From Dehalococcoidia bacterium (GTDB lineage Bacteria; Chloroflexota; Dehalococcoidia; GIF9; AB-539-J10), in NCBI GenBank assembly GCA_030610855.1, contig JAUWQY010000001.1:65628-129627 (forward strand): a stretch of 64,000 nt of DNA. Reading direction: 5' to 3'. Below, in pieces: positions 1 to 64,000 of the stretch (position 1 is its first letter; each line of letters begins with the position of its first letter). Below the pieces are notes generated by a model. The model saw nothing but the letters and a program-made list of their open reading frames with translations, did no database searches and was not told where the DNA came from. A program made the position numbers and the translations under genes.

Positions 1-453
1 CTGAGCTAACTCTTTCTGCTTCTTGTTGGTCTCAGTAGTTGCTGTCCAGACAGTTATTCCCTGGCCGATCTGCGCAGGCATATTAGGTGCAGCCCTCACT
101 ACAGAGGAGTGATTCAAGTCCTGACATAGCTTGGATAGAGTGCCGCCAGCTAGTATGGATAGCACTAACTGCTCGGGCGATGGCGCCCTTATCTCTTCCG
201 CGACCTGGCGCAGATTCTGAGGCTTCACTGCCAGAACAATCAGGTCAGCATTTTCCATAGCCTTTCGATTATCAGCTAGAGTGCTCACTCCATATTCCTT
301 GTTTAATAATTCGCGCCGTATGGGACTAACGTCGCTAACCACCACATCTTGAGGTACAGCTACTTTCTTGGTCAGAATGCCTCTGATCATCGCCTCACCC
401 ATAGCCCCACCGCCGATAAATGCTATCTTTGCTCTTCTTTCAAGCTTCGCCAT
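1..453 (-). CDS. proC: pyrroline-5-carboxylate reductase, partial (C-terminus outside window)
   Basis: Minus-strand translation MAKLERRAKIAFIGGGAMGEAMIRGILTKKVAVPQDVVVSDVSPIRRELLN...ADLIVLAVKPQNLRQVAEEI; Rossmann GGGAMGEA and AVKPQ motifs; runs off the left edge. Confidence 0.9.
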   Translation of the reverse strand, partial: MAKLERRAKIAFIGGGAMGEAMIRGILTKKVAVPQDVVVSDVSPIRRELLNKEYGVSTLADNRKAMENADLIVLAVKPQNLRQVAEEIRAPSPEQLVLSILAGGTLSKLCQDLNHSSVVRAAPNMPAQIGQGITVWTATTETNKKQKELAQ

Positions 454-463
454 ATTCTCCTTA

Positions 464-2917
464 CTACGCTAACACAATGTTCACCACCCGTTTCGGGACA
501 TAGATGACATTGCTTAGCTTCTTGCCATCGATAAGAGTCTTCACTCGCTCTCGACCTAATGCCAGTTCCTTAGCCTCGACTTCGCTTATGGATGCGGGCA
601 CAAGCACTTTGTCGCGGAGCTTGCCGTTTACCTGAATGACCAGCACAATCTCTTCTTCCTGGGCAAGCTCTTCGTTGTACTCCGGCCATGTCTGGGTGTG
701 AATACTATAGGGATGTCCGGTTCTGGTCCACAACTCCTCGGTAAGATGAGGGGCGGTGGGGGCAAGGAGAAGCAGAAAACTGCTGATTGCTTCGCGCCAC
801 AATGAATCGGAGACCGTCCCGCCCGCCTTGACCTTCAATAGATAGTTCGTGAATTCCATAAGGCTGGCCAGCATGGTGTTAAAGCGGAATTTTTCCAGGT
901 CCTCAGTCACCTTCTTAATGGTTTTATGGATCATGTGGAGGAGCTCTTTCTCATCCTCTGTATTAACTGCGTCCCGATAACTCGGAACATAGTCGGTCGT
1001 CACCAGGCTCCATACCCGGTTGAGCCAGCGACTGATGCCTACAAGGCCGCTATCGTTCCATTCTCCGCCCAGTTCCCAGGGACCAATAAACATGAGATAG
1101 CCACGAACAGCATCAGCTCCAGATTCAGCCACATATTCGTCGGGGGCAATCACATTGCCTCTCGATTTGCTCATCTTGCCACCACCGTAAACGATCGTCC
1201 CCTGATTGAACAGACGAGCAAAAGGCTCGTCAAAGCCGACCAGACCCATGTCCCTCAATGCCTTTGTGAAGAAACGGGCGTAGAGGAGATGCATAACTGC
1301 GTGCTCAGCACCCCCGGTGTACAGATCGACAGGCAACCAGTATTTGACTCTGGCATCATCGAAGGGAGCATCCCTGGTTTCCGGATTCGTGTATCTCAAG
1401 AAGTACCAGGATGAACAGACAAAGGTATCCATAGTATCAGTTTCCCTTTGTGCCGGCCGGGAGCACTGGGGACAGGTGGTATTGACGAAGCTCGAGGAGT
1501 ATTTGAGAGGAGATTCCCCGGTAGGTTTGAATTCGGCATCGGGAGGGAGCAGGACAGGCAAGTCCGTCTCGGGTACCGGAACTATGCCGCATTCAGCACA
1601 ATGAACCATAGGTATGGGCGCTCCCCAATATCTCTGCCTGGAGATAAGCCAGTCACGAAGGCGATAGATGACCGTCCGCTTGCCCCATCCCTTTTCCTCC
1701 AGTAAGGCGCAGATTGCCTCATATCCTCGGTCGCTCGTCAAACCGCTGAAGCTGCCGGAATTCACCATTGTTCCCGACCCGGTGTAGGCCTCTGTCAATT
1801 CCTCACCTGACCAACCCGGAGGAGCAATGACCGTTCGCACCGGTAGCTTAAACTTCCGGGCAAACTCAAAATCCCGTTCATCGTGAGCAGGAACTGCCAT
1901 TACTGCTCCGGTGCCGTACGTCGGCAGCACATAATCAGTGATCCAGACAGGCACTTGCTCGCCGCTCACCGGATTGATAACGTGGCTGCCCAAGAAGACC
2001 CCTGTCTTTTCCCTGCCCAGCGCCAGCCGGTCATACTCGGTTTGCTGTTGACACCAGGCAATATACTCGTCCACTTCAGCTTTACGCTCAGGGGCAGTCA
2101 ACTGAGGAACTAGAGGATGCTCCGGAGCCAGGAGAAAGAAGGTCACCCCAAAAATGGTATCGGGGCGAGTGGTAAATACCCTAATCTCTTGCTGCGCTAC
2201 CCCTTCATGCTCCAGTCGGAAGGACACTTCAGCGCCGTCACTTTTGCCCACCCAGTTCCTCTGCATTATCTTTACGCGTTCCGGCCAATCCAGGTGACTA
2301 TGGTCGAGGAGCTCCTCAGCGTACTTAGTAATCCTGAAGAACCATTGCTCAAGAGCTTTCTTGGCGACCGGCGTGCTGCATCTATCACAGGAACCCTCCC
2401 CCACGACTTGCTCATTAGCCAGCACTGTCTGGCATCTAGGGCACCAGTTGACCGCTGCCTTAGCCCGATACGCGAGACCGGCGTGGTAGAACTTAAGGAA
2501 AAACCACTGGGTCCATCTGTAATACTCCGGCAGGCACGTAACGACTTCACGGTTCCAGTCATACATGGCCCCCATGCTTCTCAGTTGCCGGCGCATATTC
2601 TCGATGTTCTTCATTGTCCACTCATGAGGATGAATCCCGTGGCTGATAGCAGCGTTTTCCGCCGGCAGGCCAAAGGCATCAAAGCCCATAGGATGAAGCA
2701 CATTGTAGCCCTGCATTCTTTTGAATCTGGCATAGACGTCTGAAGGCGCCATGATATACCAATGGCCGATGTGAAGGTCTCCGGAGGTATAAGGAAACAT
2801 GGTGAGGGCATAGAATTGCGGGCGACCGCTATCCTCCTTTACCTCATACATGTGGTCAGCCGCCCACCTTTGCTGCCATTTCCTCTCGATTTCCCGGGGA
2901 GCGTATTGCCGTGCCAT
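464..2917 (-). CDS. leuS: leucyl-tRNA synthetase
   Basis: 817 aa; class I motifs MFPYTSGDLHIGHWY and KMSKSRGNV, editing domain, C-terminal VNGKLRDKV. Confidence 0.98.
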   Translation of the reverse strand: MARQYAPREIERKWQQRWAADHMYEVKEDSGRPQFYALTMFPYTSGDLHIGHWYIMAPSDVYARFKRMQGYNVLHPMGFDAFGLPAENAAISHGIHPHEWTMKNIENMRRQLRSMGAMYDWNREVVTCLPEYYRWTQWFFLKFYHAGLAYRAKAAVNWCPRCQTVLANEQVVGEGSCDRCSTPVAKKALEQWFFRITKYAEELLDHSHLDWPERVKIMQRNWVGKSDGAEVSFRLEHEGVAQQEIRVFTTRPDTIFGVTFFLLAPEHPLVPQLTAPERKAEVDEYIAWCQQQTEYDRLALGREKTGVFLGSHVINPVSGEQVPVWITDYVLPTYGTGAVMAVPAHDERDFEFARKFKLPVRTVIAPPGWSGEELTEAYTGSGTMVNSGSFSGLTSDRGYEAICALLEEKGWGKRTVIYRLRDWLISRQRYWGAPIPMVHCAECGIVPVPETDLPVLLPPDAEFKPTGESPLKYSSSFVNTTCPQCSRPAQRETDTMDTFVCSSWYFLRYTNPETRDAPFDDARVKYWLPVDLYTGGAEHAVMHLLYARFFTKALRDMGLVGFDEPFARLFNQGTIVYGGGKMSKSRGNVIAPDEYVAESGADAVRGYLMFIGPWELGGEWNDSGLVGISRWLNRVWSLVTTDYVPSYRDAVNTEDEKELLHMIHKTIKKVTEDLEKFRFNTMLASLMEFTNYLLKVKAGGTVSDSLWREAISSFLLLLAPTAPHLTEELWTRTGHPYSIHTQTWPEYNEELAQEEEIVLVIQVNGKLRDKVLVPASISEVEAKELALGRERVKTLIDGKKLSNVIYVPKRVVNIVLA

Positions 2918-2929
2918 ATGTACTGAAGT

Positions 2930-3190
2930 TTACCTTAATCTCGAGTGAATTGAAAGGCCTTTGGTATCGAAAGAGAGAATCCCGCCGGGGACTTGATTGC
3001 TCCCACTGCTGGCCGAACGCGAAGACAGTCCCGAAGGGTATATGAACGTGTCGCGGAACCTTCTGCCTGTCCTTTTTGAGGCAATCCCCCAAAAAGGCAT
3101 CAGCGCCCCGCGGGATGAAGATCCCGTAGAACTTAGGCCCACACGCCTGTGGATTTCACCCAAATCTGAGGAGCGTCACTGACAGGGTGC
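2930..3190 (-). promoter_or_regulatory. candidate structured 5' leader of leuS (possible T-box-like element)
   Basis: ~270-nt untranslated leader upstream of leuS; on the minus strand it reads ...GACAGGCAGAAGGTTCCGCGACACG...CCCTTCGGGACTGTCTTCGCG with mutually exclusive GACAG/CTGTC and CGCGA/TCGCG pairings; only loosely like the T-box AGGGTGGNACCGCG box. Confidence 0.25.
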
Positions 3191-3230
3191 GGCTCCTCTC
3201 AAGACGCGGTGACAACTCAACTATGGATGC

Positions 3231-3374
3231 TTAGGCTCTACCTATTCTGAATACCTTGGTGCTGCAGACCGGGCAGACACCTTGCGTTGCCGGTCTGCCG
3301 TTCTTGAGTGTGACGCGGCTCGGGTTTCTGATTTCCACCTTTTTTCTGCACTTCATACAATAAGCTGTCGCCAT
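3231..3374 (-). CDS. small two-CxxC zinc-ribbon protein (DUF5679-like)
   Basis: 47 aa MATAYCMKCRKKVEIRNPSRVTLKNGRPATQGVCPVCSTKVFRIGRA; not in the supplied ORF track (track ORF 3238..3513 is another frame). Confidence 0.8.
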   Translation of the reverse strand: MATAYCMKCRKKVEIRNPSRVTLKNGRPATQGVCPVCSTKVFRIGRA

Positions 3375-3544
3375 CGTGCCCTCCTTTCGGTTTCGTTATG
3401 CTTATATTGTTACTACAAGCCGCGAATCTTGTCAATACCCTTCGGGCTTCCGAAGCAAAGATTGCGAGTTTTTCACCGCCCTGGCAGGCTAGACAGGGAA
3501 CAGAAACGTTCAAGGGGCGCTCAAAGGAATATGTGGCATGGCAG

Positions 3545-5035
3545 TTAGCATAGGTTGGATAGCAGCTGCAGGGCCGTATTTAATCGTTTCAGGCATTTCT
3601 CCTTTCCCAGTATCGCCATGGTCTGAAAAAGGGGTGGGGCCGCCGTGCGTCCTGTAACAGCTACCCTCAGCAAACCGAAGAATTCCCTTGTGCCTGAGCT
3701 TAGCTCGCCGGCGAGGGGGCGCAGGATATTCTCGAGGTCGGTGGCATTCCAGTTCATCACTCCTTCTAGGTATTGCAGAGCAGTCGTAACAGCTTTAGCG
3801 GTCGATTGGGCATCCAGTTTTCCGCACAAAAGCAGGCCCGTATCATACTGCAGTTCATCAAGAAAGAAGAAGCTAGCAAGCTGAGGGGCCTGCGCTAAAG
3901 TCCTGGCCCGTTCTTGAATGAGCGAGAGAACCCGGCTTACGTAACTGCTATCCAACGGACGTTTCACCGATTCCGGCAAATCTCTATCTAGGAACGGCAT
4001 GGCTCGCTGAGCAAATTCGTCCGGGCTTAGTTTGCGCAAATAGACCCCATTCATCCACTCTAGCTTATCCTTGTTGAAGATGGCCGCCGCCTTTCCTACC
4101 CTTTCCAGAGAGAAGTGTTTTATCAGTTCTTCTCGGGATAGTAATTCAGTTCGGTCATCGAGCGACCAACCCAGAAGCGCCAGAAAATTGGCCATCGCAT
4201 CTGGGAGGTATCCTTGCTTCTGATATTCAGTTATAGAAGTAGCACCGTGTCTCTTGGAGAGCCTGGCGCGGTCAGGTCCCAGGATTATAGGCAAATGAGC
4301 GAATTGGGGAGCCTGCCAGTTTAGAGCCTGGTAAAGCAGAACGTGGCGGGGAGTGCTGGAAAGCCACTCATCGGCCCTGAGGACGTGCGAAATAGCCATT
4401 AAATGGTCGTCTACTACAACAGCCAGGTGATATGTGGGATAACCATCTGATTTCAGCAGGACGAAGTCGTCCAGGGTATCGTGCTTGAAAGTTATCGGGC
4501 CATGAATCAAGTCGCAGATAGTGGTTTCGCCATCAAGAGGTGTTCTGAAGCGAATCACGGGAGTAACGCCTGTTGCCTCCATCTGTGCCCTTTCCTGCTG
4601 TGTCAAATCTCGACAACGGCGGTCATATTTCGGCGGCTGCTTGCGTTTTGCCTGTTCCTGGCGCATCGTCTGTAATCGCTCTGGAGAGCAGTAGCACGAA
4701 TATACATGGCCCTTCTGAAGCAAGCTCTGGGTGATTTCGTGGTAGATGGGTAGTCGTTGTGACTGGAAGTAAGGCCCTTCATCCCAGTCTAATCCCAGCC
4801 ACCGCAAGCTATCCAGTATCGCCTCCACCGCGCCTTCGACCTTACGGGCAACATCAGTATCTTCGATTCGTAAGATAAACTTGCCGCCGTGATGGCGGGC
4901 AAAAAGCCAGTTGAATAGAACGGTCCTGATGTTGCCTAGATGTGGATACCCTGTGGGGCTGGGTGCAAACCGAAGTCTAACCGATGTTTCCAATTCAGAC
5001 TGCATTGCGCTGTATTCTTGTGTGGGTTCACTCAC
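3545..5035 (-). CDS. gltX: glutamyl-tRNA synthetase
   Basis: 496 aa; FAPSPTGYPHLGNIRT, KLSKRHGA-type motif (RLSKRHGATS). Confidence 0.97.
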   Translation of the reverse strand: MSEPTQEYSAMQSELETSVRLRFAPSPTGYPHLGNIRTVLFNWLFARHHGGKFILRIEDTDVARKVEGAVEAILDSLRWLGLDWDEGPYFQSQRLPIYHEITQSLLQKGHVYSCYCSPERLQTMRQEQAKRKQPPKYDRRCRDLTQQERAQMEATGVTPVIRFRTPLDGETTICDLIHGPITFKHDTLDDFVLLKSDGYPTYHLAVVVDDHLMAISHVLRADEWLSSTPRHVLLYQALNWQAPQFAHLPIILGPDRARLSKRHGATSITEYQKQGYLPDAMANFLALLGWSLDDRTELLSREELIKHFSLERVGKAAAIFNKDKLEWMNGVYLRKLSPDEFAQRAMPFLDRDLPESVKRPLDSSYVSRVLSLIQERARTLAQAPQLASFFFLDELQYDTGLLLCGKLDAQSTAKAVTTALQYLEGVMNWNATDLENILRPLAGELSSGTREFFGLLRVAVTGRTAAPPLFQTMAILGKEKCLKRLNTALQLLSNLC

Positions 5036-5292
5036 TTGGAGAGGACTTGATGCAGCTTTTTCAGGCGCTCCAGATGTTTCCTGAGCCTTTGGACAAGTTG
5101 CTCAGTCTGATTCAAGGCGGCTTGAGTATCTTCTATCTCCGTCGTTATCTTGAACAGGGTTGCACTGTGCCGCTCGCTCAGTTCAGTCTCAAGACCAGCC
5201 AATTCCTCTATCCCGACCTCTGCCATCAACTTGGACAGGAGACTGTCTTCTCTGTTTGCTTGCTCTTTAGAGAGTTCGTCATAGGATTTCAT
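5032..5292 (-). CDS. small coiled-coil protein of unknown function
   Basis: 86 aa, heptad-rich Leu/Glu protein, stop overlaps gltX start (ATGA-type coupling). Confidence 0.6.
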   Translation of the reverse strand: MKSYDELSKEQANREDSLLSKLMAEVGIEELAGLETELSERHSATLFKITTEIEDTQAALNQTEQLVQRLRKHLERLKKLHQVLSK

Positions 5293-5421
5293 GTCATTAG
5301 TTCCCTTTCTTTCATCTCTCTTGAGGATAGGTGAATTCTAGCACACCACAATGTCGCAAACAAGATGGCGGACTTGGCGTCCTGTGAAGCTACACACGGC
5401 TCAAGGCCCGGAGTTCTGCAA

Positions 5422-6555
5422 TTACCCCCGCTTTCCCCACAGCAAAGCTGTGCTGGCAATGGCAACAGCGAGCATGACAATCGACACGCCGGACAGCGTG
5501 ATGAAGAACTGGTAGCTATCAATGAGGCGGCCGAGCAGGAACGTTATCGCCGGTCCGCCGCGGCTGACCATATAATAGAGGCCGAGCACGGTGGCACGTT
5601 TCTGCGGCGAAACGTGGCTAATTATATAGGACTCCACCACCGGCATGCCCACATGCATAGCGGTGCCCATGAGTAGCAGGACGGCATAGAGGCTCACGTT
5701 CAGGGACACGTGATTGAGAAGGTAAATCGCGGGCCCGGAGACAAGGCCAACGGCGATTATGACTGGAATCGGCCCCAGACGGTCAGACAGGAGACCTCCC
5801 AGAGGGCCGGCCCAGATGCCCCCAAAATAGGCGATTGACAGCAGAGCTGCGCCCTGTTCCTCACTGGCGCCGAGCACATCAACCGCGTAGAGGGGGGTGA
5901 GCTTGAGCGTGGACTGAAGTAGCACCATGCTGGCGATGCCAATGGCGATAAACGCGGACAGGCGGCGCATGTCGCCAGGCTCGGATGGCGCTGGTGCCGA
6001 AGCTTCCGCTCCCTTCCGCTGGGCACTGCCTGCATAACCCATCTTGCCCAGGAGCAGGTGAAATACGATGCCTAAGGACAGAGTCGGGATGGCTGTAGCG
6101 ATGAATGTGCCCCGCCAGCCCAGAGCACTGGCAATGCCTGCGGCGATGAGTGGTGCCAGGAAGAAGCTCACGGTGCCACCTATCTGATGGATTCCCAGAG
6201 CTCTTCCTCGATGCTCCGGCCTGACCGATGCTGGGACCAGGGGCGATGCTGAGGGATGGTAACCTCCGCCCGTCAACCCCATGACAACCAGCAGGAGTGC
6301 CATAACGAGGTAGTTCGGGGAAAGCCCGATCAGAAGGCCGGCAAGGGCTGCTCCCGCCACGCCGACGGTGAGCAGGGTCCTGGAGCCGATGCGGTCAGCG
6401 ACCAGGCCCGCGGGGAACTGGCTGATGCCATAGGCAATACTGTGGGCCGAGATCAGTCCGCCGGCTCGGGTGTACGAGAGAGAGAAATCACGGCGGATGA
6501 AGGGGAGAAGGGGAGGTAGCAACGCCATCATCAGATGATGGCCGAAGTGGGCCAC
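5422..6555 (-). CDS. major facilitator superfamily transporter
   Basis: 377 aa, multiple hydrophobic TM segments, GLVADRIGSRTLL MFS signature loop; true start may lie slightly upstream. Confidence 0.85.
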   Translation of the reverse strand: MAHFGHHLMMALLPPLLPFIRRDFSLSYTRAGGLISAHSIAYGISQFPAGLVADRIGSRTLLTVGVAGAALAGLLIGLSPNYLVMALLLVVMGLTGGGYHPSASPLVPASVRPEHRGRALGIHQIGGTVSFFLAPLIAAGIASALGWRGTFIATAIPTLSLGIVFHLLLGKMGYAGSAQRKGAEASAPAPSEPGDMRRLSAFIAIGIASMVLLQSTLKLTPLYAVDVLGASEEQGAALLSIAYFGGIWAGPLGGLLSDRLGPIPVIIAVGLVSGPAIYLLNHVSLNVSLYAVLLLMGTAMHVGMPVVESYIISHVSPQKRATVLGLYYMVSRGGPAITFLLGRLIDSYQFFITLSGVSIVMLAVAIASTALLWGKRG

Positions 6556-6846
6556 CGTGAATAGTGGTAGCAGGGCGGTTAGAGATGAAACGACCCCACT
6601 GCGCTTTTTGGTTATGGTTACCTTTCCGTACTGCTCCCGAGTTCTGCCACAACCAGAGCAGGATTATGTGTCTTTGGTCGCCTTGTTGTCAAGAACAGTC
6701 TGTTCCAAAGACAGATGAGAAGGGAAGAGCAGAGATGCCGGAGCGGGGATTACTCAAGTGCTTGTGGATCGGGCTGCTTGTTCACTGGATTAGGCAAAGT
6801 TAGCTGTTTCTAGTATATTTAGAGATGCTGTTTCTCATTGAGGTGA

Positions 6847-8847
6847 GTGCGCTCTATGCCTCAGTTTAAGATAGTCTCCGATTTCGGTCTTACCGGCGAC
6901 CAGCCACAAGCGGTCAATAAGCTGGTTGAGGGTTTGGACAAGGGTCACCGGGAACAGACACTGCTTGGGGTTACCGGTAGCGGCAAGACCTTCACCATGG
7001 CCTGTGTAATCGAGAGAACACAAAGGCCGACCCTGGTCATCTGTCACAACAAGACTTTGGCCGCTCAGCTAGTAACGGAGTTCAAGGAGTTCTTTCCCGA
7101 GAATGCCGTGGAGTATTTTGTAAGTTACTACGACTATTATCAACCGGAGGCTTACATCCCCCGCACCGACCTCTATATTGAAAAAGAGACCGACATAAAT
7201 GAGGAAATCGAGAAACTGCGGCACGCCGCTACCAGGGCTCTCTTCACACGTCGAGATGTGGTCATTGTTGCCTCGGTTTCCTGCATCTATAGCCTGGGCG
7301 AACCTGAGGAATATCACAACTTCGCCCTTACTATTGAGAAGAACAAATACTATAAGCGAGACAGGCTTGTCCGCCGTTTGGTAGAGATGCAGTACGAACG
7401 AAACGATCATGATTTCACCAGAGGCAGATTTCGTATTCGAGGCGACACTCTGGAGATTCGGCCGGCCTATGAGGAGACGGCCCTCAGAATCGAGTTCTGG
7501 GGGGACGAGATTGAGCGCATTGTGGAGGTCTGTCCTCTGACCGGCGAGGTACTGGCTCATTGCGACCAGGTAGATATCTACCCCGCGAAGCACTTTGTTA
7601 CCTCCCGGGATAAGTTGGTGGCGGCGATTGAGGACGTCAGGGCTGAGCTAGAGGAAAGATTGGAGGAGCTAAAGAGCAAGGGAAAACTGCCGGAAGCTCA
7701 GAGGCTTGAGGCGCGGACCCATTACGATCTTGAAATGCTTCAAGAAGTGGGGTACTGCACAGGGGCGGAGAACTACTCCCGGCATCTTCAGCGGCGGGCG
7801 CCGGGAAGCAGCCCCTGGACCTTGCTGGATTACTTCACTCGTGACTTCTTGCTCTTCATCGATGAATCACACATGACCCTGCCCCAGATAAGAGGCATGT
7901 ATCATGGCGACACCTCGCGAAAGCAGACGCTCGTTGACTACGGCTTTCGTCTGCCATCAGCCCTCGATAATCGTCCGTTGAATTTTGAGGAGTTCAACAA
8001 GCACATCAACCAGGTCATCTATGTCTCTGCCACACCCAAGCCCTATGAATATGAGCGCAGCCAGCAAATAGCGGAGCAGTTAGTCCGCCCCACCGGTTTA
8101 CTGGAGCCTACCGTTGAGGTCAAGCCGGTTAGGGGGCAGATCGATGACCTTGTTCATCAGATAAAGGACAGAGTAGCTAAGGGCGAGCGTTGTTTGGTCA
8201 CTACCTTGACCAAGCGAATGGCAGAGGAACTCAGCGATTTCTTGAAAGAGATGGAGATTAAGACTCATTACCTGCATTCGGAGGTGCAGACATTGGAACG
8301 GGTGGAGATTCTCCGCGACCTCCGCCTCGGCGTTCACGATGTGGTAGTGGGGGTTAATCTCCTTCGCGAGGGGTTGGACCTGCCCGAAGTGAGCCTCGTA
8401 GCCATACTCGATGCTGATAAAGAAGGCTATCTCAGGTCAGAGGAAGCGCTCATCCAGACCATGGGGCGCGCTACCAGACACCTGAACGCTCATGTCATAA
8501 TGTATGCTGACACTACTACTAAGTCCATGCAGAGAGCCATAGACGAAATCGGTCGTCGCCGGCAGGTCCAGGAAGCCTACAATAAAGAGCACGGCATAAC
8601 TCCCCAGGGAATCAAGAAGGCAATCAGGGACATAACCGAGAGAATTCAAGCGGTGGCCGAGACAAGAAGTCCTTATGCGGTTACCTCTGTTTCCAGGGTG
8701 GAGATCAGCCGGCTCATCAAGCAACTGGAAGCTCAGATGAAAGCAGCGGCCAAGAATCTTGAGTTTGAAAGAGCTGCCATGATCCGCGACCGCATTATCG
8801 AATTGAGGAAAGACGAAGAGCTGATCTTGCCGATAGTAAAACGATGA
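6847..8847 (+). CDS. uvrB: excinuclease ABC subunit B
   Basis: 666 aa; [10 protein letters not shown] Walker [13 protein letters not shown] beta-hairpin, C-terminal UVR domain. Confidence 0.98.
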
Positions 8848-9255
8848 AAGGGCATCTTGAACCTGGAGTTCAAGCCTGCTACCGAAACGAGTACAGATGG
8901 ATGCGGCGTCAAAGATATCACAGGAGTTGCTGTCGAGCTGCAGGACCAGGATGCTGAAGCGCCCTATCACGCAGCTGTGCAAGCGGGAAGATAAGCCGGA
9001 GCGTGGAAACAGGGCCTACCAGAGGCAGCTGAGGAAAATGCTTGCAGAGAAGTTCAGGACTCAAGCAGGTTTGCGACAGATTATAGATGGCTTCGCTTAA
9101 TACGGTCCAGCGACGTACAGTATTGGTGGGGAGGTCATCTTGACTCTGAAGCTTCGGGTGCCTTCCTTGCCATCCGAGACGAAATACTGTAGATTAACGA
9201 GGAAGCCAGCGTTAACAAGAAAGCCAACCAAGGCATATGGTTGCGGGAATCTAAT

Positions 9256-10332
9256 ATGCACATAGATGAGCTTCTCGCGCTGATGGTGAACAGAGGTGCT
9301 TCAGATTTGCACCTCACGGTGCCAAGCCCGCCGGTGCTCCGTGTTGACGGCGCACTGGTACCGCAGAGGGAGTTGCCACCCGTGACAGCTAAAGATGTTG
9401 AGCTCGCCTTGGAACAAGCTGCTAGCGAAGAGCAGAGGTCAGTTTTCGCTAGAGAATGGGAGCTGGATTTTGCCTACTCTGTTCCCGGGTTAGCCCGATT
9501 CCGGGTCAACGCATTGCGACAGAGAGGTGTGATCAGCCTGGTCTTCCGGTTTGTGCCATTTTATGTTCCGTCCATTGATGAGTTGGGACTACCCCAAATA
9601 TTCAAGGAGCTTGTACTTGGGCCAAGAGGAATTATCCTGATTACAGGTCCTTCTGGCAGCGGTAAGTCGACTACTCTAGCAGCGATGCTCAGGCATCTTA
9701 ATGAGAATGCAACGAAGAATGTTATTACTATTGAGGACCCTATTGAATTCTTATTCCGCAACAAAGAATGCCTCATCCACCAGCGAGACCTGGGGGATGA
9801 CACCAGATCGTTCGCCACCGCAGTAATACACGCCCTTCGCCACGATGCGGATGTAATCGTTATCGGGGAAATGCGCGACCTGGATACGATAGGTACAGCA
9901 ATCACAGCGGCTGAGACGGGACACCTGGTGCTTGGCACCCTGCATACCGTCGACGCTCCCCAGTCTATTGACCGCATCATCGACGTATTCCCTCATGGTC
10001 AGCAACAGCAGATTAGAGTACAATTGTCACAGGTAATAGAGGCGGTAATATCACAAGCTCTCCTCCCCCGCATTGATGGCGGGCGAATAGCCGCATTTGA
10101 AATAATGCTGGCCAGCCAAACGATCAGGAAATATATTCGTGACGAGAAGATCTTCGAGATACCTGTTACCATGGAGGTGAGTAGACCAGAGGGGATGCAG
10201 ACTCTGGATCAGGCGTTGACTGATTTGGTAAAGAGGAAGCTCGTAACGCTAGAAGACGCCTTGATCAAAAGCAGGGATCCGGCAAAAATGCAGCGGTCTC
10301 TTCAATCCCAGGGTGAAGCAGCCACATCGTGA
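9256..10332 (+). CDS. pilT: PilT-like type IV pilus retraction ATPase
   Basis: MHIDELLALMVNRGASDLHLTV, Walker A GPSGSGKST, Asp and His boxes typical of PilT; alternative TTG start at 9241. Confidence 0.9.
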   Translation: MHIDELLALMVNRGASDLHLTVPSPPVLRVDGALVPQRELPPVTAKDVELALEQAASEEQRSVFAREWELDFAYSVPGLARFRVNALRQRGVISLVFRFVPFYVPSIDELGLPQIFKELVLGPRGIILITGPSGSGKSTTLAAMLRHLNENATKNVITIEDPIEFLFRNKECLIHQRDLGDDTRSFATAVIHALRHDADVIVIGEMRDLDTIGTAITAAETGHLVLGTLHTVDAPQSIDRIIDVFPHGQQQQIRVQLSQVIEAVISQALLPRIDGGRIAAFEIMLASQTIRKYIRDEKIFEIPVTMEVSRPEGMQTLDQALTDLVKRKLVTLEDALIKSRDPAKMQRSLQSQGEAATS

Positions 10333-10373
10333 AGAACTGCTGGTAGTACTGAGCAGGGCCAGGAGGGCGTTGA

Positions 10374-10748
10374 ATGGACAAGAAGAGAATACTCATAGCT
10401 GATGACGAGCCGAACATAAGATCAGTAGTAGCAAGGATGCTGGACAAAGACTATGTCGTCCTCGAAGCAACCAACGGTGAAGAAGCGGTGGATATTGCAG
10501 GACGAGAGAAACCAGACATCATCCTTATGGATCTTATGATGCCACAGATGGACGGTTACACTGCTTGCTCCCTGATTAAGGCCGATCAGGCGACGAAGAT
10601 GATCCCGATCATTATACTTACTGCCATCGACCATGAGTCCAACAGGAAGTTTGCCATGGAGATGGGCGCTGACGGATACATAACCAAACCGTTTACCCCG
10701 CAGGTGCTGGCAGACGCGATTGGCCCTCTACTGGATAAGGCACTTTAG
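10374..10748 (+). CDS. single-domain response regulator (CheY-like)
   Basis: 124 aa, ADDEPN, DLMMPQMDG, TA, TKPF receiver motifs. Confidence 0.92.
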   Translation: MDKKRILIADDEPNIRSVVARMLDKDYVVLEATNGEEAVDIAGREKPDIILMDLMMPQMDGYTACSLIKADQATKMIPIIILTAIDHESNRKFAMEMGADGYITKPFTPQVLADAIGPLLDKAL

Positions 10749-11217
10749 AGTCACGATTTTGCCACGGAGACTGTGGAGACCTGACTTCCTGAAGATGGCC
10801 ACAGTTAGGGAAGCCCTCAAGATAGAGGACTTACGATGCATCCGGCGAGTACCCGGACTGAGTGGCCGAGAACAAACCCGCTAGTTGAGTAGGCTCAACA
10901 AAAGGGCGCAAGGCACAACTCCAGTTACCCCGCAGCAAACTCTCAGGAAGATCAGACCTGAAACACAACAATCTCGTGTGCGACTTCCTGTTCACACTGC
11001 CCTCTCTGAGAACAAGGCGACCTCATTCCACCGGTGGCCAGTCGGAACAAAGGCCTGTAGATACAACGCCGTGCTCCGTATCACGTATCCAACGGATAAG
11101 AGCCGCCGGACGGGGCAGTACAAAAGTAACGGAACAGCCCGTACACATGGGTGATTGACGCTTCCCGAAACGGAGGGCATAGTATGGTATACCTGAATAG
11201 TCACAGAGGATAGGGAT

Positions 11218-11505
11218 ATGCCTGTTATTGTTGATGACCGGACTTATTACAGAACAGCCGAGGTTTGTCGATTGGTCGGCATCAGCAGAAATACCCTCTT
11301 CAGGTGGTTAAGAAACGGGATGTTCTCCGATGTCGAGTATCGGGACTGGCGTGGTTGGCGGCTGTTCACCCTGGCGCAAATTGAGACGATTAGAATTCGG
11401 ACTAGCCAAGTTACTGCGACCATCGGAGAAGGTAGGAGGGTGGACACAGGAGGTCAGTCGTCACAGGATTTTGCGGTAACAGAGGAATCGAGCAAGAACG
11501 AGTAA
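11218..11505 (+). CDS. MerR/excisionase-type helix-turn-helix protein
   Basis: 95 aa; YYRTAEVCRLVGISRNTLFRWLRNGMF...YRDWRGWRLFTLAQI HTH and wing. Confidence 0.75.
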   Translation: MPVIVDDRTYYRTAEVCRLVGISRNTLFRWLRNGMFSDVEYRDWRGWRLFTLAQIETIRIRTSQVTATIGEGRRVDTGGQSSQDFAVTEESSKNE

Positions 11506-11520
11506 GAAACCGGATTGCAT

Positions 11521-13500
11521 ATGAAAACACATGAGTCATCTGTAAGGAGGAGAGTTTTCTTGGGTGCGGTAGCCCTGTCTGCGGTTGTTACCTTTATTTT
11601 CGGGATGGATGCACTCAGGGCAGAGTTGGTTGGGCTTCAGGTGATTGACCTTTCAGTGTCTGTGATTTCGCTTGGCATTTTATGGGCAGCGTATAGGAGA
11701 CCGCATTCGACGGTTCCTAACTGGGTCTTTGTAGGCGTCATGGCCTCATTTCTCATATATCTGTTCGCCAGCGGCGGGCATGGCGGCACGGGACTTCTGT
11801 TTATGCTTCTCATCCCACTGGCGGCTCCCCTTTTCTTGGGCTGGAAGCACGGGATGGCCGTTGCACTCATTTCTATGCTGGTCTGTGTGGGACTAGTCGT
11901 CATTGGGGCGAACATTTCCTCGCCTCTTCCGGGCATTCCAGAAAACACATTATTAGCCAGAGCAGGCGCAATATATGTTGTTTCGCTGATTCTCTCCGGT
12001 TTGTATGATTTCGCGACGCAGAGAGCATATAGAGAAGAGACTCGGGCAAAGGAAGCACTGCGGCAGTCAGAGGAGAGATACCGCACCATTCTTGATGAGA
12101 CGGGCGATGGCTACTTCGAGACTGACCTCGCCGGCAATCTGACTCTTGCTAATGATGCCCAGATTCGTCTCTTAGGCTGTTCCAGAGAAGAGACAATCGG
12201 GATGAATTATAGAGCCTTTACACCTGCAGAACAGGTGAAAGCTGTTTCCGAGGCTTACGATCGCATGTATAGGACCGGCGAGCCATTGATCGACTTCTCC
12301 GGCGATATCATGCGGGAAGATGGGAGCCGCGGATTTGCCGAAATCTCGGCTTTCCCGATAAGAAGCGATAAGGGTGAGATCACCGGCTTCCGGGGAGTCT
12401 GTCGCGACATCACCGAGCGCAAGAGGATGGAAGAAGCGTTAACGCAGGCAGCCGAGGAATGGAGGGAGACCTTCGATTCCATCAGCGATGCTGTTTCTAT
12501 TCATAGTACGGACTGCCGGCTTCTGCGGGTGAATAAGGCATTTGCTGACATGTTTCACACGGAGCGTGGCAAGATCGTCGACAAGTACTGCTACGAGATT
12601 ATGCATGGTCTCAACGAACCTGTCTCAGGCTGCCCGCACCTAGAAACGCTGAAGACCGGTAAGCCTGCTGGAGCAGAGTTCTTTGAGCCCCACCTGGGCA
12701 TGCATCTTGAGCTGACCACATCACCCATCGTCGATGATAAAGGTGCGATCACGGGCACTGTTCACATTGCCAGAGACATTACGGAGCACAAGCGACAGGA
12801 GGAGCATTTGATGATGGCTGACCGGCTGGCTTCCATCGGCGAACTGGCAGCCGGCACTGCCCACGAGCTTAACAACCCGCTTACGAGCGTTATCGGTTTT
12901 TCGCGGTTGCTCATGGAGAAGGATGTTTCCGATGATATCCGTGAGGATCTGGGGATTATCTGTAGCGAGGCGCAGCGCGCCACCGAGGTGATTAAGCAGC
13001 TTCTTCAATTCGCCCATAAGCACCCGCCCGTGGAGGAGCCGAACCAGATAAACAGCGTTATTGAGCATGTGCTGAGATTGCGCGCCTACGAGCAGAGGGC
13101 GCACAACATCGAAGTCCGGAGAGATCTTGCCCCTGCCCTGCCCGAGATTATGGTTGACTATTTCCAGATGCAGCAGGTCTTACTCAACATAATCATCAAC
13201 GCCGAACAATCTATGGTGGAGGCTAACGAGAGGGGGACCCTGACTATTGCTACCGGAAGACGAGATAGCACCGTCGTGATCTCAGTCACCGACGACGGCC
13301 TGGGTATCTCACAGGAACATCTGGCCCAAATATTCAACCCCTTCTTCACCACCAAGAAGGCAGGCAAGGGAACCGGGCTTGGTTTGAGCATCTGCCAAAG
13401 GATAGTGGCCGAGCACAGCGGCCAAATATATGCCAGGAGCCGGCCGGGCGAAGGAGCCACCTTTTTTGTCGAACTGCCCGTCAACGGTGCCCGACCATAG
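11521..13500 (+). CDS. membrane-anchored PAS-PAS sensor histidine kinase
   Basis: N-terminal TM helices, two PAS/PAC regions, AHELNNPLTSVIGF H-box, GTGLGLSICQRIV G-box. Confidence 0.92.
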   Translation: MKTHESSVRRRVFLGAVALSAVVTFIFGMDALRAELVGLQVIDLSVSVISLGILWAAYRRPHSTVPNWVFVGVMASFLIYLFASGGHGGTGLLFMLLIPLAAPLFLGWKHGMAVALISMLVCVGLVVIGANISSPLPGIPENTLLARAGAIYVVSLILSGLYDFATQRAYREETRAKEALRQSEERYRTILDETGDGYFETDLAGNLTLANDAQIRLLGCSREETIGMNYRAFTPAEQVKAVSEAYDRMYRTGEPLIDFSGDIMREDGSRGFAEISAFPIRSDKGEITGFRGVCRDITERKRMEEALTQAAEEWRETFDSISDAVSIHSTDCRLLRVNKAFADMFHTERGKIVDKYCYEIMHGLNEPVSGCPHLETLKTGKPAGAEFFEPHLGMHLELTTSPIVDDKGAITGTVHIARDITEHKRQEEHLMMADRLASIGELAAGTAHELNNPLTSVIGFSRLLMEKDVSDDIREDLGIICSEAQRATEVIKQLLQFAHKHPPVEEPNQINSVIEHVLRLRAYEQRAHNIEVRRDLAPALPEIMVDYFQMQQVLLNIIINAEQSMVEANERGTLTIATGRRDSTVVISVTDDGLGISQEHLAQIFNPFFTTKKAGKGTGLGLSICQRIVAEHSGQIYARSRPGEGATFFVELPVNGARP

Positions 13501-14594
13501 TGAGGTATGCCATGAAACAGACTGACGTCAACGAGAACAGCACTTCGCTGCGAGAGACATTGCTAACCGTCGATGATGAGCCAGGGATCAGGAAGCTCCT
13601 TCGCCGCAGATTATCACGAGAAGGCTACTGGTGCGAGGAAGCGGGTAGTGCTGAGCAAGCCCTGGACACCCTGGCAGCCACTCCGATATCTCTGGTCATC
13701 CTGGACATAAAGCTGCCCGGCAAGTCAGGAATCGAGCTGCTCCCGGAAATAAAGATGGACTACCCCGACACGGCGGTCGTCATGGTCACTGTTGTTTCTG
13801 AGATGAGTGCCGCCGTCCAGTGCCTGAGGCAGGGGGCTGATGACTACATCTGCAAGCCCTTTAACCTGGACGAAGTTTCCCTGAGCGTCCAGAGAGCTCT
13901 CGAGAGAAGAGATCTGCAGCTCAAGCTCAAGGGGTATCAGCACTACCTCGAGGAAAAGGTTGAGGAGCAGACGCTAGAGATTAGAAACGTGTCCCTTGGC
14001 GCCATTGAGTCGCTGGTATTCGCCCTCGAAGCTAAGGACAGGTATACTGGAGGACATTCCCGCCGGGTAGCTAACCTAGCGCTGGCATTAGGCAATGAAC
14101 TCGGTCTATCGACGGATGATATGGAGGACCTGCGATGGGGAAGTCTACTCCACGACATCGGGAAGATTGCGGTTGACCAGGATATCCAGAATAAGCCGGA
14201 CAGGTTGACAGACGAAGAGTACGAGCACATTATGAGCCATGCTCATGTCGGCGCCGGGATTGTTCGGCCGGTGGTCAATGATAGAGTGGTCAAGACGATC
14301 GAGCACCACCATGACCATTACGACGGCAGCGGGCTTCTTCATGCTTTAGCAGGCAATGATATACCGCTGGCAGCCAGGATCCTGGCTGTAGCGGATGCGT
14401 TTGATGCCATGACATCTGACCGGCCATATCGGCCGGCAATGTCCAGCAGGGAAGCTATGGATGAAATTCAGAGCTGTGCCGGCAACCAGTTCGACCCGGC
14501 TGTGGTTGCCGCACTACTTAGAACAACCGCAGCCGCAGTGGGTGCGACCAGGAGCGGGAATCTGCGAAGCCGTCCGGTTGATGGTCGTTGGTAG
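13500..14594 (+). CDS. response regulator with HD-GYP-type phosphodiesterase output domain
   Basis: 364 aa; N-terminal REC (VDDEPG, LDIKLPG), then HSRRVANLALALG...LLHDIGKIAV...HHDHYDGSG...RILAVADAFDAMTSDRPYR. Confidence 0.9.
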   Translation: MRYAMKQTDVNENSTSLRETLLTVDDEPGIRKLLRRRLSREGYWCEEAGSAEQALDTLAATPISLVILDIKLPGKSGIELLPEIKMDYPDTAVVMVTVVSEMSAAVQCLRQGADDYICKPFNLDEVSLSVQRALERRDLQLKLKGYQHYLEEKVEEQTLEIRNVSLGAIESLVFALEAKDRYTGGHSRRVANLALALGNELGLSTDDMEDLRWGSLLHDIGKIAVDQDIQNKPDRLTDEEYEHIMSHAHVGAGIVRPVVNDRVVKTIEHHHDHYDGSGLLHALAGNDIPLAARILAVADAFDAMTSDRPYRPAMSSREAMDEIQSCAGNQFDPAVVAALLRTTAAAVGATRSGNLRSRPVDGRW

Positions 14595-14616
14595 GAATAT
14601 GGAGGCTTGAATTCAC

Positions 14617-15030
14617 ATGGATGAAGACAACAGGAAGACGGTGCTTGTTGCGGACGACGAGCCAACGGTCAGGAAACTGGTATGTAGAATGCTGGATAAC
14701 GACTACAACGTAATCGAAGCACAGAATGGAAGAGAGGCGGTAAATCTGGCCTGCAGCCGCAGACCTGATATTGTCTTCATGGATATGATGATGCCGGACG
14801 TGGATGGACTCAGTGCTTGCTACGAGATTAAGGCAAACGAGAGTACCAGGGGAATCCCTGTGGTCATGCTCACGGCTATAAGCTATGCCCTTAATAAGAA
14901 GCTCAGCGAAGATGTCGCGGGTGCCGACGGGTACATAACTAAGCCGTTCACTCGCGAGTCCCTGCTGGAGGAAATGAGACGGCTGATTCCGTCAGGCGGC
15001 GATGATGCTGAATACATGCCTTACGAGTGA
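14617..15030 (+). CDS. single-domain response regulator, paralog of 10374..10748
   Basis: 137 aa, VADDEPTVRKLVCRMLDNDYNVIEAQNG...MDMMMPDVDG...GADGYITKPFT. Confidence 0.9.
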   Translation: MDEDNRKTVLVADDEPTVRKLVCRMLDNDYNVIEAQNGREAVNLACSRRPDIVFMDMMMPDVDGLSACYEIKANESTRGIPVVMLTAISYALNKKLSEDVAGADGYITKPFTRESLLEEMRRLIPSGGDDAEYMPYE

Positions 15031-15142
15031 TCGGTAACAGGAAGGGCCGGATATGTGGGATGATCGAAGTAATGCTCATTCATTGGGCCCTTCTGTGGTC
15101 GATGGTGAGGGACGGATAGTAGATGACGGTATTTGAGACATC

Positions 15143-16288
15143 ATGAAGCAAATGTCGAAAACGAGCGAGCTGATTGCTAAGCCGGAAGTGATGGCAGGTG
15201 AGATCAAGCAATCGAGGGAACTGTTCCGGATCCTGTTCCATCGCTCACCAATCGGCACCTACATTATTCAGAATGGACACTTCCGACTTGTCAATCGCCA
15301 GCTCGCCTATATTCTAGGCTATGAGGAAGATGAACTGATAGGAAGGCCCTCTCTAGGTTTCGTTCTTGCAGAGGATAGGGATGCTGTGCGGGAAAACGCT
15401 GTAAGGATGCTGGAGGGAGGATGCTCTCTAGGGTACGAATTCAGGATTGTTACTAAGCAGGCAAAGATCAAATGGGTGATGGAGACAGTTGCTCCCGTCC
15501 ACTACCAGAGGAAACGAGCGACTCTTGGGAGTCTCATAGATGTGACTGAGCGCAAGCAAGTGGAGGAGAGGTTGAAGCAAATCACAGGCGAGATGCAGCG
15601 TTCTAACACTGAGCTGGAGCAATTCGCTTACGTGATTTCGCACGATCTGCAAGAGCCGCTGCGTATGGTCTCGAGCTATACCCAACTACTGGCTAAGCGC
15701 TACGGCAATAAGCTGGACTCCGATGCAGATGAGTTTATCGCTTATGCCGTAGATGGTGCCAAGAGGATGCAAACATTGCTTCACGGTCTTCTAGACTATT
15801 CCCGTGTCGGCACTCGTGGGAAGCCTTTTAGCCTGGTCAACTGTGAACATATCGTTGAACAAGCGATGGCCAACCTTAAGATAGCGATCGAAGAAAGTGG
15901 GGCATCGGTGAGCTATGATGTCCTGCCTACGGTAATGGGTGATGAGGGGCAGCTGGTGCAGTTGTTTCAGAACCTCATCGGCAATGCCATTAAGTTTCGT
16001 CGGGAGGAACCACTGCAAGTCCACATTTGGGCTGGAAGAAGGAACAGTGTAGTGACCTTCTCCGTTAACGATAATGGCATCGGCATTAATCCTCAACATA
16101 GCCAGAGTATCTTCGAGATTTTCAGACGTTTGCATACCAGGGAGGAGTATCCGGGAACGGGTATGGGCCTGGCTATCTGCAAGAAGATTGTAGAGCGACA
16201 TGGCGGGCATATCTCGGTGCAATCACAGCCTGGACAAGGCTCAACATTCCACTTCAGTGTCGACATGGCTGGAGGTGAATCTGAATGA
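15143..16288 (+). CDS. PAS sensor histidine kinase
   Basis: 381 aa; PAS domain, YVISHDLQEPLRMVSSYTQLL H-box, GTGMGLAICKKIVERHGG. Confidence 0.92.
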   Translation: MKQMSKTSELIAKPEVMAGEIKQSRELFRILFHRSPIGTYIIQNGHFRLVNRQLAYILGYEEDELIGRPSLGFVLAEDRDAVRENAVRMLEGGCSLGYEFRIVTKQAKIKWVMETVAPVHYQRKRATLGSLIDVTERKQVEERLKQITGEMQRSNTELEQFAYVISHDLQEPLRMVSSYTQLLAKRYGNKLDSDADEFIAYAVDGAKRMQTLLHGLLDYSRVGTRGKPFSLVNCEHIVEQAMANLKIAIEESGASVSYDVLPTVMGDEGQLVQLFQNLIGNAIKFRREEPLQVHIWAGRRNSVVTFSVNDNGIGINPQHSQSIFEIFRRLHTREEYPGTGMGLAICKKIVERHGGHISVQSQPGQGSTFHFSVDMAGGESE

Positions 16289-16737
16289 ACAGTCAGATAG
16301 CCGAACGACCTATGGAGATTCTCCTCGTTGACGATAACCCGGGAGACGTGCGGCTTACAGCGGAAGCTCTCAGAGATGGCGAAGTAGAGAACAGACTACA
16401 TACTGCGAAGGATGGTATGGAGGCAATGGCTTTCCTGCGCAGAAAAGGAAGGTATATCGATGCACCCCGCCCCGACCTCATTCTGCTTGACCTGAACATG
16501 CCTCGAATGAACGGCCGGCAGGTATTAGCGGAAATCAAAGAAGACTCGACGCTAAAACACATCCCCGTAGTCATACTTACGGGCTCACGAGAAATGGACG
16601 ACATTGTCAAGACGTACGACCTGCATGCGAATTGCTATGTCACCAAGCCAATTGACTTCGAACAGTTCATCATGATGATGAAGTCCATCACCGACTTTTG
16701 GTTGAGCATCGTGAAACTTCCATCGGAGGAAAACTAG
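16285..16737 (+). CDS. Rcp1-type response regulator
   Basis: 150 aa; ILLVDDNPGDVRLTAEALRDG...LLDLNMPRMNGRQVLAEIK; overlaps upstream kinase by 4 bp. Confidence 0.9.
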   Translation: MNSQIAERPMEILLVDDNPGDVRLTAEALRDGEVENRLHTAKDGMEAMAFLRRKGRYIDAPRPDLILLDLNMPRMNGRQVLAEIKEDSTLKHIPVVILTGSREMDDIVKTYDLHANCYVTKPIDFEQFIMMMKSITDFWLSIVKLPSEEN

Positions 16738-17865
16738 TTGACCGATAAACCTATCAGTATCCTGTTAATCGAGGACAACCCTGGTGATAGGCGCCTGATC
16801 CGCGAGATGCTGGCTGAGGCTGGCAATGTCACTTTCGATGTGCAGTATGCTGATCGGCTACAAGCGGCAACGGAGTACTTAGATCAGAATGGAGTTGAAG
16901 TGATTCTTCTGGACCTCGGCCTTCCCGATAGCCAGGGGCTAGAAACACTGAGGAAGGTTTACGCGCAAGTATCAGACATGCCAATTGTGGTGCTAACCGG
17001 CCTCAATGATGAGATGGTCGGAGTCCAAGCGATCAACGAAGGAGCCCAGGATTATCTGATCAAGGGGCAAGTAGACACGCAATTGCTGAGGCGTACCATA
17101 CGCTATGCCATCGAGCGCAAGCAGGCGGAGGAAAGAGAAAGACGACTTCAGCTACAACTGAATCTCTCCAACCGCCTGGCTTCACTAGGACTGATGGTGG
17201 AAGGCATTGCTCACGAGATAAACAATCCTCTTGCCAGTGTCATCGGTTTTGCTCAAATGCTGGCGTATGAGGATATTCCTGAGAATGCCAGGGAAGACGT
17301 TAAGACGATCGAAGATAATGCCCAGCGAGTTGTCGACATTATGACGAACCTGCTTGCGTTTGCCAGGCAGCAGAAACTGGAGCGAACGTATATCAATGTT
17401 AACGACATGGTAATGGCTGCTCTGAAGATGCGAGCCAGTCCGCTAGAGGGTAGTAACATAACGATAACTACCCGGCTTGACCCGGCACTGCCTTCGACCA
17501 TGGCCGACGCCACTCTACTGCAACAAGCATTTCTTAACCTGGTCATCAACGCTGAAACAGCGATGAAATTAGCTCATGGCAAAGGCAACCTCCTGATCAT
17601 GACAGAGTTTATAAGTGACACCATTCAAGTAGCATTTAACGATGACGGTCCGGGGATCGCCGAAGTGAATTTGATTCATCTGTTTGATCCTTTCTTCAGC
17701 ACCCGTGGCGTCGGCCAGGGGAGGGGTCTTGGCTTAAGCGTCTGTTACGGGATTATTACCGACCATAATGGCCGGATCGATGTCAGAAGCGAGCTCGGCA
17801 AGGGATCTGTCTTTACCGTAGAACTACCTGTCGTCCCTGAAGAGAGCGGTGTAGAAGTAAGCTGA
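16738..17865 (+). CDS. hybrid receiver-histidine kinase
   Basis: 375 aa; N-terminal REC LLIEDNPGDRRLIREML, AHEINNPLASVIGFAQML H-box, GRGLGLSVCYGI; TTG start. Confidence 0.88.
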   Translation: MTDKPISILLIEDNPGDRRLIREMLAEAGNVTFDVQYADRLQAATEYLDQNGVEVILLDLGLPDSQGLETLRKVYAQVSDMPIVVLTGLNDEMVGVQAINEGAQDYLIKGQVDTQLLRRTIRYAIERKQAEERERRLQLQLNLSNRLASLGLMVEGIAHEINNPLASVIGFAQMLAYEDIPENAREDVKTIEDNAQRVVDIMTNLLAFARQQKLERTYINVNDMVMAALKMRASPLEGSNITITTRLDPALPSTMADATLLQQAFLNLVINAETAMKLAHGKGNLLIMTEFISDTIQVAFNDDGPGIAEVNLIHLFDPFFSTRGVGQGRGLGLSVCYGIITDHNGRIDVRSELGKGSVFTVELPVVPEESGVEVS

Positions 17866-18012
17866 CTTATTGCCGACGGCATCCTGAAGCTTTCCAACCG
17901 CTCTCGTAGGTGCCTGTATTCCCGTTACTGCGTCTTCAACTGTCACGTAACCCCGAACTGTAGCTTCAGCATCTTGAGCCGTAAACTGACTCACGGTGAT
18001 AATTGTCATGTT

Positions 18013-18598
18013 ATGGCAGGCAGCCCGGATGGCGATGTGGAGAAGCTAAGGCAAAGCCTCAATACCTTACCTCAACCGCAGGTGAGGCCTCCGCTTATAG
18101 TGGTCAGCGGCCTGCCAGGCACGGGCCAAGTCGTTTTTCTGCCGTAAGCTGGCTGAGAGACTGCCCTTTCTCATCTTAGCCAGTGATACCAATCGGAGAA
18201 TCCTTTTTCCCTCCCCCAGGTACGAAGACAGTGAGAACAGGCGCCTCTTTTCTGCCTGCCATGCTCTTATCGAGGAGCTACTGAGGAAGGGAATGCCCGT
18301 CATTTTTGATGCCACAAACGTGACGGAGCACCATCGGGAATACCTGTACCGTGCCGCGGCAAGAACGCGGGCCAGGCTCATCCTGGTCTCCGTTGAAGCT
18401 CCTGCCGAAGTGGTGCGGCAACGCCTTCTGGCCCGAGAAGAAGCAGGTGTGCCTCAGGATGACTCGGAAGCCGGTTGCGCAGTGTATAACGGAATGAGAC
18501 CTCAAAGAGAGAAGGTTTCCCGCAATCATTTCGTTGTTGACACCTCGCAGGATATTACTGCCGTAATCCATAAGGTCGTGCGGGCGACAAAGAGATAA
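18013..18598 (+). pseudogene. AAA/zeta-toxin-like P-loop kinase, frameshifted within Walker A
   Basis: MAGSPDGDVEKLRQSLNTLPQPQVRPPLIVVSGLPGTG in one frame, KSFFCRKLAERLPFLILASDTNRRILF...DATNVTEHHREYLYRAAARTRARLILVSVEAP in +1 frame; one extra C around 18126-18127 breaks GLPGTGKS. Confidence 0.8.
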
Positions 18599-18689
18599 GT
18601 GCCGCGTTTTCTTTGTTGACCTCTTCAATTCTTCATCCAGATAAAGTAAAATAGATGTTCTAAAATCGACATGTTCTAGGAGGCGGGTC

Positions 18690-20198
18690 TTGGAAATCAA
18701 AGTCATAACTGGAGATATAGCTCAGATCGAAGCCGATGCCATTGTGGTGAGTCTTTTTGAAGGGGTGGAAAAACCGGGTGGTGCTACTGCTGTCGTGGAC
18801 AGAGCTTTGGATGGAGTTATCAGTTCTCTCATTAGTCGACGCGAGCTTAAAGGCAAATTTGGAGAGGTCAGCATTGTCCATACGTTTGGGAAGCTACCCG
18901 GGAGGATGGTGGCTGTTGCCGGGCTGGGCAAGTCCCAGGACTTGAATGCGGATAGAATTCGTGGGGTAGCGGGGGAATTCTGCCGGGCATTGCGAAAACT
19001 GAATTGCCGTAAGATAGCTACAATACTCCATGGTGCTGGCGCAGGTGGTATTGAGCCTGTGGCCTCGGCTGAAGCAATAGCTGAGGGCGCTCTTCTCGGG
19101 CTCTATAGCTTCACCAAATATAAGAAGCCTGAATATGAAGATGTCAAAGAAATGCTCATAGTGGTGAAGGAGGAAGAGAGAGCCCCGAGCCTGGAGCGGG
19201 CCGTTGAGAAGGCAAGGGTAGTGGCTGAAGCTGCCAGCCTGGCTCGGACGATGGTTGATGAACCGGCTAACTATATGACACCGACCCGTATGGCTGAAGC
19301 AGCCAGGGAAATAGCCGGCAAATATGATTTGGAGTTCAAAGTCTTTGACAGAGAGGACATGGAGGCGATGGGCATGGGAGCGCTCCTGGGGGTGGCAAGA
19401 GGAAGTAACGAGCCGCCCAAACTAATGACTCTCAGCTATAGAGGAGACGGACGGTGTCAAGAAGCTCTTGGCTTCTTGGGCAAAGGCATAACCTTTGATT
19501 CTGGAGGAATCTCAATTAAGCCCTCGGAGGGGATGGGTGAGATGAAGGGTGACATGGCCGGTGCTGCTGCCGTTGTGACAGCGCTTGGTGCCATTGCTCA
19601 GCTGAAACCGCAGATTAATGTCACCGCCATAATTCCGGCAACCGAGAATCTGCCGAGCGGCACGGCCCTTAAACCGGGGGATATACTGAAGGCCATGAAC
19701 GGCAAGACCATAGAAGTGATAAGCACCGATGCCGAAGGAAGGCTTATCCTGGCTGATGCCCTGTGCTACGCTCAGAAGCTGGGGCTATCTCCCCTGATAG
19801 ATTTGGCCACTTTGACCGGAGCTTGCCGCATTGCTCTGGGCACCTTATATGGCGGCCTCTTCAGCAACAACCGGGACCTGGCGGAGAAGGTCCTCAAAGC
19901 TGGGGAAAGAGCTGGAGAGAGGATGTGGCAGATGCCCATGCCTGCAGAGTACAAGGAGCTAATCAAAAGCGAAATCGCCGATATTAAGAATAGCGGCAAC
20001 AGGCTTGGCGGGGCTATTACAGCCGCCCTCTTCCTGGCTGAATTTGCCGGTGATACCCCCTGGGTTCATGTCGATATAGCCGGCCCCGCTTCCTCGACCA
20101 AAGAGAGCGGCTATCTGGTAAAAGGAGCTACCGGATTCGGCGTAAGAACTCTGGTCGAATTCGCTTTGAGCGAAGCGGAGAGAGGGGAGACCAAATGA
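18690..20198 (+). CDS. pepA: leucyl aminopeptidase (M17)
   Basis: 502 aa; LGKGITFDSGGISIKPSEGM, NTDAEGRL-like STDAEGRLILADAL; TTG start. Confidence 0.96.
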   Translation: MEIKVITGDIAQIEADAIVVSLFEGVEKPGGATAVVDRALDGVISSLISRRELKGKFGEVSIVHTFGKLPGRMVAVAGLGKSQDLNADRIRGVAGEFCRALRKLNCRKIATILHGAGAGGIEPVASAEAIAEGALLGLYSFTKYKKPEYEDVKEMLIVVKEEERAPSLERAVEKARVVAEAASLARTMVDEPANYMTPTRMAEAAREIAGKYDLEFKVFDREDMEAMGMGALLGVARGSNEPPKLMTLSYRGDGRCQEALGFLGKGITFDSGGISIKPSEGMGEMKGDMAGAAAVVTALGAIAQLKPQINVTAIIPATENLPSGTALKPGDILKAMNGKTIEVISTDAEGRLILADALCYAQKLGLSPLIDLATLTGACRIALGTLYGGLFSNNRDLAEKVLKAGERAGERMWQMPMPAEYKELIKSEIADIKNSGNRLGGAITAALFLAEFAGDTPWVHVDIAGPASSTKESGYLVKGATGFGVRTLVEFALSEAERGETK

Positions 20199-20860
20199 GG
20201 ATACGATGGTTGGGACATGCTTGCTTTCTGATTACCTCCAGTGATGGCGTGAGAGTGATTACCGACCCTTACGTTGTGGGTGGAGGGATTAAGTATTCTC
20301 CCGTTAGGGAAACTGCTGATGTCGTGGCGGTGAGCCATGACCATAGTGACCACAGTAACGTTTCCGCAGTACAGGGGAAGCCGGAAGTGGTTAAGGGCGG
20401 CGGTACAAGGACGGCCAGAGGCGTTGAGTTCAGGGGCATCGCCACTCAGCATGATGCCTCTCAGGGCCAACAAAGAGGAGCTAACACCGTCTTCTGTTTC
20501 ACCATAGACGACGTAAGGCTGTGTCACCTGGGTGACCTGGGACACGTGCTCACACCGGGGCAGATCGATGAAATCGGTGTCGTGGATATTCTGCTTGTTC
20601 CTGTAGGAGGCTTCTATACGATCGATGCACCTGGAGCCAGCCAGGTTTGCGGTCAACTGAAGCCGAGAATCATCATCCCAATGCATTTCAAGACGCCCGG
20701 GTGTGCCTTTCCCATAGCAGATGTCGAGGATTTCCTAAAGGAGAAAAAAGGTGTGCGCAGGGTAGGGGGCAGTGAAGTGGAGTTCGAGCGAGCAAAGCTT
20801 CCTGCTGCGACCGAAATCGTGCTCTTGCAGCCGGCTTTGTCCCCACTAGATCGGGATTGA
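20195..20860 (+). CDS. UPF0173-type metal-dependent hydrolase (metallo-beta-lactamase fold)
   Basis: 221 aa; WLGHACFLI, SHDHSDHSN, HLGDLGH; overlaps pepA stop. Confidence 0.88.
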   Translation: MRIRWLGHACFLITSSDGVRVITDPYVVGGGIKYSPVRETADVVAVSHDHSDHSNVSAVQGKPEVVKGGGTRTARGVEFRGIATQHDASQGQQRGANTVFCFTIDDVRLCHLGDLGHVLTPGQIDEIGVVDILLVPVGGFYTIDAPGASQVCGQLKPRIIIPMHFKTPGCAFPIADVEDFLKEKKGVRRVGGSEVEFERAKLPAATEIVLLQPALSPLDRD

Positions 20861-20883
20861 AATCGGGCACTGATATGTAATCA

Positions 20884-21633
20884 ATGATTGTCAAAGATTC
20901 CGAGTTTGCGTTTACTCCTCCCCCGCAGCTTTCGTGGGCAAGACGAGTTTTGATCAAACCTTGCGCCGGTTATCCGCTGCCATACCCTGCGACGACAAGT
21001 CCTGAACTGTTGAATAACATCATCAAAGGCATCAGGGAGATTAGCAATGCAGATATCCTCATTGCTGATGGGACTCCTAGCGGTGAATCGATCTATCCCA
21101 TCTATAGAGCTCTGGGCTATGACTTCCACCATGTCCTCATGCTGGATATCAGGGATTCCATTTTCATAGAGGTGGAGAATCCGTTGCCCCAATCCCATGC
21201 GGTGGATAGTTTCTGGGTACCCAACGTGGTGTTGCGTAGCGACTTCTTGATCAGCGTTAGCCCGTTCAAGGTTTGCGGCAATTCCGCCCGTTTCAGTGTG
21301 GCCAATCTCTTGAGTCTGTTGCCGGTGAGTAAATACCAGAGGGGCGAATCGAGTGGTTGGGGGACTCTCTTTGAACTGGGCATCGAGGGAGTCCTTGCCG
21401 ACCTCTACTTCACCCTGCCTTTTGATGTGGGCATCATCGAAGCCCGTCAGAAGTTGTTCTACTCTGATGATAGCGATCCCACGAAAGGGGAGGCGGAGGA
21501 TTACGGAAAAGTCCTCGTCGGTGAACCTCATGAAATCGATCTTGAGGCTTCTCAGATAACAGGCATTGACTCCGAGCATCTAAGACTGATTATCGAGGGA
21601 AGGGTTCAGCTCGAGGACCAGATGGGTTCCTGA
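20884..21633 (+). CDS. DUF362-like protein
   Basis: 249 aa; RRVLIKPCAGYP...ADILIADGTPSGES..., internal layout consistent with DUF362 family. Confidence 0.55.
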   Translation: MIVKDSEFAFTPPPQLSWARRVLIKPCAGYPLPYPATTSPELLNNIIKGIREISNADILIADGTPSGESIYPIYRALGYDFHHVLMLDIRDSIFIEVENPLPQSHAVDSFWVPNVVLRSDFLISVSPFKVCGNSARFSVANLLSLLPVSKYQRGESSGWGTLFELGIEGVLADLYFTLPFDVGIIEARQKLFYSDDSDPTKGEAEDYGKVLVGEPHEIDLEASQITGIDSEHLRLIIEGRVQLEDQMGS

Positions 21634-21679
21634 CTGACTTGACTCCTGATAGCCAGACCCTGAGTGAATCGCGGGCGTT

Positions 21680-21994
21680 TCATCGATATCTTATGCTGAA
21701 GTCGGTGAACTGGCCTGAGTAGGCCGACCAGGCTACTTCCACCTCTTTGACCCTGGCTCCAAGCGAACCTGCCTTAAGTTGCTCCAGCAGTTCGTTCAAC
21801 CGCGGCTTCTCTCCTTCAGCTTGAACTTCTACGGCACTGCCGCCGGCAAGGTTGCGGACGTAACCCTTAAGGCTCAGGTTGTTAGCTGCATTGCGGACGA
21901 AACGGCGAAAGTAAACTCCCTGCACCCGACCGTGAACCGTGACGGAAAGGTGTGCTGCGTCAACCAGGTCGTCAGTCCGCGGCACTGCTGTCAT
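21680..21994 (-). CDS. acyP: acylphosphatase
   Basis: VHGRVQGVYFRRFVRNAANNLSLKGYVRNLAGGSAVEVQAEG. Confidence 0.93.
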   Translation of the reverse strand: MTAVPRTDDLVDAAHLSVTVHGRVQGVYFRRFVRNAANNLSLKGYVRNLAGGSAVEVQAEGEKPRLNELLEQLKAGSLGARVKEVEVAWSAYSGQFTDFSIRYR

Positions 21995-22013
21995 TGTCGA
22001 CTATCCTTGTCAT

Positions 22014-22976
22014 TCAGCGCCGCCATCGGTCATTCTTCGCCGCGATTTCATCGGGGCGAAGAATCTCTACGGGAGAAGCCCCGTCCAGGCGGCTCAGCCC
22101 TGCTTCCCGGGCCAGGGACGATGCTTCACGAAATTCCGTCGATGATATTGGCCGCGCTAAGCTGGGCGTTTGAAAAGCCCTGTGGCAGGGACGGTATTGG
22201 GCCATGATATTGACATAGGTACTGGGAGAAATCTCTTTGCTGAGGAAATCCACTATCCCCTTTGTCCCCGCCAGACCGTGTGGCAAGACGAGGTGGCGGA
22301 CCAGAAGCCCCCGCCGGGCCACCCCCTCTTCGTCTATCTCCAGGTCGCCTACCTGTCGATGCATTTCCTTGATTGCTGCCTTGTTTATCGCAGGATAGCT
22401 TTCGATGCCCGATAACTCTCCTGCAATCTCTTCATCGTCATACTTCATGTCGGGCATATAGATATCGACAATGCCTTCAAGCATCCTCAAGGTCTCCACC
22501 GAATCATAGCCACCGCTGTTGTATACCAGGGGGAGATACAGGCCCGACTCCACCGCTAGCTTCAGTGCCTCCAGGATTTGAGGAACCACATGGGTTGGGG
22601 AAACGAGGTTTATGTTGTGGCATCCTGTTGCCTGGAGCGAAAGCATGATATGGGCCAGCTCTTCTTTGCTCACTTTCTCGCCTCCACCTAGCTGGCTAAT
22701 GGAGTAGTTCTGGCAGAAGAGACATCCAAGGTTGCAGTTAGTGAAGAATATCGTACCCGAGCCACGTCTGCCCACTAACGGGGCTTCCTCCCCGAAGTGA
22801 GGTCCATAGCTGGACACCATTGCTTCGCGGGCCGTGCTGCATTTGCCTGCATCGCCAGCCAGACGATTGACACCGCAACCGCGAGGGCAAATGGAACAGC
22901 TTTCAAGCAAAGATACAGCCGCCTCTACCCGTTCCCCTAGCCTGCCGCTATGGCAAAGCTCCAAGTAAGCTGCCAA
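22014..22976 (-). CDS. radical SAM protein (PflA-activase-like)
   Basis: 320 aa; CSICPRGCGVNRLAGDAGKC, FFTNCNLGCLFCQNYSISQ (CxxxCxxC-type cluster region). Confidence 0.85.
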   Translation of the reverse strand: MAAYLELCHSGRLGERVEAAVSLLESCSICPRGCGVNRLAGDAGKCSTAREAMVSSYGPHFGEEAPLVGRRGSGTIFFTNCNLGCLFCQNYSISQLGGGEKVSKEELAHIMLSLQATGCHNINLVSPTHVVPQILEALKLAVESGLYLPLVYNSGGYDSVETLRMLEGIVDIYMPDMKYDDEEIAGELSGIESYPAINKAAIKEMHRQVGDLEIDEEGVARRGLLVRHLVLPHGLAGTKGIVDFLSKEISPSTYVNIMAQYRPCHRAFQTPSLARPISSTEFREASSLAREAGLSRLDGASPVEILRPDEIAAKNDRWRR

Positions 22977-22981
22977 ACCGT

Positions 22982-23128
22982 CTATTCCTCGGATTCCTCA
23001 GCCGGCTTCCTCTTTTTCTTGATTATCTCTGTCTGTGTCTGCGGCACGAGTTCCGAAATCGGCTTGCCCTTCTGAGCTCCTTTCTTGGGTTTCTTCGTCT
23101 CTCTATGCCTGTAATCGCGTCTGCCCAT
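22982..23128 (-). CDS. small basic protein of unknown function
   Basis: 48 aa MGRRDYRHRETKKPKKGAQKGKPISELVPQTQTEIIKKKRKPAEESEE; between rnc and radical SAM gene, overlapping the rnc 3' end. Confidence 0.55.
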   Translation of the reverse strand: MGRRDYRHRETKKPKKGAQKGKPISELVPQTQTEIIKKKRKPAEESEE

Positions 23129-23819
23129 GATTACACCTCGATTTCTCCCAGGCTGCTCTTGCTGCCTGGCTCTCAGCAGCTTTCTTACTCTTCCCTGTTC
23201 CTCTGCCCAGCGCTTCTCCTTCGACCAGGATTTCGGTGGTGAACTGCCTGTTATGGTCAGGACCGGTAGCTTCCACCAAGCGGTAGACCGGTGCCGGCCT
23301 CTTCTGCCCCTGGATAAGCTCCTGTAATAGAGCCTTGTAGTTCGGGGGTATCCTTCCTGCCTTTGTTTTCTCCAATTGCGGCTTGAGCTGCTTGAGGATG
23401 AATCTCCTGGCTCTGACCAGTCCTTGCTCCAAGTATAGGGCACCGATCAATGCTTCCATAGCGTTTGCTAAGTTGCTCGGCTTCGACCTCCCTCCGCTTG
23501 TTTCTTCACCCTGGCCCAACAAGAGCCAGTCACCTAGCTTGAGGGAAGAAGCCAAGTCTGCCAGAGTATCACGACAGACCAGAGAAGCACGAATCTCTGT
23601 TAGAGCCCCTTCGGGAAGATCGGGGAACTCTTCGTAGAGCCTTGCTGCCACAATGAAGTTAAGTACGGCATCACCGAGGAACTCTAGGCGCTCGTTGCTA
23701 GAAAGGGCAAAGGTGGGGTTTTCATTGAGATAGGAGCGGTGTACGAAGGCCTGTTCCAGCAAGGACTTCTGGCTGAAAGATACACCCAAACTGCTCTGGC
23801 AATCATCCCAATCGTTCAT
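23103..23819 (-). CDS. rnc: ribonuclease III
   Basis: NERLEFLGDAVLNFIVA signature, C-terminal dsRBD; MNDW start preferred over track start 23843. Confidence 0.96.
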   Translation of the reverse strand: MNDWDDCQSSLGVSFSQKSLLEQAFVHRSYLNENPTFALSSNERLEFLGDAVLNFIVAARLYEEFPDLPEGALTEIRASLVCRDTLADLASSLKLGDWLLLGQGEETSGGRSKPSNLANAMEALIGALYLEQGLVRARRFILKQLKPQLEKTKAGRIPPNYKALLQELIQGQKRPAPVYRLVEATGPDHNRQFTTEILVEGEALGRGTGKSKKAAESQAARAAWEKSRCNHGQTRLQA

Positions 23820-24291
23820 CTTCCGAATCAAGTATAGCAGCAAAGCCTAGCTAGCTCAACCTGTTTTTCTCCTGGGAATACCGATGTCTGCAGGCCGACA
23901 GAGGACTCAGACCTTCACTGTGCCTGCCTGGATGTTGAGCGCTTTTGCCCGTGTGCGATGCGTGGAAGGGATGCCAGCCCGTGGATAGAGGAGAATCCCC
24001 GCGGTCGGCAGAAAAGAATGCCCCGAGTAACCTCCCTCCTGCTGGTTTCCGCCCCTCTTCCTTTCAGGTTCCGCTTACTCAGTGCAGGTTCCTGGCCACC
24101 AACTTCCCGTTCGCCTACTCGGGACTGTTCAGTTCAACGCAGCCGCGAGGGTTTGTCAAATTCGATCACGGAATCCCCCGCGCATACTGCGCAGTCCCTG
24201 CCACATGGGAACGGGAACTGCATTGAGGCCCGGTCTCCAGAGCTCTTTGGGGCTTCCTCCCGCCCGATGCTATAATGGTTTCTGAATCTTC

Positions 24292-26493
24292 ATGGATATC
24301 CTGGCCACGCTCAATCCCGCCCAGAGACAAGCTGTGGAAGCCATCCAGGGACCTGTACTTATCCTGGCTGGACCCGGCAGCGGCAAGACCAGAGTGATTA
24401 CCCATCGGGTCGCTTATCTGGTCAAACTCTGTGGCGTTCAGCCTCACCGCATCATGGCGGTTACCTTTACCAACAAGGCCGCGCGAGAGATGAGAGATAG
24501 ATTGGGACAACTCCTGGGCCAGGCAGCAGAGGCCTTGACTTTGGGCACCTTTCATGCCATCTGTGCCCGGATTCTCCGTCGCGAGGGTCAAGCCATAGGG
24601 CTTGACTCAGGCTTCGTTATCTACGATGCAGACGACCAGTTAACCCTGATGAAACAGGCCATGGAAGAACTGAATCTCGACCCCAAGCAATATGCTCCTC
24701 GTGCTCTGCTCTCCGCTATCGGGGCTGCCAAGAGCCGCCTCCTCAGCCCTGGAGGCTATGCCGAGTGGGTTAGCAGCTATTTTGACGAGATAGTTCATAG
24801 GGTTTATCAGCGCTATCAGGAACTGCTCAGCAAGGGGAAAGCGGTCGATTTCGACGACTTGTTGATGAAGACGGTGCAGATGTTCCAGGACCACCCTCAA
24901 ATCCTTAACAGATACCAGTCAAAGTACGCTCATATTCTGGTTGACGAATTCCAGGACACCAATATCGTCCAGTATATGCTGATGAAGCAGATGGCAGGAA
25001 AACATCGCAACCTGTGCGCGGTGGGCGACCCGGACCAGTCCATTTATTCCTGGAGATTTGCTGATTTGCGTAATATTCTGAGTTTTGAGAAGGATTATCC
25101 CGAAGCCAGAGTGGTGCTTTTGGCGCAGAACTATCGCTCCACCAAGACGATACTGGAGGTCGCCTCAGACGTCATCTCAGCCAATAAGCAGCGCAAGCCT
25201 AAAGAACTGTGGACGGAGAACGAAGACGGAGCTTCAGTGATGGTTATCGAAAGCTATAATGCCGAGGATGAGGCCCAGTCGGTGGTCAACGAGATAGAAA
25301 AACTCGTCGGTCAGGAGCAGATGTCGCTCAAAGATTGCGCCGTCATGTATCGGGTCAATGCCCAGTCACGAGCATTGGAGGAAACGTTCCTCAGGTATGG
25401 TGTGCCGTACAGGCTTGTTGGTGGCACGCGCTTCTACCAGCGGAGAGAAGTCAAGGATATCATTGCCTATCTCAGGCTCATCCACAACCGCCAGGATAAC
25501 GTCAGCTTCGCGCGGATTATAAACGTTCCTGCCAGAGGCATCGGACAGCGCAGTATGAGCCGGCTTCAATCCTGGGCAAAGGCTCGTGATATCTCACTTT
25601 TCGAGGCCCTGGAAGGGGTGGGGAGTAATGTCAGTGCCACGGAAGCGAAACAGGCTCTCAGTCCGCGCATTGGCCAAGCCATGGCCGGATTTGATGCTCT
25701 TATGAACGGACTTATTTCCCGGAGCCGTGAACTGAGTCTTTCTCGTCTACTGGATGAGATACTGGAGCGCAGTGGATATAGAGAGTACATTCTGAGCAAA
25801 GAGGACGGAGAGGAGAGATGGGAGAACGTAATGGAGCTGAAGAGCGTTGCTCGCGAATATGATGAACTGGATCCCGAAGAGGCTTTAATCACATTCTTGG
25901 AGAAGGTAAGCCTGGTAGCGGATATAGATGAACTGGATGAGAAAGCTGACGCCGTGACTCTGATCACCTTGCACCAGGCAAAGGGACTGGAATTCCCCGC
26001 TGTCTTCATTGTCGGTCTGGAGGAGGGCATTCTCCCGCACAGGAGGTCTTTCGACAGCCCGGAAGAAATGGAAGAAGAGCGTCGTCTTTGCTACGTGGGG
26101 ATCACCAGAGCCAGGAAGCGGCTCTATCTTCTACGCAGTTACCGTCGGAGCTTGTTCGGTGGCAGCACGGCAAATCCGCCTTCCCGCTTTCTGCAGGACA
26201 TCTCGCCCCACCTGATCAGTTCCAGAGGGTTATGGCAGGAGAGCCCGAGTCCTGCAGCCGGTCCCGATTTGGAACGGGCTTCCCCGCCTGCACTGCCACC
26301 TCTCGGCGGTCTGGCACTGAAGGTCGGTGATCACGTGCGCCACAGCAAATTCGGCGCCGGCATAGTGATGAATTGCAGCCCGACAAGGGAAGACCAGGAG
26401 CTGACCGTAGTCTTTGAAGAGGCAGGGGTTAAGAAGCTTCTGGCTAGCCTGGCGCCACTGGAAAGAATCGAGAGACCTCGATTCTCCTTATGA
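24292..26493 (+). CDS. pcrA: UvrD/PcrA-type superfamily I DNA helicase
   Basis: 733 aa; LNPAQRQAVEAIQGPVLILAGPGSGKTRV, DEFQDTN, QNYRST, TLHQAKGLEFPAVF, C-terminal VGDHVRHSKFGAGIV. Confidence 0.96.
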   Translation: MDILATLNPAQRQAVEAIQGPVLILAGPGSGKTRVITHRVAYLVKLCGVQPHRIMAVTFTNKAAREMRDRLGQLLGQAAEALTLGTFHAICARILRREGQAIGLDSGFVIYDADDQLTLMKQAMEELNLDPKQYAPRALLSAIGAAKSRLLSPGGYAEWVSSYFDEIVHRVYQRYQELLSKGKAVDFDDLLMKTVQMFQDHPQILNRYQSKYAHILVDEFQDTNIVQYMLMKQMAGKHRNLCAVGDPDQSIYSWRFADLRNILSFEKDYPEARVVLLAQNYRSTKTILEVASDVISANKQRKPKELWTENEDGASVMVIESYNAEDEAQSVVNEIEKLVGQEQMSLKDCAVMYRVNAQSRALEETFLRYGVPYRLVGGTRFYQRREVKDIIAYLRLIHNRQDNVSFARIINVPARGIGQRSMSRLQSWAKARDISLFEALEGVGSNVSATEAKQALSPRIGQAMAGFDALMNGLISRSRELSLSRLLDEILERSGYREYILSKEDGEERWENVMELKSVAREYDELDPEEALITFLEKVSLVADIDELDEKADAVTLITLHQAKGLEFPAVFIVGLEEGILPHRRSFDSPEEMEEERRLCYVGITRARKRLYLLRSYRRSLFGGSTANPPSRFLQDISPHLISSRGLWQESPSPAAGPDLERASPPALPPLGGLALKVGDHVRHSKFGAGIVMNCSPTREDQELTVVFEEAGVKKLLASLAPLERIERPRFSL

Positions 26494-26534
26494 CTATTGA
26501 CAATATACACGAAAACGTGTAAACTGAAACTGAT

Positions 26535-28208
26535 ATGACGATCAGGGTTTTGGCGCCCGACGTAGTCTCCAAGATCGCTGCCGGCGAGGTGATTGAGAGG
26601 CCGGCTTCGGTGGTGAAGGAACTGATAGAGAATTCCCTCGATGCCGGCGCCACCCAGATTGCCGTGGAAGCTCAGGGTGGGGGAGTAGAGCTAATCAAGG
26701 TGAGCGACAACGGGGCAGGTATCCCGGCATCGGAGCTAGAGCTTGCCTTTCGCAGATATGCTACGAGCAAGATCGGCGACCTGGACGACCTGGAGAGAAT
26801 CTCCAGCCTCGGCTTTCGGGGCGAAGCCCTGCCCAGCATCGCCGCTGTTGCCGAAGTGGAGATCGCCACCCAGACATCTTCCGACGCCGTCGGCAGCCAG
26901 GTGTGTTTCAGAAACCGGGAGGTAGTCCGTCGGGAGAGCCGGGCCAGACCGCAGGGTACTACCGTGACCGTGCGCCGATTGTTTCGCTATTTCCCGGCGC
27001 GACTTAAGTTCCTCAAATCGGTGACCACTGAGAACAGCCAGATCGCCCATTTGCTGAGCCAGTATGCTCTCGCTTTCCCCGAGGTCAGCTTCAGTCTGGT
27101 CCTTGACGGACGCACCACCCTGCGCACTGCGGGCAGTGGTAATCTGCGTGAGGTCGTAAATGAGGTCTATGGTTCAGAGCCGGCCCAGAGGATGCTAGAG
27201 GTGCGACAGGCGGACAGCCTGGTCAAAGTCTGCGGCCTGATAAGCCCGCCTTCGCTCGTTCGTTCTAATCGCAACTACCTGAGCTTCTTCGTCAATCGAA
27301 GGTGGGTGCGCAGTCCCCTGCTGGCGCGGGCAACCGAGGAAGCCTATCGTGGTCTGCTTATGGATGGACGGCATCCCATCGCGGTAATCAACATCTCCCT
27401 CCCCCCTCAAGAGCTCGACGTCAACATTCACCCGGCCAAGGCACAGGTCAAGTTCTGCCATGAACAGGCTGTCTTCGGCAGTGTACGGAAGGCCGTAGAG
27501 GAGACACTGGCCAGGACACCGGTAGCCCGTCCCAAGGCTATGACCTTCTCGCCTGGCTCAGGGCAATGGCAGAGCCCCCGCATGATTACCGATAACGAGC
27601 CGGTTTTTGTCGTTGCCCGGTTGCCGGCCCTGGAACTACCGCTTCTGAGGGTAGTGGGGCAGGTGGCCAACACCTACATCATTGCCGAGGGGCCAGACGG
27701 ACTCTATCTCATCGACCAGCACGCTGCCCATGAGCGTATACTCTATGACCGGATTATGACACAGTGGCTGCAGAAGGAAGTTGAGGTCCAGGGGTTACTC
27801 CAGCCGATAAACATAGAGCTTAGCCCCCGAGAGGAAGAAAGCATGAAGGCCGGCAATGAGCTTCTAGCTGCCTTCGGCTTTGCTGTCGAGCCTTTCGGAA
27901 ACAGAAGCTATCTCATACGTGCCGTACCGGCACTGATGGCCGGAGCCAATGTTATTGAGATGGTAAGTGCGTTGCTTGATGACCTGGCGGGAAAGGAAGG
28001 ACCCGGTCCCTGGGAGGAGAAGATAGCTCAATCGTTGGCCTGCCACGGCGCTGTCAGGGCCGGACAGCAGCTGGGCGGTGAGGAGATGCGGGAGTTGATA
28101 AAGCAGCTGGAGCAGACGAAGCAGCCGCGCACCTGTCCCCATGGCCGGTCAACCATGATTCATCTCAGTTCTCATCAACTGGAGAAAGAGTTCGGCAGGA
28201 TAAGCTGA
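26535..28208 (+). CDS. mutL: DNA mismatch repair protein MutL
   Basis: 557 aa; KIAAGEVIERPASVVKELIENSLDAGAT, GFRGEALPSI, C-terminal ACHGAVRAGQ. Confidence 0.97.
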   Translation: MTIRVLAPDVVSKIAAGEVIERPASVVKELIENSLDAGATQIAVEAQGGGVELIKVSDNGAGIPASELELAFRRYATSKIGDLDDLERISSLGFRGEALPSIAAVAEVEIATQTSSDAVGSQVCFRNREVVRRESRARPQGTTVTVRRLFRYFPARLKFLKSVTTENSQIAHLLSQYALAFPEVSFSLVLDGRTTLRTAGSGNLREVVNEVYGSEPAQRMLEVRQADSLVKVCGLISPPSLVRSNRNYLSFFVNRRWVRSPLLARATEEAYRGLLMDGRHPIAVINISLPPQELDVNIHPAKAQVKFCHEQAVFGSVRKAVEETLARTPVARPKAMTFSPGSGQWQSPRMITDNEPVFVVARLPALELPLLRVVGQVANTYIIAEGPDGLYLIDQHAAHERILYDRIMTQWLQKEVEVQGLLQPINIELSPREEESMKAGNELLAAFGFAVEPFGNRSYLIRAVPALMAGANVIEMVSALLDDLAGKEGPGPWEEKIAQSLACHGAVRAGQQLGGEEMRELIKQLEQTKQPRTCPHGRSTMIHLSSHQLEKEFGRIS

Positions 28209-28213
28209 CCTGA
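28182..28213 (+). repeat. 32-bp direct repeat copy 1 (3' end of mutL)
   Basis: gagaaagagttcggcaggataagctgacctga, identical to 33018-33049. Confidence 0.95.
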
Positions 28214-29009
28214 CCTCCTACGCCTCCGTGTTCATCACTGATTCCACCGCAGCTCTCTGCAGCACAGGGCCACTTCATCGATTCAAGAGTGGATCGTGCC
28301 CGATCCGTAAAGGGCAGGTTGTCCGGATACTGCTTGAGAGGTTGTGCTCGTTTATCGGCTTGCTATTGAGGACGGTATAACACTCGCGGCTCAGCCCGCT
28401 GCACCTCCCTTTCGCCCGCATCGCCTCGACGCGAAAGGCAAAGAACGATTTCAGGTTTTTCCTTGTCGGCAACCCTTACTACTGCCCCAAATTCGAAGTG
28501 CTTCCATTTCAGTCAATCGTCCTTAGAGAAACCATGTATGTCAAAGAGGTGGCAGTCCATGGTTTTCTCTTCGTATCCGGGAACACACCTCCAGTGTAGA
28601 CACGCCGGTCTTAGGCAGACCGATCTCAGTCGGAACTATGTCGGCAGGTGATAGGACTTTTCGCCTATGACCATTTCCCAAGGAAACTGTTACTTTCGGG
28701 TGATTGTGTGATTAGCTGAAGAAAACTACACTTGAGACAGTTTAAGTACAGAGGAGATGAGAAAAATATGGAAAGTGGCGCACGAAGGGATGTCATGCTG
28801 ACAGCGAAGGAAGCAGCCTGGCTGCTCCATGAATCTGGAGTTGAAGGGCTTCAAGAATAGCCGAAAATGATACGGAAGAGCAGAATCAGACAGCCCTAAG
28901 AATCGCACAAAGGGGTGAAAATAGCGAGATGAAATTACGAAGATAAGACCTGGTTTGCTACGTATTACTGAAGCTAGATATCAAAGGAAAATGCATAAGG
29001 AGGTTAGAA

Positions 29010-30092
29010 TTGAACATAGGACTTAGTTTGAGGAGACACCATTACGTGAAAAGGGTTAGCATCTTTTTGATTGCTTTGGCCTTGATCGTGGGGGTCACGG
29101 GCTGTGGGCCTGCTCCTCTGCAGCACGCCCTAACCATCTCGAGCTCCGTGGGTGGCAACGTGATCACTCCCGGGGAGGGCACATTTACCATCGATTATGG
29201 CACGGTAGTAGGACTGGTGGCCGAACCCGACGACAATTTCCACTTCGTGCAGTGGACCGGTGACGTAGGCACCGTAGCCGATGCCGGGGCCGCCTTCACC
29301 ACCATCACCATAGAGGGCGACTATACCATCACCGCGCAATTTGGCATTGATCTCCAGGAGTTGATCGAGTACGAACTGACCATCTCCAGCACTGCTGGAG
29401 GCTCTGTAACGGTCCCCGGCGAGGGCGTGCTCGAATATGAAGAGGAAACGGTGGTTGACCTGGTGGCCGTGGCGGATGATTGTTACGAGTTCGTCGGATG
29501 GACGGGCGACGTGGAGGACATCGACGACCCCCTCTCTGCCACAACCACCATCACCGTGAACGATAACTGCTCTATCACCGCCAACTTTGAGTTCAAGGTC
29601 GACCCCATGATCGCCGCAGGTGGATATCACACGGTGGGGCTCAAGTCCAATGGCACCGTGGTCGCCGCTGGATCGAATGCCTCCGGGCAGTGCGATGTCG
29701 ATGACTGGGAGGACATCATCCAGGTCACCGCAGGAGTGTATCACACGGTGGGGCTTAAAGACGACGGCGCCGTGGCCGCCGCGGGATCGAATGACGCCGG
29801 CCAGTGCGATGTCGGTGACTGGGAGGGCATGTTCCAGGTGGCCGCAGGAGAGCAGCAGGAAGTTGGTGGCGATGGCGGGGATGTGTTTTGGCAGGATGCC
29901 CATGAGCGTCTCGCCGACCGCCCAGCAGATGCACACGCCGACGGCCAGCGCGACGGCGCCGGCTGGACGGACATCCTCCAGGTCGCACCAGGCGAAGATC
30001 ACACTGTGGGGCTTAAGGACGACGGCACCGTGGTTGCAGTGGGAGACAACGACCACTATCAGTGCGATGTTGATGATTGGAATCTGAATTAA
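29010..30092 (+). CDS. putative secreted lipoprotein with InlB-type B-repeats and RCC1-like repeats
   Basis: 360 aa; TTG start, lipobox-like VGVTGCGP, two LTISSxxGGxVxxPGEG...YxFVxWTGDV...ITANF repeats, then (Y)HTVGLKxDGxVxAxGSNxxGQCDVxDW repeats. Confidence 0.8.
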   Translation: MNIGLSLRRHHYVKRVSIFLIALALIVGVTGCGPAPLQHALTISSSVGGNVITPGEGTFTIDYGTVVGLVAEPDDNFHFVQWTGDVGTVADAGAAFTTITIEGDYTITAQFGIDLQELIEYELTISSTAGGSVTVPGEGVLEYEEETVVDLVAVADDCYEFVGWTGDVEDIDDPLSATTTITVNDNCSITANFEFKVDPMIAAGGYHTVGLKSNGTVVAAGSNASGQCDVDDWEDIIQVTAGVYHTVGLKDDGAVAAAGSNDAGQCDVGDWEGMFQVAAGEQQEVGGDGGDVFWQDAHERLADRPADAHADGQRDGAGWTDILQVAPGEDHTVGLKDDGTVVAVGDNDHYQCDVDDWNLN

Positions 30093-30100
30093 GCTTTGCC

Positions 30101-30132
30101 CCTTACCTCCGCCCTTAAGGGCCGAGGTAAGG
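30101..30132. terminator. perfectly centred inverted repeat, one mismatch
   Basis: ccttacctccgccctt/aagggccgaggtaagg immediately 3' of the RCC1-repeat gene. Confidence 0.6.
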
Positions 30133-30144
30133 TCATGTTGTATC

Positions 30145-30176
30145 ATTGCGGGTCCCGACTTCTCGGGGCCCGCAAT
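30145..30176. terminator. second hairpin, terminator-like
   Basis: attgcgggtcccga-cttc-tcggggcccgcaat followed by ctcgttt. Confidence 0.6.
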
Positions 30177-30185
30177 CTCGTTTAG

Positions 30186-30330
30186 CCGGGTTCATGCATT
30201 CAGGCCTGAAGCCGATAGTAAGGCTCGGGCTGTTCGGGCGCCGTGACAATAAGCACCGCAGCCGTCAACACTATTGTGGGGAGTAGAGGGCCATAGTTGG
30301 CTTATTGGTGGTGGTTTCGGCCGCATTGAC
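30186..30330 (+). pseudogene. degenerate remnant of the C-terminal tail of a CFI-box protein like 30664..33039
   Basis: 18-nt exact match ctgaagccgatagtaagg at 30206-30223 and 32830-32847, with collinear degenerate similarity downstream. Confidence 0.55.
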
Positions 30331-30663
30331 CATACGGGCAACGACGCGGCGAAGCAAAGGTACAGAGTACAGCTGCGCGTGAAACTGTACCTTAGCTTGT
30401 GTTGACTGAGGCGGTACCTGGCGGTATCCGCTTGACAGTGCCGAGGTCGATACAATATCAACTGGGAGCTTTGAACTGGTAGAGGCGCCGGGGCAAGCTA
30501 AACAGGTTTGCTGCTACCTATTACTATCGGCATCTTCTATTCGGCTGCCAGGCCGGAAAAGGATTCCCCCTAAGTACTGGAGCAGGCGAGGGATTCCCCT
30601 TTTTTTTGCGACTAACTATATGACGAAAGTAATAGCCCATTAGTCGTAGATGGAGGAGAAGAG

Positions 30664-33039
30664 ATGAGGAAAGAGATGAAGCTTCTATGGTTCCCGGCAC
30701 TAATTCTTGTTGCTGCGCTGCTTTTTCTTAACTCTCTCCCTGCTTCGGCTGGCCACAACCCTAGTCGTGGAAGGCCTCTATTGGAAGCCAGAATAGCCCT
30801 GGAATGGGAACTCTTGTCTCCCGCTGGAGCTGGCTTTGTCGGCATCGCCCATTCGGAAGCTGAGGGCGAAATTGTCGTCTTTGTCGAGGATGAACTGGCG
30901 AAGCGACGAGTGCCGCGCTCTTTTGAAGGCTACACGGTGTGGGGGGAGGTTACGGGGAGAATCGAAGGGCTTTCCAATCTGGTAGCGGAACCCGTAACCG
31001 GCGTCAGCGAGGATAGGCAAAATGAGGTCAGACCTCTGGTCGGCGGGACAAGCCTTTCAGCCTACGTCACGAAAGAGTCAGGGGTATACCGGTATGCCGG
31101 AACCTTGGGCATGGTCACATATGACAACAAGATTCTCTCTAATGCTCACGTTATTGGTATGAAGCCGGGTACCAATGAGTTTCTCAACACAGGAACACCC
31201 ATCATCCAGCCGGGAAGCTGCGATGGAGGGGGATGGGGCGATCGGGTGGGCGAACTCGAGGACTACATACCCGTTGACTTTGAGCCTAACGCGGAAAACT
31301 ACGCTGATGCTGCCATAGGCAGTGTTGATGCTGATGTTGGTGCGTCTCCTGGCGGGCAGTTTGACGAAGAAGGTAACTACTGGATTGAGGGATGGATCGA
31401 GGTCTCTAAGGGAGATAGCGTGCGAAAATCCGGGCGAACCACTGGCGTCACCACAGGTGAGATAGTTTACACTAATGCCTCTATCTGGGTTAGGTACGGC
31501 GACCAATCAGCTTATTTCGTGGACCAGATCTTAGTAGCTCAGGAGAACTGGTCGTTTGCAGCGCGGGGTGATTCGGGCTCGGCGGTCGACAAAGATGGGG
31601 AGTTCGTTGGGCTGGTTTTTGCTGGCTCTGATACGCTCGTGGTCATTAACAAGGCAGAGCACATTATTGCCGGACTTGGTATTGCTGTTGAGCTTCCGGA
31701 GGGTCGGTGTAGCCTCACGACCTCCAGCACTCCTGGCGGTTCAGTAGGCGAACCCGGCGAGGGGATGTTTATCTACGATGCCGGGACCGCCGTCGCCCTT
31801 GTTGCAGAGGCTGACGAAGACTACCAGTTTGTGAAATGGACTGGCAATGTGGATGCCATCGGCGACGTTTATGCCGCCACGACCGACATCACCATGAACG
31901 ACTCCTGCTCCGTCACAGCCGACTTTGAACTGAAAGAAGGTCGGTGTAGCCTCACCGTCTCCAGCACTCCTGGCGGTTCGGTGGTGGAACCCGGCGCGGG
32001 GATGTTTATCTACGATGCCGGGACCGCCGTCGCTCTTGTTGCAGAGGCTGACGAAGACTACCAGTTTGTGAAATGGACTGGCGATGTGGATGCCATCGGC
32101 GGTGTTTATGCCGCCGCGACCAATATCACCATGGATGGCTCCTGCTCCGTCACAGCCAACTTTGAACTGAAAGAAGGTCGGTGCAGCCTCACCATCTCCA
32201 GCACTCCTGGCGGTTCGGTGGTTGAACCCGGCGCGGGGATGTTTATCTACGATGCCGGGACCGCCGTCGCCCTTGTTACAGAGGCTGACGAAGACTACCA
32301 GTTTGTGAAATGGACTGGTGATGTGGATGCCATCGGCGATGTTTATGCCGCCGCGACCAATATCACCATGGATGGCTCCTACTCAATCACCGCCAATTTT
32401 GAGTCGTGGCATCCCGATCCCTTGGTGCTGTTGACGGTATCCAGCACCGGCGGTGGTTCTGTAACAGATGCTGGTGAAGGGATGTTCTTTTTTCCTCTCG
32501 GCACCGAGGTCAGCCTTGTGGCTAAGCCTGACGAAAGCTACCAGTTTATCGGCTGGTCGGGCAACGTGGACGCCATCGTCGATGTTAGCGTTGCCTCGAC
32601 CACCATCACCATGGACAGCTCCTACTCCGTTAGAGCTAATTTCGAGAGTGCTGGTGGGGGGTGCTTCATCGCCACCGCAGCCTATGGCACGCCGATGGCA
32701 GAGGAGATACAAATTCTGCGTGAGTTCAGGGATGGATACCTGCTCACCAACCCGGCGGGACGAGCTTTCGTAGATTTCTACTACACGGTCAGCCCGCCCA
32801 TAGCCGAGTTCATGAACCAGCATCCAGGACTGAAGCCGATAGTAAGGGCCTGGCTGGTGCCCGCTGTGGCCATGAGCACCGTAGCAGTAAGTACGGCTCC
32901 TGCCGAGAAGATGGCCATGGCAGGCTTGCTGGCGCTGGTTGCAGTGGCGGTGGCAGTATGGGTGTGGGAAGGGATTTGTTCGCCACCAGAGAGAGGCAGC
33001 ATGCAGAATGCCGGCCAGAGAAAGAGTTCGGCAGGATAA
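30664..33039 (+). CDS. secreted trypsin-like serine protease with InlB-type B-repeats and CFI-box C-terminal domain
   Basis: 791 aa; signal peptide LLWFPALILVAALLFLNSLPASA, catalytic-like SNAHVIG / YADAAIGSVD / ARGDSGSAV, 4 B-repeats, C-terminal GGGCFIATAAYGTPMAEEIQILREFRDGYLL. Confidence 0.88.
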   Translation: MRKEMKLLWFPALILVAALLFLNSLPASAGHNPSRGRPLLEARIALEWELLSPAGAGFVGIAHSEAEGEIVVFVEDELAKRRVPRSFEGYTVWGEVTGRIEGLSNLVAEPVTGVSEDRQNEVRPLVGGTSLSAYVTKESGVYRYAGTLGMVTYDNKILSNAHVIGMKPGTNEFLNTGTPIIQPGSCDGGGWGDRVGELEDYIPVDFEPNAENYADAAIGSVDADVGASPGGQFDEEGNYWIEGWIEVSKGDSVRKSGRTTGVTTGEIVYTNASIWVRYGDQSAYFVDQILVAQENWSFAARGDSGSAVDKDGEFVGLVFAGSDTLVVINKAEHIIAGLGIAVELPEGRCSLTTSSTPGGSVGEPGEGMFIYDAGTAVALVAEADEDYQFVKWTGNVDAIGDVYAATTDITMNDSCSVTADFELKEGRCSLTVSSTPGGSVVEPGAGMFIYDAGTAVALVAEADEDYQFVKWTGDVDAIGGVYAAATNITMDGSCSVTANFELKEGRCSLTISSTPGGSVVEPGAGMFIYDAGTAVALVTEADEDYQFVKWTGDVDAIGDVYAAATNITMDGSYSITANFESWHPDPLVLLTVSSTGGGSVTDAGEGMFFFPLGTEVSLVAKPDESYQFIGWSGNVDAIVDVSVASTTITMDSSYSVRANFESAGGGCFIATAAYGTPMAEEIQILREFRDGYLLTNPAGRAFVDFYYTVSPPIAEFMNQHPGLKPIVRAWLVPAVAMSTVAVSTAPAEKMAMAGLLALVAVAVAVWVWEGICSPPERGSMQNAGQRKSSAG
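31702..32412 (+). repeat. three near-identical 237-bp (79-codon) tandem repeats; a fourth diverged unit follows to ~32640
   Basis: ggtcggtgYagcctcac starts at 31702, 31939 and 32176 (237-bp period). Confidence 0.92.
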
Positions 33040-33049
33040 GCTGACCTGA
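33018..33049 (+). repeat. 32-bp direct repeat copy 2 (matches mutL 3' end)
   Basis: gagaaagagttcggcaggataagctgacctga; encodes C-terminal RKSSAG* of the protease ORF in a different frame. Confidence 0.95.
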
Positions 33050-33208
33050 GTTCCCATGCATCTGCCTTTGTGATGGCTCAGCAACTGGGTGGTGGCTTTG
33101 GTGGTGTTGCCTGCTGAGTGATCAATCAATGCGGGCTCCGTGTCACATTCCCTCCCACTCAGGCCCTCCTCGGGATTCCCCCGCGGAACAGGGGTCTAGG
33201 CCTGGGTA

Positions 33209-34255
33209 CTAGGCAGTCATCCGTTCCTCGTATTTCTGCTTTGCCTGGCGGAAGTACCCGACCTGTTCGGCGAGCATTTCCTGGATGGGGAGGTGGTAAG
33301 GACACCTTTCTTCACAATCACCGCACTGGGTGCAGTTGGCCGCCTTCTCCACGGCATCGGCGAAAAACGCGGCAGTAAAGAGCCGTTCCGGTGGCATTCG
33401 TTTGATGGCGGTGTCGGCAGACATCATGAGCGATATCGGTATTTCTTGGGTGCAGGGTTGGCAGTAATCACAGCGACGGCAGAATCTGGTTCCCAGTTCG
33501 TCTCTCATCTTCTGCATCTCGCGTTGCTCTGCCGCGCTCATTTCTCGTGGTCCCTGCAACACGCGGACGATCTCCTCTATCTCACGGGGTTTTTCGATGC
33601 CGGGTATCGGCAATACGTCGCCGAATTGAAGGAGGTACTTGAAGGCAATGGTCACGTTATCCAGCGCCCCACCGGCCAGTGGTTTCATGGCTATGAAGCC
33701 GACGTTATGCTCCCGACACAAGGGCAGCAACTGGTCGGCGGGTTCGCAGGTGATGAAGTTGAAGGGGAACATCAGGCTCTCGAAGTGGTCTGATTTCACC
33801 GCTTCTTTGGCCACGTCGATCTGGTGCGAGGTAATGCCGATGTGTCTTATTATGCCTGCCTTCTTGGCCTCCTCTACCGCCGCCATTGGTCCTTTGGGGT
33901 CGAGGACTGTCTCCAACGATTTGAAGTCACTGATCCCGTGGAACTGGTAGAGATCGATGTAGTCGACCCCGAGACGTTCCAGACTCAGCTTGAGGTGATG
34001 CTCCAGGCCTTCACGGGTTCGAGAGCCGGACTTGGTGGCGATGATGACCTCTTGTCGGCGTCCCTTGATGGCTCTGCCTATGCGCGCCTCGCTGGTGGTA
34101 TAGGCGTTGGCCGTGTCGAGGAAGGTAACACCCAGGTCGAGGCACTTCCTGACCACAGCCACGGCCTCGTCATCAGAATCCCGCTGGATGGGAATGCCAC
34201 CAAAACCGAGCCGGGAAACCATCATACCGGTCCTGCCCAGCCTCATTCTATCCAT
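33209..34255 (-). CDS. aldo/keto reductase with C-terminal 4Fe-4S segment
   Basis: MDRMRLGRTGMMVSRLGFGGIPIQR, DTANAYTTSEARIG, C-terminal CTQCGDCEERCPYHLPI; track start at 34279 also possible. Confidence 0.92.
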   Translation of the reverse strand: MDRMRLGRTGMMVSRLGFGGIPIQRDSDDEAVAVVRKCLDLGVTFLDTANAYTTSEARIGRAIKGRRQEVIIATKSGSRTREGLEHHLKLSLERLGVDYIDLYQFHGISDFKSLETVLDPKGPMAAVEEAKKAGIIRHIGITSHQIDVAKEAVKSDHFESLMFPFNFITCEPADQLLPLCREHNVGFIAMKPLAGGALDNVTIAFKYLLQFGDVLPIPGIEKPREIEEIVRVLQGPREMSAAEQREMQKMRDELGTRFCRRCDYCQPCTQEIPISLMMSADTAIKRMPPERLFTAAFFADAVEKAANCTQCGDCEERCPYHLPIQEMLAEQVGYFRQAKQKYEERMTA

Positions 34256-34635
34256 TTCTCGCTCCTTCCTCTCCGGCAATGTCGCTCATAACCCGGCAGA
34301 ACTCCTCCACCTCTTCATTTAGTGATACTTCTCCACTGGACGCATGTCTTCACCGCCGCGCTTCGGATAACAAATGCGAGCCAGACCGGGCGGTCTTTCA
34401 CTTATGGCGCATAGCGCTCGGAACATTAGAATGGTAACGCCGGAGGAATATGCGTGTCAATCTTATCTACTGTCGGCAACCTGGTAACAGCGGGGGCACA
34501 TATCTGTTGCCTGATCCACACGGTCGGTCATAGTGGGGTGGGTCTGGCAATGGTATAAGTGCGTCATTACAGTGTTACACATATTGTAAAAACCCACTTG
34601 ACACCCCCTGGAGCGTTGTGTATACTGAGAAGCAG

Positions 34636-34935
34636 ATGGAGGTCCTATTTGATGATGACAGGCTTGACCGACTGGAAATCGACCCGGAATATGCAGCGGG
34701 CTGGTCTCAACCTGTTGTTAGGGCATATAGAAGAAGAATGCAGGTCATAAGGGCAGCACCGGACGAAAGAGATTTCTACAACTGGAAATCTCTACGGTTT
34801 GAGAAGCTCAAAGGCAAGAGGAAGCATCAACATTCGATGCGACTCAATGACCAATATCGTCTTATAGTGGAACTTATGAAAGATAATCCGCAAGGCACGG
34901 TTGTGAAGATAATAGGCATAGAGGACTATCATTGA
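34636..34935 (+). CDS. higB: HigB/RelE-type toxin
   Basis: MEVLFDDDRLDRLEIDP...SLRFEKLKGKRKHQHSMRLNDQYRLIVEL...VKIIGIEDYH; followed by HigA-like gene. Confidence 0.88.
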   Translation: MEVLFDDDRLDRLEIDPEYAAGWSQPVVRAYRRRMQVIRAAPDERDFYNWKSLRFEKLKGKRKHQHSMRLNDQYRLIVELMKDNPQGTVVKIIGIEDYH

Positions 34936-36104
34936 TGGCCGGAGCAAAAGGAGGAGCAATGAGAGATAGGAAGCTTGCTGAAGTGTTTCCGCCCGGTGAG
35001 TTCATCAGGGAGGAGCTCGAGGCCAGAGGATGGACTCAAGATGACCTGGCAGCGATTCTCGGTCGCCCCTCACGTCTGGTAAGTGAACTGATTACAGCGA
35101 AGCGGGGGATCACTCCTGAGACCGCTAGAGGACTGGGAGGAGCTTTCGGTACCAGTGCCCAACTATGGATGAATCTTGAATCTACGTACCGACTATGGAA
35201 GAGCGATCCGGAACAGGACCTGGTTGAAAGGCGAGCCAGGCTGTACACGACAGCTCCGCTAAGGCTCATGATTAAGCGGGGATGGATCGAGGATTCGAGC
35301 AGTGTTGATGTTCTTGAGACAAGATTGAAGGACTTCTTCGGCCTCAGTGATGATCTCCGCGAGCCGCAGTTCTTTGCACATGTGGCAAGAAGATCGTCCT
35401 CTTGCCCCCAGCTTACACCACTACAGAATGCATGGCTATACAGAGCAGGCCACATGGCCAAGGCAGTCTCTGCTGGCGATTTCTCTGAGGCACGTCTTGC
35501 GGAGATGCTACAGCTACTGAAGCTGTTCCTGCCCAATCCGGAGGATCTAAGAAAGATCCCGAAGCTATTGGCCGAATTCGGCATTAGATTCATCGTCATT
35601 GAGCCGTTCCCACAATCAAAGATTGACGGTGCCACTTTTTGGTTGAACAATCATCATCCTGTCGTGGTGCTATCTCTTCGATATGATCGAATCGACTGGT
35701 TCTGGCATACGCTAGCACATGAACTCGCGCATGTGGAAAGCGGAGACGGGAAGAACAATGATAAGTTTGCATTGGATATAGACCTGGTTGGGGAGAGAAC
35801 CAAGTCATCAGACAACAGACCTCAATACGAAGTGAAAGCCGATGAACGTGCGACTGACTTCCTGCTACCACAGACAGAGCTTGATGATTTCATCATGCGT
35901 GTAAAGTCCCTGTATTCGAAGAAGAAGATAGCGGAGTTTGCAGATAGAATCAATGTTCACCCCGGCATCGTGGTCGGACAACTACAACACACAGGCGAAC
36001 TAAGCTATGCTCACAATCGTGAGATGCTTGTTAGGATACGCCATATCATCACAGACGTGGCCCTCACAGATGGCTGGGGCAGAAGCGTACCGTCGAGCCC
36101 GTGA
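34932..36104 (+). CDS. higA: HigA-type antitoxin fused to ImmA/IrrE-like metallopeptidase domain
   Basis: 390 aa; FPPGEFIREELEARGWTQDDLAAILGRP HTH; HTLAHELAHVESGDG HExxH motif; overlaps higB stop. Confidence 0.85.
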   Translation: MMAGAKGGAMRDRKLAEVFPPGEFIREELEARGWTQDDLAAILGRPSRLVSELITAKRGITPETARGLGGAFGTSAQLWMNLESTYRLWKSDPEQDLVERRARLYTTAPLRLMIKRGWIEDSSSVDVLETRLKDFFGLSDDLREPQFFAHVARRSSSCPQLTPLQNAWLYRAGHMAKAVSAGDFSEARLAEMLQLLKLFLPNPEDLRKIPKLLAEFGIRFIVIEPFPQSKIDGATFWLNNHHPVVVLSLRYDRIDWFWHTLAHELAHVESGDGKNNDKFALDIDLVGERTKSSDNRPQYEVKADERATDFLLPQTELDDFIMRVKSLYSKKKIAEFADRINVHPGIVVGQLQHTGELSYAHNREMLVRIRHIITDVALTDGWGRSVPSSP

Positions 36105-36347
36105 CGGAGGGATCAATTGGCAACTCGGCAGAACTGGAGAAGTCACTCAAGGTGGTGGTGACCTCCAGGCTGTAGTCCGTGTCAGGACAAACACAGCCCC
36201 TCCGGATTGTCATGTTGGGAAGCACTTGTCAGGGTCAGCGGTACCGTGCTAGCCTTATCGTAGCGGGTAAGTCCTGTGTTAAGTGTGTCACCGGAAGGTG
36301 GCATAAACTAGCTGTAAGCTAGTCGCTCGCAGGGACCGCTTTATCAT

Positions 36348-36572
36348 TCAAAGCTCCAAGAAATCTTCTACGCTTAACTCAGCTTGATGCAGAATAGCTC
36401 GTAGCGTGCCTTCAGGTAAGTCGCCAGGATGGTGAGGCACCGTAGTACGGGGACGGGTCTGAGGATTCCACCATATCTCGTGACTTCCTTTGGCCTGCCG
36501 ATCAAAGAAGAAACCTGCCCGCCTTAGCTTGCGAATAACCTCATCGGCACTAAAGCCAGCTAGCCTTCTCAT
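36348..36572 (-). CDS. hicA: HicA-like toxin
   Basis: 74 aa; SADEVIRKLRRAGFFFDRQAKGSHEIWW...TTVPHHPGDLPEGTLRAILHQAELS. Confidence 0.85.
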   Translation of the reverse strand: MRRLAGFSADEVIRKLRRAGFFFDRQAKGSHEIWWNPQTRPRTTVPHHPGDLPEGTLRAILHQAELSVEDFLEL

Positions 36573-36817
36573 CAGGAAATGCTTATCGGGATATGGACTT
36601 CGCCACGTGCTGGAGCACCAACTTGTAGCTTGGGCGGGAGATCATCACCATGCTCCAAATAGGACTCAATGAGCTTACGAGCTACATCCTGTGCAATCTC
36701 CAGTGTTTCTGCAGCAGTCCGCCCTTGAGCTACCAGGCCGGGCAATTCTTCACTGGTAGCTAAAAACCCCCCCTCTGGTAAGGGCTCTAAGTGAATCCCC
36801 AACATTATTTCCTTCAT
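36572..36817 (-). CDS. hicB: HicB-like antitoxin
   Basis: 81 aa; LPEGGFLATSEELPGLVAQGRTAAETLEIAQDVARKLIESYLEHG; adjacent to hicA. Confidence 0.85.
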   Translation of the reverse strand: MKEIMLGIHLEPLPEGGFLATSEELPGLVAQGRTAAETLEIAQDVARKLIESYLEHGDDLPPKLQVGAPARGEVHIPISIS

Positions 36818-36993
36818 AATCCACTATCCTCTGCTAAGTGTCAGCTTAACTAGTATATCACACGGTCTATTTACGATGCCTTTACCATACGCAATTGCAT
36901 CTTATCTTTCTATAATCGATCTCGGCCTCGGCCGCATTGCCAGGGTTCCCTTGCGGAGGGCAACTTTCTTGTAATCACAAATTTCTTTATTAG

Positions 36994-39900
36994 CTACCTT
37001 GTCACCTCTTGCCAGAGCTGGTGGAGAAGGCGCTGGCGAAGTTTGGAGTCGAGGATAGAGCCGAGGTAATCCTCAAAGACTTCGTTTGCCTTTTGCTTCA
37101 AGCTCTCCAATTCAGGAACAATCTCCTTGAGGTAATCTTCATCTTTGGGCATCTTAACGCTGTCCAAACCAGCTTCAAGCCAAACCTTGAGGTAGCGGGC
37201 TTCCATTTCGGAAGTGCAATCTATGTGTTCTCTACCTGAAGAAAGACGCCAGCCAAATAGCTCCTGCTCCAATTTAACTTCACCCGAAACCCTAGGCAAG
37301 CTCCGGCTGCGCAAAGGCTTGTGGGTCAACATCTTCTCCCGATAGAATTTCCCTAAGGTATCATCGCCGAGCTTGTCCATTACCGTCTTCACCAAAAGGT
37401 CGATATCTATCCCTTCTTTAGTCTTTCGCCTCTTGCCAAAGCTCTTAGCTCTGTCAATTCGGGACTTCACTAAATCTATTACTGCTCGATAGACCTCAAG
37501 CTGCTCCTCATCGGTTAAGCCCAGAATTTCTCCCATCACAATTTTATCTAGCTCACGGCGGTCGGGCTTGACCTTGTCGAGGGAGACTTTGTCAGGTGAA
37601 GAAGCGCCCAGCTCTTCAAAGACGCTGCTTATAGCCCTAGTAGACAGCCTGTTTAGGACACTCTTGAGCTTATCGCTTAGCTTTGCAGATTCAGGAATCT
37701 GAGGTTGTATAACCAGCATGTTTGCTGCCTCATAGGTCGCAATCCATAAAATCCCTTCCCCTAGATTAACTCTTGCATTGAATTCAGCAGAGAGGAAGGT
37801 AAATGTTGAGTTTAGGGATGAGTTAATTAGCTCTGCATTCACATCTTCGAGATATGTTTCATACAACTGTTGATCTGAGTAACAAAAGAGATTGGTCAGT
37901 GGCGTGAAGTGTCGATCCCAGATACCTTTAATCCAAACTAGAGCTGGTTTTCCCCTCTCTCCTAAATCGTACCACCTCTCCCTTGAGGCACAAGTAGGGC
38001 GGAGATGGTAACCTTTGCTTTCACCTTCCCGAATATATTTGAGGATATTGGTTCCTCTCAAATCTTTCTTATCCTTGTGAATCATGAGCACCCGATATTT
38101 CAAGTCCCCAGGCTTGACTATGATTGATCTACATTCCCTGGGGCTTTTGATGACATAATTCGGCACCCAATTCTCATTCTCATCTTGGTGCATCCAGAAT
38201 TCTTGCTCGATTCCCCTGCGCTTTATTTCCTCCTCGGTTAGGTAGAAAAACTCATTGGCACCAGTAGTGAAACCACGTCTCACCTCGGCGATTTCCTTCA
38301 AGGGCACTAATTTCCCTTTGCCCTTCTCCAGAATCTTGAAGAATATCTCCGGCGCCCTCAGGTATTTGCCCCATTTAGCACCAACATATTTCCCACTCTC
38401 TTTATCAAATCCCTCTTGCCAAAGCTCAGCCTGGGATTTTGGAAAGATACGCAATTCCTCGTTCTGGTAAAACTGCGAATGAGCCATAATAGTCTTTATC
38501 AACTTGTCAATCTCGTTTAGCCTCTCAATTTGCTTTTGCCACATTTCTTGAGCCTGTGGGATGAAATAATCCAGGCGCTTGAAAAGATAGACAAAACGGA
38601 CCAGGTTTTCATCTCGTTCCTTTTTATCTTTGCACTTCTCCAGAATGACGATGCAGGTGTTGACATCAGCTTCTTCAAACCACCGCTCCACCTTGGACTC
38701 GATGATGGCGATGATTTTGTAGTGCTTGAGGAAGAATTCTTGAAGTCCTTTGCCATAGTCCACGTCCAGCCAGGAATTAGAAACGACAAATCCGAACCTA
38801 CCACCGTCTTGGAGAAATTTCGTTCCGTGGACAAAGAAGTAAGCGTGTATCCCGGCCCTTTTTGAGATTTCAGCAATCTTCCTTCCCTTAATATCCTTAA
38901 GAGCTTTGTCTATGAGTCCTTGCTTATATTCCCTCACTTCAGGAGCAATTCCAGCCATCTCCTCTTGGCGGGTATATGGGGGATTACCCACCACACAATG
39001 AAACCAGCGAGGATAGGTAACTTCTCTCTCCTTTACACCTAGAGTTTTTGCTCTAGCCCTTCGCCATTTGTCGGGTAAGTCAAAGCCGCCTTCGGTGCTC
39101 AGGAGCGTGAAGAAGTCTTCTTGAAGGATATTGGGATAGTTTTTATCCACACTTAAATCTCTGATGGCTAGGTTTATAGTAGAAAGATGGGCGGGGAATT
39201 TGGCGATGTCATTACCCCAGAGGCTATCCAGTATATCCTCATGTCTTAAGCGCTGGCTCATCAATTTCTTCTGTTGATATGCCCGCACCAAGAATGTCCC
39301 AGCGCCGCAGGCGGGGTCAAATACCTTATCGTCTTGTTGCTTCAGGCAGAACCTAAGAATGATGTCAACGACATAGTCATTGGTGAAATACTGTCCCAGA
39401 TTATGACGCTCATCCTGAGGGATGAGCCTCTCAAAGATTGGACCAATAATGTCGCCGAGCTTAGAGAAGTCGTATTGCCCAAGCACACCCACCAGATCTT
39501 TTATCTCTTTGACTACCTCCTTCTCGTCGGGAAAGGCTATGGCATCAATGAAATCCGTGGTGTAGATGGTCTCGTAGTCTATCTTTAGCACTTCGTCGAA
39601 GAAGCTCTGCAATATCTTTTGAAGCTGCGCTCCCTTGATTAAGCCTTCAGGTATTTCAAGAGGAGCAAGCTCATGTGGACGCTTGGCTTGGAGCACATCA
39701 TAAAAGAGTATTTTGTTCACCAGCAGGTAGGCAGTCTGCCTTGCTGCTTTATTAAAGTCTTGAGGCTGCCAGGCAAAGCTCCAGCACTGGGAAACAAACC
39801 ATTTGCCAAGTTCCGCGGCAAAGGTGCCATCTTTGTGACAGCGATTCTCAATTATTGTGGTGTAATATCTGGAGAGCCTTCTTATCTTGTCCTGAAGCCT

Positions 39901-40476
39901 ATAGATGAGGAATTCGTCGGTTGGCAATTTGGGCTCAGGCTCCTTGCCAGTATAGACGGCATAGAGTTTACTGAAGAAGATATCCAGTTGCTTTGTGATG
40001 CTTTCTCTATACCTTGTCCCCTCAATATTATCTAAATTCTCTATATCTGAAAGGCAATATCTATCAACAACTTGGTCCTCTTCATTTTTTTGCTCATTGA
40101 CCTTTTGGGTATTAAACCAAATCAACTCCTTGAAGTTGGTAGTGGCGAAGTACTTAGCTTTCCTGGCATTTGCTTTCTCCCAGGCAGGCTTTTTAAGGTT
40201 TTCATAGTCAAGAACATTAAAGTGGGGATGCTTGGCTTCTATGACACAGAGGATATTCTGGCTACGACGAGATTCATAGATTATGATGTCAGGAGATTTT
40301 CTATCTGCTCCAGAGGTATCTACATCGGGAAGCCCCAAATCGAGCTTTTTCTGCTCAATAATTTCCCTCATCCAATGCATAAGCACTGCCACTGCACTGC
40401 GCTCTGTCTTCCAGCTGGTAGCATCATAAGGGCTAGGGATTCTAGTTAGCTTGCCACCAAACTCAGATTTCTTCAT
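36994..40476 (-). CDS. single-chain restriction enzyme / N6-adenine methyltransferase (type IIG-like)
   Basis: 1160 aa; N-terminal nuclease-like PDIIIYESRRSQNILCVIEAKHP, methylase GQYFTNDYVVDIILRFC...VFDPACGAGTFLVRAY and VVGNPPYTRQEEMAG, C-terminal specificity-like region. Confidence 0.88.
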   Translation of the reverse strand: MKKSEFGGKLTRIPSPYDATSWKTERSAVAVLMHWMREIIEQKKLDLGLPDVDTSGADRKSPDIIIYESRRSQNILCVIEAKHPHFNVLDYENLKKPAWEKANARKAKYFATTNFKELIWFNTQKVNEQKNEEDQVVDRYCLSDIENLDNIEGTRYRESITKQLDIFFSKLYAVYTGKEPEPKLPTDEFLIYRLQDKIRRLSRYYTTIIENRCHKDGTFAAELGKWFVSQCWSFAWQPQDFNKAARQTAYLLVNKILFYDVLQAKRPHELAPLEIPEGLIKGAQLQKILQSFFDEVLKIDYETIYTTDFIDAIAFPDEKEVVKEIKDLVGVLGQYDFSKLGDIIGPIFERLIPQDERHNLGQYFTNDYVVDIILRFCLKQQDDKVFDPACGAGTFLVRAYQQKKLMSQRLRHEDILDSLWGNDIAKFPAHLSTINLAIRDLSVDKNYPNILQEDFFTLLSTEGGFDLPDKWRRARAKTLGVKEREVTYPRWFHCVVGNPPYTRQEEMAGIAPEVREYKQGLIDKALKDIKGRKIAEISKRAGIHAYFFVHGTKFLQDGGRFGFVVSNSWLDVDYGKGLQEFFLKHYKIIAIIESKVERWFEEADVNTCIVILEKCKDKKERDENLVRFVYLFKRLDYFIPQAQEMWQKQIERLNEIDKLIKTIMAHSQFYQNEELRIFPKSQAELWQEGFDKESGKYVGAKWGKYLRAPEIFFKILEKGKGKLVPLKEIAEVRRGFTTGANEFFYLTEEEIKRRGIEQEFWMHQDENENWVPNYVIKSPRECRSIIVKPGDLKYRVLMIHKDKKDLRGTNILKYIREGESKGYHLRPTCASRERWYDLGERGKPALVWIKGIWDRHFTPLTNLFCYSDQQLYETYLEDVNAELINSSLNSTFTFLSAEFNARVNLGEGILWIATYEAANMLVIQPQIPESAKLSDKLKSVLNRLSTRAISSVFEELGASSPDKVSLDKVKPDRRELDKIVMGEILGLTDEEQLEVYRAVIDLVKSRIDRAKSFGKRRKTKEGIDIDLLVKTVMDKLGDDTLGKFYREKMLTHKPLRSRSLPRVSGEVKLEQELFGWRLSSGREHIDCTSEMEARYLKVWLEAGLDSVKMPKDEDYLKEIVPELESLKQKANEVFEDYLGSILDSKLRQRLLHQLWQEVTR

Positions 40477-40771
40477 GCTCTTTTAACACCTCGTTTACGA
40501 TTCGTCGGGCGATTTCGAAGGCGGCGGCGATGCGAATGATTTTGGTATCTCCAAGCCCCCTTACATCCAAGAGCTTGTCTAGAGGCTGGTTAGCCATGCC
40601 CTTGAAGCCGCCAAACCGCTGCAAAATTTCCTCGGCAATCTTTTCCGCTGGTTTACCCGGGATGCCTGGGGCAATGAGAATGGAGAGTAGTTCGGCATCG
40701 GTCAATGTCTCCGCGCCCAGTTCCCTGAGCTTGCCGCCGGGGTGCTGCCATTTTGGTGGCTTGCTATTCAT
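40463..40771 (-). CDS. RadC N-terminal (UPF0758) helix-hairpin-helix domain protein, lacking the JAB/MPN domain
   Basis: 102 aa; GGKLRELGAETLTDAELLSILIAPGIPGKPAEKIAEEILQRFGGFKGMANQPLDKLLDVRGLGDTKIIRIAAAFEIARR; overlaps R-M start by 14 bp. Confidence 0.85.
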   Translation of the reverse strand: MNSKPPKWQHPGGKLRELGAETLTDAELLSILIAPGIPGKPAEKIAEEILQRFGGFKGMANQPLDKLLDVRGLGDTKIIRIAAAFEIARRIVNEVLKEHEEI

Positions 40772-41118
40772 GTTTCCACTCTCTCAGTGAAACACAATCT
40801 GATAAAGGCAAAGCCTGCTTGGAGGTATTTTACCATCATACAGAGGTATTTATCTCTAATAACGGTTCCGCCAGGTGCGCATATATGGTGGTAGCAATCC
40901 CATTTGGCGGGTCCGGGCCCGTGATGTCCAATGATCGCAGGAACTAAGCCCTCAGGGGGTTTTCATGCTTACTGAGGAAGAAGTATGGTTCTTGGTCGAA
41001 CACAGAGCGAGTTCCCGCTGCACAAACATATGGGTGGAGGGTCAATCCATAGCAAGAAAGGCCTGCTCTGCGCGACGTGCACAAGCGACAGGATGCTTTC
41101 CAGAGAATTGCTATGAAT

Positions 41119-41730
41119 TTACCTTGCTAGCAGGGTCCTTAAGAGCGCCTGCTTCTTGCGCGGATCCGGTATGTCCCGCCACACGCATTCAACACCGGAT
41201 GTGCCCGCTGTTGTCAGGAAAATGTCGCCACAATTGTACACACGCTGCCTCAGGCTAATCTTCATCCTGATGTCCTGTACCTTGCTCAGGCGGTTCTCAA
41301 ATAAGTCCTTTGAAAGTATCCCCCTGAGCACAAGTATTCGACTTGTGGTGAGCGCGTAGACAACAGAGCGCCACTTCAGATAGCCTATGAGAGCTATGAT
41401 CAGTCCGGCAACAATGAGTATTGCACCAAAGATTGGCCATTTAGGAACGATCAACACGATGAGGCCACCTGCAAGAAAGAGGACAGCCGTTGCGATGTGG
41501 TTGAAAAACGTCCCCATTTTGCTTGGGTGCGTTTCATAGACAACCCTTTCATGCTTTTCCATCATGTCCAGAGGAATCATCCTGGGCATTTCGTAAGTAG
41601 GAACGTCTTCACGGTCTTCCTGCAAACGCGCATGAGTGCTCTCCGGCACGTCCTCTTCTATACGCGTTCCGCAATACTTGCAGTATTGACCGGATTCATC
41701 GATTTCCTTGCCGCATTTTGCACAATACAT
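41119..41730 (-). CDS. zinc-ribbon plus bacterial PH-domain membrane protein
   Basis: 203 aa; MYCAKCGKEIDESGQYCKYCGTRI, two TM helices, YALTTSRILVLRGILSKDLFENRLSKVQDI. Confidence 0.82.
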   Translation of the reverse strand: MYCAKCGKEIDESGQYCKYCGTRIEEDVPESTHARLQEDREDVPTYEMPRMIPLDMMEKHERVVYETHPSKMGTFFNHIATAVLFLAGGLIVLIVPKWPIFGAILIVAGLIIALIGYLKWRSVVYALTTSRILVLRGILSKDLFENRLSKVQDIRMKISLRQRVYNCGDIFLTTAGTSGVECVWRDIPDPRKKQALLRTLLAR

Positions 41731-41974
41731 GTCAGTACTCCTATGCGCTGGAAAGGCTAGAATGCCATATCTCCATAAGTCTATTCGTGTCCGCTATTTG
41801 TGTCAAGATAGATCATCTTCAGGAGATTTCACTGTGCGCAATCCGTAGAAGTTGGACCAGGCAGTCACGACACAGTGGAAGAGGTCTCTCCCGACAGATT
41901 GTGTACTGAGTCCAGGGCTGCGGCGCAAGCGACTGGCGCGACCGCGGGACGCGCTCAGTCTGGCTGACTCCCAT

Positions 41975-42703
41975 TCATGTCCTTTGTCCCCTTCTGAGCG
42001 ATTGAACCTGCCCGGGAGTGAGTTCACGGATTTCACCCTCCGGCAGTGCGCGCAGTCTGAGGCTACCGAATCTTATCCTTTTCAACTCCAGGACCCTGTA
42101 TCCCAGAGCGGCGAACATCCGGCGTACCTGACGTTTCTTGCCTTCATGAATGGTAATCGAGTAATTGAAGGGCGGATATTTCAGGGCCTTGACTCTGGCC
42201 GGGGACGTCTTGCCGTCGTCCAGATCGATTCCCTTTTCCAACTGCATTTTCTCTTCCGGCTTCAGGTCCTGTTCTATTCGGACCAGGTATTCCTTTTGCT
42301 GTTCAAAACGAGGATGCGTCAACCGAAAAGTCAGGTCGCCGTCGTTAGTCAGGAGAATCAGGCCTGTGGAATCTTTATCCAGACGACCCACCGGGTAGAG
42401 GCGGATGTGACGGTATTTCGCGGGGAGGATATCGATCACCGTTTTCGCTCCTCTTGTATCACCGGTGCTCGAGACAATACCCTTAGGCTTATTCAGCATG
42501 AGATAAAGAAGGGGCTCGGCTGTGGCTGAGACGAGTTTCCCATCGATCGTTATGACGTCCTTAACAGGGTCAACCGGCTCGTTGAAGCTCTGGATTATCT
42601 CGCCATTGACGGCTATGCCACCCCTCTTGATAACGGCAGCTACCTGTCTTCGCGAACCGACACCGGAGCCGGTGAGCAACTTGATTATTGGTTGTGATGC
42701 CAT
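41975..42703 (-). CDS. rluB: RsuA/RluB-family rRNA pseudouridine synthase
   Basis: 242 aa; S4 domain, LMLNKPKGIVSSTGD, YPVGRLDKDSTGLILLTNDGDL. Confidence 0.93.
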   Translation of the reverse strand: MASQPIIKLLTGSGVGSRRQVAAVIKRGGIAVNGEIIQSFNEPVDPVKDVITIDGKLVSATAEPLLYLMLNKPKGIVSSTGDTRGAKTVIDILPAKYRHIRLYPVGRLDKDSTGLILLTNDGDLTFRLTHPRFEQQKEYLVRIEQDLKPEEKMQLEKGIDLDDGKTSPARVKALKYPPFNYSITIHEGKKRQVRRMFAALGYRVLELKRIRFGSLRLRALPEGEIRELTPGQVQSLRRGQRT

Positions 42704-42802
42704 TTGCGTGTCGTCAACGAAGGTCGGACAATCGGAGTCATCTGATGCACTAAAAGAGAACCCTTCTCGCAGACCATGCGGTGAAGTCCGGGTCTACAGT
42801 AA

Positions 42803-42833
42803 GAAGGCGCGTGATTCATCACCAGACGCCTTC
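42803..42833. terminator. hairpin, possible original dnaN terminator
   Basis: gaaggcg-cg-tgattcatca-ccaga-cgccttc; lies ~31 nt 3' (minus strand) of the FVQW-TAA-TAA remnant at repeat A. Confidence 0.45.
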
Positions 42834-42870
42834 GCTTTTACATCTCTTCAGCTTCGAGATTTATTACCAT

Positions 42871-42909
42871 TGGACAAACATCGGGATGTTTGCCCTTTCA
42901 CGCGTATGT
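42871..42909 (-). repeat. att-like repeat A
   Basis: tggacaaacatcgggatgtttgccctttcacgcgtatgt; minus strand encodes NIPMFVQW*. Confidence 0.8.
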
Positions 42910-42920
42910 AACAGGATAGA

Positions 42921-43208
42921 TCATTCCGCGAGGTACGTATCACGAAGAGTGGCTAACAACGTTCTTCCATGTGCGACATGCCGGTCATTTCGCAAAACAG
43001 CGACCTCAAACCCTGGATAGCACTGCTTGAATCTCTGCTCTTTCCAATGATTAACGGACCAGCGGTTTCGAGCCATCTTAGCATAAGGATAAGATGTAAT
43101 ACCTTCGAGATTGTCGCGAACATTCCTGCCAGTTTGTCTGTCTGTGAACTGTACTCTAAACCCTTCACGTCGGAATATTTGTGTTTCGACTCTCTTTAAA
43201 GTTGGCAT
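42921..43208 (-). CDS. small protein of unknown function
   Basis: 95 aa MPTLKRVETQIFRREGFRVQFTDRQTGRNVRDNLEGITSYPYAKMARNRWSVNHWKEQRFKQCYPGFEVAVLRNDRHVAHGRTLLATLRDTYLAE; strong RBS (gaaggaggttat-ATG); flanked by repeats A and B. Confidence 0.65.
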   Translation of the reverse strand: MPTLKRVETQIFRREGFRVQFTDRQTGRNVRDNLEGITSYPYAKMARNRWSVNHWKEQRFKQCYPGFEVAVLRNDRHVAHGRTLLATLRDTYLAE

Positions 43209-43258
43209 ATAACCTCCTTCGAGCATTTGTATACTCAAGCACAGATTTGCTTATCAAC

Positions 43259-43297
43259 TGGACAAACGTCGGCATGTCTGCCCTTCCACGCGTATAT
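43259..43297 (-). repeat. att-like repeat B
   Basis: tggacaaacgtcggcatgtctgcccttccacgcgtatat; 34/39 identical to A by hand alignment. Confidence 0.8.
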
Positions 43298-43313
43298 CGC
43301 GTCGAAGCGAATG

Positions 43314-44186
43314 TTACAAAGCATTGTTTAGGTCAATGTCCAAACCTGAGGCTTTCAATTCTTTGGCTAACGAGAGCCGCCAAGCTCCAGATGCATCAAG
43401 AGGTATGTATACGACTCCTTGAAAATCCGAGGGCAACTCGACACCCTCGGTATAAAGAGCGCATACTTTTTTTCTGCCGAGCAGTCCAATAAAAAAGCCT
43501 AACTCGAATACAACGTTCTGACGAGCTCGTGGCTTCAGTGTGGAAGTATCTGTGATTGGGGACGCTTTGTCATCAGGGGTAAGCAAGACGACCGAGAAAG
43601 CCACGGGTGACGTGCGTTCAAGCTTCTCGATTATCGTATCACCGAGGTTTGGTTGCTCATGTAAGATTATTGGGTTGAGGTTCAACTTCGTCAAGTAGCG
43701 TGCAACAGTCTCTTTGACACCATGGTCTGCCCCATGCACTAAAAAGACTTCTTTTATGGTCGGTGCGGCGTGCTCGGCTGGCGTAGGTGAGATAGCTCTT
43801 GGAAGTCCGGACGGTTCAGGGTAAAGAGGTAGACGTTCTTTTATTGACTCAAGCCTTGTTATGTGAGTAAGAATCTCCCCGGAAAGTGCTTCGATTTTCT
43901 CGCGTAAACTGGAGGCAGCGAAGGAAACGGCCCAAAAACTGTACTCTTGGGACAGCTCGTCAGAGTCAAACATTCTTCGCAGAAGCTCTATATTAAATTC
44001 GTGCCATAGCTTGTGGTTGTAGTCAACTCTTGCGTAATCTTGACTGGTGCTCATAGTCTTGGGAAGAAGGTCTTTTCCTGAGTCAATTCTGGATGCTAAT
44101 TGCTCAGCAGCTTTTGACCTAGATATTGTTAAATTAGGTGGCTGTGATTGTGTTTGCTGATTTGATATGGTGCGTTTTGGTGTCAT
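43314..44186 (-). CDS. TIR-like nucleotide-binding effector (PF10137/CAP12-type C-terminal domain)
   Basis: 290 aa; EVFLVHGADHGVKETVARYLTKLNLNPIILHEQPNLGDTIIEKLER...FSVVLLTPDD...RARQNVVFELGFFIGLLGRKKVCALY...GVVYIPLDASGAWRLSLAKELKASGLDID. Confidence 0.88.
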   Translation of the reverse strand: MTPKRTISNQQTQSQPPNLTISRSKAAEQLASRIDSGKDLLPKTMSTSQDYARVDYNHKLWHEFNIELLRRMFDSDELSQEYSFWAVSFAASSLREKIEALSGEILTHITRLESIKERLPLYPEPSGLPRAISPTPAEHAAPTIKEVFLVHGADHGVKETVARYLTKLNLNPIILHEQPNLGDTIIEKLERTSPVAFSVVLLTPDDKASPITDTSTLKPRARQNVVFELGFFIGLLGRKKVCALYTEGVELPSDFQGVVYIPLDASGAWRLSLAKELKASGLDIDLNNAL

Positions 44187-44351
44187 GGAATTATTCTATG
44201 TAGTCAATACAAGGAAGTCAAACAGATGGTAAGTTAATCGGAATTATTATCCAGCGATGCGTGTAAATATTCAATACCTTTTGCTTTTTCGATTTGATAT
44301 AAGTCGCTGACCGTACCTTAATAATGTTTGACATGAAGTCATGAGATGATG

Positions 44352-45188
44352 TTATTTTGCTTTAGACCAGTTCTTGTTGATAAGCTTGTAGTCACTAACT
44401 GGTAAAAAGGAGACTTTGCCATTATTGTTGAAGAATCTTGAAAACGCACCAATAACGTGGTGCTCAATCCTTCTTAATGAATGATGGTAATCTGGGTGGA
44501 TAATTTCATATCTGAAAATATCCCATCCAGGGATTTCCGGACGTCCGATTCTAACCCGATCGCCTAATGTCTCTGCACTTCCTATGTATATTTCCTTTTT
44601 TGTTTGATCAATCAGATAATATATTACATACCTTGCGTCCGCATGTTTCAATAGATCTGTAGACTTATACCATGGGGTTGACTTAGTAATAAGATAATCA
44701 CGGTTCGTTTTACTCAGCCACCCAAAAACATTCTCTTCAACTAAGCGTTTGAAAATGCTGTCATAGGGAGTGTTTATTTGGATGAACGTCTCCAGGTCAA
44801 TTTCGGTAGAATTAATGGGTTTGAATACTAGTACTTCTTGATTGCCTGCAAGTAAGTCAGTGATATAATATTTCCCTTCGATTTTGAATTGATAACTGCG
44901 GCTTTCGATTGCCAAATAACTCTGAATGAATTCCTTTTTAAGCTCAAGTAGAAGATCAGAGTTGCCATCCCATCGTAATTGGTAAGGTTGAGTAGCGTTC
45001 TTTATAGCAACATGGGTTAATTTGGCTTTGAAAGTCATATGTTTCTTAGGCCAATGGAGTTTTACATCACGAGATTCTCCTGATTTTAAAGGTTGCCCTT
45101 GAGTAAAATCGTTAACATATTCCTTTGGTATGGTTGTACCATAACGGAAAATGGATTTATCAATCTTTTTATAGAAGTTCATACGCAT
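44352..45188 (-). CDS. GIY-YIG nuclease-like protein with possible N-terminal DNA-recognition domain
   Basis: 278 aa; C-terminal RYVIYYLIDQTKKEIYIGSAETLGDRV...RRIEHHVIGAF; N-terminus FYKKIDKSIFRYGTTIPKEY...LKSGESRDVKLHW...YQLRWDGNSDLLLELKKEF suggests a B3/EcoRII-N-like reader (inference). Confidence 0.65.
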   Translation of the reverse strand: MRMNFYKKIDKSIFRYGTTIPKEYVNDFTQGQPLKSGESRDVKLHWPKKHMTFKAKLTHVAIKNATQPYQLRWDGNSDLLLELKKEFIQSYLAIESRSYQFKIEGKYYITDLLAGNQEVLVFKPINSTEIDLETFIQINTPYDSIFKRLVEENVFGWLSKTNRDYLITKSTPWYKSTDLLKHADARYVIYYLIDQTKKEIYIGSAETLGDRVRIGRPEIPGWDIFRYEIIHPDYHHSLRRIEHHVIGAFSRFFNNNGKVSFLPVSDYKLINKNWSKAK

Positions 45189-45223
45189 TAACCACTACTA
45201 AGTATTCGATATTCCTTTAATCT

Positions 45224-45261
45224 CGAACGAAGATCGGGATGTTTGCCTTTCATGGGTATAT
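45224..45261 (-). repeat. att-like repeat C (more diverged)
   Basis: cgaacgaagatcgggatgtttgcctttcatgggtatat; shares gatcgggatgtttgcc and tttcaYgSgtat with A. Confidence 0.65.
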
Positions 45262-45321
45262 TTGGTTATTACCTTTCGATTTTACTGTTAGGTCGGTATA
45301 AACGTGTCTGATACCGGAAAA

Positions 45322-45984
45322 TCAAGCGGGGAACCTGGCGACGAAGTCTCGTATTCCTAGTAGTGCTACCTTAACTTGTTCATCAGTGTACTCAGTATAT
45401 TTACCGTGAGCCGCCTTGTTACGGAGGTCAAGCCAAGCAGTAATACTCTTTTGGTCTAGACGATTGTACACATTCGAATTGGTGAGGTCTGCATTCATCG
45501 CATCTGCCTTTTTGAAACGGTCATTTGTTTTGATGTTGATTGAGTTTTTCAGGCAAAGCTTCCTTAGATGTTCCTCTAAAACACCACCGCTAATAACAGC
45601 AGGGGGGTCTTTATAGCCTTCTTCCAATAGATACTCGCCCATGTCAAGGAAATCGGCGAATAGGTCAGCGCGTATCAATTCCTCAATCTGATGTAGGTAT
45701 CCAGATTCATATGCAGTTCTTAATGCTTCAACGATACCGACTAAAGTCGGAATGGCATAACGGCTATTAAGACCCTGCGTTTTTATGACAGCCTGCAAAC
45801 TTGTATAGTAGTATGTTCCAGTGGGGGCAAGACGTTCTATAGCTGCAACTAAAGATGTATATACCTCGGTTTGTTTAGCTGCTGAGCTACTAGGCAAAGT
45901 TTCAGAATCAGGGCCTCTGATTTCTTTGTATCTATCTAGTACTTGTTCAAGTTGCTGAATAGGTGATGGTTGGGTTACAGTCAT
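45322..45984 (-). CDS. HEPN-like C-terminal domain protein, unknown function
   Basis: 220 aa; C-terminal ITAWLDLRNKAAHGKYTEYTDEQVKVALLGIRDFVARF with Rx4H (RNKAAH) motif. Confidence 0.6.
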   Translation of the reverse strand: MTVTQPSPIQQLEQVLDRYKEIRGPDSETLPSSSAAKQTEVYTSLVAAIERLAPTGTYYYTSLQAVIKTQGLNSRYAIPTLVGIVEALRTAYESGYLHQIEELIRADLFADFLDMGEYLLEEGYKDPPAVISGGVLEEHLRKLCLKNSINIKTNDRFKKADAMNADLTNSNVYNRLDQKSITAWLDLRNKAAHGKYTEYTDEQVKVALLGIRDFVARFPA

Positions 45985-46368
45985 CTTAGTTAACTCCCGC
46001 TAGTTTGGCATTATTAACAGCTGAACTTCACATAATTGATTATAACATAGCTTCAGGACAACAGCTTGCCTGGGTGCTAGAATAGCTCAAGGCATGGAGA
46101 AGAACGGGGAATTAACAGAAGCTCTGAAAGCCATCAAGAATGTAGCGGAAAACAATTCATGGTTTAGAGACACTCCTCATTATTGGGCAGAAGCGTCGTT
46201 GCCTTTGGCTTATGCGGTGGCGTGTGTTGAAGTGGTTTCCGAAATGTCAGACAAAGCCGGCTACTCACTTGGTTGATGCGGCTATCGCTATGGGCGCAAA
46301 AATTGTGTCGGTTGATATTGGGAAAACTCCGGTATCCCGTAAAAAGGGTATTGACAAAGAATGAAGAT

Positions 46369-46390
46369 AGTAGTACTATATAGTAATACT
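46369..46390. promoter_or_regulatory. candidate operator / promoter palindrome
   Basis: agtagtactatatagtaatact containing perfect 12-bp palindrome tactatatagta, in AT-rich region upstream of 46446 ORF. Confidence 0.4.
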
Positions 46391-46445
46391 ATTAAGTATA
46401 TACGAGTGTAGTAATATTATTCGCAATAAAAGGGGGTGAATTTTT

Positions 46446-47051
46446 ATGGATAACACGCAATTAGCTAAGTGGAAGAGAGAGATGGAAATGCAATTGGCTG
46501 AAGTTGAGAAACAACTGACAGGGATAGAAAAGGAGCGAGCCGCACTTAAGGCGAAACTGGGAGCAGTTACAACACTACTTTCTCCAGCGGAAGAAATAAC
46601 TGCAATTGAAAATTATGAGGCAAGAGACCTTATAGGTGCGTTCATAGCAGATTTGAAAGTGAATGGCTGGTCTGTTGGGAAGCATGGAGGGAAAATTAGG
46701 AGCTATGACGCGAACCGAGGCGGTCAAAGTGTTGAACTGTGGATAATATTCAGTAAACTTCACGAAGTAAGCGAACGATATTGGTTTGGTGTGAATCCAG
46801 ACCATCTTGAAAATAGGAATGGCGGGGTTATCTTGCTACTCGGTACTCACAAGAAGTACATTTGCTTGCCGTTTACTAAACTACAGGAGATACTGGAAGG
46901 TTCAAAGAACACGAGAGCTGGCCACAAATTATTCCATGTAAGGCAGAAAAGCGGGCAAGTCGAGCTCCAGCCTGCAGGAATCGGCGGGAAATGGATAAAT
47001 GTTACCGCGTACTTAAATGGGGAAGGGCTAAAGAGAATTGGTATTAACTAA
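46446..47051 (+). CDS. hypothetical protein with N-terminal coiled coil
   Basis: 201 aa, aaaggGGGTGaatttttATG RBS; MDNTQLAKWKREMEMQLAEVEKQLTGIEKERAALKAKLG. Confidence 0.65.
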   Translation: MDNTQLAKWKREMEMQLAEVEKQLTGIEKERAALKAKLGAVTTLLSPAEEITAIENYEARDLIGAFIADLKVNGWSVGKHGGKIRSYDANRGGQSVELWIIFSKLHEVSERYWFGVNPDHLENRNGGVILLLGTHKKYICLPFTKLQEILEGSKNTRAGHKLFHVRQKSGQVELQPAGIGGKWINVTAYLNGEGLKRIGIN

Positions 47052-47075
47052 GACCAAGAAGGAAGTAAATAGAAA

Positions 47076-47156
47076 ATGATGAAAGTAGCTGTCTACTGCC
47101 GTGTGAGTACTGAAGGTCAAGAACGGGACGGAATAAGCCAAAATGGAAGGGGGTGA
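47076..47156 (+). pseudogene. truncated N-terminus of a serine recombinase
   Basis: MMKVAVYCRVSTEGQERDGISQNGRG*, closely matching MKAAIYCRVSTEGQEQDGTSLQ of the full gene at 47625. Confidence 0.85.
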
Positions 47157-47160
47157 AGAG

Positions 47161-47610
47161 ATGAAACACTTGAAATTAGCGATAGAGCTCGTTCCAAAGA
47201 CATCCTGGTATAACAATCTCAGGAACAAGATGAGCAGTGATAATTGGAATTTCATCCGTGAACGTACATATGACTCATATGGAAATAAGTGTGGAATCTG
47301 TGATGCTAAGAATACTAGGCTTGAATGTCATGAAATATGGGAATATGACGATGAAAACCACATTCAGACTTTGAAAGGTTTCATTGCTCTCTGTCAGATG
47401 TGCCATCATGTTAAGCACATAGGATTAGCAGGTATATTAGCTGACGAAGGAAAATTAGATTATGACGCGGTAATAGAACATTTCATACGGGTAAACGGCT
47501 GTGATAAGAAGGATTTCCTAAACCATCGTGAGAAAGCCTATGAAATATGGGAGAAAAGGTCTAAGTATAATTGGACAATCGATTTAGGACAATTTCGAAA
47601 TCTTATTTAA
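47161..47610 (+). CDS. HNH endonuclease-like protein
   Basis: MKHLKLAIELVPKTSWYNNLR...CGICDAKNTRLECHEIWEYDDENHIQTLKGFIALCQMCHHVKHIGLA. Confidence 0.7.
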   Translation: MKHLKLAIELVPKTSWYNNLRNKMSSDNWNFIRERTYDSYGNKCGICDAKNTRLECHEIWEYDDENHIQTLKGFIALCQMCHHVKHIGLAGILADEGKLDYDAVIEHFIRVNGCDKKDFLNHREKAYEIWEKRSKYNWTIDLGQFRNLI

Positions 47611-47624
47611 GGTGAGAAGTAACT

Positions 47625-49157
47625 ATGAAAGCCGCTATCTATTGTCGTGTGTCAACTGAAGGTCAAGAACAAGACGGGACAAGCCTGCAAACTCAGCTTG
47701 AAGCCTGTCGGAAGTATTGCGAAACTCGACGGTATGAAGTCGGGTATGAGCTTAGCGAAGCTTGGTCGGGACTGTCACTCGAACGTCCTAAGCTGAATGA
47801 GCTTAGGGATATGGTGCGCTCGGATCAGATAGACACGGTAGTTGTATACAGCCTTGACCGCTTCTCCCGTGACCCTGTGCATGGAGTCATTCTCATGCAG
47901 GAACTTGAAAAGCACGGAGTTACTTTGGAAGCGGCTACTGAAACCGTAGATAATTCGGAAGTCGGCAAGCTAGTGTTCTACATCAAGGGCTATGCGGCTA
48001 AGTTGGATGCTGAACGGCGGCGGGATGCTACTGGACGTGGTAAGCAAGCTATGTTAAAGAGTGGCAAGCTGCCACAAGGGACTGGCATAGGTATCTATGG
48101 CTATCAGTGGATTAAGGAATACAAGAAGCGCATACCATTGGAGCGAGAAGCTAGGGTAGTCAAGAGAATGTTTGAAATGGTTGTTAATGGCAATGGCTGT
48201 TTTAAGATAGCTCGGACTCTGAATGAGGAGGGTGTACCAACAAAGTCCGGTAAGAAATGGGAAGCTCGTACGGTAAGCAGGATAGTTCGTAACCCTGCGT
48301 ATATGGGCATAACATATTTCGGTCAAACTTCGGGCAAGAATCGCGAAAAGAAGCCTCAAGAATCCTGGTACGTTCTACCTGATGTAACTCCTGCCGTTAT
48401 CAGCAAAGAACTGTTTGAACGGGCACAGGCTGCTCTGGCTAAGTCAAAGGAACTGCATCCAGGCAAGGCAAAACATGAATACCCGCTAACTGGTTTTGCG
48501 GTCTGCGGGTATTGTGGAAGCCCGTTAGTGGGAAGTTGCCTGAGGGGCGACTATCGATACTATCATTGTCGTGGTACACACCCGACTGCGTCGCGACAAA
48601 AGATATGCGATGCTCGGTACATCCGGGCGGAATGGCTTGAAGGTGTGGTATGGGAAAAGGTGAAAAGTGTCTTGTGTTACCCTGAACTGCTCATGGGTGA
48701 AATAAGCAAGCAAAATGAAGTTGAACAAGCCTGGGTTTCAGATGGCACGATTGACCAGGAAATAAAGGCTCTCAATCGGAAGCTCAAACAATATGCTGGT
48801 CAGGAACGGCGGCTTATGCAAGCGTTCAAGCTCGGTTTTACGCCTGATGTGGTCATGGACGAAATGAACCAAACCAAGAAGGAAAAAGAATCTGACCAGG
48901 TGCGGCTGGCTTCTTTGATTCAGACTAAAGAGAACATTGCCAAGATGGGCGATTATGAAGGGAAGCTGAAGGAGTTATGCGCTAGAATAGTTCCTGATTT
49001 GGACAACTGCACAAACCAGGATAAAAAGGATGCCTACACCTACATGGACTTGAGCGTTACGGCTACGCCGGAAGGGGTGGACATCAAAGGATACCTTAAA
49101 CCAGACGTGATTCAGGCTGATTCGTACGTACTCACCACTGGACAAACATGGGCATGA
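47625..49157 (+). CDS. large serine recombinase
   Basis: 510 aa; AAIYCRVSTEGQEQDGTSLQTQ, VVYSLDRFSRDP, Recombinase domain, zinc ribbon CGYCGSPLVGSCLRGDYRYYHCRG, C-terminal coiled coil. Confidence 0.96.
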   Translation: MKAAIYCRVSTEGQEQDGTSLQTQLEACRKYCETRRYEVGYELSEAWSGLSLERPKLNELRDMVRSDQIDTVVVYSLDRFSRDPVHGVILMQELEKHGVTLEAATETVDNSEVGKLVFYIKGYAAKLDAERRRDATGRGKQAMLKSGKLPQGTGIGIYGYQWIKEYKKRIPLEREARVVKRMFEMVVNGNGCFKIARTLNEEGVPTKSGKKWEARTVSRIVRNPAYMGITYFGQTSGKNREKKPQESWYVLPDVTPAVISKELFERAQAALAKSKELHPGKAKHEYPLTGFAVCGYCGSPLVGSCLRGDYRYYHCRGTHPTASRQKICDARYIRAEWLEGVVWEKVKSVLCYPELLMGEISKQNEVEQAWVSDGTIDQEIKALNRKLKQYAGQERRLMQAFKLGFTPDVVMDEMNQTKKEKESDQVRLASLIQTKENIAKMGDYEGKLKELCARIVPDLDNCTNQDKKDAYTYMDLSVTATPEGVDIKGYLKPDVIQADSYVLTTGQTWA

Positions 49158-50265
49158 TTACGTGAACATAGTTGTCCACGCCTATGGGGCGGATGGTGCC
49201 GGGGCTCGAGGGGGTAGTGACTTCCAGGGCGACCTGAGACTGGTGAAGGACAGATAAGACCTCGGAAAGGTATTTTACATTGAAGGCGATCTTCGCCTCT
49301 TCTCCGTCGACAAGAGCGTCGATTTCACCGACATTGTCGCCGATTTCCTCGGCCTGGGCAGAAACGGTTACCTTGCCGGGGGTTAGTTCAGCACCCGGCG
49401 TGATGACCAGGCGCACTATGCCGCTGGCGTCGCGAGCAAATACGGAGGAGATCTTGGCAACGCGCATAAACTCACTGATGTCCACTACAGCCCGCGTAGT
49501 GTAGCTTTGAGGAATAACCTGAGAGTAGTTGGGGAAGGAACCTTGAAGAAGCTGCGAGACTATCTCGGCATCCTTGAGGCGGAACAGCACCTGGCTCTTC
49601 TGTTCGTTTACGGTGATTTCCACGGGTTCCTCCTGCTCGCCGAGAAGTCGATTCACCTCATTGAGGACCCTGGCCGGGATGATTACCGAAGTCTCTGCAA
49701 TTACCGGCGAGCCCAGAGTCATCTTATGGACAGCCAGCCTGAAGCCATCGGCAGCCACCAGGTTGAGCTGGTCGCCAGCAAATTCAGTGTTAATGCCCGT
49801 CAGTACTGGGCGCGATTCCTCTGTGGCAGCAGCAAAGGCGACGTGTGCAATCCCTTCCCTGAGGCTGGCTGCTTCAATGGTAGTAGTCACACCGTCGCTT
49901 ATCTGAGGGATAGGCGGGAAGTCCGCGGCATCGATGCCGTTGATATGCGCCTGAAAACGGCCGCACTTAAGCTCCAGGATGCGACCGGTAGCGGGAAGGT
50001 TGATCTCAACTAAGTCATTGGGCAAGGAGTTAACAAAGTCGATGAGCAAGCGAGCAGGCACGGTTATGCTGCCTTCCTTTTTGACTTTTGCACCAACCCA
50101 GTAAGTGGTAGCCATTTCCAGGTTGGTGGCTGCCAGTTTGAGACGCGACTGCTCAGCGGACAGAAGGATATTCTGAGTGATAGGCAAGGTGGACCTTGCG
50201 GCTACGGCTCTCCCTACAGCGTTCAGTCCTCTATTCAGGTTCTCTTGAAGACAAGACAATTTCAT
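49132..50265 (-). CDS. dnaN: DNA polymerase III beta subunit (sliding clamp)
   Basis: MKLSCLQENLNRGLNAVGRAVAARSTLPITQNILLSAEQSRLKLAATNLEM...RPIGVDNYVHVIMPMFVQW. Confidence 0.96.
   Translation of the reverse strand: MKLSCLQENLNRGLNAVGRAVAARSTLPITQNILLSAEQSRLKLAATNLEMATTYWVGAKVKKEGSITVPARLLIDFVNSLPNDLVEINLPATGRILELKCGRFQAHINGIDAADFPPIPQISDGVTTTIEAASLREGIAHVAFAAATEESRPVLTGINTEFAGDQLNLVAADGFRLAVHKMTLGSPVIAETSVIIPARVLNEVNRLLGEQEEPVEITVNEQKSQVLFRLKDAEIVSQLLQGSFPNYSQVIPQSYTTRAVVDISEFMRVAKISSVFARDASGIVRLVITPGAELTPGKVTVSAQAEEIGDNVGEIDALVDGEEAKIAFNVKYLSEVLSVLHQSQVALEVTTPSSPGTIRPIGVDNYVHVIMPMFVQW
49139..49156 (-). repeat. att-like core D within the dnaN 3' end
   Basis: tggacaaacatgggcatg, 16/18 identical to the first 18 nt of both A and B; inside dnaN (MPMFVQW) and recombinase 3' end. 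Confidence 0.6.
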
Positions 50266-50573
50266 GAAACACCTCCCGCCATGTATGTAGTGAAAGTATA
50301 CTATCAAGAACTGTAATAATCAATGACTCGGCTTGACATAATACTAGCTTGACCAAAGGCATGCTAACAGCGACTATCATGGCCAGGTCGGATTGACCCT
50401 CTGACTATGCGGCCCGGTCACGGCTCCGGACGGTGGTATTGCGCCTGATGGGCTCTGAGGGTTAGAATCGCGGCGTCTTTGGTCCAGCTTTGCCCTGTGG
50501 TACTTGCGACGGGCCTGCAAAGGCTGCCCTGTCAGGACGGCGCTCGCGCAGATGCCCGGCCAACTGGCTGAGT

Positions 50574-51140
50574 CTAGAAGTGCGGCTTGCAGAGGATTTC
50601 TTTGACCCTGAGGTCGAAGAAGTCACGGAGATTCACCGGGCGGAGGACTACTGCGGTGTCGGCGCCCCTGCCCGTTCCGGCAATACAGATGACGTCCTCG
50701 TCAGTGCGAGCCAGCCCGGCGTCGGCAGCCATCATGGCTATCTCGCACACCACCTTCATCCCCTCCCCGAAAAGGCGTAGAGTGTTGGTCACCATCTCTT
50801 CGAAAACGGAGGTATTCCACTTCTGCTTCACGGCCCGGCTCAGCCCGAAGAATGCATGACTGGTAGTGAGCCGGATGCCGCCCATGTCTTCGAACCTCTT
50901 TATGTTCTCCGCGCTCCACTCGAAGGCGTTGGGCTCCTTGAATCCCACGTGGTGGGTGATGGCAACCACCCTTTTGCCCCCGAAAACGGCGGCCGCTTTC
51001 AGCGCGGTCGTCCCCTCTGTGGAAGCGACCAGCACCGTGTCGATGCCGAGCTCGTCCGCCCTTGCTTTGCAGATGCGCAGCACATCGTCGGTGTTGACCG
51101 CGCCAGCCCTGGCGAAATAGACTATCTTGCCTTCTATCAT
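50574..51140 (-). CDS. pyruvate kinase alpha/beta-domain-like protein
   Basis: 188 aa MIEGKIVYFARAGAVNTDDVLRICKARADELGIDTVLVASTEGTTALKAAAVFGGKRVVAITHHVGF... Confidence 0.7.
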   Translation of the reverse strand: MIEGKIVYFARAGAVNTDDVLRICKARADELGIDTVLVASTEGTTALKAAAVFGGKRVVAITHHVGFKEPNAFEWSAENIKRFEDMGGIRLTTSHAFFGLSRAVKQKWNTSVFEEMVTNTLRLFGEGMKVVCEIAMMAADAGLARTDEDVICIAGTGRGADTAVVLRPVNLRDFFDLRVKEILCKPHF

Positions 51141-51384
51141 TCCTGTACCTCCTGACGTCAATTGCCCTTGGTGATGCCGTTTCGTAGCACTTGAGCTTTT
51201 GCGAGACACTAGCCTATGTCATCGCGGTGGGCACTGTCAAGCGGTTCTGCGAGCTATGCGCGATGGCTCACAACTGAAGCCACTTTCTGCCGGGCGGGAT
51301 GCCTGCTATAGTTGGACTGAGGAACCTCGCTTAGAGATTGCGGAGCCTGTTCCGAACCGCACGTGAGGAATCTCGCTCCTCGCA

Positions 51385-51897
51385 ATGACAAAAAAGAATT
51401 GTCACCAATCACCTGAACGAGTACACGCCTTTGCTCCACCTCTGCCCGCCGGGAAAAGCGGATATGACTGGGTGGTGGCTCCCTATTACGAGTTCATGTT
51501 GGGCGAGGAAGGATTCGCCCTTTATCAGGCTGAGATTGATGCCGGCAGACCTCTGGTGGTGTGTTTCAAGTACTGGAACCCGATAGACCTCGACATAGCG
51601 GTCTATGCCCCGGGAAGTGAAGAGATAGTAGTACATGTGTTTGCCTAGGGCGAACCAGCGGAAGGTTCTGAGGACCCTGAAGCGGAGTGGAATTGGTGGC
51701 AAGGAGGGGAAGGATATGAATGTATCGGTCACGCGGTCACCGGCGTGGGATATATTCTGAACTGGGATGCCGACGATTCGGGCCCAGCCGACTACGTTAT
51801 TGTACATGATAACTGGTCGAGCACTCCAAGCTACGTGGCCATACCATGGGCGCAATGGAATAGCATGCACACCGTTGACCCTGGCCCGGGAGTTTGA
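51385..51897 (+). pseudogene. C39/papain-like peptidase fragment with in-frame TAG
   Basis: ...EIDAGRPLVVCFKYWNPIDLDIAVYAPGSEEIVVHVFA*GEPAEGSEDPEAEWNWWQGGEGYECIGHAVTGVGYILNWDADDSGPADYVIVHDNWSSTPSYVAIPWAQWNSMHTVDPGPGV*; TAG at 51646-51648. Confidence 0.7.
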
Positions 51898-52005
51898 CCC
51901 TCTCCGCTAGGCTGAGAGGTCGCTAACGACCTAGGAGCAGAGGCTTTTGCCTGGGTAGCGTCATGATGGCTAAACCGGAAGTACCGATAGGTGACGCCCC
52001 GCCCC

Positions 52006-53169
52006 CTACGTTGCCCTGCCCGAGACGCCGATATTACGGGCGATCACGATGCGCAGGATTTCTGACGTTCCCTCGCCGATCTCAAGAAGCCTCTGATCCC
52101 GGTATAATCTCTCTACCTCGTAATCCTTCATCAATCCGTACCCCCCGTGAAGTTGCACGGCATGGTGGACACAACGACGCATAACCTCGGAACAAAACAG
52201 TTTCGCCATGGCCGCCTCCTTGGTAATGGGACGTCCATTCTCTCGCAGCCAGCACGCCTTGTAGAGCAGATTTCTGGCCAGCTCGATCTCCAGAGCCATG
52301 TCAGCTAGCTTGAAAGCGTTGACCTGAAAGGAACCGATTGGCCGCCCGAACTGGATACGCGAATTGGCGTACTCCAGGGCCAACTCGAAAGCTGCCTGAG
52401 AGCCACCCAGCCCCATGGCGCCGATGCTGAGCCGTCCGCCGTCCAGCGTCGCAAGCATTTGATGGAAGCCCTCCCCTCTTTTGCCGACGAGGTTTTCCTT
52501 CGGCACGATGCAATCATCGAAAAAGAGTTCACCAGTGTTGGATGCGCGCCACATCATCTTGTTCTTCATCTCCTTAGCCGTCAAGCCAGGTGTTCTGCTC
52601 GGAACGATCAGGCAGCTAATCTCGGGCTTGCCGTCCTCACGTTTACCGCTGACAGCCTGAACAACAATCACGCTCGTCAACGAGCACGCCGAGTTAGTGA
52701 TGAAGATCTTCTGACCGTTGATGGTCCAAGAGTCCCCTTTGAGCGTTGCGGTGGTTCGAGAGCTCCCGGCGTCGGAGCCGGCATCAGGCTCCGTCAAACC
52801 GAACGCAGCCAGACACTCTCCCGAACAGAGCTTGGGAAGCCATTCCTGCTTTTGTTTTTCATTACCGAAATAGTAGATGGGGCCTATTCCCAGGGAGTTA
52901 CCGGCGGCAATGGTAGCGGCCTGGGAAGCATCCACTCTGGCCAATTCCTCAACAGCAATTGCATATGAGATATAACCCATGTTGGATCCGCCGTATTTCT
53001 CGGGAACAAAGCATCCCAGCAGCCCCAAGCCGGCCATCTTCCGCGTCAGCCCGACAGAGAATTCCTCCTTTTCGTCCAGCTCTCGGGCGACCGGGCGTAT
53101 CTCGCTTTCAGCGAAGGCCCGAATCGCCCGGCGCGTCAGATTCTGTTCCTCACTCAAATCAAAATCCAT
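52006..53169 (-). CDS. acyl-CoA dehydrogenase
   Basis: 387 aa; AAFGLTEPDAGSDAGSSRTTA, QLHGGYGLMKDYEVERLYRDQRLLEIGEGTSEI. Confidence 0.95.
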   Translation of the reverse strand: MDFDLSEEQNLTRRAIRAFAESEIRPVARELDEKEEFSVGLTRKMAGLGLLGCFVPEKYGGSNMGYISYAIAVEELARVDASQAATIAAGNSLGIGPIYYFGNEKQKQEWLPKLCSGECLAAFGLTEPDAGSDAGSSRTTATLKGDSWTINGQKIFITNSACSLTSVIVVQAVSGKREDGKPEISCLIVPSRTPGLTAKEMKNKMMWRASNTGELFFDDCIVPKENLVGKRGEGFHQMLATLDGGRLSIGAMGLGGSQAAFELALEYANSRIQFGRPIGSFQVNAFKLADMALEIELARNLLYKACWLRENGRPITKEAAMAKLFCSEVMRRCVHHAVQLHGGYGLMKDYEVERLYRDQRLLEIGEGTSEILRIVIARNIGVSGRAT

Positions 53170-53309
53170 TTGTCATCTCCTCCAGCGATACTCTCTCTTG
53201 TGTGGCCGCAAGATACGGCACTTAAGAACTCACCGCTTCAACGGAGAGTATCTCAGATCGGTAATATAAGCACCGGCTCTGGCTGCCCCTGGTTTCCTAG
53301 TTCCTCTCA

Positions 53310-55286
53310 CTACGTGAGAGTGAACTGGGACTTGAGCACCCCTTTTCTAACGAGTTCCTCGTAGTAGTCCAGCGATTGGGGATTGACCAGGGCATCCCTG
53401 TTGAGCACTGGTCTTCCATGTACCAGATTGGTCACTGCGCTCTCTACCTTCTTCATGTTCATGGTGTAGGGAATGTCAGGCACCTCGATGATTCTCGCCG
53501 GGACGTGTCTCGGAGAAGCTTTCTCGCGGAGACTTCTCCTGACCTTATTTTGCAGTTCTTCCGTCAACTGAAAGCCTTCAGCCAGCTTGACAAACAGGAG
53601 AACGCGCTGGTCTCCTTCCCAGATTTGCCCTATCGCCAGACTATCAGCAACCTCCGGCAACCCTTCCACCACATTGTATATTTCGGCAGTACCTATGCGA
53701 ACACCAGACGGTTTCAGTACGGAGTCAGACCGACCGTAGAAAGTAGCCCCGCCAGTATCACTGTGGATTACGATGTAGTCCCCGTGACGCCATACGCCCG
53801 GGTAAACGTCGAAATAGGCCTCTCTGTACTTCTTATCATCCGGGTCATTCCAGAAGTGAAGCGGCATAGACGGGGCAGCCGCTTCGCACACGAGTTCGCC
53901 CTGCCTGTCGAATACCGGCCGACCACTTTCGTCATATGCCTTCACTTTCATCGCCAAACCCGGGCCCTGCAATTCACCCGCGTATACCGGCTGAACCGGA
54001 CTTCCGGTGAAGAAGCAACCGTTGATGTCCGTACCTCCTGCACTGGAGTTGAAATGCAGGTCTCTCTTGATCTCCCGATACACATACTCAAACCCTTCCG
54101 CCGAGAGAGGCGAACCCGTCTGCCAAATCTGTTTCAACGATGACAAGTCGTAGTCTTGGGCTGGCTTGAAACCTTCACTCCTGAGATAGTTGATATAGCT
54201 GGCGCTGCAGCCAAACACAGTCACTTTTTCATCTTGAATCAACTCCCAAACGGCCCCCGGCCCGGGATAGACGGGATTACCGTCATACAGGATTATGGTG
54301 TTACCTGTGGCCAAAGAAGTCAGCATCCAGTTCCACATCATCCAGCTACAGGTTGTGATAAAGAAGTGAACATCATCTCGCTTCAGATCCGCGTGGATTA
54401 CAAGTTCCTTCAGTTGGTTGACCAGAATTCCGGCGGCTCCTTGAACCAGGCACTTCGGCTTGCCGGTCGTCCCCGAAGAAAACATGATAAACACGGGATG
54501 GTCTGCCGGCAGTTGTTCAAATCGAATCTCAGGCATCCCACCCGACAAGAAGTCGACATAATGCACAGAGTCGCGAATATGGCTGATGTCGGGCTCCTCC
54601 TCCTTGTAACCAGCCACTATGACCTTCTCAATAGAAGGTATCACCTCTGCGATTTCGGCAGCGTTGGCAAGGGAGTTGAAAGGCTTCCCTTTGTAGAAAT
54701 AGCCGTCGACGGTGAACAGGACCCTTGGCTCGATTTGACCAAAGCGCTCGACAGCCGCTCCGGCACCAATATCCGTGGCACAGGAAGCCCAGACAGCACC
54801 AATGCTAGTACTGGCAAGCATAGCCACAGCCGTCTCTATCATGTTGGGCATGTAGGCGGCTACCCGGTCGCCGGGCTTGAGCCCCATATCCCGCAGAGAT
54901 CTCGCAAGGCGCGCTACAGACCCGTACAGCTCAGCATGACTCATCCTGGTAGTTCTTTGGGTCTCGCCCCTGAATACGAAGGCGGTTTGCTCATCCCGGT
55001 ATCGCAAAAGATTCTCGGCAAAATTCAGTTTTGCGCCGATGAACCATCTTGCTCCCGGCATCCTTGTCACATCGTCAACCACCACTTCATACCCTCGGGA
55101 AGCTTTCACCCCGACGAAATCCCACACTGCGGCCCAGAACTGCGGTATATTGGCTACGGACCAGTCATAGAGCCCACCATAAGAAGAGAATCTCGCCCCG
55201 TGTCGCTCATTGACCAGAGCCATGAACCTGGTCATAGCGGCGTTCTTCTTCCGCTCCTCTGATGGCTGCCAGAGAGGCACCTTCAT
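53310..55286 (-). CDS. aacS: acetoacetyl-CoA synthetase (acetoacetate--CoA ligase)
   Basis: 658 aa; MFSSGTTGKPKCLVQGAAGILVNQLKE, YDGNPVYPGPGAVWELIQDEKVTVFGCSASYI. Confidence 0.9.
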   Translation of the reverse strand: MKVPLWQPSEERKKNAAMTRFMALVNERHGARFSSYGGLYDWSVANIPQFWAAVWDFVGVKASRGYEVVVDDVTRMPGARWFIGAKLNFAENLLRYRDEQTAFVFRGETQRTTRMSHAELYGSVARLARSLRDMGLKPGDRVAAYMPNMIETAVAMLASTSIGAVWASCATDIGAGAAVERFGQIEPRVLFTVDGYFYKGKPFNSLANAAEIAEVIPSIEKVIVAGYKEEEPDISHIRDSVHYVDFLSGGMPEIRFEQLPADHPVFIMFSSGTTGKPKCLVQGAAGILVNQLKELVIHADLKRDDVHFFITTCSWMMWNWMLTSLATGNTIILYDGNPVYPGPGAVWELIQDEKVTVFGCSASYINYLRSEGFKPAQDYDLSSLKQIWQTGSPLSAEGFEYVYREIKRDLHFNSSAGGTDINGCFFTGSPVQPVYAGELQGPGLAMKVKAYDESGRPVFDRQGELVCEAAAPSMPLHFWNDPDDKKYREAYFDVYPGVWRHGDYIVIHSDTGGATFYGRSDSVLKPSGVRIGTAEIYNVVEGLPEVADSLAIGQIWEGDQRVLLFVKLAEGFQLTEELQNKVRRSLREKASPRHVPARIIEVPDIPYTMNMKKVESAVTNLVHGRPVLNRDALVNPQSLDYYEELVRKGVLKSQFTLT

Positions 55287-55293
55287 GGTGTTC

Positions 55294-55770
55294 TTACGCC
55301 CGAATCGGCTTGAAGTAGTCTATGTCCAGTATTGAACCGGTTCGCTTCGCCTTTGGTTTGAGCATCATCTCAACCGCCATACCAATAGTTACCTTATCAG
55401 GTTCGACTTCACCCAAGCGGTGAACGAGGCCGCCATAAACACCGTCGAACTTGACCAGAGCTACAACTATCGGCTCCTCTAACCGGTTACCATCTAAGTC
55501 AGCATGAGCGACAGTGAAAGTATGCACTACGCCACGGTTAGGTATTTCCAGCCATTTCGCTAACTCGCCAAAACAGCGCTCACAGTAAATACGGGGCGGC
55601 ACGTAGACCAGGTTACACTCCGCGCATTTCGCCCCCATGATGCGACCTTTGTCTTTGATATCCCGGAAAAACCTCTCCCCCGCAATGCCGAAAGTATACT
55701 GGCCGTACACCGGAATACTGCCGTGCCACGGCTTAGTCTGGGCAACTTGAGTAACTTTATCTAAGGGCAT
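55294..55770 (-). CDS. Zn-ribbon OB-fold (DUF35) protein
   Basis: CAECNLVYVPPRIYCERCFGEL then OB-fold region. Confidence 0.88.
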   Translation of the reverse strand: MPLDKVTQVAQTKPWHGSIPVYGQYTFGIAGERFFRDIKDKGRIMGAKCAECNLVYVPPRIYCERCFGELAKWLEIPNRGVVHTFTVAHADLDGNRLEEPIVVALVKFDGVYGGLVHRLGEVEPDKVTIGMAVEMMLKPKAKRTGSILDIDYFKPIRA

Positions 55771-55779
55771 TTCAACCTC

Positions 55780-56283
55780 CTAAATTGGCTTCCAGTATGC
55801 GATATCAGTGATGGCTCCTTCACGCTCCTGCTCCGGTTTCCACACTGCTCTAACCCTCATTCCCATCTTCACTTTCCACGGGTCAACTTCGCTTATCAGG
55901 TGCATAATGGCCACACCACCCGAACCATCGATTTCAATCAGGGCGGGAATTAGCGGTTCCTTCAATCGTTCAGCTGCGGTGCCAGTGTAAGCAACAGAGA
56001 AAGTATTCACGGTTCCCGTATCCTGGAGATGGACCCACGCATCTACCGTTCGAAAGCACCACTCACAGAAAACGCGGGCAGGCAACAACACGCGACGACA
56101 CTTGTCACACCTTGTGCCCACTATCCTGCCCTTCTTAAGTTCGGCGAAGTACCTGCCATAACCAATGCCGGCATCCCAGGCATATTTGAGGTTGGGTTGC
56201 CATTCAGTGACGAGGATTCTCTTCTCTTTTATGTCCTTTTCACTCAAAGGAGTCCCTGGCCAAACTTTGATGTTCTCAGTCAT
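55780..56283 (-). CDS. Zn-ribbon OB-fold (DUF35) protein
   Basis: CDKCRRVLLPARVFCEWCFRTVDAWVHLQDTGTVNTFSVAYTG. Confidence 0.88.
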   Translation of the reverse strand: MTENIKVWPGTPLSEKDIKEKRILVTEWQPNLKYAWDAGIGYGRYFAELKKGRIVGTRCDKCRRVLLPARVFCEWCFRTVDAWVHLQDTGTVNTFSVAYTGTAAERLKEPLIPALIEIDGSGGVAIMHLISEVDPWKVKMGMRVRAVWKPEQEREGAITDIAYWKPI

Positions 56284-56292
56284 AGTTCCTCC

Positions 56293-57450
56293 TCATACTC
56301 CTAATACGATAACCGTGCCCACCTGCATTTCGTCCCCCCAAGCTTGAGCCACTCCTCTCCTCGGTTTTCCCGGCACCTGTCTCTTGCCGGCTTCGCCCCG
56401 CAACTGCCAGAAGAGCTCTGCCACCTTCATCATTCCAGTAGCGGCTATGGCATTGCCTACCCCTAGTGCGCCTCCCGACGGGCACCAGGGCTGGCGGCCC
56501 GTCCTTTGAGTCTCCCCATCAACCAGAAGTCTCGCCGCTTCCCCCTTGTCACAAAGAAGAAGTCCCTCCGCATTGTGAAGCTCCTTATAGCTGAATGGGT
56601 CATAAGGTTCAGCAATATCTATTTCCTTGCGGGGCTCTTTAATTCCAGCCATATCGTAAGCCATGCGAGCCGCATATTCCACGTACTTAGGATAGTAAAG
56701 GTCTCTCTGTCCAATATACATGGTATCCACACACCAGCCTACCCCCTGAACCCAGACCGGCCTGTCGGTAATCCTCTTAGCAACATCTTCAGCCGCAAAG
56801 ACCAGAGCCACAGCCCCGTCACTGGTGGGGCTGACATCGAGTCGTTTCACCGGCCAGGCCATCATCTCCGAACCCATAACATCGTCAACAGTAATATCTG
56901 CCGATAGCTGAGCACAGGGATGGTCAAGAGCGTTCTTCTTGTTTTTGACAGATACCAGCGCTATCTCCCGCTCAGTGATACCATGGGCAGTCATATAGCG
57001 GTTCATTTCCCAGGCAAAGAACCAAAGAAGGCTTGTTCCCAGAGGGCTCTCGGTAAACTGGTCCCAGCAGGTAACAAAGGCTCCTTGAGGATGAGGCAGG
57101 CAAGAGGACATCTTTTCCTCCGTTATAGCTAGGCAGACATCAAAAAGCCCAGAGGCCACATGGTACCAAGCTTGATTGGCGGTGAAGACACCTGTACCGC
57201 CACCAAGAAAGCCTCTCATATAAGGCTTGCGCCAGGCACCAGCGCCGTCGCTAAGGTATTCAGATTTCATGTGTATCATATCAAAAGCATCAGGAGCTGT
57301 GCCCATAACCACACAATCAACGTCCTTTATGGTTAGTTCACAGGAGTCCAGAGCCATCTTGGCTGTTTCCCAGGCAAGCTCCTTCCCTGTTTCTTGTGCC
57401 CGGCGCATGAATTTGGTCATGCCAGCGCCAACAACAGCAACCTTGCGCAT
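56293..57450 (-). CDS. thiolase / acetyl-CoA acetyltransferase-like protein
   Basis: 385 aa; MRKVAVVGAGMTKFMRR, DIAEPYDPFSYKELHNAEGL, C-terminal NPSGGALGxGNAxAATG-like (CPSGGALGVGNAIAATGM). Confidence 0.9.
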   Translation of the reverse strand: MRKVAVVGAGMTKFMRRAQETGKELAWETAKMALDSCELTIKDVDCVVMGTAPDAFDMIHMKSEYLSDGAGAWRKPYMRGFLGGGTGVFTANQAWYHVASGLFDVCLAITEEKMSSCLPHPQGAFVTCWDQFTESPLGTSLLWFFAWEMNRYMTAHGITEREIALVSVKNKKNALDHPCAQLSADITVDDVMGSEMMAWPVKRLDVSPTSDGAVALVFAAEDVAKRITDRPVWVQGVGWCVDTMYIGQRDLYYPKYVEYAARMAYDMAGIKEPRKEIDIAEPYDPFSYKELHNAEGLLLCDKGEAARLLVDGETQRTGRQPWCPSGGALGVGNAIAATGMMKVAELFWQLRGEAGKRQVPGKPRRGVAQAWGDEMQVGTVIVLGV

Positions 57451-57461
57451 TTTTCCTCCTT

Positions 57462-58616
57462 TTACTCGTTACTTAAAATCGCCACTGCTCCGCTATTAGC
57501 CGGAAGACCTCGCCACGATTGAGCCAGGCCAACCTTGATATTGGGCAACTGTCTCTTTCCTGCTTCGCCGCGAAGCTGGAGCACCACTTCCAAAACCTTC
57601 TGCAGGCCGGTAGCTTCATCCAGCCGGCCGACACCAAGGCTGCCTCCGGAAACGTTCACCGGAAACTCCCCTTCCCTTTTAGTAGCCCCTTCTTCCACCA
57701 TGAACCCAGCCTGCCCCGAGCGGCACAGTTTCAGAGCTTCCAGATGCTGAAGCTCTTTATAGGAAAAGCTATCATCCACCTCAGCGAAATCCACCTCTTT
57801 TCTCGGATGCTCTATTCCGGCCAATCTGTACGCCATCTCACCGGCTAACCGGGCGTAGACTGCTTCGCCCCACTCCCTTGTCTCAAGACTCGGTGCATCG
57901 GAACACCAGCCAACGCCTCTTACCCATATCGGCTTATCACACAAGATCCTAGCCTTCTCCTCGCAAGCCAGCACCAGAACAATGCCGCCATCAGCCGGAG
58001 AACTCATATCCAGACGACTCAAGGGCCAGAACATCATCTCCGAGTTAAGAACATCGTCTACGCTTATCCGATCACCGTAGGCAGCTTCGGGATTAAGCAA
58101 GGCATTTGCCTTGTTTTTAACTGAGACTAAAGCACACTGCTCCTTGGTCACGCCTCTCTCATGCATATAACGGTTCATCTCCATGCCGGCAATGAAATAA
58201 GGATTGTAACTAAGTGGCTTGTTATAAACCGGGTCCATAGCATGGGCAATCAGATAGTTGGGGGTTAGCATGTTTGAGGCTTTGCTGTGAGATTCCACCG
58301 CCATAACATCCACCAGACCTGTGTTTATCAGCATATACGCATCAGCCAAACCGTAAAGACTCTCGGCAGGAAGAGTATGAATGCGCTTAAGGACAGCGCC
58401 TATGTTGTCTGGAGTGTGGATATTGAAAATGCTCCTTCCATGGGTGAAGTCCTCTTCGCATGTCACAAAAGCGTCAATGTCATGGCGAGGACAGACACCA
58501 GCATCTTCATAAGCCTTTTGCGCTGCTTCAAACATCATCTCCTTGAAGGACAAATCTGGTGATATCGGCCGGAACGGGGTATACCCTATTCCAATGACGG
58601 CTACCCTGCGTTGCAT
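57462..58616 (-). CDS. thiolase-like protein
   Basis: 384 aa; MQRRVAVIGIGYTPFRP, NVSGGSLGVGRLDEATGLQKVLEVVLQLRGEAG. Confidence 0.9.
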   Translation of the reverse strand: MQRRVAVIGIGYTPFRPISPDLSFKEMMFEAAQKAYEDAGVCPRHDIDAFVTCEEDFTHGRSIFNIHTPDNIGAVLKRIHTLPAESLYGLADAYMLINTGLVDVMAVESHSKASNMLTPNYLIAHAMDPVYNKPLSYNPYFIAGMEMNRYMHERGVTKEQCALVSVKNKANALLNPEAAYGDRISVDDVLNSEMMFWPLSRLDMSSPADGGIVLVLACEEKARILCDKPIWVRGVGWCSDAPSLETREWGEAVYARLAGEMAYRLAGIEHPRKEVDFAEVDDSFSYKELQHLEALKLCRSGQAGFMVEEGATKREGEFPVNVSGGSLGVGRLDEATGLQKVLEVVLQLRGEAGKRQLPNIKVGLAQSWRGLPANSGAVAILSNE

Positions 58617-58999
58617 ACTCTTACGACCTCCTTTCTAACGATAGGCACTATAATTGTCATTTCCCGTTCAATTGTGGCATTCTGGAGGCCTTTCGCCTCC
58701 GAGCTGTTTGTCGTTCCCTATTCTGTCGGGCTTGTGCATGACCCCAGCCGGATGACCCGGTTGCCCAACAAATCGGGCAACTTACCGCTCACAAGTATGG
58801 CATAGTTCACTCCTCCCTGGCAAGGGGTTAACCAAGGCGAACAGTGCTCAATAGTTCTCACTTAGCAGTGGTAATGCTCAGCAGTTGCGATCTTATCGGA
58901 GTGAGACGGCTGCAAGCACTCCCATTCCATCCCAGCTATCACGGGGTTGGGAAATGGCGTATCATAGGAAGTGAGGGGCCAAGGACACGAGGCAAAGCC

Positions 59000-60724
59000 A
59001 TGAAAAACAGCGAAGTGGCCAAGGTGTTTCAGGATATCGCTGACCTTCTGGAGCTTAAGGGCGAGAATGTCTTTAAGATACGCGCCTATCAGAGGGCAGC
59101 CAGGGCTATCGAGCACTACCCCAAAGAGCTGAAGATTATGATTGAAGAAGGGGAGGGATTACAGAGCATTCCCGGGGTGGGGGAAGCCATAGCCAAGAAG
59201 ACCACCGAACTCGTGACCACCGGGAAGCTGGGATATTATGAGAACCTGAAGACCGAGTTTCCCCAAGGAATAGTCAGTCTTCTAGCCATACCTGGGATTG
59301 GGCCTAAGACGGCCAACAAGCTTTGCAGTGAATTGAGGGTAAGCTCGGTCGACGGACTGGAACGAGCAATCAACGAGGGGTGGGTGGCCGAACTCTTCCG
59401 TCTTGGCGACAAGGCCGCCCACAATATGCTTCATCAAATCCGAGCATTGCGTCGCAAAGATCAGCGCATCCCGATCGGCGAGGCCCTTCCAGTTGTCGAG
59501 GAGATCATGGTTGCCCTCAGTGCCATCCCCGGCCTGAGGAATCTCACTCCAGCCGGCAGCCTACGTCGTTTTCGGGAAACAGTAGGCGATATTGACCTTA
59601 TGGGCAGTGCCGATAACCCCACGGAGGTCATAGATACTTTTGTTGCTCTGCCTCAGATGGGACAGGTGCTGGCTCATGGCTCAACCAGGGGCAGTGCTAT
59701 TGTCAGCGGCGGCTTGCAGGTGGACTTGAGGATGGTTGAGCATCACTCTTTTGGTTCCTTGCTTCAATACTTCACCGGTAGTAAACAGCACAACATATCG
59801 CTGAGAGAAAGAGGGCGAAAACAGGGGTTGAAGCTCAGCGAGTATGGTATAACTGTTGTTACGGCAGACAAGTTGGAGAGGTTTTCTGTGGAGGAGGAGT
59901 TCTATCATCGGTTGGGGCTCCAGCATATTCCACCAGAACTCAGAGAAGCCCAGGGCGAGGTGGAGAAGGCTGAGCAGCGAGCTGTGCCGAAGCTCGTGGA
60001 GTTATCGGACATCAAGGGAGACCTTCACACACATACTCAATGGAGCGACGGTCACGATTCTATAGAGGAACTGGCTCTCGCGGCTAAGGATATGGGCTAT
60101 CAATATATGGCGATTACGGAGCACTCTGCCGGAAGGGGCATTGCTCACGGGCTCAGTGGGGAGAGACTGAGAAACCAAGTTGCCGAGATCAAAGCACTCA
60201 ATGAGCGTTTAACCGGCATTCATGTACTGAGTGGCATTGAGGTTGATATTCGCGCGAACGGCACCCTGGATTTGCCCCACGAAATCCTATCTGAACTGGA
60301 TGTAGTGATTGCTGCCGTGCACTCCGCCATGTACCAAGGCGAAGAAACGATGACCAAGAGGGTAATAGGTGCCATAGAAAACCCCGATGTCGATATAATC
60401 GCCCACCCTACCTGCCGCCTCATTGGAGAGCGTGAGCCCGTGAACATAGACTTAGAGGCCGTCTTCCAGGCAGCAGCTAAGAACAACAAGATCATGGAGA
60501 TTAACGCCATGCCTGATCGTCTCGATTTGAAGGATATTCATGCTTGCCGTGCTAGGGATCTGGGAGTTAAGCTCGCCATCGGGACCGATGCTCACAGTAT
60601 CGCCCATCTCGGCTTCATGCGGTTCGGGGTCGGCGTTGCCCGGCGCGCCTGGTGTGAGCCGCACCATATACTAAACACCTTGCCCCTAGCAGAGCTGCTT
60701 GCCGTTCTAAATAGGAATAGATGA
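59000..60724 (+). CDS. polX: DNA polymerase/3'-5' exonuclease PolX
   Basis: MKNSEVAKVFQDIADLLELKGENVFKIRAYQRAARAIE, PolX nucleotidyltransferase GSLRRFRETVGDIDLM, C-terminal PHP domain DLHTHTQWSDG. Confidence 0.95.
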   Translation: MKNSEVAKVFQDIADLLELKGENVFKIRAYQRAARAIEHYPKELKIMIEEGEGLQSIPGVGEAIAKKTTELVTTGKLGYYENLKTEFPQGIVSLLAIPGIGPKTANKLCSELRVSSVDGLERAINEGWVAELFRLGDKAAHNMLHQIRALRRKDQRIPIGEALPVVEEIMVALSAIPGLRNLTPAGSLRRFRETVGDIDLMGSADNPTEVIDTFVALPQMGQVLAHGSTRGSAIVSGGLQVDLRMVEHHSFGSLLQYFTGSKQHNISLRERGRKQGLKLSEYGITVVTADKLERFSVEEEFYHRLGLQHIPPELREAQGEVEKAEQRAVPKLVELSDIKGDLHTHTQWSDGHDSIEELALAAKDMGYQYMAITEHSAGRGIAHGLSGERLRNQVAEIKALNERLTGIHVLSGIEVDIRANGTLDLPHEILSELDVVIAAVHSAMYQGEETMTKRVIGAIENPDVDIIAHPTCRLIGEREPVNIDLEAVFQAAAKNNKIMEINAMPDRLDLKDIHACRARDLGVKLAIGTDAHSIAHLGFMRFGVGVARRAWCEPHHILNTLPLAELLAVLNRNR

Positions 60725-60781
60725 TTGGGGCTGTGACCTTTCTGACCCAGATGGCACTTTGCCCCTCATCGCGGAACGCCG

Positions 60782-61888
60782 TCATTGTTTGATTTGTTGC
60801 ATGGCTGACATCAAAGACAATCTAAGTTCACGCTGGTTCTGCGGCGGCACCAGTGCCCCTTTTCTTAACTCCAGTTTCAGTGCCCCCGTAGGGCAGACCG
60901 ATATGCAGAGCCCACATCCGATGCAGCGCTCGGCCTTTCGAACCACCGAATCTCCGTTCAGTGAAAGAGCCTCCATCTGGCATCTATCGACGCATAAGCC
61001 GCATCCGCTGCACTCATCCTCGTCTACCATTACCATAAAGCTGGAAACTGCTCCCATGGGGATTATGCCACTCTTGATGCTCCGGATGATGCCGCAGTGA
61101 CATTGACAGCAGTTACAGATAAAACTGACGTAGCCGCCGGTATTGCTGGAGCAATGTATGAGCCCTGCCTGCTCAGAGCGATCCAGAACCTGTTTTGCCT
61201 CTTCCTTCGATATCAGTCTGCCAAAGCCGCGCTCTGCCACATATTCGGCTTGCGGACCGAACGTCATACATACATCCTTGGGCTTGTCACATGGATCATT
61301 CAATAGCTCACCATGATGACGGCAATAGCAGACGCTGACAGCAATATGCTCAGCGTCATCAATATATGTCGAAACCTTGTCATATGGATGCACTTCGACG
61401 TCAGTCGGAATCTCTTGCTCTATAGTTATGACTCTGGCAAACGGAAATCCAGCACCGCCTCCAGGAGCAGGTTTCACCTGCCTCTTCATCATTTCACCGG
61501 CCACCGCAAAATATTCATCAAACAGGCGAGCCAGGTTCCTGGCACGTTCACTGACCTCCCCCTTCATAAACTGCATCTCAAACATACCGGGGATAATCTG
61601 CATCAGCGTGTAAACCCTTACGCCACTCCTCTCAATAGTGAAGACAATCCCTTTGTCTGCCATAGCTTCCAGGATATTCCTCACTTTCTCCGTATCACTG
61701 CCTACGACTTCTCCGGCAAGGGCCTCTGCAGTAACCGGGCCGATGGGCATCTTAGTTGCCAGTTCAGCCTCTTCTGGAGCAAAAAGCTCCTCCAGCAGAG
61801 CAAAGAACTCCTTGCATTTCAATACAGGCAGCGTCCCACCTCTCACACTCAAGGCATCAGCTAACCGATCATAGACAGATCCAATCAT
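60782..61888 (-). CDS. 4Fe-4S ferredoxin-domain protein with N-terminal winged-helix-like region
   Basis: 368 aa; CSGCGLCVDRCQMEALSLNG and CIGCGLCISVCPTGAL. Confidence 0.85.
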   Translation of the reverse strand: MIGSVYDRLADALSVRGGTLPVLKCKEFFALLEELFAPEEAELATKMPIGPVTAEALAGEVVGSDTEKVRNILEAMADKGIVFTIERSGVRVYTLMQIIPGMFEMQFMKGEVSERARNLARLFDEYFAVAGEMMKRQVKPAPGGGAGFPFARVITIEQEIPTDVEVHPYDKVSTYIDDAEHIAVSVCYCRHHGELLNDPCDKPKDVCMTFGPQAEYVAERGFGRLISKEEAKQVLDRSEQAGLIHCSSNTGGYVSFICNCCQCHCGIIRSIKSGIIPMGAVSSFMVMVDEDECSGCGLCVDRCQMEALSLNGDSVVRKAERCIGCGLCISVCPTGALKLELRKGALVPPQNQRELRLSLMSAMQQIKQ

Positions 61889-61911
61889 AGGTTCAATCTC
61901 CTTTCGCGGTG

Positions 61912-62253
61912 TTACTCGACCTCGATGTCTCTCACTCTAAGCTCTGTGCCACTAACCACCTCAACGTCTTGTCCCTGGCATCTCGGACAAATGTAGCTGT
62001 AGTCTTTCACAGCAAAATCCTCTTGGCACGTTTTGCATCTGGCCATTAGCGGCGTAGTCTCCAGGCTGAGATGGGATCCGCTAGCAATGGTATTCTCCGA
62101 CATGAGACCAAAACAGAGAATGAGTTGCGCCGGTATTATTCCCCTTAGCTCACCTGCCAGCACATTGACCCTGATGATTCTTCTGGCGTTCTCCTTCTCG
62201 GCTGCTGCAACAGCAATATCGACGATACTGCGCGCGATTGCCATCTCATGCAC
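61912..62253 (-). CDS. hypA: hydrogenase nickel incorporation protein HypA
   Basis: MHEMAIARSIVDIAVAAAEKENARRIIRVNVLAGELRGI, CxxC...CPRCQG. Confidence 0.95.
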   Translation of the reverse strand: MHEMAIARSIVDIAVAAAEKENARRIIRVNVLAGELRGIIPAQLILCFGLMSENTIASGSHLSLETTPLMARCKTCQEDFAVKDYSYICPRCQGQDVEVVSGTELRVRDIEVE

Positions 62254-62917
62254 GTGACTTAGCCCCGAACTTCTTCTGGTAGCACCGAGAAAGCCACGCC
62301 GTCCACTCAGAGATCCCCTCGCCGGTTATGCACGACATATCCATAATCTCAATATCCGGATGGACCTTCCTGGCGTTTGCTTTCGCCTCTTCCAGACTGA
62401 AATTGGTGTATCTCAGCAAATCAACCTTGTTAATCAAGAGCAGTGACGACTCCCTGAACATAAGCGGGTATTTAAGAGGCTTTTCGTCGCCTTCGGTCAC
62501 GCTCAGAATCATGATCTTGAAATCCTCCCCCACCTTGAATTCGGCAGGGCACACGAGGTTACCTACGTTTTCGATAACGAGTACATCGATATTCGTCAGA
62601 TCGACGTGGGGCAGCGCGGAGGCAATCATGTTGGCGTCAAGATGACAGGCGCTGCCTGTGTTCAACTGCACCACGGGAAGACCATACTTCTCCAGTCTCT
62701 CTTTGTCTCGCGCGGTCTCAATGTCGCCCACAATCACCCCAAGACGTAGCTTGCCCTTCAGTGCCTCAGCGGTCTTCTCCAGCAAGATGGTCTTGCCTGC
62801 TCCTGGCGAACTCATCAGATTGAGCACCAGATTCCTGTGTCTGTCAAAGACCTGCCTGTTCACGGCCGCGATACGGTCATTTGCCTCAAGTATGTCAGTC
62901 ATTACGTTGATTTTCAT
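62246..62917 (-). CDS. hypB: hydrogenase nickel incorporation GTPase HypB
   Basis: NLMSSPGAGKTILLEKT, GDIETARDKERLEKYGLPVVQLNTGSACHLDA, INKVDLL. Confidence 0.95.
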   Translation of the reverse strand: MKINVMTDILEANDRIAAVNRQVFDRHRNLVLNLMSSPGAGKTILLEKTAEALKGKLRLGVIVGDIETARDKERLEKYGLPVVQLNTGSACHLDANMIASALPHVDLTNIDVLVIENVGNLVCPAEFKVGEDFKIMILSVTEGDEKPLKYPLMFRESSLLLINKVDLLRYTNFSLEEAKANARKVHPDIEIMDMSCITGEGISEWTAWLSRCYQKKFGAKSRA

Positions 62918-63263
62918 CTCAAGAAAACCGCTGTATGGTTATCGTCTGTGATCTTGCGCCCCAGTATAACACTGGCCATCTCGTACATGCAAAAGAAAGG
63001 GAGTTCTCGCAGGTGTGATGACGATGTGCCTTTGCCTGCGATGGCATCCGCCATCAGGTCAGCATTCAGCCACAGGATCGATAACACTCTTCACTGTTTT
63101 CGTTCACGGGCGTCAGCCTTGACCTTCTTATCAGGCGTCCCGGCAGCCTGAATCGCGCCCACACCGGTTACGAGTAGGGCGCGCTGGTGCTGGGTAAGGC
63201 TTGAACACCTGTGTTTGCACAAACGTGCTCGATTGACCGCTTAAGTGCTATAATTCAGAGTAA

Positions 63264-64000
<737 letters not shown>

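Follow-up and report, generated by a model that had tools for sequence, protein, structure and literature searches.

At rlmH, SCC elements use a serine recombinase, restore the 3' end of this conserved protein-coding gene and form stacked elements with gene-end repeats. The hallmarks of large serine recombinase (LSR) attachment sites are a 2-bp non-palindromic core, an inverted-repeat attP and a less symmetric attB. The sliding clamp, the product of dnaN, is essential and binds its partners through a surface to which its C-terminus contributes. The ssrA islands of Dehalococcoides (DsiB/DsiA; McMurdie et al. 2011) lie in tandem behind a single-copy essential gene, have direct repeats of the gene 3' end at their boundaries and an LSR beside the gene, and about half of them are without an integration module; the paper describing these islands does not mention dnaN (PMC3146451). 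In the LSR atlas of Durrant et al. 2022, many LSRs are target-specific, diverged LSRs can share one target, target genes are treated as disrupted on integration, and the main text is without dnaN (PMC10083194). A 2026 comparative study of Dehalogenimonas does not mention dnaN either (PMC13390414), and the literature searched, which leaves most subscription papers outside, held nothing relevant on dnaN as an integration site, an absence that is weak evidence.

Of known systems, the islands that we find behind dnaN come closest to the Dehalococcoides ssrA islands. Like those islands, they are tandem, have gene-end repeats and an adjacent LSR, are in many cases without an integration module and belong, by inference, to the same class (PMC3146451). 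Their target sets them apart: ssrA islands use a tmRNA gene with a 20-bp ssrA repeat, whereas the boundaries here are dnaN tails, that is, a coding end with synonymous last five codons and stop. The youngest layer of the island analysed here encodes none of the domains of the six-gene module that ssrA islands have beside attL (DsiB, DsiA, RecF-like, ParB-like and Mom-like proteins among them), and its only trace of a second serine recombinase gene is a 61-nt fragment. In their mode of action the dnaN islands would work like SCC at rlmH without being SCC members, as the target of SCC/SCCmec and of the Enterococcus cassette chromosome (PMC6222049) is rlmH and the target here is dnaN; SCC recombinases are Ccr, whereas the dnaN element has a single LSR. 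This recombinase shares the LSR domains of the atlas members, but the dnaN end is restored, unlike the disrupted targets of the atlas view (PMC10083194). An ordered, growing array of short gene cassettes with the youngest beside the platform also recalls integrons, but those use a tyrosine integrase, IntI, with folded attC sites, whereas a serine recombinase adjoins the site here and the platform is an essential gene. The sliding-clamp gene joins the short list of protein-coding genes at which serine-recombinase islands exchange the end and restore it.

In the window (the whole 64,000-nucleotide stretch of DNA that was analysed), the integration target is dnaN (49132..50307, minus strand), identified by Pfam DNA_pol3_beta 1/2/3 and by junction logic. 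From dnaN outward, the island is laid out as stratum 1 (with the LSR), copy C, stratum 2 (with a TIR gene), copy B, stratum 3, repeat A, a terminator and rluB. The live dnaN terminus (minus strand, 49152-49132) reads ...AATCATG/CC/CATGTTTGTCCAGTGG TGA, with the attL core CC at 49151..49152 (minus strand) directly preceded by ATG on the dnaN side, as in 39/39 live tails. Repeat A (42864..42908, minus strand) reads ...CAAACATC/CC/GATGTTTGTCCAATGG TAA from 42908 to 42864, and consists of an attP-left half, ACGCGTGAAAGGGCAAACATC, the core CC at 42883-42884 and an intact former dnaN tail, GATGTTTGTCCAATGGTAA. PMFVQW-stop is encoded by both. The original prediction that the dnaN terminus is duplicated at the far island boundary was borne out, since CCGATGTTTGTCCAATGGTAA at 42864-42884 (minus strand, within repeat A) and CCCATGTTTGTCCAGTGGTGA at 49132-49152 (minus strand, the dnaN terminus) are the sole matches in the window at ≤3 mismatches, with 0 in 100 shuffles and a chance expectation of 0.00. 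The synonymous differences it named, caa/cag and taa/tga, are present, but its list was incomplete and CCG/CCC is a third; the tandem TAA TAA and the hairpin that it placed behind repeat A are both there. This hairpin (42803..42833, minus strand; -17.4 kcal/mol, z -2.3, equally stable in 3/200 shuffles) is, from folding and comparison with relatives, a terminator of the dnaN type, which travels together with the tail. As the live end and repeat A mismatch at both -1 (G/C) and +1 (C/G) around the CC, the exchange is confined to CC, and the last codons of the window dnaN, MFVQW-stop, are, on this comparison of junctions, evidently element-derived.

We consider it very likely that a clade of LSRs integrates circular DNA at the CC of the dnaN end, that the tail carried by the element replaces the old one and that insertions stack outward. 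Integration would occur at one site, the CC in the proline codon of ...M-P-M-F-V-Q-W-stop at the dnaN 3' end, with an element attP that is an inverted repeat and whose right arm encodes M-F-V-Q-W-stop. The crossover would give dnaN the element's own synonymous tail (attL), while the previous tail, still joined to its stop codon and terminator, would end up at the distal boundary, following the left arm of the element (attR). As dnaN would remain functional and attB would be re-formed beside it, each new insertion would land directly at dnaN and push the older ones outward; the displaced tails, no longer translated, would decay, and repeat A and copies B and C would be such ends. The LSR presumably performs this reaction, integration may well proceed via a circular intermediate, and the elements are probably active; no free circle of the element was seen. 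In a different account, the LSR would be part of a prophage or some other element merely lying beside dnaN, and the repeat would reflect either coincidental similarity or a short target-site duplication. The variation of cargo between genomes would fit such an account, but we give it practically no credence given the zero chance matches, the five-codon coding identity with synonymous differences, the class-wide recurrence and the presence of dnaN tails at other LSR-bearing relatives; moreover, a target-site duplication would leave two identical copies of host sequence, whereas the new and old tails are not identical here.

Within the sub-clade of the window itself, we found no member free of the island, and the comparison of dnaN 3' ends therefore covered other members of the genus, sister genera and the class, in genomes that are mostly fragmented and may contain some MAG errors (G269 and G279 are single contigs). 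Three before/after comparisons in relatives upheld the earlier proposal that the inserted element supplies an equivalent dnaN 3' end. Between G269 and G279, two complete genomes that share a genus, the flanks overlap by 24 bp in the former and lie 12,717 bp apart in the latter, where the insert abuts dnaN, carries its own LSR (29% identical to the window LSR) and brings a new, synonymous dnaN tail, GTGCAATGGTGAGGG, in place of GTTCAATGGTGACTA, with the old tail intact at the far side. Comparisons of empty and filled sites within the window's own genus agree with this. In G007 and G015, dnaN lies immediately before a convergent histidine-kinase/response-regulator pair, and in G012, G019, G017, G010 and G009 a displaced tail adjoins that pair or bears its post-stop sequence (TAACTTGTTTGG; TAACTTGTTTGC in G010 and TAACTCATTTGG in G009); the flanks overlap by 25-26 bp at the tail in G015/G007 and lie 6.6 kb apart in G012. 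G009 is without one insertion: the tail that is live at its dnaN, TAGCGAATAACATTAAAATAACTATTATCC, has in G012 been displaced by a more recent insertion of 5.1 kb; the methyltransferase cassettes of these two genomes are 95.7% identical over 1468 bp and the dnaN stretch 92.3%. Taken as comparisons of sequence, these results show the insertion point, the replacement of the tail, the order of accretion, the association with the LSR and the decay of displaced tails. Repeat A plus its downstream DNA also matched the live dnaN end of G012 (86.7% over 60 bp) and a displaced dnaN end with its terminator in G005 (74% over 179 bp).

Most members of the genus carry between 1 and 5 instances of the dnaN-tail pattern per genome. 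We scored 39 live and 51 displaced tails by profile detection, which favours intact displaced tails, so that their decay is underestimated in the following counts: PMFVQW-stop is encoded by 37/39 live tails (the other two are PMFVQWS and PMFVEW-stop) and by 26/51 displaced tails. In live and displaced tails alike, the change in sequence falls at a CC core, which is kept in 48 of the 51 displaced tails, and in displaced tails the triplet directly before the core is mostly ATC. Left arms that recur before displaced tails are ACGCATGGAAGGGCAAACATC, CATAGTGCAAAAGAATCAAACATC, CGTACGTACAAGAAATCAGACATC and TCATCACTGGACAAACACG. It could be proposed that the dnaN end was copied across unrelated inserted DNA by homologous recombination or by segmental duplication, as the displaced copies have 20-60 bp in common with dnaN and some include the terminator. 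We judge this very improbable, since the copies end abruptly upstream at the same CC, a constant boundary that refutes duplication, and since the copies are preceded by recurring attP-left sequences and not by dnaN coding DNA; the before/after pairs are also exact, with an LSR at the junction. A separate idea, that the left-arm families represent unrelated systems, was dropped because all have the CC core and the tail, and because some of the families can be accounted for by two or more LSR subfamilies. In viral contigs, neither dnaN tails nor relatives of the LSR were found.

Assembly contigs end at the CC core of dnaN or a few bases past it at L002 (G004), L018 (G008) and L004/L108 (G011). 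Such breaks are as expected if a population or genome holds several tails. The islands explain recurrent assembly breaks and strain variation behind dnaN.

The island of the window had been read as a single element, which overlooked the decayed copies B and C and the LSR. Given these two copies and an LSR whose last codons run antisense to the dnaN tail, the island comprises three or more insertions stacked on one another. Stratum 1 (45236..49151), the youngest, measures ~3.9 kb core to core and contains the LSR gene (510 aa; 47625..49157, plus strand), a 155-aa ORF with a Cys/His (HNH-like) pattern read by eye and 0 Pfam matches (47143..47610, plus strand), a 201-aa ORF (46446..47051, plus strand) and a 220-aa ORF whose weak RiboL-PSP-HEPN similarity scores under the Pfam cut-off (45322..45984, minus strand). 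The 201-aa ORF lies within a region, 46133-47124, that recurs at 89% identity behind dnaN of G019 (L092 14853-15832). Upstream of the HNH-like ORF and the intact LSR is a 61-nt duplicate of the LSR 5' end (47079..47139, plus strand; repeat family D2), a remnant; LSR 5' remnants are also seen near dnaN in G019 (L092 ~15787-15833 and 16507-16648) and G003 (L093 215-357). Copy C (45225..45260, minus strand; core 45237-45236), the attR of stratum 1, joins a good left half, TACCCATGAAAGGCAAACATC/CC/, to a decayed dnaN tail, GATCTTCGTTCGAGATTAA, that reads PIFVRD-stop (decayed match 45225-45252). Stratum 2 (43271..45237; ~2.0 kb) is without a recombinase and carries a 278-aa ORF and a CAP12/Pycsar-type TIR effector gene (43314..44186, minus strand; Pfam PF10137 6e-36, PADLOC PDC-S35 2.8e-69), a candidate for anti-phage defence. 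Copy B (43257..43297, minus strand; core 43272-43271) is a displaced, decayed dnaN tail (PTFVQL), and beyond it stratum 3 (42883..43272; ~390 bp) holds a 105-aa ORF; relatives of the stretch as such adjoin dnaN tails in G014 (L102 10320-10675) and G011 (L108 1940-2228).

Repeat A had been taken for the displaced original end of dnaN. It did once end dnaN and was then displaced, but it need not be the ancestral end, because the rluB-like pseudouridine synthase gene beyond it (41975..42703, minus strand) sits between two copies of the dnaN terminator/intergenic region (41840-41956 and 42713-42835), and we dropped repeat A as the single original dnaN end on these grounds. The rluB gene is probably an older stratum and repeat A the end displaced next. 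In G005, one decayed dnaN tail lies immediately before rluB, and a displaced tail with a homologous terminator lies immediately before a 203-aa gene; in the window this gene (41119..41730, minus strand) marks the native far side, as in G031 and G071, genomes of sister genera, it is the gene directly behind dnaN. The position of rluB between terminator copies looks as though a housekeeping-type gene were carried as cargo.

The attB is the dnaN stretch ending ...ATGCCGATGTTTGTCCAATGGTAA, and its arms are asymmetric (3/19 to 9/22). The attP of G114, rebuilt from the element's own ends, is AACGTACGCATGGAAGGGCAAACATC/CC/GATGTTTGTCCAGTGGTGAGTACGTT and forms an inverted repeat (19/26, p 3.6e-7), as does the attP of the G279 insert around CC (17/26, p 1.6e-5). 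The symmetry of the window element's attP is weak (9/21) because its left arm, copy C, has decayed. These sites therefore show the CC core, inverted-repeat attP and less symmetric attB of LSR-type sites, and the window recombinase has the Resolvase N-terminal (PF00239), Recombinase (PF07508) and zinc-ribbon (PF13408 Zn_ribbon_recom) domains of an LSR. The LSRs form a family that shares a conserved target, has a known core and comes with many natural variants of attP.

Relatives of the window LSR in the PDB are SPbeta YokA and the TP901-1 integrase, and class-wide it has close relatives in G114 (86% identity), G098 (76%), G132 (75%) and G094 (66%) as well as diverged ones. The gene and dnaN overlap at their 3' ends, so that the last LSR codons lie antisense to the dnaN tail; this overlap is conserved, and the TGA stop of the LSR comes from dnaN. 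LSR C-termini antisense to dnaN tails include TTGQTSA, VTIEQTSA and TTERTSA, with the stop read from the dnaN side. As dnaN sequence supplies the stop codon, the LSR C-terminus should differ between the integrated and the circular form (for the window LSR, 510 aa integrated and a computed 533 aa in the circle), and this change may have a functional role. Of 30 LSR loci in the class (the window's included), 20 have an LSR that ends against dnaN itself or against a displaced tail, and a tree of 56 proteins unites these 20 dnaN-associated LSRs in a single branch with 28 members (support 95/99). On re-inspection of the other eight members of that branch, L237 and L235 adjoin dnaN, and L238 and L242 are accompanied by a displaced tail. 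L235 and L242 are from a different class of the same phylum, in which the clamp ends MPMHVAR-stop; as the displaced tail there encodes the same MHVAR end as the clamp, the carried tail follows the host. The class spanned by the dnaN-associated LSRs is by inference Dehalococcoidia, as each of its complete genomes (1.4-2.1 Mb) has 18-50 reductive-dehalogenase-domain matches. For these bacteria, among which are organohalide respirers, the islands preserve a history of gene acquisition that can be read layer by layer across the class. In several array-bearing genomes no LSR of this clade was detectable, and G012, for example, has no PF07508 match at all; the source of the insertions in these genomes is accordingly not seen.

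Cargo behind dnaN elsewhere includes histidine kinase/response regulator genes, a methyltransferase, an AAA ATPase, RCC1 and GLUG repeat proteins, aldehyde ferredoxin oxidoreductase, a type III-like restriction helicase domain and HNH, alongside the CAP12/Pycsar-type TIR, weak HEPN and unknown genes of the window. The dnaN end is a general site for accessory genes and not only a defence island. Strata that are without a recombinase may have moved in trans or may have lost their recombinase. As an extension of our preferred explanation, not an alternative to it, a resident or visiting LSR could capture recombinase-free cassettes in trans, with the dnaN end as an attI-like platform. Many strata without a recombinase, some of ~0.6-0.8 kb with one gene, are consistent with such arrays, as are distinct left-arm families that recur across genomes and a 185-aa protein, without a Pfam match, that forms a one-gene cassette in three genomes at 88-92% DNA identity (L091 8840-9397, L114 3689-4246 and L118 7991-8548; ~0.65-0.7 kb tail to tail in L091 and L114). 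Several tails are, however, accompanied by remnants of an LSR, which suggests that some strata simply lost theirs, and the same pattern at ssrA islands was read as cis-mobilizable islands or accretion (PMC3146451), so that we hold capture in trans to be possible but tentative. Somewhat more doubtful is the fuller version, in which one LSR clade, in this class and beyond, would keep the dnaN end as an integron-like platform and capture recombinase-free one-gene cassettes in trans, each with a host-matched clamp C-terminus, while its own dnaN-donated stop would make the integrated and circular C-termini differ.

Two further kinds of dnaN-related sequence were noted. At L105 (G036:C28 81570-81665), a longer copy of the dnaN C-terminus, ~34 codons with IRPVGVDNYDHVVMPMFVQW-stop, lies ~18 kb downstream of dnaN; as its start is not at the CC core, another mechanism is likely. 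Divergent second DnaN paralogues (29-34% identity) are present in G000 (C37:24853-25905; L109), G019 (C29) and G020 (C21), with an unrelated LSR within ~10 kb of the paralogue in G019 C29 and G020 C21, which suggests that these are clamp genes on other mobile elements.
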